Below are positions 1-64,000 of a DNA stretch of 64,000 nucleotides, piece after piece. A program made the translations under genes and the position numbers. The stretch is from Amycolatopsis jiangsuensis (GTDB lineage: Bacteria > Actinomycetota > Actinomycetes > Mycobacteriales > Pseudonocardiaceae): assembly GCF_014204865.1 (NCBI RefSeq), contig NZ_JACHMG010000001.1, positions 434,001 through 498,000 of the forward strand. The letters run 5' to 3'. Under the pieces are notes generated by a model. It saw only the letters and a program-made list of their open reading frames with translations, was not told where the DNA came from and ran no database searches. How positions within the stretch are numbered: the stretch's first letter is position 1; every line of letters starts with the position of its first letter.

Positions 1-1402
1 GGCGTTCGCGACCGCGCGCGCGGCGCAGCGGAAGTGGGCGGCCACCCCGCTGAAACAGCGGCTCGCGGTGTTCAAGCGGGCGCACGCGCTCTTCGTCGGC
101 AACGCGCGCACGGTCGCCGACCTCATCCAGGTCGAAAGCGGCAAGAACCGGCGGATGGCGATCGAGGAGAGCTGTGACCCGCCGATGGTGATGAGCCACT
201 ACCTGAAGCGCGCCGCCGCACTGCTGGCACCGAGGAAACGCGGCGGGCCGGTGCCACTGCTGACCTCGTCGACCGAAATCCGGCTGCCCAAGGGCGTCGT
301 CGGCGTCATCGCGCCGTGGAATTTTCCGTTCGCCACCGGGATTTCGGACGCGATCCCGGCGTTGATGGCGGGCAACGCGGTCGTGCTGAAGCCGGACAAC
401 AAGACCGCGCTCTCGCCGCTCTACGGCATAGCGCTGCTGGAGGAAGCGGGTCTGCCGGAGGGACTGTTCCAGGTGGTCTGCGGGGAGGGGCCGGCTGTCG
501 GCCCGCCGGTCATCGACCGCGCGGACTACGTGATGTTCACCGGTTCGACCGCCACCGGCCGGGCGATCGGGGAACAGGCCGGACGCAACCTCATCGGCTG
601 CTGCCTCGAACTCGGCGGCAAGAACCCGATGCTCGTCCTGGAGGACGCCGACCTCGAAGAGGCCACGTCCGGGGCGATCTTCGGCGCGTTCGGCAACACC
701 GGCCAGATCTGCATGCACGTCGAACGGATCTACCTGCCGCAGTCGCGGTACGAGGAGTTCAAGAACGCGTTCGTGGCCAAGGCACGGGCGCTCGACGTCC
801 GGGCCGCCTACGACTTCGGCCCGGAGATGGGCTCGCTCGTCTCGGTGGAGCATCTGGGCCGCGTCCAGTCGCACGTCGAGGACGCCGTGGCCAAGGGAGC
901 CACCGTGGTGTGCGGCGGGAAACCCCGTCCCGACCTCGGTCCGGCGTTCTTCGAACCGACGGTGCTGGAGGGCGTCACCCAGGACATGCTGTGCGGGGTC
1001 ACCGAAACCTTCGGCCCGGTCGTCGCGCTGTACCCGTATCGCACGGTCGACGAAGCGATCGGACTCGCCAACGACACCGACTACGGCCTGAACGCCTCGG
1101 TCTGGTCCCGCGACGCCGCGGCCGCGCGGGCAGTGGCGGCACGCATCGAGTCCGGCAACGTCAACATCAACGACATCCTGGCGACCGCGTTCGCCGCCAA
1201 GGGCACGCCGTCCGGCGGGGTGAAGAACTCCGGCGTCGGCGCCCGGCACGGCGATCAGGGGCTGCTGAAGTACACCGACGTGCAGAACGTGGCGGTGCTC
1301 AAGAAGCAGGTGATGAGCCCGCGCCCGGGGCAGGCCTACGAAAAGTACGTCGAGGGGATGCTTTCCGGACTGAAGATGATGCGCAGGTTGCGCATCCGGT
1401 AG
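1..1402 (+). CDS. Aldehyde dehydrogenase, succinate-semialdehyde type (5' end outside window)
   Basis: NAD(P)-dependent aldehyde dehydrogenase that would oxidise an aldehyde such as succinate semialdehyde to the acid in the cytoplasm. The reading frame is open from base 2, so the N-terminus lies upstream of the window; the GTG at 68 is probably internal. Visible family motifs are the cofactor-binding APWNFPF, FTGSTATGRAIGEQAG, the glutamate loop LELGGKNP, the catalytic-cysteine segment GNTGQICMHVERIY, and the late ETFGPVV and SGGVKNSGVG blocks. About 465 residues are present, close to a complete enzyme, so little is missing. The substrate is inferred from similarity to succinate-semialdehyde dehydrogenases and could be another aldehyde. 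Confidence 0.85.
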   Translation, partial: AFATARAAQRKWAATPLKQRLAVFKRAHALFVGNARTVADLIQVESGKNRRMAIEESCDPPMVMSHYLKRAAALLAPRKRGGPVPLLTSSTEIRLPKGVVGVIAPWNFPFATGISDAIPALMAGNAVVLKPDNKTALSPLYGIALLEEAGLPEGLFQVVCGEGPAVGPPVIDRADYVMFTGSTATGRAIGEQAGRNLIGCCLELGGKNPMLVLEDADLEEATSGAIFGAFGNTGQICMHVERIYLPQSRYEEFKNAFVAKARALDVRAAYDFGPEMGSLVSVEHLGRVQSHVEDAVAKGATVVCGGKPRPDLGPAFFEPTVLEGVTQDMLCGVTETFGPVVALYPYRTVDEAIGLANDTDYGLNASVWSRDAAAARAVAARIESGNVNINDILATAFAAKGTPSGGVKNSGVGARHGDQGLLKYTDVQNVAVLKKQVMSPRPGQAYEKYVEGMLSGLKMMRRLRIR

Positions 1403-1570
1403 CGGTGAGCTTGCTCTCTCCGGCGCCTCGTCCGAGGTGCCCGGCGCCGGGCCCGGCCCGGTGAACCGCATGGTCAGCGGCACGGTGGCGCTGACCGATG
1501 CACCAGTGCATTGTTCCGCCTGCCGCCGGGTATTGGACGCATAACTTGCGGCTGCTTACGATCTGCCCAC

Positions 1571-2794
1571 GTGACAGATACGAGCACGCAGACTGCGGCC
1601 TTGCCGCACCTCCGTGGCACGTCCGGCTTCCGGCGCATCACGCTGGCGCTGTTCGCCTCCGGGCTGGCGACCTTCACCACGCTCTACTGCGTGCAGGCGC
1701 TGCTGCCCGCGCTGAGCACCGATTTCGGCCTCAGCCCGGCGCAGGCCAGTCTCGCCGTCTCTCTCGGCACCGCGGGCCTGGCGGTCGGGGTCATCCCGCT
1801 GACCGCGCTGTCGGGCGTGGTCGGGCGCACGCCGGTGATGACGGCTTCGCTCTTCACCGCCGCAGTGCTCGGGGTGGCGCAGGCAGTGAGCCCGTCGTTC
1901 ACGGTGCTGCTCGTCTTGCGCGCCTTGCAGGGGCTCGCGCTCGCCGGATTGCAGGCGACCGCGATGTCGTACTTGTCCGAGGAGATCGACCGTCGTTCGC
2001 TCGGGACCGCGATGGGGCTGTACATCGCCGGAAACGGGATCGGGGGACTGGCCGGCCGGGTCATCGCCAGCCTGGTGCTGGACGTCTCGAACTGGCGGTG
2101 GGCACTCGCCGTCGTCGGCGTCGTGGCGCTGGGATGTGCGGTGGTGTTCCGCGTGAGCATCGTGCCGTCGGTGTTCTTCGAGCCGAGCCCGCCGCGGGTA
2201 CGGCACCTGGCCACGTCGATCGGACGGGCGTTCACCGACTCCGGGCTCGTCCGGCTTTTCGCCTGCGGCTTCCTGCTGATGGGCTGCTTCGTGACCGTCT
2301 ACAACTACCTGGGCTTCCGGCTGCTGGCACCGCCGTTCTCGCTGTCGCCGGTGCTCGTCGGCCTGGTCTTCGTGGTCTACCTGGCCGGCTCGGCCTCCTC
2401 GACGGTCGCGGGCCGGCTCGTGGACACCCTCGGCCGGCCCCGGATGCTGCCGGTCACCGTGGCGATCACGCTGGCCGGGCTCGCGTTGATGCTGGCGGAC
2501 AATCTCGTCCTCGTCGTGGCCGGGCTGGTCGTGACCACCGCAGGCTTCTTCGCCGCGCATTCGGTCGCCAGCGGCTGGGTCGGCCCGCGGGCGGCGACGC
2601 TGGGCGTGCAGGGCCCGGCGGTCTACCTGTTCTGCTACTACCTCGGGTCCAGCGTGGGCGGCTCGGTGGGCGGGCTCGCCTACAGCGCGGACGGCTGGCG
2701 CGGGGTTTCGCTCTACGCCGGCGCCTTCGTGCTCGCGGTCCTCGTCCTGGCCACCAGCCTGCGCAAACTCGCCCCCGCGAAGCCGCGCCTGTAG
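1571..2794 (+). CDS. MFS transporter, YnfM-like family
   Basis: Twelve-helix major facilitator superfamily protein of 407 residues, probably a proton-driven efflux carrier in the inner membrane. The GTG at 1571 (MTDTSTQTAALPHL) is chosen because it sits just before the first hydrophobic segment; an upstream in-frame start at 1511 would add an unlikely tail. Signature regions include the cytoplasmic-loop motif GVVGRTPVMTAS and SYLSEEIDRRSLGTAMGLYIAGNG, typical of the YnfM/arabinose-efflux branch. It ends 49 bp before a small ORF followed by tfuA and ycaO on the same strand. It could therefore export the product of that locus (inference), or be an unrelated drug exporter transcribed upstream. 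Confidence 0.8.
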   Translation: MTDTSTQTAALPHLRGTSGFRRITLALFASGLATFTTLYCVQALLPALSTDFGLSPAQASLAVSLGTAGLAVGVIPLTALSGVVGRTPVMTASLFTAAVLGVAQAVSPSFTVLLVLRALQGLALAGLQATAMSYLSEEIDRRSLGTAMGLYIAGNGIGGLAGRVIASLVLDVSNWRWALAVVGVVALGCAVVFRVSIVPSVFFEPSPPRVRHLATSIGRAFTDSGLVRLFACGFLLMGCFVTVYNYLGFRLLAPPFSLSPVLVGLVFVVYLAGSASSTVAGRLVDTLGRPRMLPVTVAITLAGLALMLADNLVLVVAGLVVTTAGFFAAHSVASGWVGPRAATLGVQGPAVYLFCYYLGSSVGGSVGGLAYSADGWRGVSLYAGAFVLAVLVLATSLRKLAPAKPRL

Positions 2795-2843
2795 TAGGCT
2801 CGCCCCCGACGCACGTGATCTTGCGGTCGACGAGGGAGAATCG

Positions 2844-2957
2844 ATGGACGACGTGATCGAGCAGATCAACAGCGCCCGGCGCGACGTGGTGGCGGCCGAG
2901 CTGTTCGACCCGTGGTCGGAGGTCGTCGTGATCCTCGGCGGCCGGGAGTTCAACTGA
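2844..2957 (+). CDS. Candidate RiPP precursor peptide (37 codons) upstream of tfuA-ycaO
   Basis: A 37-codon ORF beginning with ATG at 2844 and preceded by the purine-rich ribosome binding site GAGGGAGA about 3 bases upstream. The peptide starts MDDVIEQINSARRDVVAAEL (acidic, helix-like, leader type) and ends FDPWSEVVVILGGREFN, a hydrophobic valine-rich segment with Gly-Gly and an aromatic end. It lies between an MFS gene and the TfuA gene, all on one strand, with tfuA starting 38 bp later. Size, position and leader/core appearance match precursors of TfuA/YcaO-modified peptides. No homologue was recognised, so the precursor role is inferred from context. Alternatively it is a small structural or regulatory protein. 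Confidence 0.6.
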   Translation: MDDVIEQINSARRDVVAAELFDPWSEVVVILGGREFN

Positions 2958-2995
2958 TCGACGCCGATCGGCGGACCGGAGCGGCCGCCGCGGCC

Positions 2996-4321
2996 GTGCA
3001 CGTCTTCCTGGGCCCCACCCTGTCGGGCCCGCAAGCGTTGAGCTGCCTGCCCGAGGCGGTGCTGCACCCGCCGGTGGCACACGGCGACCTGCTGCGCCAC
3101 CGCTTCACCCGCGGTGACATGGTGGTGCTGGTCGACGGCTACTACCACCACAGTGCCTCGGTGCGGCACAAGGAAATCCTCGCGTTGCTGCAGGCCGGTG
3201 TGCAGGTGGTGGGCTGCGCCAGTATGGGCGCGATCCGCGCCGCCGAACTGCATCCGTACGGGATGCTCGGCCGCGGCGTGGTTTTCGAGCAGTACCGCGA
3301 CGGTGTGCTCGAGGGCGACGACGAGGTCGCCGTGATGCACGGCGAAGCGCCGGAGTACCGCAAGCTCACTGTGGCGCTGGTCGCCGTCCGGCACGCGGCC
3401 GAGGCTGCCCGCCGGGCCGGGGTGTTTTCCGCGGCAGCCGCGCGGTCCGTGGTCGAGGGCGCGGAAAGCTGCCACTACACCGAGCGCACCTGGCAGGCAC
3501 TGGAAGCCGGAAACGAGGATGTCGCCCGGCTGCGCGCCTTCCTGGCCCGCGATGCCCGCGCAGCCGACGTCAAGGCGGCGGACACCCTCGACACCCTCAC
3601 CGCGATCGCCCGCGGCGAGCTGCCGCCCGCCGATCCGGGCCGCTGGGCGGAGAACGACGACTGGCGCAACCGGTTCATCACCGAATGGCAGACCGACTTC
3701 GCGGTCGAACCGGTCGAGGGCACCGACGTGTCGGTGGGTGCCACGATCCGCTACCAGCAGCTCCATCTCGACGATTTCCCGGTGCGGTGGCGGCGGTACG
3801 TGCTGGGCCACCTGGCCGGACCGGGCCCGGCGGACGAGCTGCCCGCCCGCGCGCTGCGGATCGCGGCGCGCCACGGGCTGACCCCGGAGACCCTGACCGC
3901 CGGGCAGCTCGGGCACTGGCTCACCCCGGACGAGGTGGCGGCGCTGCCCCGCGAGGAGGCGCTGCTGCGGCTGCTCACCCGGTCCTACCAGCCGCAGTGC
4001 CCGGTCAGCGACCTCGCCAGGGCCGAACCCGGCGTGGCCGCCGACCCGGTGGCCCGGCGGGCGGTGGCCGAGGCGGAGGTCGTGAACGCCGAGGTCGCGT
4101 CGTGGGCCAGCGGCCAGCACGTCGGCCAGCTCAAGCCCGCTGTGCTGACCGGACACCTCGCGACGGTGTGGGGCGTGCCCCCAGACGACGCCCCCACGCT
4201 GCTGGCGGCGGCCAGGGACCGGGGATTCGGTTCGCTGGGCGATGCCGTCGAGGCGGTGCGGCCGTTCTTCCTGCGGAGCAGGTTTCTGACCGGGCGGGCC
4301 GGGCGGGGTGTGCGGTCGTGA
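2996..4321 (+). CDS. tfuA: TfuA-like protein (partner of YcaO in peptide backbone thioamidation)
   Basis: TfuA-domain protein of about 441 residues. In thioamide-forming RiPP systems and in methanogen McrA thioamidation, TfuA works with YcaO, probably helping deliver sulfur. The N-terminal core (about residues 1-120) shows HVFLGPTLS, GDMVVLVDGYYHHSASVRHK and the hallmark VGCASMGAIRAAEL. The C-terminal half is alpha-helical and Arg/Asp/Glu-rich without a recognised motif; longer TfuA proteins of this kind occur in Actinobacteria. The start is the GTG at 2996, directly before VHVFLGP; an earlier GTG at 2912 would overlap the small ORF. The stop overlaps the ycaO start as GTGA, implying translational coupling. 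Confidence 0.85.
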   Translation: MHVFLGPTLSGPQALSCLPEAVLHPPVAHGDLLRHRFTRGDMVVLVDGYYHHSASVRHKEILALLQAGVQVVGCASMGAIRAAELHPYGMLGRGVVFEQYRDGVLEGDDEVAVMHGEAPEYRKLTVALVAVRHAAEAARRAGVFSAAAARSVVEGAESCHYTERTWQALEAGNEDVARLRAFLARDARAADVKAADTLDTLTAIARGELPPADPGRWAENDDWRNRFITEWQTDFAVEPVEGTDVSVGATIRYQQLHLDDFPVRWRRYVLGHLAGPGPADELPARALRIAARHGLTPETLTAGQLGHWLTPDEVAALPREEALLRLLTRSYQPQCPVSDLARAEPGVAADPVARRAVAEAEVVNAEVASWASGQHVGQLKPAVLTGHLATVWGVPPDDAPTLLAAARDRGFGSLGDAVEAVRPFFLRSRFLTGRAGRGVRS

Positions 4322-5463
4322 CGGCTGGTGCGGCGAAGGTGTTCTTCGCGGGTACGCATCGGGTGCGGCGGCCGGAGGAGACGTGGGCTGTGGTGGAGCC
4401 GGTGCTGGCTCGTTACGGCGTGACCCGCGTCGCCGACGTCACCGGGCTCGACATTCTGGGCGTGCCGGTGATGATGGCGGTCCGCCCGCTGGCCCGTAGC
4501 CTCACCGTTTCCCAGGGGAAGGGCCAGACCGCTGTGCTGGCGCGGATTTCCGCCGCGATGGAGTCCATCGAGCTGTGGCACGCGGAGAACGTGCCGAACC
4601 CGCTCAGCCACCGCGCGACGCCGGCCGCGGAGCTCGGGCTGCCCTACGCCGTCGCCGGAGTCGTCACCGGGCCCGGCTCACTCGTCACCGAGCAGACCCC
4701 GCTCGACTGGGTGGCCGGGATCGACACCGGAAACGGCCGGGCGGTCCCGGTGCCGTGGCCGCTGGTCGGCCTGCCGCCGCCGGTACGGCCGTGGACACCG
4801 CCCGGTTTCCTCTGGAGCAGCAACGGCCTGGCCTCCGGCAACACCCGGGCGGAAGCGGCACTGCACGCGATCTACGAGATCATCGAACGCGACTCCCTCA
4901 GCCGGATCCCGCGTGGCGCCCCGTGGTCCTACGTCGATCCCGGCTCGCTCACCGACGACGTGTGCGCCCCGCTGATCGAGCGCGTGCGGGCGGCGGGCGC
5001 GACGGTGACGATCACGACGGTCGAGGGCCGGTTCGGCGTCCCGTGCTTCGCCGCTCGCGTGTGGAGCCCGGACTTTCCGGTCGCCTGCGGAGGATGGGGC
5101 ACGCACCTGGACCCGCACGTCGCCCTGTCCCGTGCGCTGACCGAGGCGGTGCAGAGCAGGCTGACCGGCATCGCGGGCAGCCGCGACGACCTGCCGGCGG
5201 TGTACCAGCGGGTGCGCCTGTCCACCGAGAACCTCGTCGAGCCGGACGCCCCCACGCTGTCCTGGGCCGAGTACGAGCCATCCGGACCGGGCGCCTTCGA
5301 CGACGTCGACACGGAGCTGGCGTGGCTGTCGGCACAGGTGCGGGAGGTCGCCGGTACCGGGCCGCTGCTGGTGGATCTCAGTACCACCGACGAATTCGCC
5401 GTGGTGAAGGTGACGATCCCGAGGACGTTGTTCGACGCCGAGTATCTGCACACCGGCCAATGA
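4318..5463 (+). CDS. ycaO: YcaO cyclodehydratase-like protein (TfuA-associated, thioamide-type)
   Basis: ATP-dependent YcaO enzyme of 381 residues that activates peptide backbone amides; with TfuA the predicted outcome is a thioamide rather than an azoline (family knowledge). ATP/Mg-binding segments are visible: SQGKGQTAVLARISAAMESI near residues 65-84 and SGNTRAEAALHAIYEIIERD near 173-192. A later block, LDPHVALSRALTEAVQS, also fits the family. The C-terminus lacks the proline-rich PxPxP tail of heterocycle-forming enzymes, consistent with a TfuA-linked YcaO. It starts at the GTG overlapping the tfuA stop and converges on a SARP regulator 42 bp downstream. A ribosomal S12 or McrA modification role cannot be excluded from sequence alone. 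Confidence 0.87.
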   Translation: MTAGAAKVFFAGTHRVRRPEETWAVVEPVLARYGVTRVADVTGLDILGVPVMMAVRPLARSLTVSQGKGQTAVLARISAAMESIELWHAENVPNPLSHRATPAAELGLPYAVAGVVTGPGSLVTEQTPLDWVAGIDTGNGRAVPVPWPLVGLPPPVRPWTPPGFLWSSNGLASGNTRAEAALHAIYEIIERDSLSRIPRGAPWSYVDPGSLTDDVCAPLIERVRAAGATVTITTVEGRFGVPCFAARVWSPDFPVACGGWGTHLDPHVALSRALTEAVQSRLTGIAGSRDDLPAVYQRVRLSTENLVEPDAPTLSWAEYEPSGPGAFDDVDTELAWLSAQVREVAGTGPLLVDLSTTDEFAVVKVTIPRTLFDAEYLHTGQ

Positions 5464-5505
5464 CCCCGCCCCCGAAAGCCCCCTGCACGGGCCCGTGAAC
5501 GGCGA

Positions 5506-8500
5506 TCAAGCCGCGTCGCGCGGCGGAACCCGCGCCACGACCTTGCGCAGCATGGGATCCGCCTCGGCGCGTACGGCATCGACCACGGCGGCTGCCCGCT
5601 TCTGCTGGTCCGCGGCCGAGGCGGTGTCGCCGGCTGCGCGGTGCGCCGCGGCCGCGGCGCGCTGGGCACGAGCGCGATCGAGCCGGTAGCCGTACTCTTC
5701 CGCCAGCGCCTCCGCGAGACCGGCGTGGGTGCTCGCACCCGCCGGATCACCCTGGGCCAGCAGGACAGCGGACAGTTCGGCATGCGCCCGGCCGCGATCC
5801 CGGGGCAGGGCCTCGGCCAGCCCCCGCGTCGCGATCGCGGCGGCCTCGGACAGCTCGCCGGAGCGGCGATGGCCGGCCGCGAGACCACGGTCGATCGCCG
5901 GAGCCCAGTACGCCGCACCACCGCTGAGCGCCTGCGCCTGCGTGAAGTGCCGCATCGCGGCGTAGAGGTCGTCCCCGGCCAGCGCGGCGTCGCCAAGGAC
6001 GACGTGGGAACCGATGACCAGCCACACCGTTTCGGCCGCCTGGGCCCAGGCCAGGGTCCGGCCGCCGAGATCACGGGCGAGCACCGGAAGCCCTGCCTCC
6101 ACACAGGTTTCCGCCAGGTTGCGCACGATTTCGGTGACACCCGGGGAAAACTGCAGCTGCGCCCACCCGTCGAGCGCTTCGCCGAAGGCATACGCCGCGG
6201 AACGCAGCCGTCCCGCCCACAGGTCCCGGAAGGCGAACGCGCCGGCGCATCGCAGCTGCAGGTGCGGCAGCCCTTGCCGGCGGGCCAGCTCCTGCGCCTG
6301 TTCCAGGTTCGCCGAGGCCTCGCGCACCCGGCCGAGGTGGATCCGGGTCATCCCGAGATCGAACAGCGTGGTGCTGCGCCCCGCGGTGTCCCCGCCCAGC
6401 CGCAGCGACTGTTCCAAGTGGACGATCGACTCGTCGAGCCTGCCGAGTTCACCGTAGATCGAACCGAGCCCGGTGTGTGCCCGCGCCTCACCGACGGGAT
6501 CGCCGGACTCCCGGAACAGCCGCGCCGCCTCGAGCATATGCGTTTCGGACTCGCTGTACCGGGCGTGGTGGAACTGCATGCGGCTGAGGGCGCGGTGGAT
6601 GGCGGCCTGCCCGGGGCGGTCGCCGGCGTGCTGGGCCGCGGTGAGCGCGGCGGTGAACGCGGACTGCCAGAGCGAATCCTGCCGGCTGCGCTGCAGGTAG
6701 GGGAGCAGGGCGTAGGCGAGTTCCCAGACCGCCACCCCGGCCGGACGCGCGCACACGAGGGCGACCAGGTTTTCCGCCTCGGTCTCCAGCCAGTCCAGCG
6801 CCGCGGCGGCGTCCGGCCACGGCGGCGGCCCGTCCGGCGCGGCACCGAGCAGATGCGCGTCCGGGTAGAGCAGCCGGCAGGCCGTGTAGGTCCGCTGCCG
6901 GTACCAGCCGGCCAGCCGTGCCGGCGCGGCCTCCCGCTCGCCGGCCGGATCCTGGTCCCGGGCCCGCTCCGCGGCGAACTCCTTGATCAGATCGTGGAAG
7001 TGGAACCGGCCGGGCGCGCCGGCGCCGATCAGGTTCGTCGCGGCCAGCCGGTCGAGCATGCGGTGCGCGGCGGCCGGTTCGGTGCCGGTCACCGCGGCCG
7101 CGGCGAGGTCGTCGAAGTCCGGACCGGGGATCGCGCTCAGTGTCCGGAAGAACTGCGAAAGGGCGGGTTTCACGGTGCTGTAGGAGACATCGAAGGCGAG
7201 CCGCACGGCGGCCTGGTCGTCGCCCTCGATCTCCATCGCGTCGAGCTTGGCGCCGGGCCGCAGCCGGGCCACGTACTCGGCGATGGACCGGCTTGCCGCG
7301 CCGGCCAGATTGGTCGAGGCGATCCGCAGCCCCAGCGGCAGATAGCCGCACGCCGCGGCGAACGCGCCGGCCGCGCCGGGTTCCGCGGCGACCCGCTCGG
7401 CCCCGACGATGTTGCCCACCATCGCCCGGGCCTCCTGCGCGGACACGACCCCGACCGGCAGCCGCCGCGCGCCGTCCAGGGCGACCAGGCCGCGCAGTTC
7501 GTCCCGGCTCGTGATCAGCACCGCGCAGGACGGATCGGACGGCAGCAGCGGGCGGACGTGCTCGGGGCTCGCCGCGTTGTCCAGGACCATCAGCACGCGC
7601 CGCCCGCTCAGCAGGGACCGCAGCAGTGCGCTCTGCTCGTCGATCTCGTGCGGGATGCGTTCGGCGGCGATGCCGAGCGCACGCAGGAACCGGGCGAGCG
7701 CGTCGGTCGCCGCCAGCGGCGGACTGGTCGAATAGCCGCGCAGGTTGACGTGCAGCACGCCGTCCGGGAACTCGCCCCGTAGCTCGTGCCCGGCGTGCGT
7801 GGCCAGCGCGGTCTTGCCCACCCCGGGCGGCCCGGCGAGCACCACCACCGGCACCGCCAGCCGGTTGCGGCCCGGCCGGGTGACCAGCTCCCGGATCGCG
7901 GCCAGCAGTCCGGTGCGGCCGACGAAGTCGGCGACGTCGGCGGGCAGCTGGAACGGCGCGGTCCAGCCCGCGGCCTTCCCGGACGCGTCCGTGCCGCCGT
8001 CGTTGAGCAGGATCTCCTGATGCAGCCGGCGCAGTGCCTCGCCGGGGTCGAGGCCCAGCTCGTCGCGCAGCAGCACGGTGACCCGGCGGTACACCGCCAG
8101 CGCGTCGGCCTGCCTGCCGGACCGGTCCAGCGCGAGCATCAGCTGAGCCCAGAACCGTTCCCGCAGGCGGTTCTCCTCGGTGAGGGTGTGCAGCGTACCG
8201 ATCACCTCGGCGTGCCGGCCCAGCTCCAGCTCCAGGTCCACCAGCCGTTCCCAGGCCCGCAGCCGCTCCTCGGCCAGCCGGGTGGCCTCCTGTGCCTGGA
8301 TCAGCTCGGACGGGACGTCGGCCAGCGGGGTACCCCGCCAGAGCGCCAGCGCGGCGCGCAGCTCGGTGGCTTCGGCCGCCGGGTCGGCCGCCGCACGGGC
8401 CCGCTCCGCCGCGCCGACCCGGGCGTGGAACCGGCCGAGGTCCAGCATGTCCGGGGTGATCGCGAGCAGGTACCCCGGCGGCTGGGTGCGGATCAGCACC

Positions 8501-8748
8501 CCGGCTTCGCCCAGCACGTTGCGCAACCGCATCACGTAGGCCTGGGCCGCGTTCCGGGCGCCCCGCGGCGGCTCGCCGTTCCACAACCGGTCGATCAGCT
8601 CCTCGACCGACACCACGTGGTTCGCGCCCAGCAGCAGGGTGGCGAGCGCGATGCGGGTCTTGGCCGAGCCCAGCGGGGCCGGGGCGCCGCCGACGACCGC
8701 GGACAGCGGCCCGAGCACGCCGAATCCGGGAGTCCGGGTACCGGTCAC
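5506..8748 (-). CDS. AfsR/SARP-family transcriptional regulator (BTAD, NB-ARC, TPR)
   Basis: Large Streptomyces antibiotic regulatory protein of 1080 residues. An N-terminal OmpR-like DNA-binding domain (ALATLLLGANHVVSVEELID, residues about 5-95) is followed by a bacterial transcriptional activation domain (about 95-245). Next is an NB-ARC ATPase with Walker A GPPGVGKTAL near 306-315 and LMVLDNA as Walker B, then a C-terminal half of TPR-like repeats (about 690-1070). The GTG at 8748 is preferred over the GTG at 8763 because GGAGGTGAG lies just upstream of it. SARPs usually activate specialised-metabolite clusters. Being convergent with the TfuA/YcaO set, it is a candidate pathway regulator, though the target is not visible in the sequence. 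Confidence 0.88.
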   Translation of the reverse strand: MTGTRTPGFGVLGPLSAVVGGAPAPLGSAKTRIALATLLLGANHVVSVEELIDRLWNGEPPRGARNAAQAYVMRLRNVLGEAGVLIRTQPPGYLLAITPDMLDLGRFHARVGAAERARAAADPAAEATELRAALALWRGTPLADVPSELIQAQEATRLAEERLRAWERLVDLELELGRHAEVIGTLHTLTEENRLRERFWAQLMLALDRSGRQADALAVYRRVTVLLRDELGLDPGEALRRLHQEILLNDGGTDASGKAAGWTAPFQLPADVADFVGRTGLLAAIRELVTRPGRNRLAVPVVVLAGPPGVGKTALATHAGHELRGEFPDGVLHVNLRGYSTSPPLAATDALARFLRALGIAAERIPHEIDEQSALLRSLLSGRRVLMVLDNAASPEHVRPLLPSDPSCAVLITSRDELRGLVALDGARRLPVGVVSAQEARAMVGNIVGAERVAAEPGAAGAFAAACGYLPLGLRIASTNLAGAASRSIAEYVARLRPGAKLDAMEIEGDDQAAVRLAFDVSYSTVKPALSQFFRTLSAIPGPDFDDLAAAAVTGTEPAAAHRMLDRLAATNLIGAGAPGRFHFHDLIKEFAAERARDQDPAGEREAAPARLAGWYRQRTYTACRLLYPDAHLLGAAPDGPPPWPDAAAALDWLETEAENLVALVCARPAGVAVWELAYALLPYLQRSRQDSLWQSAFTAALTAAQHAGDRPGQAAIHRALSRMQFHHARYSESETHMLEAARLFRESGDPVGEARAHTGLGSIYGELGRLDESIVHLEQSLRLGGDTAGRSTTLFDLGMTRIHLGRVREASANLEQAQELARRQGLPHLQLRCAGAFAFRDLWAGRLRSAAYAFGEALDGWAQLQFSPGVTEIVRNLAETCVEAGLPVLARDLGGRTLAWAQAAETVWLVIGSHVVLGDAALAGDDLYAAMRHFTQAQALSGGAAYWAPAIDRGLAAGHRRSGELSEAAAIATRGLAEALPRDRGRAHAELSAVLLAQGDPAGASTHAGLAEALAEEYGYRLDRARAQRAAAAAHRAAGDTASAADQQKRAAAVVDAVRAEADPMLRKVVARVPPRDAA

Positions 8749-8790
8749 CCACTCACCTCCCACCTGCTCGAGCCGGACGTGCCGGTGCGC

Positions 8791-9831
8791 TCAGCGGATC
8801 ACCCGGCCACCGAGGATGATCCTCTTCGGGTGGGCCAGTACGCCAGGGGAGGAGGTCGGGTCTGCCTCATAGACCACCAGGTCTGCCGGTGCGCCGTCGG
8901 CCAGGCCCGGTTCGCCCAGCCACGCGCGTGCCGTCCAGGCCGCCGCGCCGACCGCGGCTTCGGCCGGCAGCCCGGCCTCGGCCAGCCAGCCGACCTCGGT
9001 CGCGATGTTGCCGTAGGGCGGGCAATCGGTGCCGGCCAGCACGGTGACCCCGGCCTCGTAGGCGGCCCGGACGATGGCCGGCATGCCTTCCCAGCCCTCG
9101 AGCACCCAGTCGCGCAGCGGGCCCGGCGCGCGCTCGCGGGCCCGGCCGGCGATTCCCGCGAACGTGGTGAACGTGGGGACCAGCGCCATGCCCTGCGCCG
9201 CCATCCGGTCGAGCAGCGTGACGTCGAAGTGCATCCCGTGTTCGATGCTGTCCGCGCCCGCGAGCACCGCGTGGCGGCCGCCCTCGGCGGTCTGGCAGTG
9301 CACCGCGACCCGGCCGCCGATCTCGTGCACCGCCGCCACCGCCGCGGTGAGCGCACCGAGCGAGGTGGACGCCTCACCGGGCTCCCAGTCGCCGATGATC
9401 TTGCACCAGCCCGAGCCGGCTTTGGTCTCTTCGACCGCGGCCTCGGCCAGCTGGTGCTCGCCGACCTCCCGTCCGTAACCCGGGTAGAAGCAGCCCTCCG
9501 GCGCCAGCCACCGCCCGGCCGAGCGGATCCGCGGCAATGCCAGATCCTGCTCGGCCCAGGCGGGAATCCGGACTGTCGAGCCCGGCACCCGGACCAGCAG
9601 CACGCCGGCGTCGCGGTGGTCTTCGAGGTGGCGGCGCAGCTTCGCGTCGTCGAAGGGATCCGACGGTCCTTCCGAACCCGGATGCGTGTGCATGTCGACC
9701 AGGCCGGGCAGGATCCAGCCGCCGTCGGACACGAGTTCGGTGCAGTCGCCTTCGCGCAGCCGGTCGCCGTCCACCACGAAGGTGCGGACCGCGCGGTCGG
9801 GCAAGGTGATCCCGCGAACCCCGAAAACCAC
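8791..9831 (-). CDS. Amidohydrolase family protein
   Basis: Metal-dependent hydrolase of the amidohydrolase superfamily, 346 residues, cytoplasmic, substrate unknown. The TIM-barrel metal ligands can be followed: DMHTHPG (His48, His50), a lysine at GWCKIIGD (about 144), VAVHCQ (about His178), SIEHGMHFD (about His198) and LAGTDCPPYG (about Asp269). The N- and C-terminal strands form the usual small beta domain (WILPGLVD, RIILGGRVIR). The start is the GTG at 9831 with no strong ribosome binding site. It is transcribed toward the SARP gene, 42 bp from its start, so the two may be co-transcribed. Relatives include imidazolonepropionase-like and prolidase-like enzymes; a more specific name is not justified. 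Confidence 0.8.
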   Translation of the reverse strand: MVFGVRGITLPDRAVRTFVVDGDRLREGDCTELVSDGGWILPGLVDMHTHPGSEGPSDPFDDAKLRRHLEDHRDAGVLLVRVPGSTVRIPAWAEQDLALPRIRSAGRWLAPEGCFYPGYGREVGEHQLAEAAVEETKAGSGWCKIIGDWEPGEASTSLGALTAAVAAVHEIGGRVAVHCQTAEGGRHAVLAGADSIEHGMHFDVTLLDRMAAQGMALVPTFTTFAGIAGRARERAPGPLRDWVLEGWEGMPAIVRAAYEAGVTVLAGTDCPPYGNIATEVGWLAEAGLPAEAAVGAAAWTARAWLGEPGLADGAPADLVVYEADPTSSPGVLAHPKRIILGGRVIR

Positions 9832-10299
9832 AGCTGAGCACCCCGTTCCTCGCTGGTGTCCGCCCCCTTGCCCGTCCGGACCCTACCGGACGGGCACGCC
9901 CGCGGGAGGGGCGTTGACGAGGCGATCTGCCTGCTGTCATCGAGCTGTCATCGGCCCCCGGTAAACCTGGGTGTACCGCTCGCGAGGGGCTCGGTCCCCG
10001 CCCGGGGCGGGCACGGCACGTCTTGGGGGTCGTGCCGTACCCGTGGCTGCTGCGGCCCGGCTGTGTCAGCGCGGACGCGGCCGGATCGCCCCGCGTCGCG
10101 AGCGCAGTGGCGGGTGAGGATGAGGCGAGGCGTCCATCCTCACCCCGCCACCGGGGGCCCTTCACTGTCCGAAGTGGACGGAGCGCTCCCTCGGCGTCGC
10201 ATTGTTCGGCGTGGGCTTCCAGGTCATGAGAACGGTTGCGCATACGTGCATGGGGCGGTCCACTCGGGACCTCGCACATCGTTCCGGGAGGTTTTCGCC
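9832..10299. other. Intergenic region with two inverted repeats
   Basis: No convincing gene is seen in these 468 bp between the amidohydrolase (leftward) and carbonic anhydrase (rightward). They must hold both promoters. Two hairpin-forming inverted repeats are present: GCCCGTCCGG/CCGGACGGGC at 9870-9895 and a longer one at about 10108-10149. A short direct repeat CTGTCATCG occurs twice near 9936-9955. Confidence 0.5.
10108..10149. repeat. Long inverted repeat upstream of the carbonic anhydrase gene
   Basis: The arms GGTGAGGATG (10113-10122) and CATCCTCACC (10135-10144) are perfectly complementary, and flanking TGGCGG/CCGCCA extends the stem with a single-base bulge, enclosing a 12-base loop. 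It lies about 150 bp before the carbonic anhydrase start. It could be a terminator, part of a 5' leader, or a protein-binding palindrome; the sequence does not decide. Confidence 0.5.
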
Positions 10300-10788
10300 A
10301 TGTCGGTCACCGATGGACTGCTCGAGAACAACGCCGGGTACGCGGCGGAGTTCTCCGGGCCGCTGCCGTTGCCACCCGCCAAGCACGTCGCCGTGCTCGC
10401 CTGCATGGACGCCCGGCTCAACGTGTACGGCGCGCTCGGCCTCGGGGAAGGGGAGGCGCACGTCATCCGCAACGCGGGAGGTGTGGTCACCGAGGACGCG
10501 ATCCGTTCGCTGGCGATCAGCCAGCGGTTGCTCGGTACCGAGGAGATCGTCCTGATCCACCACACCGACTGCGGCATGCTGACCTTCACCGACGACGAGT
10601 TCAAGAAGTCGATCCAGGAGGACGTCGGCGTGAAGCCCGCCTGGGCGGCCGAGGCGTTCGGGGACCTGGAGGCCGACGTCCGCCAGTCGATCGCCCGGAT
10701 CCGGACGAGCCCGTTCCTGCCGCGGAAGGACTCGGTCCGCGGCTTCGTCTTCGACGTCGCCACCGGCAAGCTGAACGAGGTCAGCTGA
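10300..10788 (+). CDS. Beta-class carbonic anhydrase
   Basis: Zinc enzyme of 162 residues interconverting CO2 and bicarbonate in the cytoplasm. The zinc ligands are recognisable as Cys35 and the Asp37/Arg39 dyad in ACMDAR, and His88 and Cys91 in HHTDCGM; IRNAGG is the conserved substrate-side loop. The length matches the short type II beta class found in Actinobacteria. The ATG at 10300 is preceded by GGGAGG with good spacing. The 3' end overlaps by 8 bp the stop of the STAS-like gene on the other strand, so the two are convergent and share a terminator zone. Confidence 0.92.
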   Translation: MSVTDGLLENNAGYAAEFSGPLPLPPAKHVAVLACMDARLNVYGALGLGEGEAHVIRNAGGVVTEDAIRSLAISQRLLGTEEIVLIHHTDCGMLTFTDDEFKKSIQEDVGVKPAWAAEAFGDLEADVRQSIARIRTSPFLPRKDSVRGFVFDVATGKLNEVS

Positions 10789-11089
10789 CGCGGCCGGCGC
10801 CGTCGGCGGTCACGACCTGCAGGTGGCACTGGCTGCCGGGGACCTGCGCCCGGGCCTCGGTGATCGCGGTGCGGACGGCGGCACGATCGGCCCGGCAGCC
10901 GGTGAGGTCGAGCACCACCACACCCCCGCACAGGTCGAACGCCTCGGCGAGTTCCATGGCCACGAGCCGGGCATCCGATGCGGTCAACACTCCCGTGGCG
11001 GCGATGGTGATCGTGCCGTCCGCGACCAGCATGTGCGTTTTCGTCTCCGGTGCCGTCCGGACCGGAAGGCGCGCTTGCAGTGTGCTCAT
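10781..11089 (-). CDS. Small STAS-like protein (possible anti-sigma-factor antagonist)
   Basis: A 102-residue protein starting at ATG 11089 behind GAGAGGCGACG. The central pattern, a beta strand TITIAATGVLTASDARLVAM followed by GGVVVLDLTGCRADRAAVR, resembles the STAS fold of anti-sigma antagonists, including the VVVLDLTGC strand where the phosphorylatable residue usually sits. Conservation to SpoIIAA is weak, so function is tentative. It converges on the carbonic anhydrase and is divergent from the lipoprotein gene that starts about 100 bp away. A SpoIIE-type phosphatase lies 9 kb further on, but no direct link is visible. Confidence 0.55.
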   Translation of the reverse strand: MSTLQARLPVRTAPETKTHMLVADGTITIAATGVLTASDARLVAMELAEAFDLCGGVVVLDLTGCRADRAAVRTAITEARAQVPGSQCHLQVVTADGAGRVS

Positions 11090-11190
11090 CGTCGCCTCTC
11101 GTCTCCGCTGACTGTCTGCAGTGGGTTCCCTCATTACGGGCCCCTTACACGTGCGGCAGTGGTGACGCTGCGCAACTACCGTGCTGGAGT

Positions 11191-12198
11191 ATGCGACGAG
11201 CAGCCGTCCTGGCCTCGACCCTGCTGCTGGCCACAGCGTGCAGCACACCGTCTCCGCCACCCGCGCCATCCGCTCCACCCAAGCTCCCGCCTGCGGCCGA
11301 ACCGGCGCAGTCCCCGCCGGTGACCGCCGCCCCGGCCGGACGGGTGGTTCCGGTCGGCGCCGGCGCGGAGGGCGTCGTCGCGGACGAGGCCACCCACCGG
11401 GTCGCGGTCGGTGTCCGGGACCCGGACGTGCTCGCCCTGCTCGATTCCACGACCGGCGAAGTCGCCGCACGAGTGCCGCTGCCCGGGCATCTGCGGCACC
11501 TGCAGCTGGCCGCGCCGGGCGGCCCGGTCCTGGTGCCGGACGAGAACTCGAACCGGTTGCTGACCGTCGACCTGCCGTCCGGACGCGTCGCCGGAAGCGT
11601 GCCGACGGGTGCCTCACCGCACGACGCCACCCGTGCTGCCAACGGCCGGATGTTCGCCGCCAACGAGTTCGGCCGCAGTGTCGCCGTCACCGAACAGGGC
11701 AAGGTGATCCACACCTTCACCGATGTGACACAGCCGGCCGGGCTCGCGGCCGCCGGAAATCTCGTCGGCCTCGTCGACGTCCGCCAGAACGACCTGTCCG
11801 TCTACGACGCGGGCACGCTCACCCGCACCGCCCGGCTTCCCGCCGGCGCCGGCCCGACCCACGTCGCGGTCGACCGCCGCGGCGACTTCGCGGTCGTCGA
11901 CACGCGGGGCAGCGCGATCCGCCTGTTCGACCCGGTGGCCCCCGCGCACCTGCTCGCGGAGCTGGATCTGCCCGGAACGCCGTACGGAGTGGCCTACGAC
12001 GGGAAGCGTGACCGCCTGTGGGTCACGCTGACGGCCAAAAACCAGCTCGTCGGCATCGACCTGAGTGGTGCCACGCCCCGGGTGGTCACCACGATCCCGA
12101 CCGTACGGCAGCCGAACACGGTCGCCGTCGACCCCGAAACCGGAACGCGCTATGTCACCGGCACCGCGGACGGCGTGGTCGAAATCATTACCGGATAA
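11191..12198 (+). CDS. Lipoprotein with YncE/YVTN-type beta-propeller
   Basis: Exported lipoprotein of 335 residues. The N-terminus MRRAAVLASTLLLATACS is a lipoprotein signal with the lipobox LATAC, making the cysteine the lipidated residue. A Pro/Ala-rich linker (about residues 18-52) separates it from a repetitive domain with beta-propeller blades: VLALLDSTTGEVAARVPL, RLLTVDLPSGRVAGSVP, DLSVYDAGTLTRTARLP and TVAVDPETGTRYVTGTADG. Such 40-residue surface-antigen-type repeats are common in extracytoplasmic binding or scaffold proteins. The ATG at 11191 follows CTGGAGT. No enzymatic residues were recognised and the function is unknown. Confidence 0.8.
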   Translation: MRRAAVLASTLLLATACSTPSPPPAPSAPPKLPPAAEPAQSPPVTAAPAGRVVPVGAGAEGVVADEATHRVAVGVRDPDVLALLDSTTGEVAARVPLPGHLRHLQLAAPGGPVLVPDENSNRLLTVDLPSGRVAGSVPTGASPHDATRAANGRMFAANEFGRSVAVTEQGKVIHTFTDVTQPAGLAAAGNLVGLVDVRQNDLSVYDAGTLTRTARLPAGAGPTHVAVDRRGDFAVVDTRGSAIRLFDPVAPAHLLAELDLPGTPYGVAYDGKRDRLWVTLTAKNQLVGIDLSGATPRVVTTIPTVRQPNTVAVDPETGTRYVTGTADGVVEIITG

Positions 12199-12246
12199 CG
12201 GGTTCCGCTCGACGGACCACAGTGGACCCGAGGCGTTTGCGCGGGT

Positions 12247-12669
12247 TCAGGCGTCGTGGGGCGCAAGTTCCCCGGCGAACGCACCGTGCACGCGGAGGAA
12301 CTGCTGCACGGTGAGCTCCGGCATCTCTCCGGGGCGGGGCGAAACCAGACGGAGCGCGGCCCACTCGGTCCAGCACACGTGTGCCTCGGCCACGCTCAGC
12401 CCGGCCGATTCGGCGACCTCGCGCGCACCCGCGCCGCCGAGCACCGCTTCGTGCATCAACGCCGGAGTGGTGCGCTGTTCCCACCTGCGTACGGAGGCCA
12501 TCGCGGAGAGCCGGCGCAGCGGCGAAGTCACCGTCGCCTGGGCCGGGATCCGAACCGCAGCATGCTCGGCCGCGCTCCCCAGCGTGTCCCCGGTACGGCC
12601 GTCGGCCGGGATTCCCTCGGCCGGATCCGCCGTGCCGGAGGCATTCGATCCGGTGATCAAGCTCGTCAT
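12247..12669 (-). CDS. Hypothetical protein with HTH-like segment
   Basis: A 140-residue protein not recognised. The ATG at 12669 is chosen because GGGGAGGTAG lies 5 bases upstream. The N-terminal 40 residues are Gly/Ala/Thr-rich and probably disordered. The rest is helical and includes REVAESAGLSVAEAHVCWTE, which has helix-turn-helix spacing, followed by PELTVQQFLRVHGAFAGE. A DNA-binding role is possible but weakly supported. It converges on the lipoprotein gene, with stops 49 bp apart. Confidence 0.6.
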   Translation of the reverse strand: MTSLITGSNASGTADPAEGIPADGRTGDTLGSAAEHAAVRIPAQATVTSPLRRLSAMASVRRWEQRTTPALMHEAVLGGAGAREVAESAGLSVAEAHVCWTEWAALRLVSPRPGEMPELTVQQFLRVHGAFAGELAPHDA

Positions 12670-12989
12670 GTGACTACCTCCCCGGAACCCGGGCTGTCCT
12701 CTCCACCGCGACCGCCCTCCGATCGTGGTGCCCGCCCCGGCTACCCGCCCGGCCCCGGCCGAAACCCGCCCGTGGACCGGCAACGTGCTCGCTGCACGAC
12801 GATGTGGCGAAGCCCGGCATCCCAGTGGCCGAGGTCCGGGAATGGCTTCGGCCACCGCCCGGAAGGCGGGATTCGCGTCGGCGGATCATCCCGGTGGGCG
12901 GGTCGATGGTGAGTACCGCTCGATTGTCCTGCTCGGAGAAAGCCGATGCCCGCACCGGCGATGCAGCGGAGGCCGCCCGGTACCGCCGG
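12670..12989. other. Gene-poor interval, no supported gene
   Basis: These 320 bp between two leftward genes hold the promoter for the 12.2-12.7 kb gene. Several overlapping open frames exist on both strands, but none has a ribosome binding site plus a recognisable protein pattern. Nothing further is supported. Confidence 0.4.
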
Positions 12990-13898
12990 TCACCCGGCGG
13001 AGCTTGCCGTCTCCTCCTGTACCGCCCGAAGCAGGGCGCGCGCACCGGGCGTCCGGTCCACGGGCGTGACCAGCACTGTCTGTCTCTGCTGCACCAGCCC
13101 GGGATCGTGCACACGCAGCCATTTCACTCCGTCCGGGACGGTGCCGGCCGCGAGCCCGGGCAGGACCGAAACGCCGAGTCCCGCCGCGACGAGCCCGAGC
13201 CGGGTCGGCCAGCCGCGTACCTCGTGGGCCACGCGAGGAGCCGCGAGGGTGGGCCAAGCCCCGAACTGCGGTTCGCCCGCGCCGCCGGCGCCGACGATCC
13301 ATGCCTCCTGCCCGAGCTCGTCGACGTGCACCTCGTCCTGGGCGGCGAGCGGGTGGTCGGTGCTGACGGCGACGCCCAGACCGCGGCCGTTGCGGACGAT
13401 TTCGGTGCGCAGGCCGGTGAGGTCGTAGTCCGGCAGTCCGTCCCCGGTCGCCACCACGGCCACCTCGAGCCGCCCGGCGCGCAGCCGGCGGAGCTGTGCC
13501 GGGCTGCTCGCTTCCCACAGGCTCACCGTGAGGCCCGGATGCGCCGCCCGCAGGCGCGCGATCGCGCGCGGAACGAGCGCCGCTGCCGCCGTCGGGTATG
13601 CCCCGACGGCGAGGCGACCCGCGACGCGGTCACGCAGACCGGCGATCTCCAGCTCAGCCGCCTCCACGTGGGCGAGCGCCTGCCGGGCGTGCCGCAGCAG
13701 CGCCTCGCCGGACGCCGTCGGCCGGACCCCGCGCGCTTGCCGTTCGAACAACGGGGTCCCCACGGCGGACTCGAGGGCACTGATCTGGCGCGACACAGCG
13801 GATTGCGTGTAGGCGAGAGCTTCGGCGGCCGCGGTGAAGGACCCACGCCGGACCACTTCGACCATGACCCGCAACCCGGTCAGCGTCAGCTCTGTCAC
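12990..13898 (-). CDS. LysR-family transcriptional regulator
   Basis: LysR-type regulator of 302 residues. The N-terminal winged helix-turn-helix is clear: VVRRGSFTAAAEALAYTQSA then VSRQISALESAVGTPLFERQ (residues about 12-50). The substrate-binding domain follows (about 90-290) with GRLAVGAYPTAAAALVPRAI. The start is the GTG at 13898 (TELTLTGLRV); an upstream start would add a proline-rich tail. It lies 64 bp downstream of a second LysR gene on the same strand. Its target is not evident, as the usual divergent partner is missing; the candidates are the nearby oxidoreductases. Confidence 0.88.
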   Translation of the reverse strand: MTELTLTGLRVMVEVVRRGSFTAAAEALAYTQSAVSRQISALESAVGTPLFERQARGVRPTASGEALLRHARQALAHVEAAELEIAGLRDRVAGRLAVGAYPTAAAALVPRAIARLRAAHPGLTVSLWEASSPAQLRRLRAGRLEVAVVATGDGLPDYDLTGLRTEIVRNGRGLGVAVSTDHPLAAQDEVHVDELGQEAWIVGAGGAGEPQFGAWPTLAAPRVAHEVRGWPTRLGLVAAGLGVSVLPGLAAGTVPDGVKWLRVHDPGLVQQRQTVLVTPVDRTPGARALLRAVQEETASSAG

Positions 13899-13962
13899 GG
13901 CACGAATCGTATGCCGCGGGCCTACCGGCTCCCTGGGCGGCGAGCGGTGTGTTGTGGCCGGC

Positions 13963-14886
13963 TCATCCACTCGGCGCGGCGGTGAGCGGCTGGATGACGG
14001 CACGGATGCGGTCACGAAGCCATCGCGAGGCGGGATCGTCGTGGAGGCGACGGTGCCAGCGCAGTTCGATGTCGGTGGCGGGCAAGTCGAAGGGCACCTG
14101 GTGAGCGCGCAGCGGGACGCCTCGTTCGATGAGGTGTGCGGCCGTCACGCGCGGGACCAGGCAGAGGACGTCCTGTTCGAGAGCCATGAGCGCGCCCACG
14201 GTGTAGGAGGGGACGACCGCGGCGACGTGGCGGGAACGCCCGATCCGTTCCAGCGCGTCATCGAGTGGACCGCGGAAGAGCCCGCGACGCGAAGCGGAGA
14301 CGTGGGGATGGCGGCAGAGGTCGTCCGCGGTCAGGTGCGGGGCGTGGCCCAATTCCGAGTCGGCGGCGACGACGGCGACGAAGCGGTCGGTGAACAGCTT
14401 CGCGGTGTGGAGGTCGGGGGGCGACGGGACCGCAGCCGTCACATCCAGGTCGATCGAGCCGTCGCGCAGGAGATCGGGTTCCTTCGAGTCCTGCCGGGCG
14501 AACCGCAGGCGGACTTCGGGCGCCTCGCCGGCGATCCGGCGGGTGAGCCGCGGGGCGAGGACCGGGACGAGGGCGTCGTTGAGGCGGATGGTGAAGGTAC
14601 GCCGCCAGGACCGCGGGTCGCTGCCGGCGGGATTGGTCCGCAGGCCGTCCGCGGCGTCGAGCAGTGTTTTGACCGTCGCCGCCGAGCGCCGGGCGAACGG
14701 GGTGGGAACGAGACCGCGGCCCGCCCGCACCAGGATGGCGTCGTTCATCTCGCGTCGCAGCCGGCTGAGTGCCCGGCTGGTCGCGGGTGCCGACAAGTGC
14801 AGGCGTGCGGCGGCCTCCTTGACGCTTCCGGTGTCCATCAGCGCGTCGAACACACGCAGCAGATTGAGATCCAGTTCCTCCGTCAC
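13963..14886 (-). CDS. LysR-family transcriptional regulator, divergent from SDR
   Basis: LysR-type regulator of 307 residues, NodD/LinR-like branch, recognised from LDLNLLRVFDALMDTGSVKE and the HTH LHLSAPATSRALSRLRREM. This is followed by RTFTIRLNDALVPVLAPRLT at the start of the effector domain. The GTG at 14886 has GGAG five bases upstream. It is divergent from the SDR gene starting at 15076, the classical LysR arrangement, so it probably controls that dehydrogenase (inference). A palindrome CGCAT-N7-ATGCG in the shared 189-bp intergenic region at 14984-15000 is a candidate binding site. Confidence 0.88.
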   Translation of the reverse strand: MTEELDLNLLRVFDALMDTGSVKEAAARLHLSAPATSRALSRLRREMNDAILVRAGRGLVPTPFARRSAATVKTLLDAADGLRTNPAGSDPRSWRRTFTIRLNDALVPVLAPRLTRRIAGEAPEVRLRFARQDSKEPDLLRDGSIDLDVTAAVPSPPDLHTAKLFTDRFVAVVAADSELGHAPHLTADDLCRHPHVSASRRGLFRGPLDDALERIGRSRHVAAVVPSYTVGALMALEQDVLCLVPRVTAAHLIERGVPLRAHQVPFDLPATDIELRWHRRLHDDPASRWLRDRIRAVIQPLTAAPSG

Positions 14887-14983
14887 GATCACTCCGCTCG
14901 TGCATGGGCCACAAGTACTCCGTACCGGCAATGCGCTGATGATTATGCCCGGCCGGATCCACGATCCGCTGACATTCGGAGTA

Positions 14984-15000
14984 CGCATGCCTCGTATGCG
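14984..15000. promoter_or_regulatory. Palindrome in LysR/SDR divergent promoter region
   Basis: CGCAT-N7-ATGCG, 17 bp, lies midway between the divergent LysR and SDR starts. LysR proteins bind interrupted palindromes of about this size near their target promoters. Assignment to this regulator is inferred from position only. Confidence 0.4.
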
Positions 15001-15075
15001 AAGTCTTCGCTGGTGGCATCCCTTGGTCCGGCGGCACGATCGGGGACGGAACTTCATCGGCAGGAAGCGTTGATC

Positions 15076-15879
15076 ATGGTGAAAACGTGGTTCATCACGG
15101 GTAGTTCGAGGGGCTTCGGACGCGAGTGGGCGGACGCCGCGCTCGAACGCGGCGATCACGTCGTGGCGACCGCCCGGGACGTCGGGCGGCTGTCCCCGTT
15201 GGCCGAGCGGTACGGGGACGCGGTGTTGGCACTGCGGCTCGACGTCACCGACCGGGCCGCGGTGCACGAGGCCGTACGGCGTGCCCACGCGCATTTCGGT
15301 TCGCTGGATGTCGTGGTCAACAATGCCGGCTACGGCCACTTCGGCATGGTCGAGGAGATCGGCGAGGACGAACTCCGGGCGCAGCTCGAGACGAACTTCT
15401 TCGGTGCGGTCTGGGTGACGCAGGCGGCGCTGCCCCTGATGCGCGCCCAAGGGGCGGGCCGGATCTTGCAGGTCACCAGTGAGGGCGGTGTGCGTGCGTT
15501 CCCCGGCATCGGTGCCTACCACGCCTCGAAATGGGCTCTCGAGGGCTTGTCGGAGTCCCTGGCTCAGGAGGTGGTCGCTTTCGGCGTGCATATCACGAAC
15601 GTCGAGCCCGGGCCCTATGCCACGGATTGGCTGGATCGAGGGGCCTGCCACAGTGCGTCGCATCCGGATTACGCCGGGGTCCGTTCGGCTACCGCGCCGG
15701 AATTCGAGGTCGGTGATCCGCGCGCCACGCGTGAGGCGGTGCTCCGGGTCGTCGATGCCGAGTGGCCTCCGCTGCGGATTTTCCTCGGCAAGTCCTTCCC
15801 CGACGTCGCGGCCCTCTACGAGCAGCGGTTGAGCACCTGGCGCGAGTGGCAGCACGTCTCACTGGCCGCCTTCAACTGA
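15076..15879 (+). CDS. Short-chain dehydrogenase/reductase
   Basis: Classical SDR of 267 residues with a Rossmann fold. The nucleotide-binding loop is TGSSRGFGRE (about residues 9-17), the structural NNAG is at 82-85, and the catalytic triad is Ser135, Tyr148 and Lys152 (YHASK). It probably reduces or oxidises a small hydroxyl/keto compound with NADP(H); the substrate is unknown. A serine after the first glycine and an arginine in the glycine-rich loop favour NADPH. The C-terminal part is shaped like the oxidoreductases often annotated DltE/YqjQ-like. It is divergent from a LysR gene and convergent with the next oxidoreductase, 9 bp away. Confidence 0.88.
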   Translation: MVKTWFITGSSRGFGREWADAALERGDHVVATARDVGRLSPLAERYGDAVLALRLDVTDRAAVHEAVRRAHAHFGSLDVVVNNAGYGHFGMVEEIGEDELRAQLETNFFGAVWVTQAALPLMRAQGAGRILQVTSEGGVRAFPGIGAYHASKWALEGLSESLAQEVVAFGVHITNVEPGPYATDWLDRGACHSASHPDYAGVRSATAPEFEVGDPRATREAVLRVVDAEWPPLRIFLGKSFPDVAALYEQRLSTWREWQHVSLAAFN

Positions 15880-15888
15880 AGGTGCTCC

Positions 15889-16929
15889 TCATACTGTGAG
15901 CACGAGCTTGCCCTGCAGATGCCCTCGGGCGGCGCGTTCGTGCGCGAGCCGGGCGTCCGCGAGCGCGAATGTGCTGTCGATCGCGACACGGACCGTACCG
16001 GTGTCCAGGAGATGACCTAGCTCGGCGAGCTGGCTGCCGTTCGACCGGACTTGGGCGATCGAGACGGTGACGCCCAGCTTCGCGATTTCTTCGTCGTCGA
16101 AGTCCCCGGGAAAGACGGCGAAGTGGGCGCCGCCCCGCTTCAGCGTGCGCAGGAGGCGGCTGCTGCCGGGTCCGCCGACGGTGTCGAGCACGAGGTCGGC
16201 GCCGGTGACCAGTTCTTCGGGGCGGTTCCGGGTGTAGTCGATGAACCGGTCGGCGCCGAGGCCGGTCAGGAACGCTTCGTGCGCGCCGGACGCCACGGCG
16301 ACGACCTGTGCGCCCTTCCATTTCGCGAGCTGCAGCGCGAAGTGTCCGACGCCGCCGGCGGCACCGTTGACGAGCACGGTCGTCTCGGTGTCGAGCGTCG
16401 TCGGCTGGTGCGGCTTTTCCTGGAAGGGCGAGGGATGGTCATGTCCCACCTCGATCAGGAACTGCCACGCGGTGAGCCCGGCCATCGGCGCCCCGGCGGC
16501 GTGCACGTGGTCGATCCCGGCCGGCTTGCGGGTGAGATCCGAGACGGGCGCGGCCACGTACTCGGCGTACGCGTTGCCGTTGAAGCTGGGAAACCGCAGC
16601 ATGCCGAAGACTTCGTCACCGGGGGCGAAACCGCCGGCGCCCGGGGCAGTGTCCGGGCCGATGGTCTCGACGTCCGGGCCGACGGCCTCGACGACGCCCG
16701 ACACGTCCGTCCCCGGGATCACCGGCAAGCGGAGAGACGGTTCGGTCTCCCCGGGCATCGTGGTCATCCCGCCACGCAGGTACCAGTCCGGAGGATTGAC
16801 GCCGATCGCGTGCACGCGGACGAGTACCTCGCCCGGTTGCGGCTCGGGGACCGGCACCTCGTCGTAACGCAGGACCTCGGGGCCACCGTGCTCGTGGAGC
16901 CGGACTGCCCGCATCGTGTGTGTCGCCAT
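15889..16929 (-). CDS. NADP-dependent quinone oxidoreductase-like (MDR superfamily)
   Basis: Medium-chain dehydrogenase/reductase of 346 residues, zeta-crystallin-like. The N-terminal GroES-like domain shows GPEVLRYDEVPVPEPQPGEV and VHAIGVNPPDWYLRGG. The nucleotide-binding site is VNGAAGGVGHFALQLAKWKG. The catalytic-zinc ligands of alcohol dehydrogenases are absent, so it is expected to act on quinones or enones. The ATG at 16929 has GGAGAAACG upstream. It is divergent from a TetR gene with multiple half-sites between them, so it is probably the repressed target. Confidence 0.87.
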   Translation of the reverse strand: MATHTMRAVRLHEHGGPEVLRYDEVPVPEPQPGEVLVRVHAIGVNPPDWYLRGGMTTMPGETEPSLRLPVIPGTDVSGVVEAVGPDVETIGPDTAPGAGGFAPGDEVFGMLRFPSFNGNAYAEYVAAPVSDLTRKPAGIDHVHAAGAPMAGLTAWQFLIEVGHDHPSPFQEKPHQPTTLDTETTVLVNGAAGGVGHFALQLAKWKGAQVVAVASGAHEAFLTGLGADRFIDYTRNRPEELVTGADLVLDTVGGPGSSRLLRTLKRGGAHFAVFPGDFDDEEIAKLGVTVSIAQVRSNGSQLAELGHLLDTGTVRVAIDSTFALADARLAHERAARGHLQGKLVLTV

Positions 16930-16959
16930 CGTTTCTCCTGCCCGCAGCGCGGGATACGC

Positions 16960-17013
16960 TGAACCGTATCGGTGAACCGCATAAGTGGTTCACCGATCCG
17001 AATATATGGTTCA
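16960..17013. promoter_or_regulatory. Multi-half-site TetR operator
   Basis: Four half-sites lie between the divergent oxidoreductase and TetR genes: TGAACC at 16960-16965 and 16973-16978, and GGTTCA at 16987-16992 and 17008-17013. The two inner copies form the perfect inverted repeat GGTGAACC-N8-GGTTCACC (16971-16994). The arrangement of nested palindromes is typical of an autoregulated TetR operator able to bind more than one dimer. Confidence 0.7.
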
Positions 17014-17040
17014 CTGATCCGGTTAGTCAAGAGGAGTCAG

Positions 17041-17634
17041 ATGCGGGCGGACGCCAGGAAGAACCGCGACCAGCTGCTCGCGGTGGCGGGTACGGCCCTC
17101 GCCGAGGAGGGCGTGACGGTGTCGCTGCGCGACATTGCCCGCCGGGCCGACGTCGGGCTCGCCACGCTGCTGCGGCATTTCCCGACCCGGGAAGCGCTGC
17201 TCGATGCCTTGCTGCGCACCCATTTCGACGAGATGGCGGCGCAGGCGGACGAGCTCGAAAACACGTGCTCACCCGAAGACGCTCTGGTCTCGTGGGTGCG
17301 CGACTGTGTCACGTGGACCACCGAGTACCGAGGGGTGACCGTGCTGATGGCGGCCGCCATCGAGGACACCGGATCCGCGCTCCACGCCTCGTGTGTCACT
17401 CTGCGCGCCGCCGGGGCGCGGCTGCTCGTCCGTGCCCAGGCGGCGGGCGTGGCCCGGACCGATCTCGACGGCACCGATCTGTTCGCGCTGATCGCCGCGC
17501 TCGCCTGGCTCGGCGATCAGCCCGCGCTCGCGTCCCGCGCCGGACACCTGTTCGACGTGGTCGCGAGCGCGATCCTGCCCGGTGTCACGAAGAGCGGGCC
17601 CGGACCGGAACGCCGCCCGCGCCGGCGCGGCTGA
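17041..17634 (+). CDS. TetR-family transcriptional regulator
   Basis: Repressor of 197 residues. The HTH in the first 60 residues reads ALAEEGVTVSLRDIARRADV then GLATLLRHFPTREALLDALL, the standard TetR DNA-binding pattern. The remainder is a helical ligand-binding domain of the SBP/YP_3662-like type with a basic tail. The ATG at 17041 sits behind AGAGGAG. It is divergent from the quinone oxidoreductase, and the interval contains nested GGTTCA half-sites. It most likely represses itself and that enzyme in response to an electrophile or quinone (inference). Confidence 0.88.
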   Translation: MRADARKNRDQLLAVAGTALAEEGVTVSLRDIARRADVGLATLLRHFPTREALLDALLRTHFDEMAAQADELENTCSPEDALVSWVRDCVTWTTEYRGVTVLMAAAIEDTGSALHASCVTLRAAGARLLVRAQAAGVARTDLDGTDLFALIAALAWLGDQPALASRAGHLFDVVASAILPGVTKSGPGPERRPRRRG

Positions 17635-17692
17635 GACGTCAGCGGGGGCTGCGCCTTGTGCTTCGGGGGAACGGATCCCGCGCTGAGACCGG

Positions 17693-17971
17693 TCACAGCG
17701 CGGGATGCCGGTCGCGGACCGGGCTGAGCGACTCGAGCAGGGGCGCGAGGTGCAGGTGGTGGACTTCACTTAATCCGGAACACTTTCCGGCTGGTTGTAC
17801 GTCAGGATCACCGACCGGGGCATTCAGCACATCCGACATGAGATCGGGCGAGGAGGTGTTGCCCGCAGCGTCGGACAACGCCAGGACCACCGCGTGATCC
17901 GCCCGCAACACCGTCACCGTCACACCAGCCACCAGCACCCACTCCAGGGTGCTCTTGACGAAGGTTCGCAA
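17693..17971 (-). CDS. Possible small protein, TTG start
   Basis: A 92-codon frame that could start at TTG 17971, which has GGAGGA eight bases upstream. The first part, RTFVKSTLEWVLVAGVTVTV, is mildly hydrophobic; the rest has no recognised motif. It sits between the convergent TetR and SpoIIE-phosphatase genes, in a 600-bp interval with no other candidate. It may be a real small gene or a chance frame. Confidence 0.3.
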   Translation of the reverse strand: MRTFVKSTLEWVLVAGVTVTVLRADHAVVLALSDAAGNTSSPDLMSDVLNAPVGDPDVQPAGKCSGLSEVHHLHLAPLLESLSPVRDRHPAL

Positions 17972-18239
17972 GCCAGAGTCCTCCGCGCTGACACACCTGT
18001 CCACGCGGGCGCGGCACCGTGGCGCGTCCTGTCCGTCCCGGCACGGCGACGGGCGTCTCTGCAGCGAACAATCTCGGCTCAGGTCGGCGACGCCGCGACC
18101 GCACAGTGGGTCTTCGACGAGATGCAGCCGCTCACGGTTGACAAGAGCGGCGTCGCAGCCCGGACGTGCGGATTCGGCGCAGCCCAGGACCAGAGCTCGC
18201 CCCGTGGGGTTCGGCTCAGTGGCGAAGCGGTGCGCTCGA

Positions 18240-20246
18240 TCACGGATCTTCGGTGGCCGCCGGATGCTGCTCGCCGGTTCCGAGGTCCGGGTCGGTGGTG
18301 TGGTGTACCAGGCCGACCAGCGTCATGATCATGTCGGCATTGGTACCCGGCGGCGCGTAGAGGCGCAGTTCACCGCCGTTGCCGCTGTGCCGGGCGGCGA
18401 GCCGGTGCAGGACCGCGACACCCGCGCTGGCCAGGTGGGAAACCCCGGTCAGGTCGAGCAGGAGCGACCGGGCCCCGGTCGAGCCCGCAAACGAGATCTC
18501 CCGCTCGACCGTGCCCGCGGTCGCCCCGTCCACGGGCCCGTCGATCCGGAAACGCGCCCCGGAGGTGGACGGTTGCTCGAGGACCAGCAGCGGATCCGCC
18601 TGCGCAGACCGCTGCACCGCGGTTCCCGAGGGCCGTGTGCCGGTGGTGAGCAAGGGAACCTGCCGGGTCAGGCGGTGACGCACGACGGCGGTGGTGCCGG
18701 TGGCGTCGTGCTCGATCTGGAGGTTGTCGATCAGGTTCGCGGTGACCTGCAGGCCCAGTCCCCGATCGGGTGAGGGGCGTGGCTCTCGCCACGAACCTTC
18801 GTCGGCGACGCGCAGCTCGGCGTGACCGGTGTCGGTAACCTCGCCGGTGACCGTCACGGTGTGCTGGTCGGCAGAGTCCACGTAGGCGTGATCGGCTGCG
18901 TTGGTGACCAGCTCCACCACCGCGTGCCGCAGCGCGTCGGCGTCCGTCGCGCCGACGTGGGCGATGTCGAGCCAGTCGTCGAGAGCGACGCGGATCTCGG
19001 CCAGCGACTCGCTCGTCGCCGCGGCGGTGAGCGAGAGGATGGGGGCCGGGGTCACGAGCTGGGCGGCCAGCAACGTGATGTCGTCACTGTGCCCGGTGGC
19101 ACGGGTGAGCAGCTCGATCGTCTGCGTGCACACCCGCTCCACCGGGGACGTCTCCGCGGTCCGCAGCCCCCGCCCGGCGACGGTGTCCGCGGCCACCTGA
19201 GCCAGCTCGACGGTGCTGGCCGCGATGTCCCGGCCGGGCCGTTCGACGATGCCGTCGGTGTAGATGAGCAGGACGTCGCCGGGGTCGAGCTGGGCGGTGG
19301 CGAGAGGAAACGCCGCGCCGACGCCCAGCGGGCCCGCGCCGGTGACGTCCAGGTATCGCGGCTCCCCGTGGGCGGGGACGAGCAGCGGGGGCGGGTGCCC
19401 GGCCGTGCAGTAGGTCAGCGACCCGTCGTTCGGGTCGAGTATCGCCACGCACACCGTCGCGGCGTGGGCGCCGGGAATGCGGTTGGCGACTGCGTCGAGA
19501 GCGGTGAGAGCCTCTGGGATGGTCGCGCCGGCCTGCAGCCGCTCGGCGGTGATCGCGCGCAGCTGTCCCATCACCGCGGACGCGGACACCCCGTGTCCGA
19601 CGACGTCGCCGACCACCAGCCCGACCTGGCCGCCGGGGAGGGTGACCCCGTCGAACCAGTCGCCGCCGGCGGCCGTGTCGGCGTCGGCGAGCAGGTAGCT
19701 GCCGGCGATGTGCACCCGAGGCAGGACCGGCAGGCCGGATGGCAGCAGCTCCCGTTGCAGGGCGGCGATCACGTCACGGGCTTGGCGGTAGCGGCGTTCG
19801 ACGTCGGCGGCCTGGGCCTGGGCGGCCAGCCGTTGCTGGGCCCGGGCGGTGACGTCGGTGATGTAACCGACGACGCCGCGGATCGCGCCGTCGTCGGTGA
19901 AACGAGGCGCGAGGTGCACGTCGAGGTACATCTCCCGGGGCTGGCCGGTCTCGTCGGCGCCGAGCTGCATACGCCACTCGTTCATCGTGTACGGCTCGGC
20001 GGTGTCATAGACCCGCTCAACCGCTTCGAAGATCTGCTGTCCACCGCCTTCGGGGAAAACCTCACGCAAGGGTGCGCCGATGAACTCCGATGATGTGGCG
20101 AGTGCCCGGTAGGCGGCGTTCGCAGCCACGAACCGCAACTGCGGGCCGTCCATCGCGGCCACCATCAGCGGCAGCTCTTCGAACGCCTCGCGCACCTGGA
20201 CAGCGTCCCCGACCCGCAGCTGCAGCAGCGCTTCGTCGTCCGACAC
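18240..20246 (-). CDS. PAS-SpoIIE phosphatase-HATPase-STAS multidomain regulator
   Basis: Signalling protein of 668 residues combining a whole partner-switching module in one chain. A PAS domain (about 15-135, LRFVAANAAYRALATSSEFI) is followed by a PP2C/SpoIIE serine phosphatase (about 160-375). The latter shows metal-site motifs AGGDWFDGV, VGDVVGHGVSAS and LLIYTDGIVERPGRD. Next come an RsbW-like HATPase (about 385-510; VVELVTNAADHAY, DRGLGLQVTANLI) and a C-terminal STAS domain (about 545-640; LLLDLTGVSHLASAGVAVL). The GTG at 20246 is chosen because AGGAGG lies nine bases upstream. Such proteins tune sigma-factor availability under stress; the cognate sigma factor is not in the window. Confidence 0.9.
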   Translation of the reverse strand: MSDDEALLQLRVGDAVQVREAFEELPLMVAAMDGPQLRFVAANAAYRALATSSEFIGAPLREVFPEGGGQQIFEAVERVYDTAEPYTMNEWRMQLGADETGQPREMYLDVHLAPRFTDDGAIRGVVGYITDVTARAQQRLAAQAQAADVERRYRQARDVIAALQRELLPSGLPVLPRVHIAGSYLLADADTAAGGDWFDGVTLPGGQVGLVVGDVVGHGVSASAVMGQLRAITAERLQAGATIPEALTALDAVANRIPGAHAATVCVAILDPNDGSLTYCTAGHPPPLLVPAHGEPRYLDVTGAGPLGVGAAFPLATAQLDPGDVLLIYTDGIVERPGRDIAASTVELAQVAADTVAGRGLRTAETSPVERVCTQTIELLTRATGHSDDITLLAAQLVTPAPILSLTAAATSESLAEIRVALDDWLDIAHVGATDADALRHAVVELVTNAADHAYVDSADQHTVTVTGEVTDTGHAELRVADEGSWREPRPSPDRGLGLQVTANLIDNLQIEHDATGTTAVVRHRLTRQVPLLTTGTRPSGTAVQRSAQADPLLVLEQPSTSGARFRIDGPVDGATAGTVEREISFAGSTGARSLLLDLTGVSHLASAGVAVLHRLAARHSGNGGELRLYAPPGTNADMIMTLVGLVHHTTDPDLGTGEQHPAATEDP

Positions 20247-20862
20247 GTGAGTGTTCCTCCTCGGCTGGCCGGAAACAGGCATCGCTCACCCGGAGCCTAA
20301 CGGGACCTCCGCCCCCGAGCCGGACAGGTGACCACCGATCCGTTCCCTACTCGCGTCGGGCGACTCACCACGAGCGTCCCGCTGGACGAGTTCGACGATT
20401 TTCACCACCGTGACCGGCCCCGGTCGAACGGCTACCACTGACTCGTCGACCGCACCGCCGAGGACCCTGTGCCCGCATCACCTGAATCCCGGCCGGCCTG
20501 ATCGACTGGGCCGACCGGTTTCGTCCGCGATCGGGAAGAGGCCCACGAAATCGGGCCACCGAATCAAGCCGGCCTGCCTGCCTGGCAACGACGATCTGAC
20601 CTGGACAGCGACCAACCGTTACCAGCGCACACCGGACGAGCGGAGAAGGGCGCCGGGTGGACATGAGCGCATCGCTGTCACGACGGTTCTTTTTTCCTTC
20701 TATGTACGAGGTATATTCCGAAGGGGGCAGCGAAGAGCAGGACTGCGATCGCCAGAACGATGACTCCTACGGGCCAAAGTATGGACGCCTTGCCGTAGGG
20801 ACGATCCGGAGCGACTCATGCTTGAAATCGGATCTCGACTTGACGAGTTTGAGCCAGCGTGA
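20247..20862. other. Lower-GC interval with a decayed membrane-peptide frame
   Basis: About 600 bp without a complete gene. Base composition drops from about 20.65 kb onward, with runs of T and A unlike the flanks. The only protein-like signal is a start-less transmembrane frame on the minus strand at 20678-20815. Together with the downstream recombinase remnant this looks like an eroded island. Confidence 0.45.
20678..20815 (-). pseudogene. Start-less single-helix membrane peptide frame (decayed gene)
   Basis: A 45-codon frame lies immediately after an in-frame TGA and lacks any ATG, GTG or TTG. Its translation contains a convincing transmembrane helix (ILWPVGVIVLAIAVLLFAAP) followed by a positively charged end (HRRKKEPS). 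An ATG at 20819 lies one base out of frame, so a single-base indel near the 5' end would restore a normal small membrane protein. It follows the 103-residue membrane gene on the same strand by about 45 bp. Confidence 0.4.
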
Positions 20863-21174
20863 CTAGAAAGGGTGGAACCCTTCGGCATGTGATCCGGATC
20901 TGATGGCCAGTTTCGGACTGTGTCGGGCACTCTCGCCGGCCGATGACTCCGAGGTCGATCTCATGAGGGATAGACACATTCTCGGCAGTACTCGGAGTAA
21001 AAACAGGAACAACAGCGCTTGACCCGCCTGGATGAGTCGAACGCGCCGGCTGTCATCGGCATACGCCAGCGAGGCGACGAGCGAAAACAGCACTACGAGA
21101 GAACTTGATGCGGACCAGCAGGCTGCCCATACGTAGTACAGCGGATCATCTTTCCTGTCGCCTCCTGTGGTCAC
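20863..21174 (-). CDS. Hypothetical two-helix membrane protein
   Basis: A 103-residue protein with two predicted membrane segments, SASSSLVVLFSLVASLAYAD and AGQALLFLFLLRVLPRMCLS, and a polar C-terminal tail. The GTG at 21174 is preferred because GGAG lies six bases upstream; the ATG at 21180 would abut that site. Codon use and base composition are less GC-biased than in neighbours, suggesting acquisition by transfer. No family was recognised. Confidence 0.55.
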   Translation of the reverse strand: MTTGGDRKDDPLYYVWAACWSASSSLVVLFSLVASLAYADDSRRVRLIQAGQALLFLFLLRVLPRMCLSLMRSTSESSAGESARHSPKLAIRSGSHAEGFHPF

Positions 21175-21261
21175 GCCCATCTCCTTTGTGTCGTACCTCG
21201 ACAAAAATATTCGAAACTATCTCAAACAGCAGGACTGAGAAGTCCTGGCGGCGCTCAACCC

Positions 21262-21690
21262 TGCCGCTTGGCGGTGTCCCGGTTTCTCGCCGGTCGCGAA
21301 CGGCTGCACCGCGTGCTGTCGGAGCTGACGCGCCGGCAGACCTCGGCCCTGCGCCAGGCGCAAGACGGCGAACCCGATGCCCCATTCACCCAGGGCCTGC
21401 GCACGACCTACAACGAACTGGAGGCACAGAAGAAGACAGCGCAAGCGGCGATCGCTGACCTCGACGCTGCTGACGAAACGGACCCGGGCAAGGCGAGCAC
21501 GATCTCGCCCTACCGTTCCTCGCGATGAACCTCGCCGACGCACCCGAGAAGCACCTACGGAGCCTGTTCGAGGCCCGGCAACTCGCGGTCCGCCTGATCG
21601 ACGACACCGAGGGGAGCACCATCGAGATCCGACTACCTGCCGACGAGCCACCCCAGATCGCCGTCCAGGCGGAAAAGACGAGTAAGACCA
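21262..21690 (+). pseudogene. C-terminal remnant of a large serine recombinase (frameshifted)
   Basis: Two overlapping frames together read as the tail of a large serine recombinase. The first (to about 21505) has the coiled helices RTTYNELEAQKKTAQAAIAD. The second has LPFLAMNLADAPEKHLRSLF, EARQLAVRLIDD and STIEIRLPADEP, the characteristic ending after the zinc ribbon. They are in different frames, joined by an indel near 21490-21505, and the catalytic N-terminal domain is missing. The frame then runs without a stop into the tRNA gene. This is the scar of an integrative element beside a tRNA. Confidence 0.65.
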
Positions 21691-21751
21691 TGCGATCCAC
21701 ACGCAAAACACCTGGTCAACGCACAGGATCGGCTTGTGTGGATGCTGTACG

Positions 21752-21825
21752 TGCCCCCGGTGAGATTCGAACTCACACTGGACGGGTTTTGAATCCGTTG
21801 CCTCTGCCAGTTGGGCTACGGGGGC
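21752..21825 (-). tRNA. tRNA gene with CAA anticodon (predicted Leu, class I fold)
   Basis: A 74-nt cloverleaf: acceptor stem GCCCCCG/CGGGGGC, T-arm GTGAG-TTCGAAT-CTCAC, and anticodon loop TTCAAAA giving anticodon CAA (plus-strand 21789-21791). No CCA is encoded. By anticodon it is tRNA-Leu, but the variable loop is only five bases (CCAGT), whereas leucine tRNAs have a long variable arm. The last anticodon-stem pair is an A/C mismatch. Such low-scoring tRNA-Leu(CAA) calls may be authentic unusual tRNAs or tRNA-like genes. Confidence 0.75.
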
Positions 21826-21994
21826 CGGTCGCGGGGGACTCTACGGGATCGCGGCTTCGTGGCCCTGGTCGGGGCAGTGTCACGCCCGCCACTTCGTGGT
21901 GAACGCCATCGTGAGAACTGCATCGTTCCCGGTAGGCTTGCGGTTCGCGGGTGACCGCGACGCACCGTCCCGTCGAACTGCCAGGAGGACACCG

Positions 21995-22603
21995 GTGACC
22001 GAACAGGCTGCCGAGGCCGGTACCGATACCGTGCCGCAGCGCCGCGTGCTCGTCGCCGAGGACGAGGCGCTCATCCGGCTCGATCTGGTCGAGATGCTGC
22101 GCGAAGAGGGCTACGAGGTGGTCGGCGAGGCCGGGGACGGCGAAGAAGCCATCAGCCTCGCCACCGACCTCAAGCCGGATCTGGTGATCCTCGACGTCAA
22201 GATGCCCAAGCTGGACGGCATCGAGGCGGCCGCCAAGATCACCGGCGACCGGATCGCCCCGGTCGTCATCCTCACCGCGTTCAGCCAGCGCGATCTCGTC
22301 GAACGGGCCCGGGAAGCGGGCACCATGGCGTATCTGGTCAAGCCGTTCGCCAAGCGCGACCTGGTGCCCGCGATCGAGCTGGCGGTCAGCCGGTTCTCCG
22401 AGCTGCAGGCGCTCGAGGCGGAGGTCGCCGGCCTCACCGACCGGCTCGAGACGCGCAAGGTCATCGACCGGGCCAAGGGCCTGCTGATGAGCCGCCAGGG
22501 CCTCACCGAGCCGGACGCTTTCCGCTGGATCCAGCGCACCGCGATGGACCGCCGCAGCACGATGAAGGCGGTGGCCGAGGCCGTGGTGGAGAGCATCGGC
22601 TGA
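21995..22603 (+). CDS. pdtaR: ANTAR-domain response regulator (PdtaR-like)
   Basis: Response regulator of 202 residues that binds RNA rather than DNA. The receiver domain (about 15-130) has the acidic pocket AEDEALIRLD and phospho-acceptor Asp67 in LVILDVKMPKLDG, plus the late lysine in YLVKPFAKRD. The C-terminal ANTAR domain (about 140-195; KVIDRAKGLLMSRQGLTEPD and FRWIQRTAMDRR) acts by antitermination on target transcripts. It matches Mycobacterium tuberculosis Rv1626 in domain order and in its location ahead of polA. The GTG at 21995 follows AGGAGGAC. The partner kinase PdtaS is not nearby, as is usual. Confidence 0.92.
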   Translation: MTEQAAEAGTDTVPQRRVLVAEDEALIRLDLVEMLREEGYEVVGEAGDGEEAISLATDLKPDLVILDVKMPKLDGIEAAAKITGDRIAPVVILTAFSQRDLVERAREAGTMAYLVKPFAKRDLVPAIELAVSRFSELQALEAEVAGLTDRLETRKVIDRAKGLLMSRQGLTEPDAFRWIQRTAMDRRSTMKAVAEAVVESIG

Positions 22604-23022
22604 CCCGTCCCCGCAGCACCGCGGAAGCGGGCGTGCCCCTGTCGGGTCGCGCCCGCTTCGTGCTGTCCGCGGCGGCTGTGCGCTGCGCAAACGGGCAGAT
22701 TTGCTACCTCGGGACGCGGTCGTCGTGCTTCGGGCCGCGACGGCGGACCCGGAGTTCCTAAACTGCGACCATCGATCAGGCCGTAAGTCAAGGGCTCCGT
22801 TCGGGCAGAATCGCGCACACGCAGTGTTAGTACTCGGAGATTCCCGTTGGGATGATCGAGTGTAAATCGTGGGTTAACGCTCTGATGACCGTCACGATGT
22901 GGATACAAGACGTGCTGTGACTCTGTGCAACGCCTCGTCCGGCGGCTACGTTCAGCGGCCAGTCGAAGTCCCAGTGAGGCCCCGTCGTTCACCGAGCGTG
23001 CGGGTGGCATATGGAGGAACGA
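22604..23022. other. Intergenic region upstream of livK
   Basis: No gene is seen in these 419 bp. A pdtaR terminator hairpin is at the left end, and a relatively AT-rich promoter-like zone lies at about 22820-22930 (for example GTGTAAATCG and GTGGATACAAG). A specific promoter or operator cannot be fixed by eye. Confidence 0.4.
22624..22659 (+). terminator. Hairpin terminator after pdtaR
   Basis: Perfect 10-bp inverted repeat GAAGCGGGCG (22624-22633) and CGCCCGCTTC (22650-22659), starting 21 bp after the pdtaR stop. There is no U-tract, as is usual for actinobacterial terminators. Confidence 0.6.
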
Positions 23023-24228
23023 GTGCAGAGAGCACGACTCACGAAGGTCATCGTGCTGGCGGCGGCGGGGGCGATTTCGCTCAGCGCGTGCGCGGCCCGT
23101 ACCGACACCGGCTCCGGCGGGGACAGTGCCGGCCCGCAGGGCGCGGCGCCGTCGGCGGCGGCCGACGCGGCGGATCCGGCAGGCGACGGCAAAGCGCAGT
23201 GCTCGCCGGTCTCGCTCGCCTACGCCGGCACCATCAACGGTGAGAACGCCGCGCTGGGACAGAACATCCTCAACGGCGCGAAGCTCGCCGTGGATCAGCA
23301 CAACAAGGCCAACCCGGGCTGCAAGGTCACCCTGAAGCAGTACGACACCGAGGGCACGCCGGACAAGGCGCCCGGCATCGTGAACCAGATCGTCAACACC
23401 CCGGCCATCATCGGAGTGATCGGCCTGCCGTTCTCCGGTGAGTCGAAGGCGGTCGGCAACATCTTCGACCAGGCCGGCCTGGTCAGCGTCACCCCGGCGG
23501 CGACCAATCCCGGGCTGGCGCAGAACGGCTGGAAGACCTTCTTCCGCGGGCTCGGCAACGACAGCACCCAGGGCCCGGCCGCCGCGAAGTTCATCACCGG
23601 CGAGCTGAAGGCGTCCAAGGTCTGCGTGATCCAGGACGACTCCGAATACGGCACCGGTCTCGCCGCGTCGATCACCAAGGCGCTCGGCGACAAGGCGACC
23701 TGCAGCGACAGCGTCAAGTCGAAGCAGACCGACTTCTCCGCGGTGGTCAACAAGGTCAAGGGCGCGAACCCGGACGCGGTGTTCTACTCCGGCTACTACC
23801 GCGAGGGCGCTCCGTTCGCCCAGCAGCTGAGCGACGCCGGGGTCGAGGCCAAGTTCGTCGGTCCGGACGGGGTGAAGGACGACGAGTTCGTCAAGGGTGC
23901 CGGCGACGCCGCGAGCAAGGCCTACTTCACCTGCCCGTGCGTGCCCGCCGACCAGTTCACCAAGTTCACCGAGGCGTACAAGGCCGCGGCGGGCAAGGAC
24001 CCGGGCACCTACTCGCCCGAGGCGTACGACATCGCGACGATCCTGCTCAAGGGCGTCGACGCGGGCAAGAAGGACCGCGCCGGGATGCTGGACTTCGTGA
24101 AGAACTACGACGGCCAGGGCCTCACCAAGCACTTCAAGTGGGACTCGCACGGCGAGCTGGCGAAGACGACCGTGTGGTCCTACAAGGTCGACGGCGGGAA
24201 GATCGTCCGCAACACCGAGATCAAGTAA
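23023..24228 (+). CDS. livK: Branched-chain amino acid ABC transporter, substrate-binding lipoprotein
   Basis: Extracytoplasmic receptor of 401 residues for the LivHMGF system. It begins with a lipoprotein signal ending LSAC (VLAAAGAISLSACAARTDTG), then a Gly/Ala linker. The periplasmic-binding fold has VSLAYAGTINGENAALGQNI, VIGLPFSGESKAVGNIFDQA, CVIQDDSEYGTG and DAVFYSGYYREGAPFAQQL. The GTG at 23023 is chosen over the ATG at 23011 because GGAGGAACG between them gives correct spacing. Ligands are probably Leu/Ile/Val, but urea or other amino acids are possible for this family. A strong hairpin separates it from livH. Confidence 0.9.
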   Translation: MQRARLTKVIVLAAAGAISLSACAARTDTGSGGDSAGPQGAAPSAAADAADPAGDGKAQCSPVSLAYAGTINGENAALGQNILNGAKLAVDQHNKANPGCKVTLKQYDTEGTPDKAPGIVNQIVNTPAIIGVIGLPFSGESKAVGNIFDQAGLVSVTPAATNPGLAQNGWKTFFRGLGNDSTQGPAAAKFITGELKASKVCVIQDDSEYGTGLAASITKALGDKATCSDSVKSKQTDFSAVVNKVKGANPDAVFYSGYYREGAPFAQQLSDAGVEAKFVGPDGVKDDEFVKGAGDAASKAYFTCPCVPADQFTKFTEAYKAAAGKDPGTYSPEAYDIATILLKGVDAGKKDRAGMLDFVKNYDGQGLTKHFKWDSHGELAKTTVWSYKVDGGKIVRNTEIK

Positions 24229-24249
24229 CCCCTTCGGCCCTGCGCGGTA

Positions 24250-24296
24250 CCGGGGTGTGCGGCGGGCGGCTCGACGCCGCCACGCGCACACCCCGG
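24250..24296 (+). terminator. Hairpin between livK and livH
   Basis: Perfect 12-bp stem CCGGGGTGTGCG (24250-24261) and CGCACACCCCGG (24285-24296). Hairpins behind a binding-protein gene typically stop part of transcription or protect the upstream mRNA, so that the receptor is made in excess of the membrane parts (family knowledge; here inferred). Confidence 0.6.
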
Positions 24297-24315
24297 CCCC
24301 ACTTGGAGAACTAGT

Positions 24316-25328
24316 GTGTCGATGACCCATGACCTCGGCTCCCTCGTCCTGGCCCAGGGCGACAGCTGGATCAACTTCGACGTCGATTCGTTCCTGAACC
24401 AGTTCTGGAGCAACACGATCGACGGTCTGTCCTACGGCAGCATCTACGCGCTCGTGGCGCTGGGGTACACCCTCGTCTACGGCGTGCTCAAACTGATCAA
24501 CTTCGCCCACTCCGAGGTGTTCATCTACGGCGCCTACGCGACGTGGTTCGTCTTCTACGGCCTCGGGTTCCGCCCCGGTGCGACCGCGGAGCTGCCGATC
24601 TTCGAACTGGTCGGGTTCCTGCTGCTCGCGCTCATCGCGGCGATGGCCGTCTCCGGCGGGACCGCGGTGGTGCTGGAACGGGTCGCCTACCGGCCACTGC
24701 GCAAACGCGGGGCGCCGAGGCTGGTCTTCCTGATCACCGCGATCGGTGCCTCGTTCGTGCTGCAGCAGATCCTGTTCATCTGGCGCGGTGGCAACCCGGA
24801 GAACAGCATTCGGCTGCTGCGCAACGACGAGGTCTTCGAGATCTTCGGCGCGAGCGTCACCAACGTCACCATCATCACCGTGATCGCCTCGATCCTGCTG
24901 ATGGCCGGCACCGACCTGTTCGTCAACCGGACCCGGTTCGGCCGCGGAATCCGCGCGGTGGCACAGGATCCGGACACCGCGACGCTGATGGGCGTCAACA
25001 AGGAACGCGTCATCATGACCACGTTCCTCATCGGTGGCCTGCTGGCCGGGGCGGCCGCGCTGTTCTACATGATGAAGATCCCGCAGGGCGCCTCGTACCA
25101 GGGCGGCTTCATCCTCGGCATCAAGGCGTTCACCGCCGCGGTGCTGGGCGGTATCGGCAACCTGCGCGGCGCGCTGCTCGGCGGTCTGCTGCTCGGCGTC
25201 GTGGAGAACTACGGCCAGTCGCTGTTCGGCGGGCAGTGGCGCGACGTCGTGGCGTTCGTGCTGCTGGTGCTGATCCTGATGATCCGGCCCACCGGCATCC
25301 TCGGTGAGTCGCTCGGAAAGGCGCGGGT

Positions 25329-25332
<4 letters not shown>
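24316..25332 (+). CDS. livH: Branched-chain amino acid ABC transporter permease LivH
   Basis: Integral membrane permease of 338 residues with about eight helices, one half of the channel. Typical segments are IDGLSYGSIYALVALGYTLV, GVLKLINFAHSEVFIYGAY and the loop MGVNKERVIMTTFLIGGLLA. The conserved ILGIKAFTAAVLGGIGN corresponds to the coupling region facing the ATPases. The GTG at 24316 follows GGAGAACTA. The stop overlaps the livM start (ATGA), indicating coupled translation. The N-terminus carries about 30 residues before the first helix. Confidence 0.92.
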
Positions 25333-26470
<1,138 letters not shown>

Positions 26471-26474
<4 letters not shown>

Positions 26475-27400
26475 CCGCCCCTGGCAACGGCAACCGCCCG
26501 GAGGTCCCGGCCGAGGGCGGGCTGGTGGCCGAAGTCGCGAACATGACCGCCGCGCAGTTCGCCGAGCACCAGACCGAGGTTTTCGAGGCCGTCGCGCCCG
26601 ACCGGGACATGGAGGTCTCGGTCGGGCAGACACTGCTGGACGTCGACGACGTCACGGTGCGCTTCGGCGGGCTGGTCGCGCTGGACTCGGTGTCCTTCGG
26701 CATCCGGCGCGGCGAGATCCTCGGCCTGATCGGGCCGAACGGTGCCGGCAAGACCACCTGCTTCAACGCGATGACCGGGGTCTACCGGCCGACGTCCGGG
26801 CAGGTGCGGCTGGAGGGCCGTCCACTGGCCAAGGCCTCTCGGCACGCCATCACCCAGCTCGGCATCGCGCGGACGTTCCAGAACATCCGGCTCTTCGGCG
26901 AGATGACCGCACTGGAGAACGTGGTCGTCGGTACCGACGCGCGCCACCGCACCAGCCTGCTCGGCGCGCTCCTGCGTTCCCCGCGCCATCACCGCGAGGA
27001 GAAGCAGGCGATCGACAGGGCGATGGCACTGCTGGAGTTCGTCGGTATCGCCGACCGCGCCGCGGACCGGGCGAAGAACCTGCCCTACGGCTACCAGCGG
27101 CGGCTGGAGATCGCCCGGGCGCTGGCCACCGAGCCGAAGCTGCTGTGCCTCGACGAGCCGGCCGCCGGGTTCAACCCGGCGGAGAAGGAAGAGCTCATGG
27201 GGCTGATCCGGACGATCCGCGACGACGGGTACACCGTCCTGCTGATCGAACACGACATGAAGCTCGTGATGGGCGTGACCGACCGGATCGTGGTGCTGGA
27301 GTTCGGCAAGAAGATCGCCGAAGGACTGCCCGCGCAGATCCGCGAGGATCCCGCGGTGATCGCCGCTTACCTGGGGGTGCCCGACGATGACGTTGCTTGA
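26471..27400 (+). CDS. livG: Branched-chain amino acid ABC transporter ATPase LivG
   Basis: Nucleotide-binding subunit of 309 residues. Walker A is GPNGAGKTT, the signature LPYGYQRRLEIARAL carries a Tyr/Gly variant typical of LivG, Walker B is LLCLDEPAAGFNP, and the H-loop is LLIEHDMKLVM. About 55 extra residues precede the ABC fold, including an acidic stretch (AQFAEHQTEVFEAVAPDRD) not found in short LivG proteins; its role is unknown. It overlaps livM by 4 bp and livF by 14 bp. Confidence 0.92.
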
Positions 27401-28100
27401 ACTGTCCGAAGTGTCCGTCCACTATGGCCGGATCCAGGCGGTGTCCGGCCTGTCCATCACGGTGGAGGAGGGCGAGGTCGTCACCCTCATCGGCGCGAAC
27501 GGCGCCGGCAAGTCCACCACGATGCGGGCCATCTCCGGGATCCGCCCGGTGTCCGGCGGCTCGATCCGGTTCGACGGCGAGGACATCACCCGGCTGCGCG
27601 GTGACCTGCGGGTGGTGCGCGGGATTTCGCAGTCCCCGGAGGGCCGCGGGATCTTCCCCGGCATGACGGTGCTGGAGAACCTGGACATGGGCGCGTACGC
27701 GCGCAAAGACCGCAAGAGCCTGCAGGCGGACTTCGACCGGGTCTTCGAGCTGTTCCCGCGGCTGGCCGAACGCCGCACCCAGGTCGGCGGCACCATGTCC
27801 GGTGGCGAGCAGCAGATGCTCGCGATCGGGCGGGCGCTGATGGCCAAGCCCCGGCTGCTGCTGCTGGACGAGCCGTCGATGGGCCTGGCGCCGCAGTTCA
27901 TCCAGCAGATCTTCCGGATCATCACCGAGATCAACCGGCAGGGCACCACGGTGCTGCTGGTGGAGCAGAACGCGCAGCAGGCGCTGTCCCGGGCGCACCG
28001 CGCGTACGTACTGGAAACCGGCCGGATCACCAAAACCGGCACCGGCCGCGAACTGCTCGCCGACTCGAGCATCAAGGAGGCCTACCTCGGCGTCGGCTGA
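27387..28100 (+). CDS. livF: Branched-chain amino acid ABC transporter ATPase LivF
   Basis: Second ATPase subunit, 237 residues, normal length for LivF. It has Walker A GANGAGKST, the Q-loop region ISQSPEGRGIFPGMTVLENL, the signature MSGGEQQMLAIGRAL, Walker B LLLLDEPSMGLAP and the H-loop-equivalent LLVEQNAQQAL. The ATG at 27387 lies inside the livG end, so the two are coupled. It is the last gene of the five-gene liv operon. Confidence 0.93.
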   Translation: MTLLELSEVSVHYGRIQAVSGLSITVEEGEVVTLIGANGAGKSTTMRAISGIRPVSGGSIRFDGEDITRLRGDLRVVRGISQSPEGRGIFPGMTVLENLDMGAYARKDRKSLQADFDRVFELFPRLAERRTQVGGTMSGGEQQMLAIGRALMAKPRLLLLDEPSMGLAPQFIQQIFRIITEINRQGTTVLLVEQNAQQALSRAHRAYVLETGRITKTGTGRELLADSSIKEAYLGVG

Positions 28101-28186
28101 GGGTTGTGGCGGGCACCCCTAAGCCTGATCGTGACGAACCGCGTCGGGGCTTCGGATCGGGGTGCGGGGGCGGATCTGGCTGCTCC

Positions 28187-28627
28187 TCAGGAGCCTGGTG
28201 GCCGGTCCCGGACCACACAAGTCAGCCGGGCGGTGCAGGTGCGCCGGTCCTGGTCGTCGGTGAGCACGATCTCCGTGGTGATCGTGCCGCGGCCGACGTG
28301 CAGGGGAGTCGCGACGGCGGTGACCGTGCCGGAGCGGACTGCCCGGTGGTGCGTGCAGGACAGCTCGAGGCCCATCGCGGCGCGGTCCGGCCCGGCGTTG
28401 AGCGCGGCGAGGACCGAACCGAGCGCCTCGGCGACCGTGGCGTTCGCGCCGCCGTGCAGCAGGCCGTAGGGCTGCAGGTTGCCCTCGACCGGGATGGTGC
28501 CGACGACCCGTTCGGAAGAGGCTTCGATGATCTTCAGCCCGATCTTGTCGTTCAGCTGCTGGCCGGCCGCCGCGGGATCGATGCCCGCGAACGACTCCAG
28601 CGCCGTTCCGGTGGCCTGTTCGGTCAC
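28187..28627 (-). CDS. Hotdog-fold acyl-CoA thioesterase (PaaI-like)
   Basis: Cytoplasmic thioesterase of 146 residues with the hotdog signature LQPYGLLHGGANATVAEALG; His58 and Glu67 are the likely active-site positions. It resembles PaaI/menaquinone-type 1,4-dihydroxy-2-naphthoyl-CoA thioesterases, but the substrate is not determined. The GTG at 28627 follows GAGGAGCG. It is convergent with the liv operon and divergent from polA, whose start is 63 bp away. Confidence 0.87.
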   Translation of the reverse strand: MTEQATGTALESFAGIDPAAAGQQLNDKIGLKIIEASSERVVGTIPVEGNLQPYGLLHGGANATVAEALGSVLAALNAGPDRAAMGLELSCTHHRAVRSGTVTAVATPLHVGRGTITTEIVLTDDQDRRTCTARLTCVVRDRPPGS

Positions 28628-28676
28628 TCCACGCTCCTCAACGTATGCGACACGCAAGAGTGTCGGACCCTCACCT

Positions 28677-28682
28677 TAGACT
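28677..28682 (+). promoter_or_regulatory. Candidate -10 element of a leaderless polA transcript
   Basis: TAGACT ends seven bases before the GTG start of polA, and no ribosome binding site is present. Leaderless mRNAs with this geometry are common in Actinobacteria. No clear -35 was seen. Confidence 0.45.
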
Positions 28683-28689
28683 CGGCCCC

Positions 28690-31431
28690 GTGAGCCCGAG
28701 TGAGAACCGAACCGTTGCCAACGCCACAGGCGCCACCACCACCGCCGAGCGGCCCCGGCTGCTGCTCATCGACGGTCATTCGATGGCCTACCGTGCGTTC
28801 TTCGCGCTGCCCGCGGAGAACTTCCGCACCAAGACCGGGCAGGTCACGAACGCGGTGTTCGGGTTCACCTCGATGCTGATCAACCTGCTGCGCGACGAGG
28901 CACCCACGCATCTGGCGGTGGCCTTCGACCTGTCCCGCAAGACGTTCCGGTCGGAGACCTACGCCGACTACAAGGCCAACCGCAGCACCACCCCGGACGA
29001 GTTCCGCGGCCAGGTCGACCTGGTCAAGGAAGTGCTCGAGGTGCTCGGCATCCCGTCGCTGGTCAAGGAGAACTTCGAGGCCGACGACATCATCGCCACA
29101 CTCACCACACAGGCCGCCGTGGCGGACTTCGACGTGCTGATCTGCACCGGCGACCGGGACGCGCTGCAGCTGGTCGGCGACCGGGTCACCGTGCTCTACC
29201 CCAAGCGCGGGGTGTCGGACCTGGTCCGCTTCACCCCGGACGCGGTCGAGGAGAAGTACGGCCTCACCCCGAGCCAGTACCCGGACTTCGCGGCGCTGCG
29301 CGGCGATCCGTCGGACAACCTGCCCGGCATCCCGGGGGTGGGGGAGAAGACCGCGGCCAAGTGGATCCGCCAGTTCGGCACGCTGGCCGAGCTGATCGAC
29401 CGGGTCGACGAGGTCAAGGGCAAGGTGGGCGACGCGCTGCGCGCGCACCTGTCCTCGGTCACGCTCAACCGCGAGCTCACCGAGCTGGTCCGGGACGTGC
29501 CGCTGGCGGCCACGCCCACCGAGCTGGAGCTGCGCCCGTGGGACCGCGAAGCAGTGCACCGGTTGTTCGACGAGCTGGAGTTCCGGGTGCTGCGCGACCG
29601 GCTCTTCGCCACCCTCAGCAGCGCCGAGCCGGAGGCCCAGGAGGGCTTCGAGGTGTCCGGTTCCGCGCTCGCGCCCGGTGCGCTGGCCGAGTGGCTCGGC
29701 GCGCACACCGGTCCGGGCGAGCCGGTCGCGCTGGCGTTTCGCACCACCGGTTCCTCGGTCCGGTCGGACCTGCGCGCGGTGTCCTTCGCCGCGGCCGACG
29801 GCGAGGGTGCCCACGTCGACGTCACCGCGATGGACGAGGCGGACGACCGGGCGCTGTCGGCGTGGTTCGCCGACGGCGGGATCCGCAAGATCGGCCACGA
29901 TCTGAAGGTGCCGCTGCACGCGGTGCGGGCCCGCGGCTGGACGTTCGCCGGGCTGGTCATGGACACCGCGCTCGCCGCCTACCTCGCGCGGCCCGGGCAG
30001 CGCACGTTCGGGCTCGACGATCTGGCACTGCGCTACCTGCACCGAGAGCTGCGTTCGGAATCGGGCGACGGCGACGGTCAGCTGTCCCTGCTCGACGGCG
30101 GGGCGGACGAACTGGAGCAGAAGGAGATCTCCGACGAGCTGGTGCGCGCCCGCGCGGTGGCCGAGCTGGGCGGCGCGCTGGAGACCGAGCTCGGCGAGCT
30201 GGGCGGCGCGAAGCTGCTGGCGGAGCTGGAACTGCCGCTGCTGGAGGTCATCACCGAGCTGGAAGCGGCGGGCATCGCGGTCGACGCCGACCAGCTCACC
30301 GAGCTCGAGGCGCACTACCTCAACCGGGTCACGCAGGCCGCGGACGCCGCTTACGGGGTGATCGGCAAGCAGATCAACCTGGGTTCGCCGAAGCAGCTGC
30401 AGGTGGTGCTGTTCGACGAGCTGGGCATGCCGAAGACCAAGCGCACCAAGACCGGTTACACCACCGATGCCGAGGCGCTGCAGGGCCTGTTCGAGAAGAC
30501 CGAGCACCCGTTCCTGCAGCACCTGCTGGAACACCGCGACGCGACCCGGCTGCGGACCACGGTCGAGGGTCTGATCAAGTCGATCGCCGACGACGGGCGC
30601 ATCCACACCACGCTGCAGCAGACGATCGCGGCCACCGGCAGGCTGTCGTCGATCGAGCCGAACCTGCAGAACATCCCGGTCCGCACCGAGGAGGGCCGGC
30701 GCATCCGCGACGCGTTCGTGGTCGGCGAGGGCTGGACCGAGCTGATGACCGCGGACTACAGCCAGATCGAAATGCGCATCATGGCGCACCTGTCGCAGGA
30801 CGAGGGCCTGATCGAGGCCTTCAACAGCGGCGAGGACCTGCACACGTTCGTGGCCTCGCGGGCCTTCTCGGTGCCGGCCGAGGAGATCACGCCGGAGCAG
30901 CGCTACCGCGTCAAGGCGATGTCCTACGGACTGGCCTACGGCTTGTCCGCGTACGGGCTCTCCCAGCAGCTGCGCATTTCCACCGACGAGGCGAAGGAGC
31001 AGATGGAGGCGTACTTCGCGCGGTTCGGCGGGGTGCGCGACTACCTGCAGTCGGTGGTCGGCGAGGCGGCGAAGCGCGGGTACACGGAGACGATCTTCGG
31101 CCGCCGCCGTTACCTGCCCGACCTCACCAGCGACAACCGGCAGCGCCGCGAAATGGCCGAGCGCATGGCGCTCAACGCGCCGATCCAGGGCAGCGCGGCG
31201 GACATCATCAAGGTCGCGATGCTCAACGTGCACCGCGCCCTGACCGAGGCGGGGCTGGGCAGCCGCGTCCTGCTGCAGGTGCACGACGAACTGGTTCTGG
31301 AAGTCGCCGACGGCGAACGCGCAGAGGTCGAGAAGCTGGTCCGCGCGGGCATGGGCTCGGCCTACGAGCTGGCCGTCCCGCTGGAGGTCTCCATCGGCTA
31401 CGGCCGCTCGTGGAACGAGGCTGCACACTGA
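28690..31431 (+). CDS. polA: DNA polymerase I
   Basis: Replication and repair polymerase of 913 residues. The N-terminal 5'-3' exonuclease (about 25-310; LLLIDGHSMAYRAFFALP, ADDIIATLTTQA) is followed by a 3'-5' exonuclease-like domain (about 320-500). The latter lacks the acidic metal ligands, so it is probably inactive for proofreading, as in other actinobacteria. The polymerase domain (about 530-913) has motif A ADYSQIEMRIMAHLS, the O-helix YRVKAMSYGLAYGLS and motif C LLQVHDELVLEV. The O-helix carries Tyr where E. coli has Phe762, a known determinant of weak dideoxynucleotide discrimination. The GTG at 28690 appears leaderless. Confidence 0.95.
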   Translation: MSPSENRTVANATGATTTAERPRLLLIDGHSMAYRAFFALPAENFRTKTGQVTNAVFGFTSMLINLLRDEAPTHLAVAFDLSRKTFRSETYADYKANRSTTPDEFRGQVDLVKEVLEVLGIPSLVKENFEADDIIATLTTQAAVADFDVLICTGDRDALQLVGDRVTVLYPKRGVSDLVRFTPDAVEEKYGLTPSQYPDFAALRGDPSDNLPGIPGVGEKTAAKWIRQFGTLAELIDRVDEVKGKVGDALRAHLSSVTLNRELTELVRDVPLAATPTELELRPWDREAVHRLFDELEFRVLRDRLFATLSSAEPEAQEGFEVSGSALAPGALAEWLGAHTGPGEPVALAFRTTGSSVRSDLRAVSFAAADGEGAHVDVTAMDEADDRALSAWFADGGIRKIGHDLKVPLHAVRARGWTFAGLVMDTALAAYLARPGQRTFGLDDLALRYLHRELRSESGDGDGQLSLLDGGADELEQKEISDELVRARAVAELGGALETELGELGGAKLLAELELPLLEVITELEAAGIAVDADQLTELEAHYLNRVTQAADAAYGVIGKQINLGSPKQLQVVLFDELGMPKTKRTKTGYTTDAEALQGLFEKTEHPFLQHLLEHRDATRLRTTVEGLIKSIADDGRIHTTLQQTIAATGRLSSIEPNLQNIPVRTEEGRRIRDAFVVGEGWTELMTADYSQIEMRIMAHLSQDEGLIEAFNSGEDLHTFVASRAFSVPAEEITPEQRYRVKAMSYGLAYGLSAYGLSQQLRISTDEAKEQMEAYFARFGGVRDYLQSVVGEAAKRGYTETIFGRRRYLPDLTSDNRQRREMAERMALNAPIQGSAADIIKVAMLNVHRALTEAGLGSRVLLQVHDELVLEVADGERAEVEKLVRAGMGSAYELAVPLEVSIGYGRSWNEAAH

Positions 31432-31447
31432 GTTTCCCCGCGGCCTC

Positions 31448-31487
31448 GTGAGTGCCGATGCCGGTTCTCACCGGCGTGGGCACTCAC
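31448..31487 (+). terminator. Nested hairpin after polA
   Basis: Outer stem GTGAGTGCC (31448-31456) pairs with GGCACTCAC (31479-31487); inner stem GCCGGT pairs with ACCGGC. It lies 16 bp after the polA stop, between convergent genes, so it may serve both. Confidence 0.6.
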
Positions 31488-31511
31488 CAGGGTCCGGATG
31501 CGGGGAGCGGC

Positions 31512-32426
31512 TTACGATCGCACGAGCCGGTCGAGGGCATCCTGCAGGAAGGCGTCCCGGCGTTGGTACACGGTCGGGGCGGTGAGGTCGGTGCGGCCTT
31601 GGCCGTGCATGGCGGGAAGCCATTTCGCCGGGTCGGCCGGGGTGCTCAGCGCCGCCGTGAGGTCCCAGTACGCGACGTGCTCCGCCGGGCGGCCCGCGGC
31701 CTGTTGCCATCCGTCGAGGACCTGTTCGGCGGCTGGCAGGCCGGCCAGGATCGCGGCGTCGCACCGCAGGTTGCCGAGGTCTGATCCGGCCGCGCCGGCG
31801 CCGGCGCAGTCCCAGTCGACCAGGCCGGTGCACTCGTCGCCGGCCCACATCGTGTTGCCTTGCCACAGGTCGCCGTGCACCAGGACGGACGGCTCCTGGG
31901 GCACCGGGACTTCGGCGAGGCGCTCCCGCACCTCGGCCCGCAAGGGCGAGTCAGCGGGCGCATCCCGTTCCATCACGAAACCCGCGGACGACGTGTCCAT
32001 CGGCCAGCGCCGGAACGGGAGACCGGGGGCGGGGTCCGTGGCGACGGCGTGCAGGGCGGCCGCCGCCGCACCGAGTGCTCGCAGCCGAGACGGTGACGGT
32101 GACCGCGGGATCCGGCTCGTTCCGGGCAGAACGGTGGTCAGGAAGGCCGCCTCCCCGCACTCTTTCCCGTCGAGGTCGGTCGCGAGCACCCGTGGAGCCG
32201 CGAGCGCATGCCGTTCCGCCAGGTGCAGCGCAGCGGTTTCGGTGACCAGTCGCTCCCGGGAGGAACCACCCACTCGAAGGACGGCTGCTTCGATCGCTCC
32301 GGAACGTTCCCAGCGAATCAGCCAGGGACTGCTCCCGTCGCGCATGCCCCGCACCTCGGCCACCCGCGCCCCGGGGGCCACCGTGTGCGCTGCCCACTGC
32401 AGCGCTTCCGTCCTCAAACCGGCCAT
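31512..32426 (-). CDS. Aminoglycoside phosphotransferase/choline kinase-like protein
   Basis: Kinase-like protein of 304 residues of the APH superfamily. The catalytic loop is VLVHGDLWQGNTMW (Brenner motif HGD...N), and the metal-binding aspartate is in LVDWDCAGAGAAGSDLGNL. The N-terminal lobe has the expected strand/helix pattern without an obvious glycine loop. Such proteins phosphorylate antibiotics or metabolites; an actual resistance role cannot be deduced. It is convergent with polA. The start at ATG 32426 lies close behind a TAGTCT -10-like element and may be leaderless. Confidence 0.8.
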   Translation of the reverse strand: MAGLRTEALQWAAHTVAPGARVAEVRGMRDGSSPWLIRWERSGAIEAAVLRVGGSSRERLVTETAALHLAERHALAAPRVLATDLDGKECGEAAFLTTVLPGTSRIPRSPSPSRLRALGAAAAALHAVATDPAPGLPFRRWPMDTSSAGFVMERDAPADSPLRAEVRERLAEVPVPQEPSVLVHGDLWQGNTMWAGDECTGLVDWDCAGAGAAGSDLGNLRCDAAILAGLPAAEQVLDGWQQAAGRPAEHVAYWDLTAALSTPADPAKWLPAMHGQGRTDLTAPTVYQRRDAFLQDALDRLVRS

Positions 32427-32641
32427 CTCGAAAGACTATCCGCCGGAAAGGGGTGCCGGGGGTGCTTCAGGAAGTCCACAGTGGACACATTCGTCATCCG
32501 CCGCACGAGCAGGAAATCGTGCAGCTGCACGATGACGCAGCGGATTCACCCTGCGCACCCGCCCGGTCAGCGGTATCCGCGTCCGGGCACGGGCACTTAG
32601 CGTGAGATGCGCCGATGACCATCTATCCGGAGGACCGAGAC

Positions 32642-32734
32642 ATGCTCAAGCGGCTCTTCACGACGTTCCTGCGCCACGGCTGCTGCGCCGCCTGCACCGG
32701 CAAGGGCTGCGGCTGCTGCGCCAACTGCGGCTGA
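32642..32734 (+). CDS. Cysteine-rich 30-residue peptide
   Basis: A small ORF with a strong ribosome binding site (CGGAGGA, spacing eight bases) before the ATG at 32642. The product starts with a short basic amphipathic part (MLKRLFTTFLRHG) and ends with seven cysteines in 16 residues (CCAACTGKGCGCCANC). An in-frame ATG at 32615 would lengthen it to 39 residues. Density and spacing of cysteines suggest metal binding (copper or zinc, metallothionein-like) or a modified peptide; no family was recognised. It lies between the APH-like gene (opposite strand) and a TetR gene reading toward it. Confidence 0.6.
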   Translation: MLKRLFTTFLRHGCCAACTGKGCGCCANCG

Positions 32735-32783
32735 CCGCCCCCGCGGGGCCCGGCCGCCCGGGCCCCGTTCACCGCCTGCCTGT

Positions 32784-33365
32784 TCACCGCCGGCCCAGCC
32801 CGCGCACCAGGACCATCACCGAGTCGAGCACCTCGGCCCGGGTGCGCGCGGGCTGGAACACCTGCCAGTCGAGCGCGACGACCAGCATCGTGCCGAACAG
32901 TCCCGCCGCCGCGGTCGGGATCCGGACGCCCTCGGGCAGCCGCCGCGCCGCGTCGAGCCGTTCCAGCTGCGTCTTCATGATCGCGATGATGTCCTCGCGC
33001 AGCAGCGAAAGAGTGTCGTGCCACCGGCCCGGCGTCTGCCACAGCTCGCTCACCACGATCTGCGAAAACCCCGGGTACTCGCCGATGAACTCCAGGGTGG
33101 CGTCCACCTGTGCCTCGATCACTTCGAGCGGGTCGGCCTCCGGGCCGGCCGCGGTGGCCGCGCGCAGCCGCCCGGCCAGCAGGTCCACGCCGAATCGCAG
33201 CAGCGCGTCGACCAGACCGTCCTTCGAACCGAAGTTGTAGTACACAGTGCCCTTGGCCACGCCGGCTTCGGCGGCGATTTCGTCGACCGTCAGCCCGACC
33301 AGCCCCTTGCCGGCCGAAAGCCGCAGGGTGGCCTCGAAGAGCTTCTGCTTCGTCGCCTCCCTCAC
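32784..33365 (-). CDS. TetR-family regulator of the YhgE operon
   Basis: Repressor of 193 residues with the TetR HTH GLTVDEIAAEAGVAKGTVYY then NFGSKDGLVDALL. The GTG at 33365 overlaps the stop of the upstream exporter gene (GTGA), so it is translated with it. It is the third gene of a leftward operon: degenerate ABC ATPase, YhgE-type exporter, TetR. The 28-bp palindrome just upstream of that operon is the likely autoregulatory operator. The ligand is unknown. Confidence 0.88.
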   Translation of the reverse strand: MREATKQKLFEATLRLSAGKGLVGLTVDEIAAEAGVAKGTVYYNFGSKDGLVDALLRFGVDLLAGRLRAATAAGPEADPLEVIEAQVDATLEFIGEYPGFSQIVVSELWQTPGRWHDTLSLLREDIIAIMKTQLERLDAARRLPEGVRIPTAAAGLFGTMLVVALDWQVFQPARTRAEVLDSVMVLVRGLGRR

Positions 33366-35287
33366 AGGCTGAGCTCGGGTTTGAGTGCCGACACCGACCA
33401 GACCCGGTGCTTGCGCGCGGCCAGCGTGGACAGCAGGATCCCGCCGACGAGGTAGGCCAGCAGCACTCCGACGTCCCCGAGGATCTGCAGGGACGCCCCG
33501 GAATAGAGCAGGTGCCGGAAGCCGTCGATCGCATACCCCATCGGCAGCACCACGTGCAGCGGGTACAGCGCGTCCGGGATGGTCTGCCACGGGAATGTGC
33601 CGCCCGCGCTGACCAGCTGCAGCACCAGCAGGACCAGTCCGAGGAACTTGCCGACCGCGCCGAAGAACGCGTTCAGCGCGTGCACCACCGAGGTGAACGC
33701 GAGTGACACGAGGAAGGCGAACCCGATCGCGCCGAGCGGATGCGCCACGTGGATGCCGACGAGCCAGGTCACCGCGGCGAACAGCACCACCACCTGGGCC
33801 AGCCCGAGCACCGCCGAGGACAGCCAGCCGCCGAGCGCGACCCGCAGCGGCGACGCACCGGCGGTCAGCGCCCGGGTGGACAGCGGCCGGATCAGCAGGA
33901 ACAGCACGAACGCACCGATCCAGGTCGCCAGCGCGATGAAGAACGGCGCGAGTCCGGCGCCGTAGGTGCCCGCGGAGGCCACGCCGTTCGAGGTCACGGC
34001 GACCGGGTCGGCGATCGTGTTCGCGGTGGCGGTGCGGGTCGGATCGTCCGGGTTCGGGATCTGCGACAACCCCGACGACAGGCCGTCGCGCAGCTGGCTG
34101 GCACCACTCGCGAGCTGATCGGTGCCGGTGACCGCGGTCTTCTCGCCGTCGTCGAGCTTCGCCGCCCCGTCCCGCAGCTGGTTCGCGCCGTCGGAGGCCT
34201 GCGCGATGCCGCTCGACAGCTGGGGTGCGGCGGAGGCGAGCTGCTGTGCCCCGTCGGAGACCTGCCGGGCGCCGCTCGCGAGCTTCTGCACGTCTCCGTT
34301 GGCCGACTGGATCTTGCCGTTCGCCTGGTCGACGGGGGAGCGCAGGGTGTCCAGCCGGTTCAGGATGTCCTCGACCTGGGCCTCGGACAGTCCGGCGTCG
34401 TGCAGCTGGGTGCTCAGCTGGGACCGGTATCCGTCGAGGCGGCTCTGCAGGTCCGCCGACGCCGAAGCCGCCAGCGAGGCGGCATCGGCCACCTTCTGGT
34501 TGCCGTCGGCCACCTGTCCGGCGCCGTCCGCGAGCTTGCGGGTCTGGCTGGGCAGCTCGGCGGTGCTCGACTTCAGCGTGCCCAGCCCGGTGGCGAGTGT
34601 GCCGGAGCCGTCCGCGAGCCGGCTCGCGCCGTCGGCGAGCTGGTGCTGCCCGGTCTGCAGGGTGGCCGCGCCGTCGGCGAGTTGCTCGGCGCCGTCGGTC
34701 GCTTCGGAGATTTTGCCGTAGATGGTGGAGAACCCGACGAGGAACCGGTCGGCGGCCTCGCTGCCCACCTTCTCCGCGATGGTCTTGCGGACCTGGTCGG
34801 CCACCTGTTTCGCGATCGTGCCGGACAGGTAGTTGTTGGCGTCGTTGGTGGTGAGCGTGATCGTCGCCTGCTGGGGAGTGAAGTTCCCGGACGACAGCAG
34901 TGCCGCGGAGAAGTCGCGGGGAATGCCGATGGCGAACGAGTACCTGTCGTCGCGCACCCCGTCGCGAGCGTCCTTTTCGGACACTTCATGCCACTGGAAC
35001 GTGCCGGAGTCCAGCAGCTCGCCGGTCACCTCGCGCCCGACGTTGCGCTCCGCGCCCGAGGAGTCCTTCGCGCCGGCGTCCTCGGTGAACACGGCCGCGG
35101 GCAGCTTGTCCAGCCGGCCGTAGGGATCGTAGTTGGCGTAGAGGTAGAAGGACGCGTAGAGCAACGGAACGAGCACCAGCGCGGCCAGCGCCAGCTTCGG
35201 CAACCCGCCGGTGGACAGCCGGCGCAGCTCGTTGCGCGCGATCCGGAACGCGTTCAGGCCGCCGGCGCGCTTGTCGGGGGTGGTCAT
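33362..35287 (-). CDS. YhgE/Pip-domain ABC-2-type membrane protein
   Basis: Membrane protein of 641 residues. One N-terminal helix (LPKLALAALVLVPLLYASFY) is followed by a large extracytoplasmic region (about 60-440) rich in heptad-like repeats of the form LADGASRLADGSGTLATGL, as in YhgE/Pip and MmpL-like linkers. Five to six C-terminal helices follow (about 445-620; FFIALATWIGAFVLFLLIRP). YhgE proteins act as exporters, phage receptors or type VII-linked factors. The ATG at 35287 follows AAGGAGACC. It overlaps the preceding ABC-like gene (ATGA) and the following TetR gene (GTGA), a fully coupled three-gene operon. Confidence 0.87.
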   Translation of the reverse strand: MTTPDKRAGGLNAFRIARNELRRLSTGGLPKLALAALVLVPLLYASFYLYANYDPYGRLDKLPAAVFTEDAGAKDSSGAERNVGREVTGELLDSGTFQWHEVSEKDARDGVRDDRYSFAIGIPRDFSAALLSSGNFTPQQATITLTTNDANNYLSGTIAKQVADQVRKTIAEKVGSEAADRFLVGFSTIYGKISEATDGAEQLADGAATLQTGQHQLADGASRLADGSGTLATGLGTLKSSTAELPSQTRKLADGAGQVADGNQKVADAASLAASASADLQSRLDGYRSQLSTQLHDAGLSEAQVEDILNRLDTLRSPVDQANGKIQSANGDVQKLASGARQVSDGAQQLASAAPQLSSGIAQASDGANQLRDGAAKLDDGEKTAVTGTDQLASGASQLRDGLSSGLSQIPNPDDPTRTATANTIADPVAVTSNGVASAGTYGAGLAPFFIALATWIGAFVLFLLIRPLSTRALTAGASPLRVALGGWLSSAVLGLAQVVVLFAAVTWLVGIHVAHPLGAIGFAFLVSLAFTSVVHALNAFFGAVGKFLGLVLLVLQLVSAGGTFPWQTIPDALYPLHVVLPMGYAIDGFRHLLYSGASLQILGDVGVLLAYLVGGILLSTLAARKHRVWSVSALKPELSL

Positions 35288-35994
35288 GCCCGGTCTCCTT
35301 CGGCGGTCTCGTTCTCGTTTCCGGCATCGGCCTCGGTCGCCGAGCCGGCTTCGGGGGCGCTGAACCGCACCGGGTCCGGTTGCTCGGCCGCCCCGATCCG
35401 GGCCGGCGGCTGCGGCAGCGCCGTGAGCGGGGTGGTCGCGGCGAGCACGGCGACCGCGAATCCGCGTTCCGCGTGCGCCCGGGCCACGCCGGTCCACGTC
35501 GCGACCTCGCTGGTGTGCCGGTCCGGGGTGTCCAGGACCAGCACCCGGACCCCGGCCCGCTCGGCGGCGAGCTCGGTCAGCAGCCGGATGCGCAGCGCCG
35601 GCTCGAGGTTTTCGAACCGCGTCTCGGCGAATGGCGCCGCGTCGTGCGCGGACAGCCAGGCCTGCACGTCGGGTTTGCCGGCCGGCCGGTGCGCGAGCGC
35701 GAGCTCCTCGCCGGCGACCACCCGCAGGGTCAGCGCCTCGTCCGGTTCGCTGACCCCGGGCGCGTCCACCACGGCCACCAGGCTCCGCAGGTCACCGGCC
35801 GGGTCGGCGGTGACCGTGCCCGTGGTCGGACGCAGCCGCCCGGAAAGCGCGAGTGCCAGCGCGGTGATCCCGACCCCCGGCTCGCCGTGCACCACGGTGA
35901 GGCTGCCTTCCGCGACGCGGAGCGAGGTCGGGGGCAGCAAGGGACCGTGGGGCCCGTCGAGGGACACCCGGTCGGCGTGGACCTGCACGGCCAC
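35284..35994 (-). CDS. Degenerate ABC-type ATPase of the YhgE operon
   Basis: ABC nucleotide-binding-domain-like protein of 236 residues whose catalytic residues look lost. The Walker A position reads GEPGVGIT with Ile43 instead of the essential lysine, and Walker B reads VLVLDTPDRH with Thr156 replacing the catalytic glutamate. The signature region (LEPALRIRLLTELAAER) lacks LSGG. The tail of 30 residues is acidic. It probably binds the YhgE protein as a structural or regulatory partner rather than hydrolysing ATP (inference). The start may be GTG 35994 or GTG 35988; the latter has better spacing from GGGAG. Confidence 0.7.
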   Translation of the reverse strand: MAVQVHADRVSLDGPHGPLLPPTSLRVAEGSLTVVHGEPGVGITALALALSGRLRPTTGTVTADPAGDLRSLVAVVDAPGVSEPDEALTLRVVAGEELALAHRPAGKPDVQAWLSAHDAAPFAETRFENLEPALRIRLLTELAAERAGVRVLVLDTPDRHTSEVATWTGVARAHAERGFAVAVLAATTPLTALPQPPARIGAAEQPDPVRFSAPEAGSATEADAGNENETAEGDRA

Positions 35995-36002
35995 ACTCCC
36001 GT

Positions 36003-36030
36003 CTTTTGAACTGACCAGTCAGTTCAAAAG
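36003..36030. promoter_or_regulatory. 28-bp palindrome, TetR operator candidate
   Basis: Arms CTTTTGAACTGA and TCAGTTCAAAAG are perfectly complementary around a CCAG centre. The site is immediately upstream of the leftward operon that ends in a TetR gene, in the promoter position. The core GAACTGAC-N2-GTCAGTTC is of the type bound by TetR/AcrR regulators. Confidence 0.75.
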
Positions 36031-36090
36031 CTAGCGCGGTCTCCGGTGGCCGGGCAACCCGAGCCGTGCCACGTCACACCACCAGGTGAG

Positions 36091-36987
36091 TCAGCGCAGG
36101 GCGGACGCCGGGTGCGCCTCCCAGGACGTCCACAGTGGACGATAGCCCTGCCGGTGCCAGAACACCGAGGAGAGCGGGTTGAGCGGGTTGTAGTAGAGGT
36201 ACGTGCCGACGACGTCCTGCTCGTGCAGTTCGCGGTGAGCGCGAGCCATCAGCGCCCGGCCGACACCGGTACCGCAGTGCGCGGGCGCGGTGACCACGTT
36301 GTTGACATAACCCCACCGGCCCGGCGGCAGCAGTTCGCCGGCCTGGTTTCCCAGTGCGGATTCGATCCAGCCGCACTGCGCGAGCCCGGTCACCTCGCCA
36401 TCTCGCTCGGCCAGCCAGGTGGTGGGCTCGTCGAGAGCCCGGCGCAGCGCGGGACGCAGGAGTTCGGCGGTCTGGTCGCGGCGGCGGTGCGCCACGAGGC
36501 CGGTGTAGTCGAAGGTGGTGGTGCACAGGTCCAGCACGGTGCCGAAGTCCTCCGGTCCCGCACATCGGATGTCCGGGCCGCCCGTGACGGGCGCGGGTGG
36601 CGCCTGTCCGGTGCGCACGGCGAGAGCGGCCAGCGGGACCAGACCGTGGTCGAGGAACGCGCGGATCGCCTCGGCGTCCCGGCTCGGCCAGTTGACCACG
36701 CACGCCGAGTCGGGCTCGGCCGGTTCGGTGTCCATTCGGGACCGGAACGCACCGAGCAGCGCGTCGAACCCTTCGGTGCCGGAAGTCGCGGGATCGGGGA
36801 ACAGCTGCCACACCTGTGCGGCCGACCAGAGCAACGCGGCGTCGCCCGCCTCGTGCCGATACCGTTGCAGGACACCGGAAACTCGGGACCCAGTGGCCGT
36901 CACGGCCACGATCGCCTCCCCTTCGGCCTCCGGCGGAGGTGGCGGCAGAAGCGGGTCCAGCGCGGCGAAGCGCTCGGTGTGGCTCAC
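36091..36987 (-). CDS. GNAT-family N-acetyltransferase
   Basis: Acyl-CoA-dependent acetyltransferase of 298 residues, with an N-terminal region of about 140 residues and a C-terminal GNAT domain. The acetyl-CoA loop is visible at VVTAPAHCGTGVGRALMARA (motif A, Q/RxxGxG/A-like), followed by YLYYNPLNPLSSVFWHRQGY, the usual end of the fold. The N-terminal half may be a degenerate second GNAT repeat. The substrate is unknown. It converges on nothing and is followed on the same strand by a TetR operon; its start is 18 bp from the methyltransferase stop. Confidence 0.8.
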   Translation of the reverse strand: MSHTERFAALDPLLPPPPPEAEGEAIVAVTATGSRVSGVLQRYRHEAGDAALLWSAAQVWQLFPDPATSGTEGFDALLGAFRSRMDTEPAEPDSACVVNWPSRDAEAIRAFLDHGLVPLAALAVRTGQAPPAPVTGGPDIRCAGPEDFGTVLDLCTTTFDYTGLVAHRRRDQTAELLRPALRRALDEPTTWLAERDGEVTGLAQCGWIESALGNQAGELLPPGRWGYVNNVVTAPAHCGTGVGRALMARAHRELHEQDVVGTYLYYNPLNPLSSVFWHRQGYRPLWTSWEAHPASALR

Positions 36988-37005
36988 CCGGCGCAGCGTA
37001 ACCGT

Positions 37006-37857
37006 TCAGCCGCGGCGGGTGCGAAAGATCGCCGTACCGGGGAAAAGCCTGCCGCGCAGCGGGCTCCACTGGCCCCACGTACGGGTGTGCCCGGCCGGCC
37101 ACTCGGGCTCCAGCAGGTCCTCGAGGGCGAAACCGGTGGCGGCGAGCGCGCGCACGTAGTCGCCGACAGTGCGGTGGTACTCGACGTAGGTGGCCGCACC
37201 GCCGTCGTCGACCTCCACGTACGGCGTGCGGTCGAAGTACGGCTGGGTGACGGTCAGCCCCTGCGGGCCGGGGTCGTCCGGGAAGATCCAACGCATCGGG
37301 TGAGTCACCGAGAAGACCCACGGCGTGCCCGGCCGCAGTACCCGACGCACCTCCGCGAACACCGTCTCCAGCGAAGGCACGAAAGGCAGCGCGCCGAACG
37401 CCGAGCACGCTACGTCGAAACTGCTGTCGGAGAACGGCAGCCGCTCGGCGTTGGCCTGCACGAGGGGGACGCTCACGCCAGTGCGGTCGTTGCCCGCGCG
37501 AGCGTGCCGCAGCATGCCCGCGGACAAGTCGGTGCCCACTGCGTCCGCGCCCGCCGCGGCGAGCCACCGCGAGCACGCGGCCTGCCCGCAGCCGACCTCG
37601 AGCACGCGGCGGCCGCGTACGTCGCCGAGCAACCGGGCGTCCTCTTCACACACGCCCTCGGGGCACCAGACGAAGTCTGCGTCGCCGAGGAACTCGCCGT
37701 GCGTCGCGTGGTAGTCATCGGCGTCCGTGTCCCACCACGCGAGGTTCGCCGATTCGGCTTCCGCGCCGCCGACGTCCCGGTGCGCGACACCGGTCGTGCC
37801 GAGCCGTTGCTCGGTGCTCGCCGTCGCGTCCGCGGAAGAGGCTGCGGGTTCGGGCAT
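37006..37857 (-). CDS. Class I SAM-dependent methyltransferase
   Basis: Methyltransferase of 283 residues (UbiE/SmtA-like). The SAM-binding motif I is RRVLEVGCGQAACSRWLAA, motif II/post-I is GTDLSAGMLRHAR, and motif III region is FDVACSAFGALPFV. The ATG at 37857 is preferred since AGGAG lies five bases upstream. The substrate is not evident; close relatives are annotated simply as methyltransferases in actinobacteria. It lies upstream of the GNAT gene on the same strand with 18 bp between, so the two are probably co-transcribed. Confidence 0.85.
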   Translation of the reverse strand: MPEPAASSADATASTEQRLGTTGVAHRDVGGAEAESANLAWWDTDADDYHATHGEFLGDADFVWCPEGVCEEDARLLGDVRGRRVLEVGCGQAACSRWLAAAGADAVGTDLSAGMLRHARAGNDRTGVSVPLVQANAERLPFSDSSFDVACSAFGALPFVPSLETVFAEVRRVLRPGTPWVFSVTHPMRWIFPDDPGPQGLTVTQPYFDRTPYVEVDDGGAATYVEYHRTVGDYVRALAATGFALEDLLEPEWPAGHTRTWGQWSPLRGRLFPGTAIFRTRRG

Positions 37858-38260
37858 CACGGCTCCTCGTGGCTGGTGCGTGGGCTGGGTGCGGGGGGCT
37901 GGTGCGGGCTGGGCGCGGGACGAAGATCGGCTCGTCAGCGCGGCTTTCGGGGGAATGTCCCCGGCGGCCGGGGCGTTGCCCGCAGCGTAGCGGGAGCCGA
38001 TGGCGACCCTGATTGTGTCCGGTACCGGAGCCCGCGTACGATAAGTGTCAGCGCAGTGGGTCCGCGCTGCCCGGGTCTCTACCAGCCGGGGCCGCGCACC
38101 GTCAGCGGGTCATACCGCGGTCGTTCACTGGTGGAACGTTTGCTCGCCGGACGTTTGATGCAGGGTCGCCGTATGCCTCGTCGTCGGACGCCCGCGGCGT
38201 GCTGCACCTGGTAGCCGACCGACCACCTACGATACCCATCCACCGGAGCAACCCGCACTC
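37858..38260. other. Promoter and leader region of rpsA
   Basis: No gene is seen in 403 bp. It contains G/T-rich sequence near the methyltransferase start, a 12-bp palindrome TCCGGTACCGGA near 38018, and promoter-like elements for rpsA. The mRNA leader would be about 210 bases from the stronger promoter. Confidence 0.5.
38013..38042 (+). promoter_or_regulatory. Candidate rpsA promoter
   Basis: TTGTGT at 38013-38018 and TACGAT at 38037-38042 are separated by 18 bp, a good match to a housekeeping sigma-70-type promoter. A second TACGAT at 38228-38233 could drive a shorter transcript. Confidence 0.45.
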
Positions 38261-39751
38261 ATGACCACCGACACCGCCACCGCCCCGACCGCCCCCGCCG
38301 GGCCCCAGCAGGTCGCCATCAACGACATCGGGTCGGAGGAAGACTTCCTCGCGGCGATCGACAAGACGATCAAGTACTTCAACGATGGCGACATCGTCGA
38401 GGGCACGATCGTCAAGGTCGACCGCGACGAGGTCCTGCTCGACATCGGCTACAAGACCGAGGGTGTCATCCCCTCGCGTGAGCTCTCCATCAAGCACGAT
38501 GTCGACCCGGCCGAGGTTGTCACCGTAGGCGATGAGGTCGAGGCCCTGGTCCTCCAGAAGGAGGACAAGGAAGGCCGCCTGATCCTGTCCAAGAAGCGCG
38601 CCCAGTACGAGCGCGCCTGGGGCACGATCGAGGAGCTCAAGGAGAAGGACGAGCCCGTCAAGGGCACCGTCATCGAGGTCGTCAAGGGCGGCCTCATCCT
38701 GGACATCGGCCTGCGCGGCTTCCTGCCCGCGTCGCTGGTCGAGATGCGCCGCGTGCGCGACCTGCAGCCGTACGTGGGCCGCGAGCTCGAGGCGAAGATC
38801 ATCGAGCTGGACAAGAACCGCAACAACGTGGTCCTGTCCCGCCGCGCCTACCTGGAGCAGACCCAGTCCGAGGTGCGCAGCGAGTTCCTCAACGCGCTCG
38901 CCAAGGGCCAGGTCCGCAAGGGCGTCGTGTCGTCCATCGTCAACTTCGGTGCCTTCGTGGACCTCGGTGGCGTCGACGGCCTGGTGCACGTCTCGGAGCT
39001 GTCCTGGAAGCACATCGACCACCCGTCCGAGGTCGTCGAGGTCGGCCAGGAGGTCACGGTCGAGGTCCTGGACGTCGACATGGACCGTGAGCGTGTCTCG
39101 CTGTCGCTGAAGGCGACCCAGGAAGACCCGTGGCGCCAGTTCGCCCGTACCCACGCGATCGGCCAGATCGTGCCGGGCAAGGTCACCAAGCTCGTCCCGT
39201 TCGGTGCGTTCGTGCGCGTCGAGGAGGGCATCGAGGGCCTGGTGCACATCTCCGAGCTGGCCGAGCGCCACGTGGAGATCCCGGAGCAGGTCGTCCAGGT
39301 CAACGGCGACGTCATGGTCAAGGTCATCGACATCGACCTCGAGCGCCGCCGCATCTCGCTGTCGCTGAAGCAGGCGAACGAGGGCGTCACGCCGGAGACC
39401 GAGTTCGACCCCACCCAATACGGGATGGCCGCCGAGTACGACAACGAGGGGAACTACATCTACCCCGAGGGCTTCGACCCGGACACCCAGGAGTGGCAGG
39501 AAGGCTTCGACAAGCAGCGCGAGGAGTGGGAGCGCGGCTACGCCGAGGCCCACACCCGCTACGAGGCCCACATGGCCCAGGTCAAGAAGGCCGCCGAGGC
39601 CGACGCCGAAGCCGCCGCGGACGCCGCGACCGGCATCGAGGGCGGCGACCAGAGCTACACCTCGGCCCCGGTCGAGGCGAAGAGCGGCGGCACGCTCGCC
39701 AGCGACGAGCAGCTCGCGGCCCTGCGCGAGAAGCTCTCCGGCGGTGCGTGA
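38261..39751 (+). CDS. rpsA: 30S ribosomal protein S1
   Basis: Ribosomal protein S1, 496 residues, which unfolds mRNA and helps initiation on structured or leadered messages. Four S1 RNA-binding domains are seen (about 42-112, 130-195, 215-285, 300-372), for example GDIVEGTIVKVDRDEVLLDI and KGVVSSIVNFGAFVDLGGVD. A long acidic Ala/Glu-rich C-terminal tail (after 385; WERGYAEAHTRYEAHMAQVK) is typical of actinobacteria. In mycobacteria this protein is linked to tmRNA function and pyrazinamide susceptibility. A GGAG site precedes the ATG at 38261. Confidence 0.96.
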   Translation: MTTDTATAPTAPAGPQQVAINDIGSEEDFLAAIDKTIKYFNDGDIVEGTIVKVDRDEVLLDIGYKTEGVIPSRELSIKHDVDPAEVVTVGDEVEALVLQKEDKEGRLILSKKRAQYERAWGTIEELKEKDEPVKGTVIEVVKGGLILDIGLRGFLPASLVEMRRVRDLQPYVGRELEAKIIELDKNRNNVVLSRRAYLEQTQSEVRSEFLNALAKGQVRKGVVSSIVNFGAFVDLGGVDGLVHVSELSWKHIDHPSEVVEVGQEVTVEVLDVDMDRERVSLSLKATQEDPWRQFARTHAIGQIVPGKVTKLVPFGAFVRVEEGIEGLVHISELAERHVEIPEQVVQVNGDVMVKVIDIDLERRRISLSLKQANEGVTPETEFDPTQYGMAAEYDNEGNYIYPEGFDPDTQEWQEGFDKQREEWERGYAEAHTRYEAHMAQVKKAAEADAEAAADAATGIEGGDQSYTSAPVEAKSGGTLASDEQLAALREKLSGGA

Positions 39752-39777
39752 GCCCGCTCGGTAGCACCTGATCCACC

Positions 39778-39810
39778 CGCGGCCCCGGTCCTTTTCGGAC
39801 CGGGGCCGCG
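39778..39810 (+). terminator. Strong hairpin terminator after rpsA
   Basis: Perfect 14-bp stem CGCGGCCCCGGTCC/GGACCGGGGCCGCG closed by the loop TTTTC, 26 bp after the rpsA stop. Confidence 0.85.
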
Positions 39811-40519
39811 GCCGTGTGCGGGGTGCGGCCGGGGTGGGCAGTGTCTGGTGTGGCCGTGTCCGGGGTGGCTGTGTGGGCCGCAGCCGGGGTGTCCCGGCAG
39901 GCCGTGCACCGGGAGGTCGTGTCTGCAGTGGATGAGGGGTGGCCGTGTGTGGGCCGCAGCCGGGTAGGCCGGGTGTCCCGGGAGGCCGTGCCGCGGGAAG
40001 CCGTGTCTGCAGTGGACTGGATGGGGGGTGGCGGTGTGTGGCGTGGGCCCTCTCCGGGGTGGTCGCGCCTGGCGTGGCCGTGTCCGGGGTGGCCGTGCGT
40101 GCAGTGGGCGGGATGCGGTGTGGGCCGGACACGGAAGTGGGCCGGGTGCGAGGCGGTCCAGATTGCGGACCGGACCTGGCGTGGGCGGGCGGCGGTGCTG
40201 GTCTTGGGCTGGTGTCATCCGGTGTGGGCGGCCGGTTGTGCTGGTCGTCGTCCGTGCGGGATGGTCGCTGATGCTGGTCGTCGTCCGGTTTGACGTAGGC
40301 GGCGGTGCTGGTTGTGGTCTCCCGCCGGGTGCTCTCGCGTCGGGGGCAGCAAAGGACCCGGTGCGGTGCACGGAGGTTTGTTGCGCCATACGGGTCCCGG
40401 TGCGCTGATGCGGTAGCCGCCCCGTGCGCCCTGCTCCGTGATCGTGACCGTGACCCACGCTGGTCCTGCGGGGACGCCGTCCGTGGGGTCGGCGGGTCCG
40501 GGTGTGGCTGGTGCGCCGG
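39811..40519. repeat. G/T-rich interval with diverged tandem repeat
   Basis: No credible gene is seen in about 700 bp. A unit beginning TGGGCCGCAGCC occurs at 39874 and again at 39950, each followed by CCGGGAGG-like and GTGTCTGCAGTGGA segments (39919 and 40003). Shorter echoes (GTGTCCGGGGTGG) recur to about 40110. The open frames here are biased, Val/Trp/Gly-rich translations of the repeats and are rejected as genes. Confidence 0.5.
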
Positions 40520-41152
40520 TCAGGCGCGCAGGCCCAGGCCGGTGATCATCGCCAGGACGCCGCGGCGGTACATCTGGGTGTGGGCTTCCGCCGTGGGGTC
40601 GAGGAACCAGTCGTCGATGTGGGTTTGGGAGCGGATGGTCAGTTCCACGCTCACGAGGCCGTGCATCGCCGTCCACAGCAGGTAGCCGGAGTCGCGGGCG
40701 AGCGTTTCCGGGGGGCAGATCCGGTCGACCTTCGCGACGAACTCCGCGAACGTCGTGCGCACCACGGCCGAGCGCAGTGCCGGGTCCGGATCGTAGTCGT
40801 GGATCGAGCGTTCGAACATCAGCGCGTAGCGGGCGGGGCTCGCCAGGGCGAAACGGCGGTAGGCGAGGGCGACCTCGAGCAGATCGGTGACCCCGTCCTC
40901 GGTGTCCGGCGGTGTCGCCCGCAGTTCCTCGCGCATCAGGTCGAACGCGCGCTCGTAGAGCGCGTCGAGCAGCCCGACGCGGCCGCCGAACCGGGTGTAG
41001 ACGGTGATGGTCGACGCCCCTGCCCGCTCGGCCACCCCGCGGACGGTCAGCCCGGCGACGCCGCGGTCGGTGAGGACCGCCAGCGCCGCGTCGAGGAACC
41101 GCCGCCGGTTCTGCTGCTCGGCCGGCTGTGTCGAAAGGTGCCGGGTGGCCAC
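40520..41152 (-). CDS. TetR-family transcriptional regulator
   Basis: Regulator of 210 residues with the [23 protein letters not shown] then [19 protein letters not shown]. The C-terminal domain resembles the WHG/TetR_C_13-type fold. The GTG at 41152 is preferred, being just before the conserved N-terminus; the frame extends far upstream without a gene-like pattern. It is divergent from the OsmC-like gene starting 178 bp away. Repression of that gene is possible. Confidence 0.85.
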
Positions 41153-41329
41153 GCTTTCCACCCCCTTGTACCCGTGCCGCGCGGGAAGAGCCTCCGCGTC
41201 TCGCTGCAGAAGATACGATATCCGCGGCGTCTTGGGAATGTCGCCCGGCGCCCGGATCGCGCCGCCCGGGCCCGCCACCGTCCACACGCGACGCCGGGAT
41301 CGCGTCACCGAGCCGGAGGAACCCCCGCC

Positions 41330-41770
41330 ATGACCCAACCGGAGCCCGGCACCGTCGTCGTCACCGATGCCGGCAGCGGCCGCTACACGCAGCGCGTCAG
41401 TACCGCGGCGCACGAACTGCTGGCCGACGAGCCCACCTCGGTCGGCGGGGACGACGCCGGTCCCACACCGTACGACCTGCTGCTCGCGTCGCTGGGTACG
41501 TGCACCGCGATGACCGTGCGGATGTACGCCGACCGCAAGGGGATCCCGCTGGTCCGCACCGAGGTACGGCTGCGCCACGACCGGATCCACGCCCGGGACT
41601 GCGAACACTGCGAAACCGAGAACGGCATGCTCAGCCGGATCACCCGGAAAATCACCTTCGAGGGCGACTTGGACGACGGGCAGCGCACGAAACTGCTCGA
41701 GATCGCCGACAAGTGCCCCGTCCACCGCACCCTGAGCCACGAAATCGTGATCGAGACCGAACCGGCCTGA
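41330..41770 (+). CDS. OsmC/Ohr-family thiol peroxidase
   Basis: Cytoplasmic peroxidase-like protein of 146 residues that would reduce organic hydroperoxides. The two conserved redox cysteines are Cys58 in [14 protein letters not shown] and Cys129 in [10 protein letters not shown]. An additional CEHC pair (91-94) in a loop is common in the YhfA/OsmC branch. The ATG at 41330 follows GGAGGA. It is divergent from a TetR gene. Confidence 0.88.
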
Positions 41771-41811
41771 CCGGGGCGCCCGGGGAACGGACCCGCCCCC
41801 GCGGTCAGGGG

Positions 41812-42176
41812 GTGGAGACGGGAGATACCCGGGTGGGTTTCGCGCGCCGGTGGCCAGGCGACCAGCTGACCCGGTGCTCAGGAAGTGGAGACGGCAGATA
41901 CCCGGGTGGGTTTCGCGCGCCGGTGGCCAGGCGGCCAGCTGACCCGGTGCTCAGGAAGTGGAGACGGCAGATACCCGGGTGGGTTTCGCGCGCCGGTGGC
42001 CAGGCGACCAGCTGACCCGGTGCTCAGGGTTGGAGGCGGCCGGTACCCGGCTGGGTTTCGCAGGTCGGTAGTGAGACGGCCAGCCGGCCCGGTGCTCAGG
42101 AAGTGGAGACGGCAGGTGCACGGGTCGGCTACGCGGGCCAGGCGATCAGCTGATCCGGTGCTCAGGGCGTCGAGAC
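41812..42176. repeat. 73-bp tandem repeat array behind a small gene
   Basis: Five units start at about 41812, 41885, 41958, 42030 and 42103 (period 73, one step of 72), with a partial sixth copy at about 42170. The first three are almost identical; units 4 and 5 are diverged. Each contains GTGGAGACGG then CCCGGGTGGGTTTCGCG, CCAGCTGACCCGGTGCTCAG. The partial sixth unit is the 3' end of the 71-residue gene on the minus strand. The array thus repeats that gene's stop region plus downstream DNA. There is no repeat/spacer alternation, so it is not a CRISPR array. Confidence 0.85.
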
Positions 42177-42377
42177 GGCCGGAACCCAGGTGCGTTCGCG
42201 GGCCGCGGCGAGGGCGCGGCGGCGGAGGCCGGCCAGGCTGTGCTGGGCGGGGACCAGCAGGGCGCTCAACCACGTGCGCCGGTACTCCGCGAGTGCGTCG
42301 GCGACCTGGCGGTAGGCAACGCAGTGCACTAGTCCGGGCGTGCCGAGCCGGTGCTTCCCGACGTGCTTGTCCGCCAT
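42162..42377 (-). CDS. Small hypothetical protein (71 residues)
   Basis: Starts at ATG 42377, six bases after GGAGGAACGG. The product begins [19 protein letters not shown] and continues as a helical, Arg/Ala-rich segment ([20 protein letters not shown]). It ends at the sequence that is repeated downstream. No family was recognised. It is divergent from coaE (216 bp between starts). Confidence 0.6.
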
Positions 42378-42580
42378 CCGTTCCTCCGTGTGGGCGACGT
42401 TTTCGCAGCGCACGCTACGCATCCGCGACCCGAAAACGGCGGAACCACGCGGCGTGTCACCCATATCAGTCGGACAACGCGACGGAATGTGCTTGCGTTT
42501 GCGTTGTGGGTGTGCGATTACCCGTGCTGGTGCACGTGCACAGCCTCGTCGTCCCCTGAGCGGGTGACGAGCCCGCTGGT

Positions 42581-42586
42581 TAGGGT
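42581..42586 (+). promoter_or_regulatory. Candidate -10 element of a leaderless coaE transcript
   Basis: TAGGGT ends seven bases before the coaE ATG, and no ribosome binding site is present. The geometry matches leaderless actinobacterial transcripts. Confidence 0.4.
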
Positions 42587-42593
42587 GTGGCTC

Positions 42594-43778
42594 ATGTTGC
42601 GAGTGGGCCTGACGGGTGGAATCGGTTCGGGGAAGTCGACGGTGGCGAACCGGCTGGCCGAGCACGGCGCCGTGGTGGTGGACTCCGACCGGATCGCCCG
42701 CGAGGTCGTCGAACCGGGCACCCCGGGGCTCGCCGCGCTCACCGCAGCCTTCGGGCCGGACGTGCTCGCCGCGGACGGGTCGCTCGACCGGGCTGCGCTG
42801 GCCGCCCGCGCGTTCGCCGACGAGGAGTCGCGCCGACGGCTGAACGGCATCCTGCACCCGCTGATCGGGCAGCGCACCGGCGAGCTGATGGCCGCGGCCG
42901 CGGAGGACGCGGTGCTCGTGCACGACGTTCCGCTGCTGGTGGAGAACGACCTCGCCCCGGCGTATCACCTGGTGGTGGTCGTGGACGCGCCGGTCGAGGT
43001 CCGCGTCCGCCGGCTGATCGAGGTGCGCGGCATGACCGAGGACGACGCCCGGGCGCGGATCCGCTCGCAGGCGGCCGAGGAACAGCGCCGCGCGGTGGCC
43101 GACGTCTGGCTCGACAACGGTGGTCCGCGTGACGTCGTGCTCGCCGAGGTGGACGCGCTGTGGGCGGACCGGCTCGTGCCGTATGAGGCGAACCTGCGGC
43201 TGCGCAAGCCCCGGCCCCCTGCCTCGCCGGTGCTTTCCGCCTACGATCCGACCTGGCCGCTGCAGGCCGAACGCCGGCTCGCGCGGCTGCGTCAGATCGC
43301 CGGGTCGCGCCTGGTGCGCGCCGACCACATCGGCTCCACGGCAGTGCCCGGGCTGCCCGCGAAGGACATCCTCGATCTCCAGCTCACCGTGTCCACTGTG
43401 GACGATGCAGACGAACTCGCGGAAGTGCTGGCGGACGCCGGATTCCCCCGGAGGGAGGGGGAGTGGGTCGACGATCCGCAGAGCGGCGGCACGCCGTGGC
43501 CGAAGCGGCTGCACATGAGCGCCGACCCGAAGCGAGCGGTGAACCTGCACGTCCGCTCCACCGAAACGCCGGCGTGGCGGCTGGCGCTGTTGTTCCGCGA
43601 CTGGATCCGCGCGCACCCCGAAGAGCGCGAGCAGTACGCCGCGGTGAAGCAGCAGCTCGCTCGCGAACACGCTGCGGACGGCACAGTCGAGCACTACGCC
43701 GAGGCGAAGCAGGGCTGGGTCAACGAGGCCTTCGTGCGGGCCGAATCGTGGGCGGCGAACAGCTCCTGGCAACCGTGA
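42594..43778 (+). CDS. coaE: Dephospho-CoA kinase fused to GrpB/UPF0157 domain
   Basis: Bifunctional-looking protein of 394 residues. The N-terminal part (1-200) is dephospho-CoA kinase, catalysing the last step of CoA synthesis: Walker [12 protein letters not shown], then [12 protein letters not shown] and the lid region around [12 protein letters not shown]. The C-terminal part (about 215-390) is a GrpB/UPF0157 domain related to nucleotidyltransferases ([40 protein letters not shown]). The same fusion is known in actinobacteria including M. tuberculosis. The role of the GrpB part is unresolved. The coaE position between rpsA and uvrB is conserved. Confidence 0.94.
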
Positions 43779-43815
43779 CCCGGAAAAACCGGGTGCGGCC
43801 GTCCGCAAGCACCGT

Positions 43816-43821
43816 TACCGT
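43816..43821 (+). promoter_or_regulatory. Candidate -10 of the Thr leader transcript
   Basis: TACCGT ends seven bases before the ATG of the leader peptide, so the transcript would be leaderless and the leader peptide translated from its first bases. Confidence 0.45.
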
Positions 43822-43828
43822 CGACGGC

Positions 43829-43879
43829 ATGCAGCGCGCCGCGAACACGACCACGCCGGATCCCGTCCCGGCGCGCTGA
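43829..43879 (+). CDS. Threonine-rich leader peptide (attenuator) of thrS-like gene
   Basis: A 16-codon ORF (MQRAANTTTPDPVPAR) with three consecutive threonine codons, ACG ACC ACG, at 43847-43855. It ends 14 bases before a GC-rich hairpin and 84 bases before the start of a threonyl-tRNA synthetase. This is the classic layout of ribosome-mediated attenuation: scarce charged tRNA-Thr would stall the ribosome at the Thr run and prevent terminator formation. The layout is seen directly; the mechanism is inferred. Confidence 0.65.
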   Translation: MQRAANTTTPDPVPAR

Positions 43880-43892
43880 CCACTGACACCGA

Positions 43893-43914
43893 GCCCGGGG
43901 CGAGTACCCCGGGC
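43893..43914 (+). terminator. Attenuator hairpin upstream of thrS-like gene
   Basis: Perfect 8-bp stem GCCCGGGG (43893-43900) and CCCCGGGC (43907-43914) with loop CGAGTA. An alternative pairing GGGCGA/TCGCCC (43898-43903 with 43916-43921) would exclude it. It sits between the Thr-rich leader ORF and the synthetase gene. Confidence 0.6.
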
Positions 43915-43962
43915 TTCGCCCTGCGGTCTCCTCGCCCCGCCGTGACGAACGAGGAGACCACG

Positions 43963-45339
43963 GTGTGCGACCACGAGATGCCCGACCACGACCGGCCCGA
44001 ACACCACGTGCTCGACCACGACCGGCCCGGCGACCACGACCGGCCCGAACACCACGTGCTCGACCACGACCGGCCCGACCACGACCTGCCTGACCACCAC
44101 CGGTTCGATCACCGCAGGCTCGGCCGCGAACTCGGCCTGTTCGGCGGCGATCCGCTCATCGGCGCCGGCCTGCCCTACCTGCTTCCCGACGGCGCGGCCG
44201 TGCGGCACGTGCTGGAGGAGTACGTGCGTGCGGCCGAACGTCGGGCCGGCTACCGGCACGTGTGCTCGCCCGTCCTCGGGAAACGCGAGCTGTACGAGCT
44301 TTCCGGACACTGGGAGCACTATCGCGACGACATGTTCCCGCCGATGCGGGCCGGTGGCGAGGAACTCGTGCTGCGGCCCAGCCTGTGCCCGCACCACGCG
44401 CTGATCTACCGGTCCCGTGGCCGCAGCCACCGCGAACTGCCGGTGCGGCTGGCCGAACTGGGCGGGATGTACCGGGCCGAGCCGACCGGGGTGCTCGGCG
44501 GGCTGAGCCGGGTCCGCGCGATCCAGCTCAACGACGGGCACGTGTTCTGCACGCCCGTGCAGGTCGCCGGTGAGGTACGCGGCGCGCTGGAGCTGATCCG
44601 CCGCGTCCACGCGGACCTCGGCGTGAAACCCGTCCGGTACCGCCTTTCACTGCCCGGCGAGGGCGGGAAATACGCCGGTGCGCCGGAAAACTGGGCACGG
44701 TCGGCCGAACTGCTCGCCGAAGCGCTGGAGGGCTTCGACTACGAACGTGCCCCGGGCGAGGCCGCGTTCTACGGCCCGAAGATCGACGTCCAGGTCGCCG
44801 ACAGCGCCGGTCGTGAATGGACCCTGTCCACCGTGCAGGTCGATGTCCACCAGCCGGAGCGGTTCGGCCTGGAGTACACCGGGCCGGACGGCCGCGCGCA
44901 CCGGCCGGTTCTGGTGCACCGCAGCATCCTCGGCAGCCTGGAACGCGTACTGGCCCAGCTCCTCGAGGAGCACGGTGGTGCGTTCCCGCCGTGGCTGGCT
45001 CCGGTGCAGGTCGTCGTGCTTCCGGTGCGGGACGCCGACTTTCCGGCCGCGGCGGCGCTGGAACAGCGGTGCCTGGACGCCGGTCTGCGCGTGGAGGTCG
45101 TCCCGGCGGACCGCGGCAGCCTGGCCGCGCGCGTCCGGGACCACCGGCTGGTGCCGTACCAGGCGGTGGTCGGTGCGCGGGAGGCGGCTGCGGGTTCGGC
45201 AGCAGTGCGGTTGCGCGATGGCCGGCGGCTGGATCCGTTGCCGGCCGGGGAATTCGTGGCCGGGGTGGCGGCGCGGATCGCCGCCCGCGACGGGGAGCTG
45301 TGGCCTGGACGGGACGAGGGCGCACCGGGTCTTCGGTGA
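43963..45339 (+). CDS. Compact threonyl-tRNA synthetase paralog with His/Asp-rich N-terminus
   Basis: Class II synthetase of about 458 residues versus 640-690 for a full ThrRS: the TGS and editing domains are missing. The catalytic core has motif 2 LAELGGMYRAEPTGVLGGLS, the zinc ligands in LRPSLCPHHALIY (Cys), QLNDGHVFC (His) and LVHRSILGSLERV (His, also motif 3). The anticodon-binding domain is at the C-terminus (VQVVVLPVRDADFPAAAALE). About 50 N-terminal residues are repeats such as DHDRPEHHVLDHDRPGDHDR, potentially metal-binding. The GTG at 43963 has GAGGAG six bases upstream. Preceded by a Thr attenuator, it is probably an inducible backup or specialised synthetase. Confidence 0.85.
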   Translation: MCDHEMPDHDRPEHHVLDHDRPGDHDRPEHHVLDHDRPDHDLPDHHRFDHRRLGRELGLFGGDPLIGAGLPYLLPDGAAVRHVLEEYVRAAERRAGYRHVCSPVLGKRELYELSGHWEHYRDDMFPPMRAGGEELVLRPSLCPHHALIYRSRGRSHRELPVRLAELGGMYRAEPTGVLGGLSRVRAIQLNDGHVFCTPVQVAGEVRGALELIRRVHADLGVKPVRYRLSLPGEGGKYAGAPENWARSAELLAEALEGFDYERAPGEAAFYGPKIDVQVADSAGREWTLSTVQVDVHQPERFGLEYTGPDGRAHRPVLVHRSILGSLERVLAQLLEEHGGAFPPWLAPVQVVVLPVRDADFPAAAALEQRCLDAGLRVEVVPADRGSLAARVRDHRLVPYQAVVGAREAAAGSAAVRLRDGRRLDPLPAGEFVAGVAARIAARDGELWPGRDEGAPGLR

Positions 45340-45342
45340 GAC

Positions 45343-45972
45343 TCAGCGCGAGCTCAGCAACCCCCGCCCCAGCGCGACCGCGACCGCGGCGGCCCGGTCT
45401 TTCACACCGAGCTTCGCGTACGCGTGCAGCAGATGGGTCTTCACGGTCGCCTCGCTGATGAACAGCTGCTTGGCCGCTTCCTTGTTGGTCGAACCGCGGG
45501 CGACCAGGGTGAGCACTTCGATCTCGCGCTGCGACAAGGGTTCCTGGGCGGGGGCGCGCAGCCGGCCCATGATCCGGCTGGCCACCGCGGGGGAGAGCAC
45601 CGATTCGCCGCGGGCGGCGGCGCGCACGGCCCGGAACAGCTCCTCCCGGGGAGCGTCCTTGAGCAGGTAGCCGGTCGCCCCGGCCTCGATCGCGGGCAGC
45701 ACGTCGGAATCGGTGTCGTAGGTGGTCAGCACGAGCACCCGCGCCGGATTGCCCAGGCGGGCCAGCTCGGTGATCGCGGCGACGCCGTCGGTGCCGGGCA
45801 TGCGCAGATCCATCAGCACCACGTCCGGACGCAGTGCCTCCGCGAACGTGACCGCTTCCGCTCCGTTCGCGGCCTCGCCCAGCACCTCGAACCCGCGCTC
45901 GCCGGTGAAGATGCCGCGCAGGCCGTCCCGGACGATCGGGTGGTCGTCGGCGATGAGCAGCGTGACCGTCAT
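45343..45972 (-). CDS. LuxR/NarL-family response regulator
   Basis: Response regulator of 209 residues. The receiver domain has Asp9/Asp10 and the phosphorylated Asp55 in VVLMDLRMPGTDG, and Lys in YLLKDAPREEL. The C-terminal LuxR HTH reads LSQREIEVLTLVARGSTNKE then AAKQLFISEATVKTHL. It overlaps the histidine kinase stop (ATGA), so the pair is translationally coupled. Targets are not visible; the co-transcribed glycosyltransferase gene suggests an envelope-related role. Confidence 0.92.
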   Translation of the reverse strand: MTVTLLIADDHPIVRDGLRGIFTGERGFEVLGEAANGAEAVTFAEALRPDVVLMDLRMPGTDGVAAITELARLGNPARVLVLTTYDTDSDVLPAIEAGATGYLLKDAPREELFRAVRAAARGESVLSPAVASRIMGRLRAPAQEPLSQREIEVLTLVARGSTNKEAAKQLFISEATVKTHLLHAYAKLGVKDRAAAVAVALGRGLLSSR

Positions 45973-47288
45973 CCGGGAGCCCCCTCGTGGTGTGTGCTTT
46001 CCAGTGTGGCAGCCGGAACGGCGGGCAGGTTCACCGAGACCGCCGTGCCGCCGCCGGGTTCGGACTCCACGGTCAGCGTGCCGGCAAGGCGTCCGGCCCG
46101 CCGCCGCATCCCGGGCAGCCCGAAGCCGCCCTCGTCCGCGGGCGGGGCCGCCGGGTCGAAGCCGGCGCCGTCGTCGCGGACGTCGAGTGTCACTTCGTCG
46201 CCCATGTAGGACAGGGTGAGCCCGACCCGGCCCGCCCGCGCGTGCTTGGCCACATTGGACAGTGCTTCCTGGGTGATGCGCAGCAGGGTCGCCTCCAGCT
46301 CCGGATGCAGCGACGCGACGGTGCCGGTGGCGGAGAACGTCGCGGGCACGCCGGTCTGCGCGCTCCACCGGTCGACCACACCGGCGAGCGCCTCGGGCAG
46401 CGTCGCCGCGTCGAGTGGTTCCGGATGCAGTGCCTCCACCGAACGACGGGCGGAGCTGAGGTTCTCCCGGGCGAGCGCGGCGGCCGCCCGCAGGTGCCGT
46501 TGCCGGGTCGCCGGATCGTCCCGGGCCTGGTCGGCGGCTTCGAGCTGGGTGATGATGCCGGTGAAGCCCTGGGCGAGCGTGTCGTGGATTTCCTGGCTCA
46601 TCCGCTGGCGTTCGTCGAGCATGCCGGCCTCCCGCGCCTGCACGAGCAGCTGCTGCTGGAGCCCCCGGTTCTCCGCCTCGGCGGCCGCGAGCCGCTCGAG
46701 AGTGCGGCGGCGTTCCTCGTTCTGCCTGCCGACCGCGGCGAACACCGCGCCACCGCCGCCGATCGCCACCGTCTGCAGGAGCATCAGCGTGAGCCAGATC
46801 CACGGCTGGTCGGCCAGCGCCCGGATCGGACCGCCGTTGCTCATCGTGTTGATCAGCGCCGAGGTGAGCGCGACGCCGGTGATCGCCAGCGGCATCGGAC
46901 GCATCCGCATCGCCGCGAAGTAGGCGTACACCATGAACAGGACGAAGTACGGGTCGCGGCTCTGGAGCACGGCGGCGAGCGGGAGAACCCCGGCGAAATG
47001 CACCGCGGTGAACACCGGGTGTTCCCTGGCGGGTGTGCCGAGCAGAACGGCCCGGAGCACCAGCCAGACCGCGGCAGCAGCCGCCACCGCGAGGGTGGCG
47101 GGCCGGTAGCCGGACGGCCGGTCGGTCAGCGTGGTGCTCAGCACCGTGGGCAGGACCAGCAGCAGGAAGGACGTCAGGGTTTCGCCGCGGGTGAACCAGT
47201 AGTGCCACGGCATCGGCGAATCACCGGGTCGGGTCGCCACCGGCGGCATCAGCGAACCCCGCCAGTCGAGTTCCACCCGGCGGCCCAT
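45969..47288 (-). CDS. NarL-type sensor histidine kinase
   Basis: Sensor kinase of 439 residues with about six N-terminal membrane segments (for example FLLLVLPTVLSTTL, ATLAVAAAAAVWLVLRAVLL). A coiled linker, the HisKA_3 dimerisation/phosphorylation motif ERQRMSQEIHDTLAQGF, and an HATPase domain follow (ITQEALSNVAKHARAG, DVRDDGAGFDP, GFGLPGMRRRA). No extracellular sensor domain is evident, so it may sense through the membrane. The ATG at 47288 overlaps the upstream glycosyltransferase stop. Confidence 0.9.
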   Translation of the reverse strand: MGRRVELDWRGSLMPPVATRPGDSPMPWHYWFTRGETLTSFLLLVLPTVLSTTLTDRPSGYRPATLAVAAAAAVWLVLRAVLLGTPAREHPVFTAVHFAGVLPLAAVLQSRDPYFVLFMVYAYFAAMRMRPMPLAITGVALTSALINTMSNGGPIRALADQPWIWLTLMLLQTVAIGGGGAVFAAVGRQNEERRRTLERLAAAEAENRGLQQQLLVQAREAGMLDERQRMSQEIHDTLAQGFTGIITQLEAADQARDDPATRQRHLRAAAALARENLSSARRSVEALHPEPLDAATLPEALAGVVDRWSAQTGVPATFSATGTVASLHPELEATLLRITQEALSNVAKHARAGRVGLTLSYMGDEVTLDVRDDGAGFDPAAPPADEGGFGLPGMRRRAGRLAGTLTVESEPGGGTAVSVNLPAVPAATLESTHHEGAPG

Positions 47289-48814
47289 CACGCCTTCAGA
47301 TCCTTCAGCTGCGGCCAGATCTCCGCCCATCCCCCGGTTCGCCCGGACAGCAGCCAGATCGGCAGGTGCCGGCTGGAGTTCGGCACACCCAGCCGGTTGT
47401 CGACTTCACCGACGACGCGCGAGGTGCGGAAGTGGGGGAGCAGCTTCGCCGGGTCCCGGCCGACGAACAGCACGCTGTCCGCGTCGTCACCGGGACGGCC
47501 GAAGTACCAGAACCCACGGCTCGCGCTGTAGGCCTCGGGCAACCCTTGCTCCGGCCCGTACCGGTCGAGTGCGCCGGCCTGCCAGTAGCCGGCGGTGACG
47601 AGCGTGGTGTGCGTCCGCTGGTCCGGAGGCAGCGTGCGGTACACGGTGCCGACCGACGCGGCCAGGTCCGGCCAGCCGGCCTCTTCCAGCGCGTACGCCG
47701 GATGCGGCGCGGCGGGGTGGTCCACCAGCCAGTGCGCCGGCCACACCGGGAGCGCGTAAGGCAGGCTGTACAACGCGGAAAGCACGAACACCGGCCACGT
47801 CGGCACCCAGCGCCACCACCGGGCCGGTGGCCGCTCCTGCAGGTGCACCGCGGCGGCGGACCACAGCAGCCCGAACGTGCCCGCCGCGTAGTAGAACCGC
47901 CCGCCGGACACGAGGAACACCGCGGCCACGCCGAGTGCGGTCCAGCCGAGGAACCGGTACGGCCGCAGCCGCGCGCTGCCCAGCAGCACGGCCGTGCCGT
48001 AGAGCACGCCCAGCGCGCCGATCACCAGCCCGGCGCCCGCCAGCAGCGCGGGCACGAATGTCGCCCGCCCGCCGGCCTCCGCGACTTCCCGGGACACCGC
48101 GTCCCCCATCCCCAGCTGCGGCCAGCCGTTCGCGGCCTGCCACCACAGCGTCGGCACGCAGGCGAGCGCGGCGATCCCGGCGCCGGCCCACAGTTTCGGC
48201 CGGCGCAGCAGGTCGCGCGGCCCGAACACCAGCGCGGTCACCGCGGTGACCGCCCAGAACGCGCCGATCAGGAACTTCACGTTGAGCGCGACCGCGGTGA
48301 CCACGCCCAGCCACAGCAGCAGATTGTCCTGGCGAGTGCGGATCCAGCGCACCAGCAGCCAGATCGCGATCGTCCACAACAGAGGGTCCACAGTGGACGT
48401 CGCGAGGTAGTGGCCGCTGCCCGCGAACTGACCGCAGATCGCGTACGCGGCGGCGGCCCGGGTCTGCGCCTTGCGCTCGCCGCCCAGCTCCCGTGCGAGG
48501 AGAGCGGTGCAGATCACTCCCGCCGCGGTCGCCAGCACCGCGGGGATCCGGAACACGACGAGCGAACCGGGGGCGAGCGAGTTCATCAGCCGGGCCAGCG
48601 CGGGCAGCACCGCGGGCTGGTCGGCGTAACCCCAGGACAGGTGCTTGCCCGCGGCGAGGAAGTACAGCTCGTCGCCGAAGTAGCCGTACCGGCCGGCCGT
48701 CGCCAGCAGCACCGCGGCAATGCCGGCCGCCAGCAACGCGACCGGCCGGCAGGCGAACCCGGGGAGCGCGCGGTCCGCCCGGTTCGGTGCACCGGCAGTG
48801 GTCACGGCGTCCAT
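47288..48814 (-). CDS. GT39/PMT-like membrane glycosyltransferase, copy B
   Basis: Polytopic protein of 508 residues with about ten helices, of the dolichol-phosphate-mannose mannosyltransferase clan (GT39/GT83). The catalytic first loop carries the acidic pair in YFGDELYFLAAGKHLSWGYA. The extracytoplasmic C-terminal domain (about 370-508) contains VTAGYWQAGALDRYGPEQGL. It would transfer a lipid-linked sugar to an envelope acceptor outside the membrane; the acceptor is unknown. Its stop overlaps the histidine kinase start (ATGA). The ATG at 48814 follows AGGGAGCAGG. It is a paralog of the next gene upstream. Confidence 0.85.
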   Translation of the reverse strand: MDAVTTAGAPNRADRALPGFACRPVALLAAGIAAVLLATAGRYGYFGDELYFLAAGKHLSWGYADQPAVLPALARLMNSLAPGSLVVFRIPAVLATAAGVICTALLARELGGERKAQTRAAAAYAICGQFAGSGHYLATSTVDPLLWTIAIWLLVRWIRTRQDNLLLWLGVVTAVALNVKFLIGAFWAVTAVTALVFGPRDLLRRPKLWAGAGIAALACVPTLWWQAANGWPQLGMGDAVSREVAEAGGRATFVPALLAGAGLVIGALGVLYGTAVLLGSARLRPYRFLGWTALGVAAVFLVSGGRFYYAAGTFGLLWSAAAVHLQERPPARWWRWVPTWPVFVLSALYSLPYALPVWPAHWLVDHPAAPHPAYALEEAGWPDLAASVGTVYRTLPPDQRTHTTLVTAGYWQAGALDRYGPEQGLPEAYSASRGFWYFGRPGDDADSVLFVGRDPAKLLPHFRTSRVVGEVDNRLGVPNSSRHLPIWLLSGRTGGWAEIWPQLKDLKA

Positions 48815-48864
48815 CCTGCTCCCTGTCCGCTGTCGGGGCCCGGTCCGGCGCACCTTACGGACCG

Positions 48865-48902
48865 GTGCCCGGCGCCACCCCCAGTGCTGTGGCGCCGGGC
48901 AC
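48865..48902 (-). terminator. Hairpin between the two GT39 genes
   Basis: Perfect 14-bp inverted repeat GTGCCCGGCGCCAC (48865-48878) and GTGGCGCCGGGCAC (48889-48902) with a 10-base loop, just after the stop of the upstream GT39 gene. Confidence 0.8.
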
Positions 48903-48908
48903 ACGGCC

Positions 48909-50459
48909 TCAGCTCGCCACGGTGAACAGCTTCGGCCACAGCCGGTCCCACGGCTGCAGCCGGCCACTGGCCAGCCACATCCGCGTCCCGTCGGCGGCGC
49001 TGGGCTTCGCCGCGCCGGTGTCGACCGCGCCAACCGGCTGCACCCCGGTGAAATGCCCGAGCAACGGACGCGGGTCGTCCCCGATGTACAGCACGTCGCG
49101 AGCGGTCTCCGGCGGCGTGGCCAGGGTGGCGTAGCCGCGGTTCGGGCTCGCCGGCTCGGGCAGCCCGAGCGAGGGGCCGTAGTAGTCGAGGCCGCTCGCC
49201 GCCCAGTACTTGCCGGTGACGATCGCGGTGTGCGCCGGATCGGGCAGCCGTCCGAAGGTCCCGGCGACCGAGCGGGCCGCCTCGGGCCAGCCGATCTCGG
49301 CGACGGTGTAGATCGGCCTGGGCAGCGTCGGGTACTTCGCCAGCCAGGTCTGCGGCCACACCGGCAACGTGCCCGGCAGCATGAGCACCAGGGCCAGCAC
49401 GTACACCGGCCAGGTCGCGATCCAGCGCCACCGGCGGGAGGCCCGCCCGGTCTCCAGCTCGACCGCGGCCACCGCCCAGCAGATCGGGAACATGCCCGCG
49501 AGGTAGTAGGACCGGCCGTTGACCGCGAGGAACACCACGGCGAGCCCGATCGTGGTCCAGCCGAGGAACCGGTACGAACGCAGCCGCGGTTCCCGCAGCA
49601 GCCGCCACAGCCCGTAGCCCAGGAGGGTCGCCCCGGCCGGGATCCCGGCCATCAGCAGCACCTCCGGTAGCCACATGAGCCGTCCACCCGCGGTCTGGCC
49701 GACCTCCTGGGCGATCGAGGCGCCCATCTCCAGCTGCGGCCAGCCGTGCCGGGCCTGCCACACGAGCGTCGGCACCAGGGCGAGCGCCGCGATCGCCGCG
49801 CCGCCCCACAGCGCCGGGCGGCGCAGCAGCTCCCGTGGCCCGCACACCAGCAGCGCCAGGCCGGCCACCAGCCAGAAGCCGCCGATCAGGAACTTCACGT
49901 ACAGCGCCACCGCGGTGACCACACCCGCCCAGAGCAGCAGGCCGTCGCGTCGCGTGCGGATCCACCGGACGAGGAGCCAGATCAGCACCGTCCACAGGAA
50001 CGGGTCGAGCGTCGAGGTCGCCAGATAGTGGCCGCCGGCCACGAAGACCGTGGAGACCCCGAACATCGCGGCGCTGAGCACCTGGGCCCGGACCCGGCCG
50101 CCGAGTTCACGGGCGATCAGGGCGGTGAACACCACTCCCGCGGCCATCGCCAGCATCGCCGGGATCCGCAGCACGAACGGCGACCCGGGCCCGAGTGCCT
50201 CCATCGCGCGGGCCAGCAGTGGCAGCAGCGGCGGCTGGTCCACGTAACCCCACGACAGATGCCTGCCCGCGGCGATGAAGTACAGCTCGTCGCCCATGTA
50301 GCCGAAGCGGTTCGCGGTGAACGCGAGCAGGATCAGCAGCGCCGCGGCGATGGCGAACACCGGGACGCGGGCGAAGTCCGCGACCGTCCCCGGTCCGGCC
50401 GGGAGGCCCCCGGTTCCACCGGCGCGGCGTTCGTGCTCGCGTTCCTCGATGACCGGCAT
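48909..50459 (-). CDS. GT39/PMT-like membrane glycosyltransferase, copy A
   Basis: Paralog of the previous gene, 516 residues, with the same topology and motif FGYMGDELYFIAAGRHLSWG. It shares GGHYLATSTLDPFLWTVLIW and a soluble C-terminal domain ending LQPWDRLWPKLFTVAS. The N-terminus has about 30 polar residues before the first helix. It lies 94 bp upstream of copy B with a perfect hairpin between, so it is a separate transcription unit or a partly terminated operon. Tandem duplication is the simplest origin. Confidence 0.85.
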   Translation of the reverse strand: MPVIEEREHERRAGGTGGLPAGPGTVADFARVPVFAIAAALLILLAFTANRFGYMGDELYFIAAGRHLSWGYVDQPPLLPLLARAMEALGPGSPFVLRIPAMLAMAAGVVFTALIARELGGRVRAQVLSAAMFGVSTVFVAGGHYLATSTLDPFLWTVLIWLLVRWIRTRRDGLLLWAGVVTAVALYVKFLIGGFWLVAGLALLVCGPRELLRRPALWGGAAIAALALVPTLVWQARHGWPQLEMGASIAQEVGQTAGGRLMWLPEVLLMAGIPAGATLLGYGLWRLLREPRLRSYRFLGWTTIGLAVVFLAVNGRSYYLAGMFPICWAVAAVELETGRASRRWRWIATWPVYVLALVLMLPGTLPVWPQTWLAKYPTLPRPIYTVAEIGWPEAARSVAGTFGRLPDPAHTAIVTGKYWAASGLDYYGPSLGLPEPASPNRGYATLATPPETARDVLYIGDDPRPLLGHFTGVQPVGAVDTGAAKPSAADGTRMWLASGRLQPWDRLWPKLFTVAS

Positions 50460-50577
50460 TTCCGCCGCCCCCTTTCCGGTACCCGTCTGTGCCGGCTACC
50501 AGAGTCCCGTGCGACGGGGGCGGAGCGGATCCTCGGAACGGTGCTCCCGGCATCCACCGATCGGTTGATGCGCTGCT

Positions 50578-51312
50578 TCACGCCGATCGGGCCGCGACGC
50601 GGAAGTACAGCATCGGGTTGTCGCGTCCGGTGTGGACGGACTCGGTCAGGCCCAGCTCACGGCGCAGCTCGCCGAGCCGGGCGTGGGTGCGCGGGGCACG
50701 GGCACGGGAAGCGGTGAAGTACCGGGTCCCGGTGCGTTCGAGCCAGCGCAGCACTTCCGCCCCTTCGGTGAAGGGCAGCGGAGTGGCCCGGTGGAACACG
50801 TCGTGCACGCTCACCGGGGTGCCCGGGGCGAGCGTCGGGAAGACCTCGGCGAGGTACCACTTCGCGAAGCGCGCCCGGTGGTCGGCGTCGACGAAAAGGT
50901 AGCCGACCTCGGCACGCCAGTCGCCGGTCAGCGTTTTCGCGTCCCCCTTGCGGAATTCCCAGCGTCCGGCGGACAGTGACTCCGGCACCGTCCCGGTGGC
51001 GTGGTCGATCAGGTCGGCGGTGATCAGGCGGCCGGTGCCGTTGTCCGCGAGCGCGCGCAGGATCCAGCTGGTCGACCAGCCGTGCAGCGAACCGATCTCC
51101 ACCACCTTCTCCGGGCGGAAATGCCGCAGCAGCAGGTAGGTGATCTCCGCTTCGACATCGTCGAGCTGCGTTTTCATCGCCGGATGCGCACGCCGGTGTG
51201 CCCGCTGTGCCTCGCGCGCGGCCCGCAGTGCCTCGGCGTGCTCGCGGTAGAGCCGGTCCACGAGGTCCAGGGTCACCTGCTCGCCGAGGCGCCCGTTCAC
51301 GTTGCTGTCCAT
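50578..51312 (-). CDS. Class I SAM-dependent methyltransferase (Methyltransf_24 type)
   Basis: Protein of 244 residues. The SAM-binding motif is [20 protein letters not shown] with [13 protein letters not shown] as motif post-I, and [19 protein letters not shown] is the acidic metal or substrate region. The pattern resembles O-methyltransferases and cephalosporin-hydroxylase-like proteins acting on small molecules or sugars. The ATG at 51312 begins the conserved region. It is transcribed toward the GT39 gene, so it may act on a glycan or lipid, but this is speculation. Confidence 0.75.
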
Positions 51313-51391
51313 AGTGGTCAGATCGTGGCCGGTCGGCGGCGCGCGGGTAATGCGGTTGCCCGCCGGAGCGGGTGGGGTTTTCCCCGGGGGC

Positions 51392-51916
51392 TCACCGGAC
51401 GGGATGGCGACGCCAGGTCGCTGTGACGCCCTTCGCGGACAACCAGGCGTCGAGGTCGTAACCGTGCACGGCGAGGCCTTCCACCGCGGCGTACGCGGTC
51501 TCCAGCGCGTACTCGCCCTCGGTCTGGGGGAGCAGCCCAGCCGTGACCGCGGCGAGCAGCTCATCGCTGTCGATCACCCGCACCGAGACCTTGTCCTTGA
51601 GCACGAGGTCCAGGTACAGGTCGGTGGCCGTCCAGCGCTGGCCGTCGCGGTGCACCCGCACCACGTCGAGGTAGAAGTCCTGGTCGCGCTCGTGGCCCGG
51701 GGAGAACCAGAAGTCGGTGATCCGCAGCCCCAGGCCGGGCAGCAGCCAGGACTCGAGGTAGTGGAACTGCGCGCGCCCGGGCGCCGGGCGGGCCAGGTAC
51801 AGCCCGAACGGTTCCTCGCGGAACTCGTCCACCTCCCGGTGGAAGCCCTTGTTGTCCACGTTCACGCGGGCGGCCGGGTCGAAGGTCTCCACCTTGGGCG
51901 GGTGCACGTCGGTCAT
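51392..51916 (-). CDS. DUF402-family protein
   Basis: A 174-residue cytoplasmic protein of the DUF402/FomD-like family. The pattern [13 protein letters not shown] followed by [20 protein letters not shown] and [20 protein letters not shown] is the family core; some relatives hydrolyse nucleotides (FomD, Ntdp). Conserved acidic residues in this core would bind metal. The ATG at 51916 is the start. It is divergent from uvrB (145 bp between), an arrangement also known from related genomes. Confidence 0.8.
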
Positions 51917-52048
51917 CCGCCCATCCTGCCCGGTACCGGACGGCGGTGCCGGTGGGCGGACCGGCCGCCGAGGTGCCCGTGCGCGGCAGTCACGGGCACG
52001 TCCGCGCAGGTCGGACCGGGTGCGGCGGAAACTGTCGGAGGTGGCGCC

Positions 52049-52054
52049 TACCCT
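52049..52054 (+). promoter_or_regulatory. Candidate -10 element of uvrB
   Basis: TACCCT ends six bases before the uvrB GTG. A GGAGG lies only two bases from the start, too close for ordinary use, so a leaderless transcript is likely. Confidence 0.4.
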
Positions 52055-52060
52055 GGAGGC

Positions 52061-54220
<2,160 letters not shown>

Positions 54221-54248
54221 TTACACCATTCTGGTACCTTTACACCAT
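54221..54248 (+). promoter_or_regulatory. Direct repeat at the vapBC promoter
   Basis: TTACACCAT occurs at 54221-54229 and 54240-54248, 19 bp apart, the second copy running into the vapB start. The position suggests operator sites for autoregulation by the antitoxin-toxin complex. Confidence 0.45.
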
Positions 54249-54522
54249 GGCCATGAACATCAAGGACCCCGAGGCCGAGCGGCTGGCTGCCGAGATCGCC
54301 TCGTTGACCGGCGATACGAAGACGGGCGCCGTCCGGACCGCGCTGCGTGAATTCCGGGACCGGCTGGCAGTGCATCCGGAAACCACCGAGCAACGCTTGA
54401 AGCGATTGCACCGTTTCCTGGAGGAGGAGGTCTGGTCTCAGTTGCCGCCCGAACAGCTGGGAGTGCCGATCACCAAGGAAGAGCAGGAAGAGATTCTCGG
54501 TTTCGGGCCGGAGGGCGTGTGA
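54247..54522 (+). CDS. vapB: VapB-type antitoxin
   Basis: Antitoxin of 91 residues of the Rv0623-like/PSK transcription-factor family. The N-terminal DNA-binding part is MAMNIKDPEAERLAAEIASL followed by TGDTKTGAVRTALREFRDRL. The acidic C-terminus (EEVWSQLPPEQLGVPITKEE) would wrap the toxin. It begins 27 bp after the uvrB stop and overlaps the vapC start (GTGA). The module is inserted tightly behind a core gene, as mobile toxin-antitoxin cassettes often are. Confidence 0.88.
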   Translation: MAMNIKDPEAERLAAEIASLTGDTKTGAVRTALREFRDRLAVHPETTEQRLKRLHRFLEEEVWSQLPPEQLGVPITKEEQEEILGFGPEGV

Positions 54523-54920
54523 TCATCGATACGTCGGCCATCATCGCGATCATCAATCGTGAACCGGAAAGCATGGCCTTGGAACGAGCCCTGGCGGCCG
54601 ACCCAGCGCCCAAGATCGGCGCACCCACCCGGACCGAGGCCGGGATCGTCATGCTGGCCAAATTCGGCATGCGCGGCCGGAGTCTGTACGAGAGATTCCT
54701 GCAGGAGTGGAGTGTGCTCACCATCCCGTTCGAGCCGAAGCATGCCGACATTGCCGTCGAAGCGTTCCAGCGGTTCGGGAAGGGCCGCCATGCGGCGAGG
54801 CTCAATCTGGGCGACTGCCACTCGTATGCCACGGCCAAGATCGCCGGTGAACCGCTGCTCTACATCGGCGACGACTTCCCGCAGACCGACCTTCCTCTGG
54901 TCGAGCTGAGCCCGAACTGA
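54519..54920 (+). CDS. vapC: VapC PIN-domain ribonuclease toxin
   Basis: Toxin of 133 residues. The PIN catalytic acidic residues are visible: Asp4 in MIIDTSAIIAI, Glu40 in APTRTEAGIV, Asp99 in LNLGDCHSYATAK and Asp118 in LLYIGDDFPQT. VapC enzymes cleave tRNA or rRNA and are held inactive by VapB. The GTG at 54519 overlaps the vapB stop. All catalytic residues are intact, so the module is presumably functional. Confidence 0.92.
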   Translation: MIIDTSAIIAIINREPESMALERALAADPAPKIGAPTRTEAGIVMLAKFGMRGRSLYERFLQEWSVLTIPFEPKHADIAVEAFQRFGKGRHAARLNLGDCHSYATAKIAGEPLLYIGDDFPQTDLPLVELSPN

Positions 54921-54955
54921 CCACCGGCGCCGGGTGCGGCCGCGCCGCCGGCTGC

Positions 54956-56368
54956 TCACAGCCGCGGGCGGTCCGCCATCAGCTCGTTCGCGTCGAAGCC
55001 GGGGAAGCCTGCCGGGGTAGTGGCTGCGTACGTGCGGGCCGAGGCGGGCGAAGCCGGCAGGCCCGCCCAGCGACGGATCGTCGCGGTGGCCTCGGCGGCC
55101 TGCTCGGCAGGCAGCTGCGCGATGGTCGAGCCGTGGTTGCCGCCCGCCACGAAGTAGCGGTACGAGTCTTTGCTGCCGAAGCCGAGGCGGAACGGTTCGG
55201 CGCCCCACGGGTCGTTCGAGCCGTAGACGAACAACAGCTCCCGGCCCTGTGTCCGCACCCAGAAGTCGATGTCCGGCATCGCGAGGTGGTCGAACCGGGG
55301 CAGCCGCACCGATGCGGGCACGAAGGTCCCTGGCTGGTCGGCGCCGGGGTAGCGCAGCAGGTCGCGCAGGTAGCTGTCGTACGCCTCGGGCGAGCCGAGT
55401 TGCACCGCCGCCTGGTAGTAGTACGGCACGAACCCGTCCAGTTGCTGGTCCGAGTAGGTGTTCAGGCTTTCCACCTGCTCGAACCACGCCCACACGTCCG
55501 CGGCCGGCGCGCCCGGTTCCGGCACCGAAGCGCACGCCGACTCCGGCTGGTACTGCCAGAACGCGAAGTACGCGTCGATCACCGCGATCTCCAGCGACTC
55601 GTCGAGCGAGCCCACGGTGGTGAAGGTGTAGCCCTTCTCCGCGGCGTCGGCCTTCGCGAGTGCGCCGAGTTCGTCCCGCCGCTGCAGCGCGTCCCGCTGG
55701 ATCGCCCTCAGCGAGGCGCGGCACTCGGGGCTGCCCACGTTCGCGAGGAAGCGGTTGTAGCTGTCGACCGGGTCGACGACGTCATTGGGGGCGACGTAGG
55801 GGATCGTGCCGTTCACGTCGCCGGGGAAGAACCTGCGGTAGTAGGTCGCGGTCATGCCGCCCTTGCTGCCGCCGGTCGCGAGCCAGCGGCCCCGGTAGAT
55901 CTTCTTGAACGCCTGCACCGCGTCGTGCTCGTCGGTCGCGGCCTGCCAGATCGTGAGATCCCGCGACCAGTTCGCCGGCTCCGGCCGCGACGGCGTGAAG
56001 TACCGGTACTCCATGGACAGCTGGTTGCCGTCGACGATCCGCGTCGGCTCGGAGCGGTTCGGCGAGAGCGACACGTTGTAGCCGCTCGTGAACGCCACGG
56101 TGGGCGCGCTGACGTCCCGGTGCAGCAAGGTGAACCGCTGTTCGAAGGTTCGCCCGCCCGGATGCCGGTGGTCGACCGGCTGGGTGAACTTCAGCTCGAA
56201 GAAGCGGAACCCCTCGGGCGCCGCATCCTCCGACACGACGGTGAGCCGGGGGACGGCGGCCAGCGCGTCGGCGATGTCCTCCCCATCGGACGCGCCCGCC
56301 TCGGGGGCCACCGCCACGAGGCCGGCGACGGCGAGCACTACGGACGAGAAACCCAGCAGCCTGCGCAC
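54956..56368 (-). CDS. Secreted S37-family tripeptidyl aminopeptidase
   Basis: Secreted serine peptidase of 470 residues, PS-10/S37 type (prolyl tri/tetrapeptidyl aminopeptidase of Streptomyces). The signal peptide is VRRLLGFSSVVLAVAGLVAV with cleavage near residue 26. The nucleophile is Ser168 in GGSKGGMT; the acid and base are the Asp in FVYGSNDPWGA and the His in VAGGNHGSTI. The protein would remove N-terminal tri- or tetrapeptides from extracellular peptides. The GTG at 56368 follows GAAGGGA. It converges on vapC with 35 bp between. Confidence 0.88.
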   Translation of the reverse strand: MRRLLGFSSVVLAVAGLVAVAPEAGASDGEDIADALAAVPRLTVVSEDAAPEGFRFFELKFTQPVDHRHPGGRTFEQRFTLLHRDVSAPTVAFTSGYNVSLSPNRSEPTRIVDGNQLSMEYRYFTPSRPEPANWSRDLTIWQAATDEHDAVQAFKKIYRGRWLATGGSKGGMTATYYRRFFPGDVNGTIPYVAPNDVVDPVDSYNRFLANVGSPECRASLRAIQRDALQRRDELGALAKADAAEKGYTFTTVGSLDESLEIAVIDAYFAFWQYQPESACASVPEPGAPAADVWAWFEQVESLNTYSDQQLDGFVPYYYQAAVQLGSPEAYDSYLRDLLRYPGADQPGTFVPASVRLPRFDHLAMPDIDFWVRTQGRELLFVYGSNDPWGAEPFRLGFGSKDSYRYFVAGGNHGSTIAQLPAEQAAEATATIRRWAGLPASPASARTYAATTPAGFPGFDANELMADRPRL

Positions 56369-56480
56369 GTGGTTCCCTTCGCGAAGCCGGAGATCAACCA
56401 GCGGATCCTCACAGGCCGGCCGGTGCACGGCAAGACGGCGGCACCCGCGCCATCCGATCGGATGCCGACTTCCGTAGGGC

Positions 56481-57224
56481 TCAGGACACGTCTACAGAGG
56501 ACTTGACCGCGGCAAGGGTGGATTCGGCACTCCACAGCCGTTGCACCTGAGCATCGTCGGCGACCCGGTTTTCCGCGATACGTTCGTGGTAGGGCTGGCG
56601 CAGCTGGGCTTTCGTGTGCGCGAACGCCTCGGCTGGCACCCCGGCCAGCCGCACCGCCATTTCCCCGGCCCGCGCCGGCAGCTCCCCGGCGGGCACGACC
56701 TCGTCCACCAGCCCGCGGGCCAGTGCGTCCTCGACGGTCAGGCCCGCGCCGCTGTAGGCGAGCGCGGGCAGCGGGCCGGTCCCGTAGGCGCAGCGCAGAA
56801 TTTCCAGCGCTGCCAACGGGAACGGCGCGCCCGCGAGCAGCTGTGGCACACCCATCCGGCCGGCGCCGTCGGCGGCGACGCGGTGGTCACACGCGGCGGC
56901 CAGCACGAGTCCGCTGCCCGTCGCGTGGCCGTTGACGGCGGCCACCACCGGATGCGGGAAACCGAAGACGGCCAGCAGCGCATCCGACAGCGCGGGCAGG
57001 AACTCCTCGACGTAGCGGGCCCCGCCCTCGGCGAGCCGGGTCGCGTCAATGCCGGGGGAGAACGTGTCCCCGGTGCCGGTGAGCACCAGCGCGCGGGCAC
57101 CGGCCGCGTCCGCCTCCTCGAGTGCGAGAACCAGCCGGGTGCAGGTTTCGATGTCCAGGCCGTGGTCGAGGGTCGCCCACGCGATGTCCTCGCGCAGTTC
57201 CAGGTGGATCGTCACGCGCAGCAC
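56481..57224 (-). CDS. Enoyl-CoA hydratase/isomerase family protein
   Basis: Crotonase-fold protein of 247 residues. The oxyanion-hole segments are FSPGIDATRLAE and AVNGHATGSGLVLAAACDHR, the latter the signature for CoA binding. The catalytic Glu positions of enoyl-CoA hydratases are replaced (GVPQLLAGAPFPL), so the reaction may differ. Its start may be GTG 57224 or 57215; no strong ribosome binding site. It is separated from the neighbouring peptidase by 112 bp. Confidence 0.82.
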   Translation of the reverse strand: MLRVTIHLELREDIAWATLDHGLDIETCTRLVLALEEADAAGARALVLTGTGDTFSPGIDATRLAEGGARYVEEFLPALSDALLAVFGFPHPVVAAVNGHATGSGLVLAAACDHRVAADGAGRMGVPQLLAGAPFPLAALEILRCAYGTGPLPALAYSGAGLTVEDALARGLVDEVVPAGELPARAGEMAVRLAGVPAEAFAHTKAQLRQPYHERIAENRVADDAQVQRLWSAESTLAAVKSSVDVS

Positions 57225-57281
57225 GGTACCGCCGTCCGGCCCGGTCCGTCGGCTGAGCGCGCGGACCGGACGGCGGCCGGG

Positions 57282-58220
57282 TCAGCTCGTGACGTCCTTG
57301 CGCGCGAACCGCCGTCCGGCCAGCAGCAGGAACACCGTCGCGTAGAGGACCGCCGACAGCGCGCCACTGGCCAGATTGGTCCAGTCGATGTCGGTGGAGA
57401 TCAGGTCGATCCAGGCGAACGAGTAGTGCGTGGGCAGATAGTTGCGGAGCCCGCCCAGCGCGGTGATCTGGTCGAGGATCTGCGACAGGATCGCCACCAG
57501 CACGGTGCCGCCCACCGCGCCGAGCGGGGCCTCGGTGGACACGCTCAGCAGCAGCGCCAGCCCGGCCACCCAGGCCAGCTGCACCACGATGTACACAATG
57601 GACAGCAGCAGCGCGAGCAGGCTGTCGCCGAAGGCGATCGCGTCGCCGGTCGGGCTGATCGCGTCCCCCGCGCCGTACCAGATCGTGCCGACCAGCAACG
57701 ACATCAGCGGCAGCAGCACGAGCGCGGCGACCGACAACAGCCCGGACACCACCGCCTTCTGCCGCAGCAGCCGGTGCCGCGGCACCGGGATCGCCAGCAG
57801 GTACTTCAGGCTCGACCACGACGATTCGCTGGCGATCGTGTCGCCGAAGAACAGCGCCACGATCATCGGCAGCAGGAAGGTGCCCGACACGAACAGCGCG
57901 AGCACCACGAAGTTCGGCGCGCTCGCCGTCGCCAGGTCCACGAACCCGCCCGAACGGCGGTTCGGGCTGGCCTGCCCGATCTCGAACGCCAGCACCAGGA
58001 TGAACGGCAGCACCGCGACGAACGCCAGCACCAGCTGGGTCCGCCGCCGGCGCAGCTGCCGCCGCAACTCCACGGCCAGCCGCAACGTGCGTGCCGCCCG
58101 GTAGCCGGCCACCGCACCGTCCGGGCCGACCTCGGCCCGCTCCGCGGTGGCCAGTGCGCTCAGCTCCCGCAGAGCCGCGGGGTCGGTGTGCACCCCGCCG
58201 GCACCGTTCTCGGTGGTCAT
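57282..58220 (-). CDS. ABC-2-type transporter permease
   Basis: Membrane component of 312 residues. About 60 cytoplasmic residues precede the first helix (TQLVLAFVAVLPFILVLAFE), and five further helices follow, for example TFLLPMIVALFFGDTIASES and AWVAGLALLLSVSTEAPLGA. It lacks a nucleotide-binding domain of its own and lies 40 bp downstream of the fusion gene that contains an ABC ATPase, so they probably form one exporter. The substrate is unknown. Starts at ATG 58220. Confidence 0.85.
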   Translation of the reverse strand: MTTENGAGGVHTDPAALRELSALATAERAEVGPDGAVAGYRAARTLRLAVELRRQLRRRRTQLVLAFVAVLPFILVLAFEIGQASPNRRSGGFVDLATASAPNFVVLALFVSGTFLLPMIVALFFGDTIASESSWSSLKYLLAIPVPRHRLLRQKAVVSGLLSVAALVLLPLMSLLVGTIWYGAGDAISPTGDAIAFGDSLLALLLSIVYIVVQLAWVAGLALLLSVSTEAPLGAVGGTVLVAILSQILDQITALGGLRNYLPTHYSFAWIDLISTDIDWTNLASGALSAVLYATVFLLLAGRRFARKDVTS

Positions 58221-58260
58221 GCCGCCCTACCTTCCAGGTAGGGAGTAGGTACTTCGGTGC

Positions 58261-61131
58261 TCATGAGTCCTCTCCCACCAGCTGCAGGAACGCGTCTTCC
58301 AGCCGGCGCCGCGGCCCGGCCTGCTCCACCGCGACCCCGGCCCGCACGAGCGCCGCCACTGCCTCGGCCCTCGGGAGGCCGTCGAGACCGGCGTGCACCA
58401 GGTCGCCCTCGACCTCGACGTCCGAGACCCCGTCCATCGCCTTCAGCGCCGCCGCCGCGGCCGCCGGATCGCCCACCCGGAAGGTGGCCTCCCCGCTGGC
58501 CGCGGCCAGCTCGCCGACCTCGCCCGAAGCCACCAGCGTGCCGCGGTGCATCACCACGACGTGCGAACAGGTCTGCTCGACCTCGGCCAGCAGATGGCTC
58601 GACACGACGACGGTGCGCCCGGTCGCCGCGTACCGCTGCAGCACCTCGCGCATCTGGTGGATCTGCGGCGGGTCGAGCCCGTTGGTCGGCTCGTCGAGCA
58701 CCATCAGCTCCGGCAGGCCGAGCATCGCCTGGGCGATCGCGAGCCGCTGCCGCATCCCCTGGCTGTAGGTCTTCACCCGCCGGTGCACCGCGTCGCCGAG
58801 CCCGGCGATCTCCAGTGCTTCGGTGAAGTGCGCCTTGTCCGCGGGCCGTCCGGTGGCCGCCCAGTACAGCTCCAGGTTCGCCTTGCCGGACAGATGCGGC
58901 AGGAATCCGGAACCCTCCACGAAGGACCCGATCCGCGACAGCACCGGCGCGCCCGGTGTGATCCGGTGGCCGAAGACCCGGATCTCGCCCGCGGTGGGCG
59001 TGATCAGGCCCATCAGCATGCGCAGCGTGGTCGTCTTGCCCGCGCCGTTGGGGCCGAGCAGCCCCAGCACCTGCCCCGGTTCCACCCGGAACGACAGGTC
59101 CTTGACCGCCACGAACCCGCCCGCGTACTGCTTGCGCAGCCCGGTGATCACCAGTGGGGTACCGGCCAGCTCCGGGTCGACGTCGTGCGACCGGCGGCGC
59201 CGCACCGCGGCCACGAGCAGCACCGCGACGGCAACCACGAGCGTCGCCCCGATGCCGATCAGCTGCCCGACCGGCGCCGGTGCACCGGCCGAGGTGCCGG
59301 GCACGACCGGGACCTGCAGTGCGCTGCCGGGAGCGAGACCGATGCGGAACACGCCCGGCTGCGCGGGCACCGAATAGGACTGATCGGTGGTGCCGACGAC
59401 CAGCCGCAGCGAATGCCCGGCCTCCACCGGCCGCACGACACCCGGCAGGGTCACCGTGACGTCCACCGGGGTGCCGTCCGCGGGCAGCCCGGAAACCCGC
59501 AGCGGCGCCACCGCGTTGGCCGGCAGCACCCGGGTGCCGTCCGTGCCCACGTCGTAGAGCTTGGCGAACAGCACCGCCTCCGGCAGCGGATGCGCCGGAT
59601 CGGCCGCGATCCGCAGCCGCACGGTGCTCGAGCCGGCCACGAGGACCTGGCTGTCGAACGGCGCCGCGGCGAACTGCGCGGACTGGCCCGGCGGATCGGA
59701 GCCGAACAACGGTGCCAGCCGGGACGAACCGGCCGCGAGCCCGTTGAGCCCGGGAATGCCGCTGACCGCCGCGGGATTCGCCCCCGCGGGCCGTACGGCG
59801 TTCTGCGTCGGACCGGCGAGCGTCACCTGCCGGCGCTCCGTGCTCCCGCCGGCGAGGCCGGGGTAGGCGTCCGCCGAGATCGTGCGCACGGACGGGGTTC
59901 CGTTGGCGCGCAAGGTGCCTTGGACGTCGTAGCTGAAGCCCTTGCCGGGATCGCCGTCGCCGGTCAGCGCGGACCACAGGAAGTCGCCGATCTTCCCGCG
60001 CAGCTGCGGGCCGGGGACGCCGCCGTCGTGACCGCCGGTGTACCAGATCGTCCGCACCGGACCGCCCGCCGCGGTGATCTGCCGCGCGGTGGCATCGGAC
60101 TGGTCGAGACCGAACAGCGTGTCGCTTTCCCCCTGTACGAGCAGCGTCGGCACGGTGATCCGGCCGGTGACCGAGGCAGGGGAGACCCGGCGCAGCAGCG
60201 CGGTGGTCTGCGCACCGGCCTTCCCGGTGGTCGACAGCTCGGTGTAGGCCTGGCAGACCTCGGCGGTGAACCGCCCGCACGGGTCGGCGGCCGGCGGCTG
60301 TGCCCGGCCGGGCTGCCCGCCGGGCGGGGCGGCGGCCTGCGGGGAGGTTCCGCTGTTGCCCGCGGTGTCGCCGTTGTCGCTGGTCTCCTGACCGGCTTCG
60401 GGAGCTTCGGCCGAGGACGAACCACTCGCCGTGGCACCGGAGCCGGCGGAGAAGAAGATGCCGGCCCAGCTCTTCTTGAAGACCCCGTCCGCGGCGAACG
60501 CGCCGGCCGCAGGGGTCCGCGCCGTCCGGTCCGCCTGAGCCGCGGCGTTGGGCACCAACCCCTGCGCCAGGTCGTTGTAGGTGATCACCGGGGCGATCGC
60601 GCGCACCCGCTGGTCGGTGCCGGCCAGCAGCAGCGAAAGCGCGCCGCCGTAGGACGCGCCGGTGACCGCGAGCTCCGGCGCGCCGTCGGCTCCGGTGGCC
60701 ACGTCGTGGCCGGCCAGCAGCCGGTCGATCAGCCGGCTGGCGTCGGCCACCTCGCCGTCCGGGTCGTTGAGCCCGATCTTGCCGGTACTGCGGCCGAATC
60801 CGCGGGCGGACCAGGTGAGCACGAGGAACCCGCGCTCGGCGAGCTCCCGGGCCTGCGGGTCCACGCTGGTCTTGTCCCCGCCGAAGCCGTGGGCCAGCAG
60901 CACGGCGGGCGCGGGGGTCTGTTCGGGGTAGTAGGTCGTGGTGTCGATGCGGACCCGCTCGGTGGAGCCGGGTGCGGCGGGCAGCTCGGCGAACGCGTCC
61001 TGGGTCCGGACCGGGGCCGGGCCGGAGTCGCTGGTGGTCCAGACCACCACGGCGGCCGCGACGACCACCACGACCGCGGCGAGCGCGGTCAGCCGGGTTC
61101 CGCGCGTGCGCGGGAGCGGGATTCGGGGCAC
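58261..61131 (-). CDS. Fusion of secreted alpha/beta hydrolase and ABC-transporter ATPase
   Basis: A 956-residue polypeptide with two functions. The N-terminal helix (about 14-31) is followed by an extracytoplasmic X-Pro dipeptidyl-peptidase/CocE-like hydrolase (about 55-380). Its nucleophile is Ser160 in VTGASYGGALSLLL, with HGFGGDK as the oxyanion region and YTGGHDGGVPG near the His. A low-complexity insert (about 225-280) and a jelly-roll-like domain (to about 605) follow. A second membrane helix (about 622-644; IGIGATLVVAVAVLLVAAVR) leads to a complete ABC ATPase: Walker A LLGPNGAGKTT (about 692-702), signature YSQGMRQRLAIAQA, Walker B LMVLDEPTNGLDP. It may couple hydrolysis outside to transport. 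The GTG at 61131 appears leaderless. Confidence 0.85.
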   Translation of the reverse strand: MPRIPLPRTRGTRLTALAAVVVVVAAAVVVWTTSDSGPAPVRTQDAFAELPAAPGSTERVRIDTTTYYPEQTPAPAVLLAHGFGGDKTSVDPQARELAERGFLVLTWSARGFGRSTGKIGLNDPDGEVADASRLIDRLLAGHDVATGADGAPELAVTGASYGGALSLLLAGTDQRVRAIAPVITYNDLAQGLVPNAAAQADRTARTPAAGAFAADGVFKKSWAGIFFSAGSGATASGSSSAEAPEAGQETSDNGDTAGNSGTSPQAAAPPGGQPGRAQPPAADPCGRFTAEVCQAYTELSTTGKAGAQTTALLRRVSPASVTGRITVPTLLVQGESDTLFGLDQSDATARQITAAGGPVRTIWYTGGHDGGVPGPQLRGKIGDFLWSALTGDGDPGKGFSYDVQGTLRANGTPSVRTISADAYPGLAGGSTERRQVTLAGPTQNAVRPAGANPAAVSGIPGLNGLAAGSSRLAPLFGSDPPGQSAQFAAAPFDSQVLVAGSSTVRLRIAADPAHPLPEAVLFAKLYDVGTDGTRVLPANAVAPLRVSGLPADGTPVDVTVTLPGVVRPVEAGHSLRLVVGTTDQSYSVPAQPGVFRIGLAPGSALQVPVVPGTSAGAPAPVGQLIGIGATLVVAVAVLLVAAVRRRRSHDVDPELAGTPLVITGLRKQYAGGFVAVKDLSFRVEPGQVLGLLGPNGAGKTTTLRMLMGLITPTAGEIRVFGHRITPGAPVLSRIGSFVEGSGFLPHLSGKANLELYWAATGRPADKAHFTEALEIAGLGDAVHRRVKTYSQGMRQRLAIAQAMLGLPELMVLDEPTNGLDPPQIHQMREVLQRYAATGRTVVVSSHLLAEVEQTCSHVVVMHRGTLVASGEVGELAAASGEATFRVGDPAAAAAALKAMDGVSDVEVEGDLVHAGLDGLPRAEAVAALVRAGVAVEQAGPRRRLEDAFLQLVGEDS

Positions 61132-61188
61132 GCGCCGACGTTATGGGAGGTTTCCTGAGAATCGCCTCAGCAGGGGTACTCTAAGTCC

Positions 61189-62685
61189 ATGTCCCCGCTG
61201 GATTCAAGCCCGCTACCGGTCTGTGACCTGCTGCGCGTCTCGAAAGACCGCTTCGGGCGGGAGCGGTCGCCAGAGGATCAGCACGAGCTCAACCAGCGTA
61301 CGTCCGAGCGCGAGAACTGGACCATCGTCGAGACCTACCGGGACGTCGGCAGCGCGTCCCGTACTGCTCGGAAGCCGCGCAAGGGCTTCGAGCGCCTGAT
61401 CGCGGATCTCAAGGCCGGCACTTTCGCGGGCCGCATCCTGATGACGTTCGAGAACAGCCGCGGGTCGAGGCAAGAGCGCGAGTGGCTGGAGCTGATCGAG
61501 CTTGCTGAAGCGCGTGGGGTGAAGTTCTGGATCGAGGTCCGCGGGCGGCTGATGGACCCAAGCGATCCGCACGACCGGCGGGACCTCATCCACGCAGCTG
61601 CGGACGCCCCATACGAGACGGGACTATCGTCCGTGCGGATCCGTCGTGGCACGCAGAGCGCGTTCGCGAACGGCCTGCCGCACGCCCAGATCCCGTATGG
61701 CTTCCGACGCCGCTACAACGAGCGCACCGGTGAACTGATCGAGCAGGAGCACCATCCCGACGAGGCACCCATCGTCGCCGAGCTCTTCGAGCGATTCGCG
61801 GCAGGCGGCTCGATCTACTCGGTCGCCCAAGACTTCAAGACGCGTGGGATCGTGAAACGCAGTGGCGGCCCGTTCAGCCAATCGCACCTCCGATCGATGT
61901 TGACGCTTGCCGCCTACGCTGGCCGGCGAAGACACGATCCGGAGTGGCGCGCACGATCGCGGCCGGGCGACGGTGTCCAGTACTCGCCTGCTGCGTGGGA
62001 GCCGATCGTCAATCCGGACGTGTTCGACCAGGTGCAGAGGATCCTCCGAGATCCGCAGCGGAAGAAGTGGCGCCCGGGTGCGGCGAAGCATTGGCTCAGC
62101 TACATCGCGAAGTGCGGCGCATGCGGAGACGGTTTACGCGTGAAGACGGGTCGGAAGGGCGAGCTCCGCTACGCGTGCGGAGAGCCGACCGGATGCGTCA
62201 GCATCGTCAGCGCCGATCTTGATGTTTTCACGGAAAAGCTGCTGCTGCACTGGCTCGCCGACCCTGACTGCTACTGCGTGCTGAACCAGGCCGGTGACGC
62301 CGCGGGTGCTGAGTTGGCGCGGGTGCGCGCTGATCTGCTCGCAGCCATCGACCGGCGCGACGAGCTGTCCGGCCGTGTGGCGCGGGAAGAGCCGGGGTTC
62401 ACGCTTGAATTCGTTGCACCGATCGCGGCCGCCAACCAGGAGCGAATCGCCAAGTTGCGCCAGCAGGAGAAGAACCTGCAGCCGTCGGTCCTCGACGGCG
62501 TGATCGAGCCGGGCCCGGATGTTGCGAAGCGGTGGGCCGTGCTGCCGCTGGAGAATCGGCGGCTGGTGGCGCGACGATTGCTCGTGCCGGAGTACATCGG
62601 CGAGCTGCAGGTGAAAAAGATCGGCCGGGGGCGCCGGGACGTACCGGTGAAGGATCGCGTGCGACTGGTGCGTCAGGAGAAGTGA
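61189..62685 (+). CDS. Large serine recombinase (integrase)
   Basis: Site-specific recombinase of 498 residues, the integration enzyme of an actinobacterial element. The catalytic domain (about 8-150) has Ser18 in LLRVSKDRFGRERSPEDQ and the arginines of ILMTFENSRGSRQEREWLE. The recombinase domain follows (HAQIPYGFRRRYNERTGELI, APIVAELFERFAAGGSIYSV), then a zinc ribbon (KCGACGDGLRVKTG and YACGEPTGC) and a coiled-coil tail. The gene starts 57 bp from the fusion gene at 61131, so one attachment end probably lies between them. A TACTCT -10-like element precedes the ATG. Confidence 0.93.
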   Translation: MSPLDSSPLPVCDLLRVSKDRFGRERSPEDQHELNQRTSERENWTIVETYRDVGSASRTARKPRKGFERLIADLKAGTFAGRILMTFENSRGSRQEREWLELIELAEARGVKFWIEVRGRLMDPSDPHDRRDLIHAAADAPYETGLSSVRIRRGTQSAFANGLPHAQIPYGFRRRYNERTGELIEQEHHPDEAPIVAELFERFAAGGSIYSVAQDFKTRGIVKRSGGPFSQSHLRSMLTLAAYAGRRRHDPEWRARSRPGDGVQYSPAAWEPIVNPDVFDQVQRILRDPQRKKWRPGAAKHWLSYIAKCGACGDGLRVKTGRKGELRYACGEPTGCVSIVSADLDVFTEKLLLHWLADPDCYCVLNQAGDAAGAELARVRADLLAAIDRRDELSGRVAREEPGFTLEFVAPIAAANQERIAKLRQQEKNLQPSVLDGVIEPGPDVAKRWAVLPLENRRLVARRLLVPEYIGELQVKKIGRGRRDVPVKDRVRLVRQEK

Positions 62686-62731
62686 GGCGCGGCCGGGGGA
62701 AGCGGCCTACCTTCAAATTCCGACAAAATGA

Positions 62732-62878
62732 CTACAATCTACCCTCGCGGAATCTCCGTTCGAATTCGTCGACCTCGGCATCGATCGAGGCGATTCTCGA
62801 CAACCGGCTTCGGCGCCGCGGGTCGTACTGGATTCCGGCGAGCCATGCGCCCACGGTCGCCGCGGCGTGCACCGTCAT
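62732..62878 (-). CDS. Small protein in the mobile element (48 residues)
   Basis: Starts at ATG 62878, which overlaps the stop of the upstream small gene (TGATGA). It reads MTVHAAATVGAWLAGIQYDP and then a charged helix ending DAEVDEFERRFREGRL. The tight overlap and lack of other reading make it plausible. Function unknown; probably part of the integrated element. Confidence 0.5.
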   Translation of the reverse strand: MTVHAAATVGAWLAGIQYDPRRRSRLSRIASIDAEVDEFERRFREGRL

Positions 62879-63000
62879 CAGCTGCGGCGGCCAGCCAGTA
62901 CGCCGATGACCAGGTGCGGGACCGCGAGAAATGCTCCCAGGATCGCGAATGCGTAGAACCAGATGTGGACTGGGGGTACAGCATTGACAGGAGTGCTCAC
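62878..63000 (-). CDS. Small single-helix membrane protein (40 residues)
   Basis: Starts at GTG 63000 with GGAGGTAA seven bases upstream. It has a polar start (MSTPVNAVPPVH), one membrane helix (IWFYAFAILGAFLAVPHLVI) and a short basic end (GRRS). It overlaps the next small gene by one base. Small membrane proteins of this kind are common in actinobacterial mobile elements; no function is known. Confidence 0.55.
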   Translation of the reverse strand: MSTPVNAVPPVHIWFYAFAILGAFLAVPHLVIGVLAGRRS

Positions 63001-63014
63001 GCGTCGTTACCTCC

Positions 63015-63408
63015 ATGGTGATTCATGATCGCCCAATTGCGCATGGGGACTATCTGGTCTTCGTGAGGCCCCGTTATCCGTGGCTCGAAAGTTGGGCCGA
63101 TGGCGTGAAACTGCGTGATGTGCCGAGCGTCACGTATCTGACTACAGGGGTGTTTCCTCTGCCGGCGCCTGTTCTTGCTGCACTGTCTTCTGGCCAGTAC
63201 GTCATCGAGTGCCAGGCGGGGGAGAGCGACGCGGCGTTCATCGCGCGAGTGGTTGCGACCGCGTCGAGGCCCGATGCCCACGCTCGGCAACGGCCGCTAC
63301 TACTGGGTCGAGACCGCAGACGGACACCGGTCGCCGATGGAGCACACCGTCATCACCTCCGGCACTACGCCACTGCCCGATGCGGACACTGCTGAGCCTC
63401 CGCGGTGA
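63015..63408 (+). pseudogene. Hypothetical gene, probably frameshifted
   Basis: A frame from ATG 63015 reads as a protein for about 90 residues (GDYLVFVRPRYPWLESWADG, LPAPVLAALSSGQYVIECQA) but then turns into low-quality sequence. A different frame from ATG 63274 to 63408 continues with GRYYWVETADGHRSPMEHTV. This looks like one gene broken by an indel near 63260-63290, or two overlapping small genes. Unrecognised. It is divergent from the small membrane gene. Confidence 0.4.
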
Positions 63409-63505
63409 CAGCCCGCGCCGCAGCAGTCGTGCTGCTGCTTCAGCAGGAGGCCGACTGCGCCGCCGGCCGCTGGCTGTGTCCAACTCGGTCCCTAGTGGTG
63501 CTTTG

Positions 63506-64000
63506 TTAGGTGCTGTTGAGTTGGGGTTTCTGTTGCGGGGTGGGGGTCTGGATGGGTTGTCGGCAGGTGTGGCAGGTGCCGGTCCAGGCCGCGAGCAGGG
63601 TCTGGAGTTGGTGCAGGACTGCGTAGAGGGTCAGGCCTGCGCAGGGGCTTGTGGGGTGCGGCGGAGCTGGGTGCAGATGGCCTGGGCGACGGCGGTGAGG
63701 GTGACGTGGCGGTGCCAGCCGAGCCGGGAGCGGCCTTCGAAGTGGTCGAGGCCGAGGCCGTCTTTGAGTTCGCGGTAGTCGTGTTCGATGCGCCAGCGGA
63801 TTTTGGCCAGCCGGACCAGGTGCCGCAGTTTCGTGTCGGCAGGGAGGGTGGAGAGCCAGTAGTCGGTGGGCTCGGGTGCGCCGGGAGGCCACTCGGCCAG
63901 CAGCCAGCATTCGGGCAGGCTGCCGTCGCTGTCGCGGGGGATGTTGCGGTTAGCTGGGCGGATGCGCAGCGCGAGGAACCGGGAGCGCATGCTCGCGGTG
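63506..64000 (-). pseudogene. IS701-like transposase, C-terminal part, frameshifted (runs off window)
   Basis: The reading frame entering from the right edge has LAKIRWRIEHDYRELKDGLG followed by LDHFEGRSRLGWHRHVTLTA, the conserved end of IS701/IS4-type DDE transposases including the catalytic glutamate region. It stops at 63631. The expected C-terminus, SPCAGLTLYAVLHQLQTLLA and GTCHTCRQPIQT, is found in another frame ending at 63506, so an indel lies near 63640-63660. The IS end is expected near 63480-63505. The N-terminus lies outside the window. Confidence 0.7.

Follow-up and report, generated by a model that had tools for sequence, protein, structure and literature searches.

Amycolatopsis jiangsuensis encodes an adjacent TfuA and YcaO pair directly downstream of a very short open reading frame (ORF). 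Does this ORF encode the peptide that the two enzymes modify? The window, the whole stretch analysed here, comprises 64,000 nt of A. jiangsuensis DNA (NZ_JACHMG010000001.1, 434,001 to 498,000, forward strand). A preliminary description of this DNA proposed the ORF as the substrate, an upstream MFS gene as the exporter, and an otherwise minimal system with no other tailoring gene. We find that its core idea (a small ORF as the TfuA–YcaO substrate) stands and that its gene list fails.

A five-gene cassette

The locus contains the following features:

2792..2800, plus strand: possible −10 region of a separate peptide-operon promoter, TAGTAGGCT, overlapping the MFS stop codon
2832..2838, plus strand: ribosome binding site of the small ORF, GAGGGAG, recognized from sequence
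2844..2957, plus strand: putative precursor peptide gene, 37 aa, ATG at 2844 (profile, leave-one-out, cross-pair and dN/dS analyses)
2996..4321, plus strand: tfuA, long form (Pfam accession PF07812, E 4.2e-41)
4318..5463, plus strand: ycaO (Pfam accession PF02624, E 2.6e-59), the only YcaO match in the genome
5506..8763, minus strand (convergent): large SARP, 1085 aa, with DNA-binding, BTAD, NB-ARC and TPR parts (Pfam)
8791..9831, minus strand: amidohydrolase, 346 aa, putative trimming enzyme (Pfam accession PF01979)

Pfam searches of the window recovered TfuA, YcaO, MFS and the BTAD, NB-ARC and TPR domains of the SARP. The 37-codon ORF with its strong ribosome binding site lies between the MFS gene and tfuA as first described, and the GTGA overlap that couples tfuA to ycaO (4318-4321) and the convergent orientation of the SARP gene are confirmed. 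The likely tfuA start is the GTG at 2996, which leaves 38 bases between the small-ORF stop and tfuA; another GTG, at 2912, falls inside the small ORF. The single ycaO stands in a genome of 8.05 Mb.

An all-against-all comparison of five loci identified a cassette that is common to five genomes of related soil bacteria (the window, L032, L033, L118 and L119). The peptide gene, tfuA and ycaO are read in one direction and converge on the SARP gene, which is preceded on its own strand by the amidohydrolase gene. Gene order and the upstream position of the peptide gene are identical in all five cassettes, and beyond these five genes no gene is common in place to the five loci. Judged by sequence comparison, the small ORF is conserved as a unit with its four partners: a tfuA of the long form, ycaO, a large SARP gene in convergent orientation and the amidohydrolase gene.

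The tfuA search found matches at E ≤ 0.001 in 30 of 80 genomes of the genus and at E ≤ 1e-60 in 9 of 390 genomes of the family. An order-wide search returned matches at E ≤ 1e-80 in 3 of 397 genomes, all within the genus Amycolatopsis, from an evenly drawn set that evidently lacks the four other cassette genomes. TfuA matches occurred in 54 plasmid records, none spanning 80% of the query. A YcaO alignment scan of a species-level genome collection yielded 59 loci. Neighbour genes were compared across 82 loci; L043, L071 and L115, which have no tfuA or ycaO match, were left unranked, and L059 and L118, which are the same place, were counted once, as were other duplicate locus pairs. Some of the 82 loci are short or ended by a contig edge, and absences are valid for the stretch covered.

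Conservation of the small ORF

The five cassette ORFs have 37-41 codons, start with MD and end 15-38 bases ahead of the tfuA match. G-rich sites precede the ATG in the four relatives of the window's ORF. The motif common to the family is MDxLIExI...(D/E)(L/F)FDPW, followed by a variable tail. In the window peptide, residues 1 to ~18 are leader-like, FDPW occupies residues 21-24 and the variable tail residues 25-37; the peptide has no Cys, no Thr and two Ser, one of which follows FDPW. A conserved first part and FDPW with a variable tail characterize four of the five members, and the L032 ORF, which has no FDPW, keeps scattered leader positions. The small ORF has no match in Pfam or NCBIfam. 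A 41-residue relative, compared with 5.77 billion proteins, matched itself alone, as an unnamed protein.

A profile of the five ORFs (A2) gave five strong matches in 390 family genomes (E 1.4e-21 to 3.2e-18), in exactly those genomes that carry this tfuA-ycaO type. The next best match had an E value of 0.0057; matches in 16 further genomes (E 0.0057-0.049) all lie within open frames of 182-1138 aa and are taken as chance. The preliminary description had let its proposal hinge on conservation of the ORF upstream of tfuA-ycaO, and on that condition the ORF holds up, all five strong matches falling in cassette genomes. In four other family genomes with TfuA matches at E ≤ 1e-60 (L034, L035, L120 and L121), no such ORF was found upstream.

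The ORF members match their own profile by construction, so each was left out in turn. Profiles of the remaining four recovered the window's ORF (E 4.8e-17) and those of L033 (1.3e-16), L118 (1.2e-13) and L119 (8.1e-15); the L032 ORF was not recovered (E 7.3). These E values lean on close sisters, so the two close pairs were also crossed. The profile of the window and L033 found L119 (E 2.7e-5) and L118 (E 9.5e-5), and that of L118 and L119 found L033 (E 8.4e-5) and the window (E 0.0012), with the next best of 32215 frames trailing at E 0.61 and 8, respectively. Neither pair profile found the L032 ORF, and L032 alone finds none of the other four. Strong sequence evidence thus covers four of the five ORFs, in two close pairs. 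The L032 ORF is included for its position and length, its orthologous flanking genes and the result of a shuffle test, in which 0 or 1 of 20000 shuffles reached the observed ungapped score of residues 2-26 against each of the four others.

Substitution patterns indicate that the small ORF is under purifying selection, on short sequences. NG86 estimates are dN 0.115 and dS 0.334 for the window and L033 (37 codons), and dN 0.075 and dS 0.647 for L118 and L119 (residues 1-26). Together, the profile and substitution evidence indicates that the small ORF is both coding and conserved. Its retention in all five genomes with this tfuA-ycaO-SARP type upholds the original suggestion that it is the likely substrate of TfuA–YcaO.

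The upstream region

The cassettes have no dedicated leader protease or exporter in common. A search of the four other cassettes with the MFS protein, initially read as the exporter, returned nothing at E ≤ 1e-5, and we rejected it in that role; no upstream gene is common in place to the five loci at E ≤ 1e-8. By eye, a minus-strand ORF 0.75-2 kb upstream in L032 resembles another MFS transporter, and upstream minus-strand ORFs in L033 and L118 both resemble small VOC-type proteins.

The peptide operon may be transcribed separately from the MFS gene, with TAGTAGGCT marking the start of its own transcript. These letters are identical in L033 at a similar distance and degenerate in L118, L119 and L032. 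A sigma-70 scan did not report the site, and the one promoter-like site that we identified within 2600-5700 lies inside ycaO. The same interval contains no terminator-like site. Rfam, at gathering scores, gave no match for an attenuator or RNA element.

TfuA and YcaO

The long TfuA consists of a TfuA domain (residues 1-211), whose fold is confirmed, and a helical domain (residues 212-434) without a detected relative. The C-terminal half is confidently predicted, and no RiPP recognition element (a PqqD-like winged helix) was found in it. WD-40 matches of TfuA (2ymu and others) reflect a short local resemblance around TGH..VWGV, a stretch missing from the compared relatives, and were set aside as chance.

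Across 38 TfuAs, K59 is fully conserved and S76 almost so (alignment A3, 38 of 57 TfuA frames; alignment A5 holds 35 of those 38). These residues may correspond to the sulfide-releasing Ser-Lys pair described in an excerpt of PMC13185837. The best solved relative of YcaO by sequence is 6pe3 (MJ1094).

The amidohydrolase

The amidohydrolase gene lies 27 bp upstream of the SARP gene on the same strand, and the two probably form one operon. It is conserved in all five cassettes, at 58-80% identity between the window's protein and those of the four others. The earlier view of a system with no other tailoring gene was wrong because this gene sits upstream of the SARP gene, outside the segment described.

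The amidohydrolase was matched (tblastn, E ≤ 1e-5) at 6 of the 82 loci, which represent five distinct genomes because L059 and L118 are one place; all have an adjacent convergent SARP. Among the 82 loci, no tfuA-ycaO locus without an adjacent convergent SARP has an amidohydrolase match. Within the stretch covered, L034, L035, L120 and L121 likewise have none.

Residues H48, H50, K144, H178, H198 and D269 are invariant in seven sequences (five cassettes and two paralogues). We take these HxH, Lys, His, His and Asp positions to be the metal ligands of the PF01979 superfamily, of which the enzyme has the full expected set. By profile, the nearest solved relative is the Xaa-Pro dipeptidase 2qs8 (7e-28), and further relatives are other amidohydrolases, including arginine carboxypeptidase 3mtw (6.9e-20). 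To the bottromycin amidohydrolase 6i5s the resemblance is weak (E 2.7e-5); with 2qs8 nearest, the enzyme does not qualify as a BotAH orthologue.

Beyond the cassettes, the amidohydrolase is found at 61-63% identity in 2 other genomes among 394 of the class, where neither tfuA nor ycaO is matched within about 9 kb. Some relative of it is present in 80 of 80 genus genomes, mostly at 36-49% identity. Comparing the best 120 of 747 amidohydrolase relatives with the best 120 of 676 YcaO relatives, we identified 15 apparently shared contigs (mean 0.47 after random jitter), where sharing was inferred from equal lengths and does not equal adjacency; one of the 15 belongs to the L119 genome. Linkage of the amidohydrolase to YcaO probably recurs beyond the five genomes.

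The SARP regulator

The SARP combines DNA-binding, BTAD, NB-ARC and TPR parts in about 1000 residues, the definition of a large SARP (as given in an excerpt of PMC10972967). Orthologues in the four other cassettes share 54-79% identity with the window's protein. The NCBIfam AfsR model matches the SARP below its cut-off, and matches of the NB-ARC-TPR part to HaaT (243.5 of 1125) and FxSxx_TPR (87.8 of 300) are weaker than the AfsR match.

A SARP copy without the cassette, at 57-58% identity, occurs in one further genome of the 80 of the genus, in a comparison that scored at most nine candidates per genome. SARP genes, matched more weakly, also occur near some other TfuA loci (L100, L112, L114 and L116 among them), so a SARP alone is no specific mark. 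In L034, L035, L120 and L121 no SARP match adjoins ycaO; L120 has a weaker match (39%) 9.9 kb away.

Proposed function and alternatives

We consider it likely that the small ORF encodes the precursor of a new YcaO–TfuA-modified peptide family, trimmed by the amidohydrolase and controlled by the SARP. TfuA would supply sulfide and, with YcaO, install one or more backbone thioamides in the peptide; we infer thioamidation from the enzyme pair. Thioamidation of a precursor by YcaO–TfuA has been observed in vitro (+15.94 Da, according to an excerpt of PMC13174530). The N-terminal part (MDxLIExI...) would serve as the recognition leader, and modification would fall on residues of the conserved (D/E)(L/F)FDPW or beyond it. 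The amidohydrolase would trim the product as PurAH/BotAH cuts off the follower peptide of bottromycin, itself made with a YcaO (PMC10885120, in the excerpted text). The SARP would turn the operon on, and general cell enzymes would handle remaining cleavage or export.

Instead of a precursor, the small ORF could be a regulatory leader (an upstream ORF or attenuator) of tfuA-ycaO, with the true substrate elsewhere or a cellular protein. The ORF is short, sits directly upstream and offers no Cys or Thr and two Ser; cellular-protein targets of YcaO–TfuA or YcaO are known, including McrA (PMC5589413) and uL16 (PMC13063428), as far as excerpts of these papers go. However, the ORF is conserved at the amino-acid level with synonymous change, its conserved internal motif is not a single-codon run, and Rfam returned nothing. 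A housekeeping target is also ill-suited to strong ORF matches in just five genomes out of 390, each carrying this pair. We regard a regulatory leader as quite improbable. An unusual role for TfuA is implied if the peptide is modified but YcaO makes an amidine or azoline, with the amidohydrolase acting in that chemistry. Conservation of the amidohydrolase in 5 of 5 cassettes, and the pairing of YcaO and amidohydrolase in bottromycin (PMC5103208 and PMC10885120, both in excerpt), would fit such a route. The intact fold of the TfuA domain and the conservation of K59 (complete) and S76 (almost complete) argue against it, as does the composition of the window peptide, which after FDPW has a single Ser and neither Cys nor Thr; we think amidine or azoline formation improbable.

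The thioamidated, trimmed peptide might itself be the ligand of the SARP NB-ARC-TPR part, in a self-contained signalling circuit without antibiotic export. Such a circuit fits because the cassettes have no conserved exporter, leader protease or other shared genes and because the SARP is linked in five of five. The SARP NosP (nosiheptide) responds to metabolites, and a title cited in PMC10972967 names precursor-derived peptidyl ligands, to go by an excerpt of that paper; this precedent makes peptide-sensing by the cassette SARP conceivable. However, one genome has a SARP of this type (57-58% identity) but no cassette, and SARPs located in gene clusters commonly serve as plain activators. We consider a signalling role unlikely.

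Comparison with known systems

The cassette resembles YcaO–TfuA thioamidated RiPPs (thioviridamide-like peptides, thiovarsolins, thioamidated thiopeptides and the std cluster) in its adjacent tfuA and ycaO and small precursor gene. It differs in its long TfuA and in a precursor without a Pfam or NCBIfam match. Of the features that mark YcaO–TfuA RiPP loci, adjacent tfuA and ycaO genes are present, as is a conserved small precursor gene: all five cassettes have one by position and profile, and the left-out and cross-pair tests support four of them. The ORF does not classify as a thioviridamide-like precursor: it is unmatched by model NF033415, which has no match in the genome at E ≤ 0.001 (1 of 14 control genomes matched, below the cut-off, with no named producer among the controls).

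Bottromycin clusters share a YcaO, a metal amidohydrolase and a small precursor with the cassette. In contrast to these clusters, the cassette has a TfuA, a single YcaO and an amidohydrolase distant from 6i5s (E 2.7e-5). The bottromycin model NF033414 matched neither the ORF nor the genome, nor any control genome. Conservation in the cassette's precursor centres on its N-terminal part, whereas bottromycin has a follower (PMC10885120, same excerpt).

The streptamidine family (PMC8442711) similarly has an actinobacterial standalone YcaO, a small precursor that often goes unannotated, and a hydrolase gene (amiC). In the excerpt of that paper, the conserved genes of the family comprise four iron-transporter-like and two ABC transporter genes, and TfuA is not among them. 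FxSxx and HaaA RiPP systems are linked to the cassette through NB-ARC-TPR matches, both far below curated cut-offs. These systems use other maturases and precursors.

Genome mining has reported 229 TfuA proteins and 74 peptide networks (PMC6511847) and 613 cluster families with 797 precursor families (PMC8120280), as stated in excerpts of the two papers. The words SARP and amidohydrolase are absent from both main texts. We call the family new relative to these main texts, and the peptide may already be an unnamed entry among the mined networks. In the open-licence literature, as represented by abstracts and excerpts, we found no paper that pairs TfuA–YcaO with an amidohydrolase and none on TfuA with a SARP regulator, where a co-mention of the two words came from unrelated abstracts. 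YcaO–TfuA products are few: PMC13174530, in its excerpted text, counts four classes and adds one.

The cassette very probably represents a new small family of YcaO–TfuA-modified peptides. The leader-binding part that is missing from such clusters could reside in the long TfuA, in its C-terminal half. Conservation across five genomes defines the precursor, both modifying enzymes, a probable trimming enzyme and a regulator, so the substrate question becomes testable with three genes.

Genes outside the cassette

We identified a TfuA-YcaO cluster of another kind in L034, a genome of the same genus that carries a near tfuA and lies outside the five cassette genomes. No related peptide was seen upstream of the L034 tfuA. 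The gene directly upstream resembles phytanoyl-CoA dioxygenase, as judged by eye, and in the oriented locus it ends approximately 45 bases ahead of the tfuA match. A SARP gene of this type is also found apart from the cassette: a genus genome encodes a SARP with 57% identity to the cassette SARP (L162, 8659–11895), and the 19.5 kb surrounding it contain no match to the peptide, tfuA, ycaO, or amidohydrolase genes.

In the window, a plus-strand ORF outside the cassette (10301–10788) encodes a putative beta-carbonic anhydrase, as judged from motifs typical of such enzymes.

Domain organization of long-form TfuA

In the cassette locus L033, tfuA contains an in-frame array (7673–7911) of 26.6 copies of a 9-base unit with 100% matches that encodes Gly-Ala-Gly, as well as 84-base repeats. 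Both sets of repeats separate the TfuA domain from the protein's C-terminal half. The corresponding half of the window protein is as follows:

3629–4297, plus strand: TfuA C-terminal half (residues 212–434), helical domain by high-confidence structure prediction

No PDB relative of residues 212–434 was detected. For actinobacterial TfuA proteins of the long form, the predicted structure strongly suggests that this C-terminal half is a helical domain.
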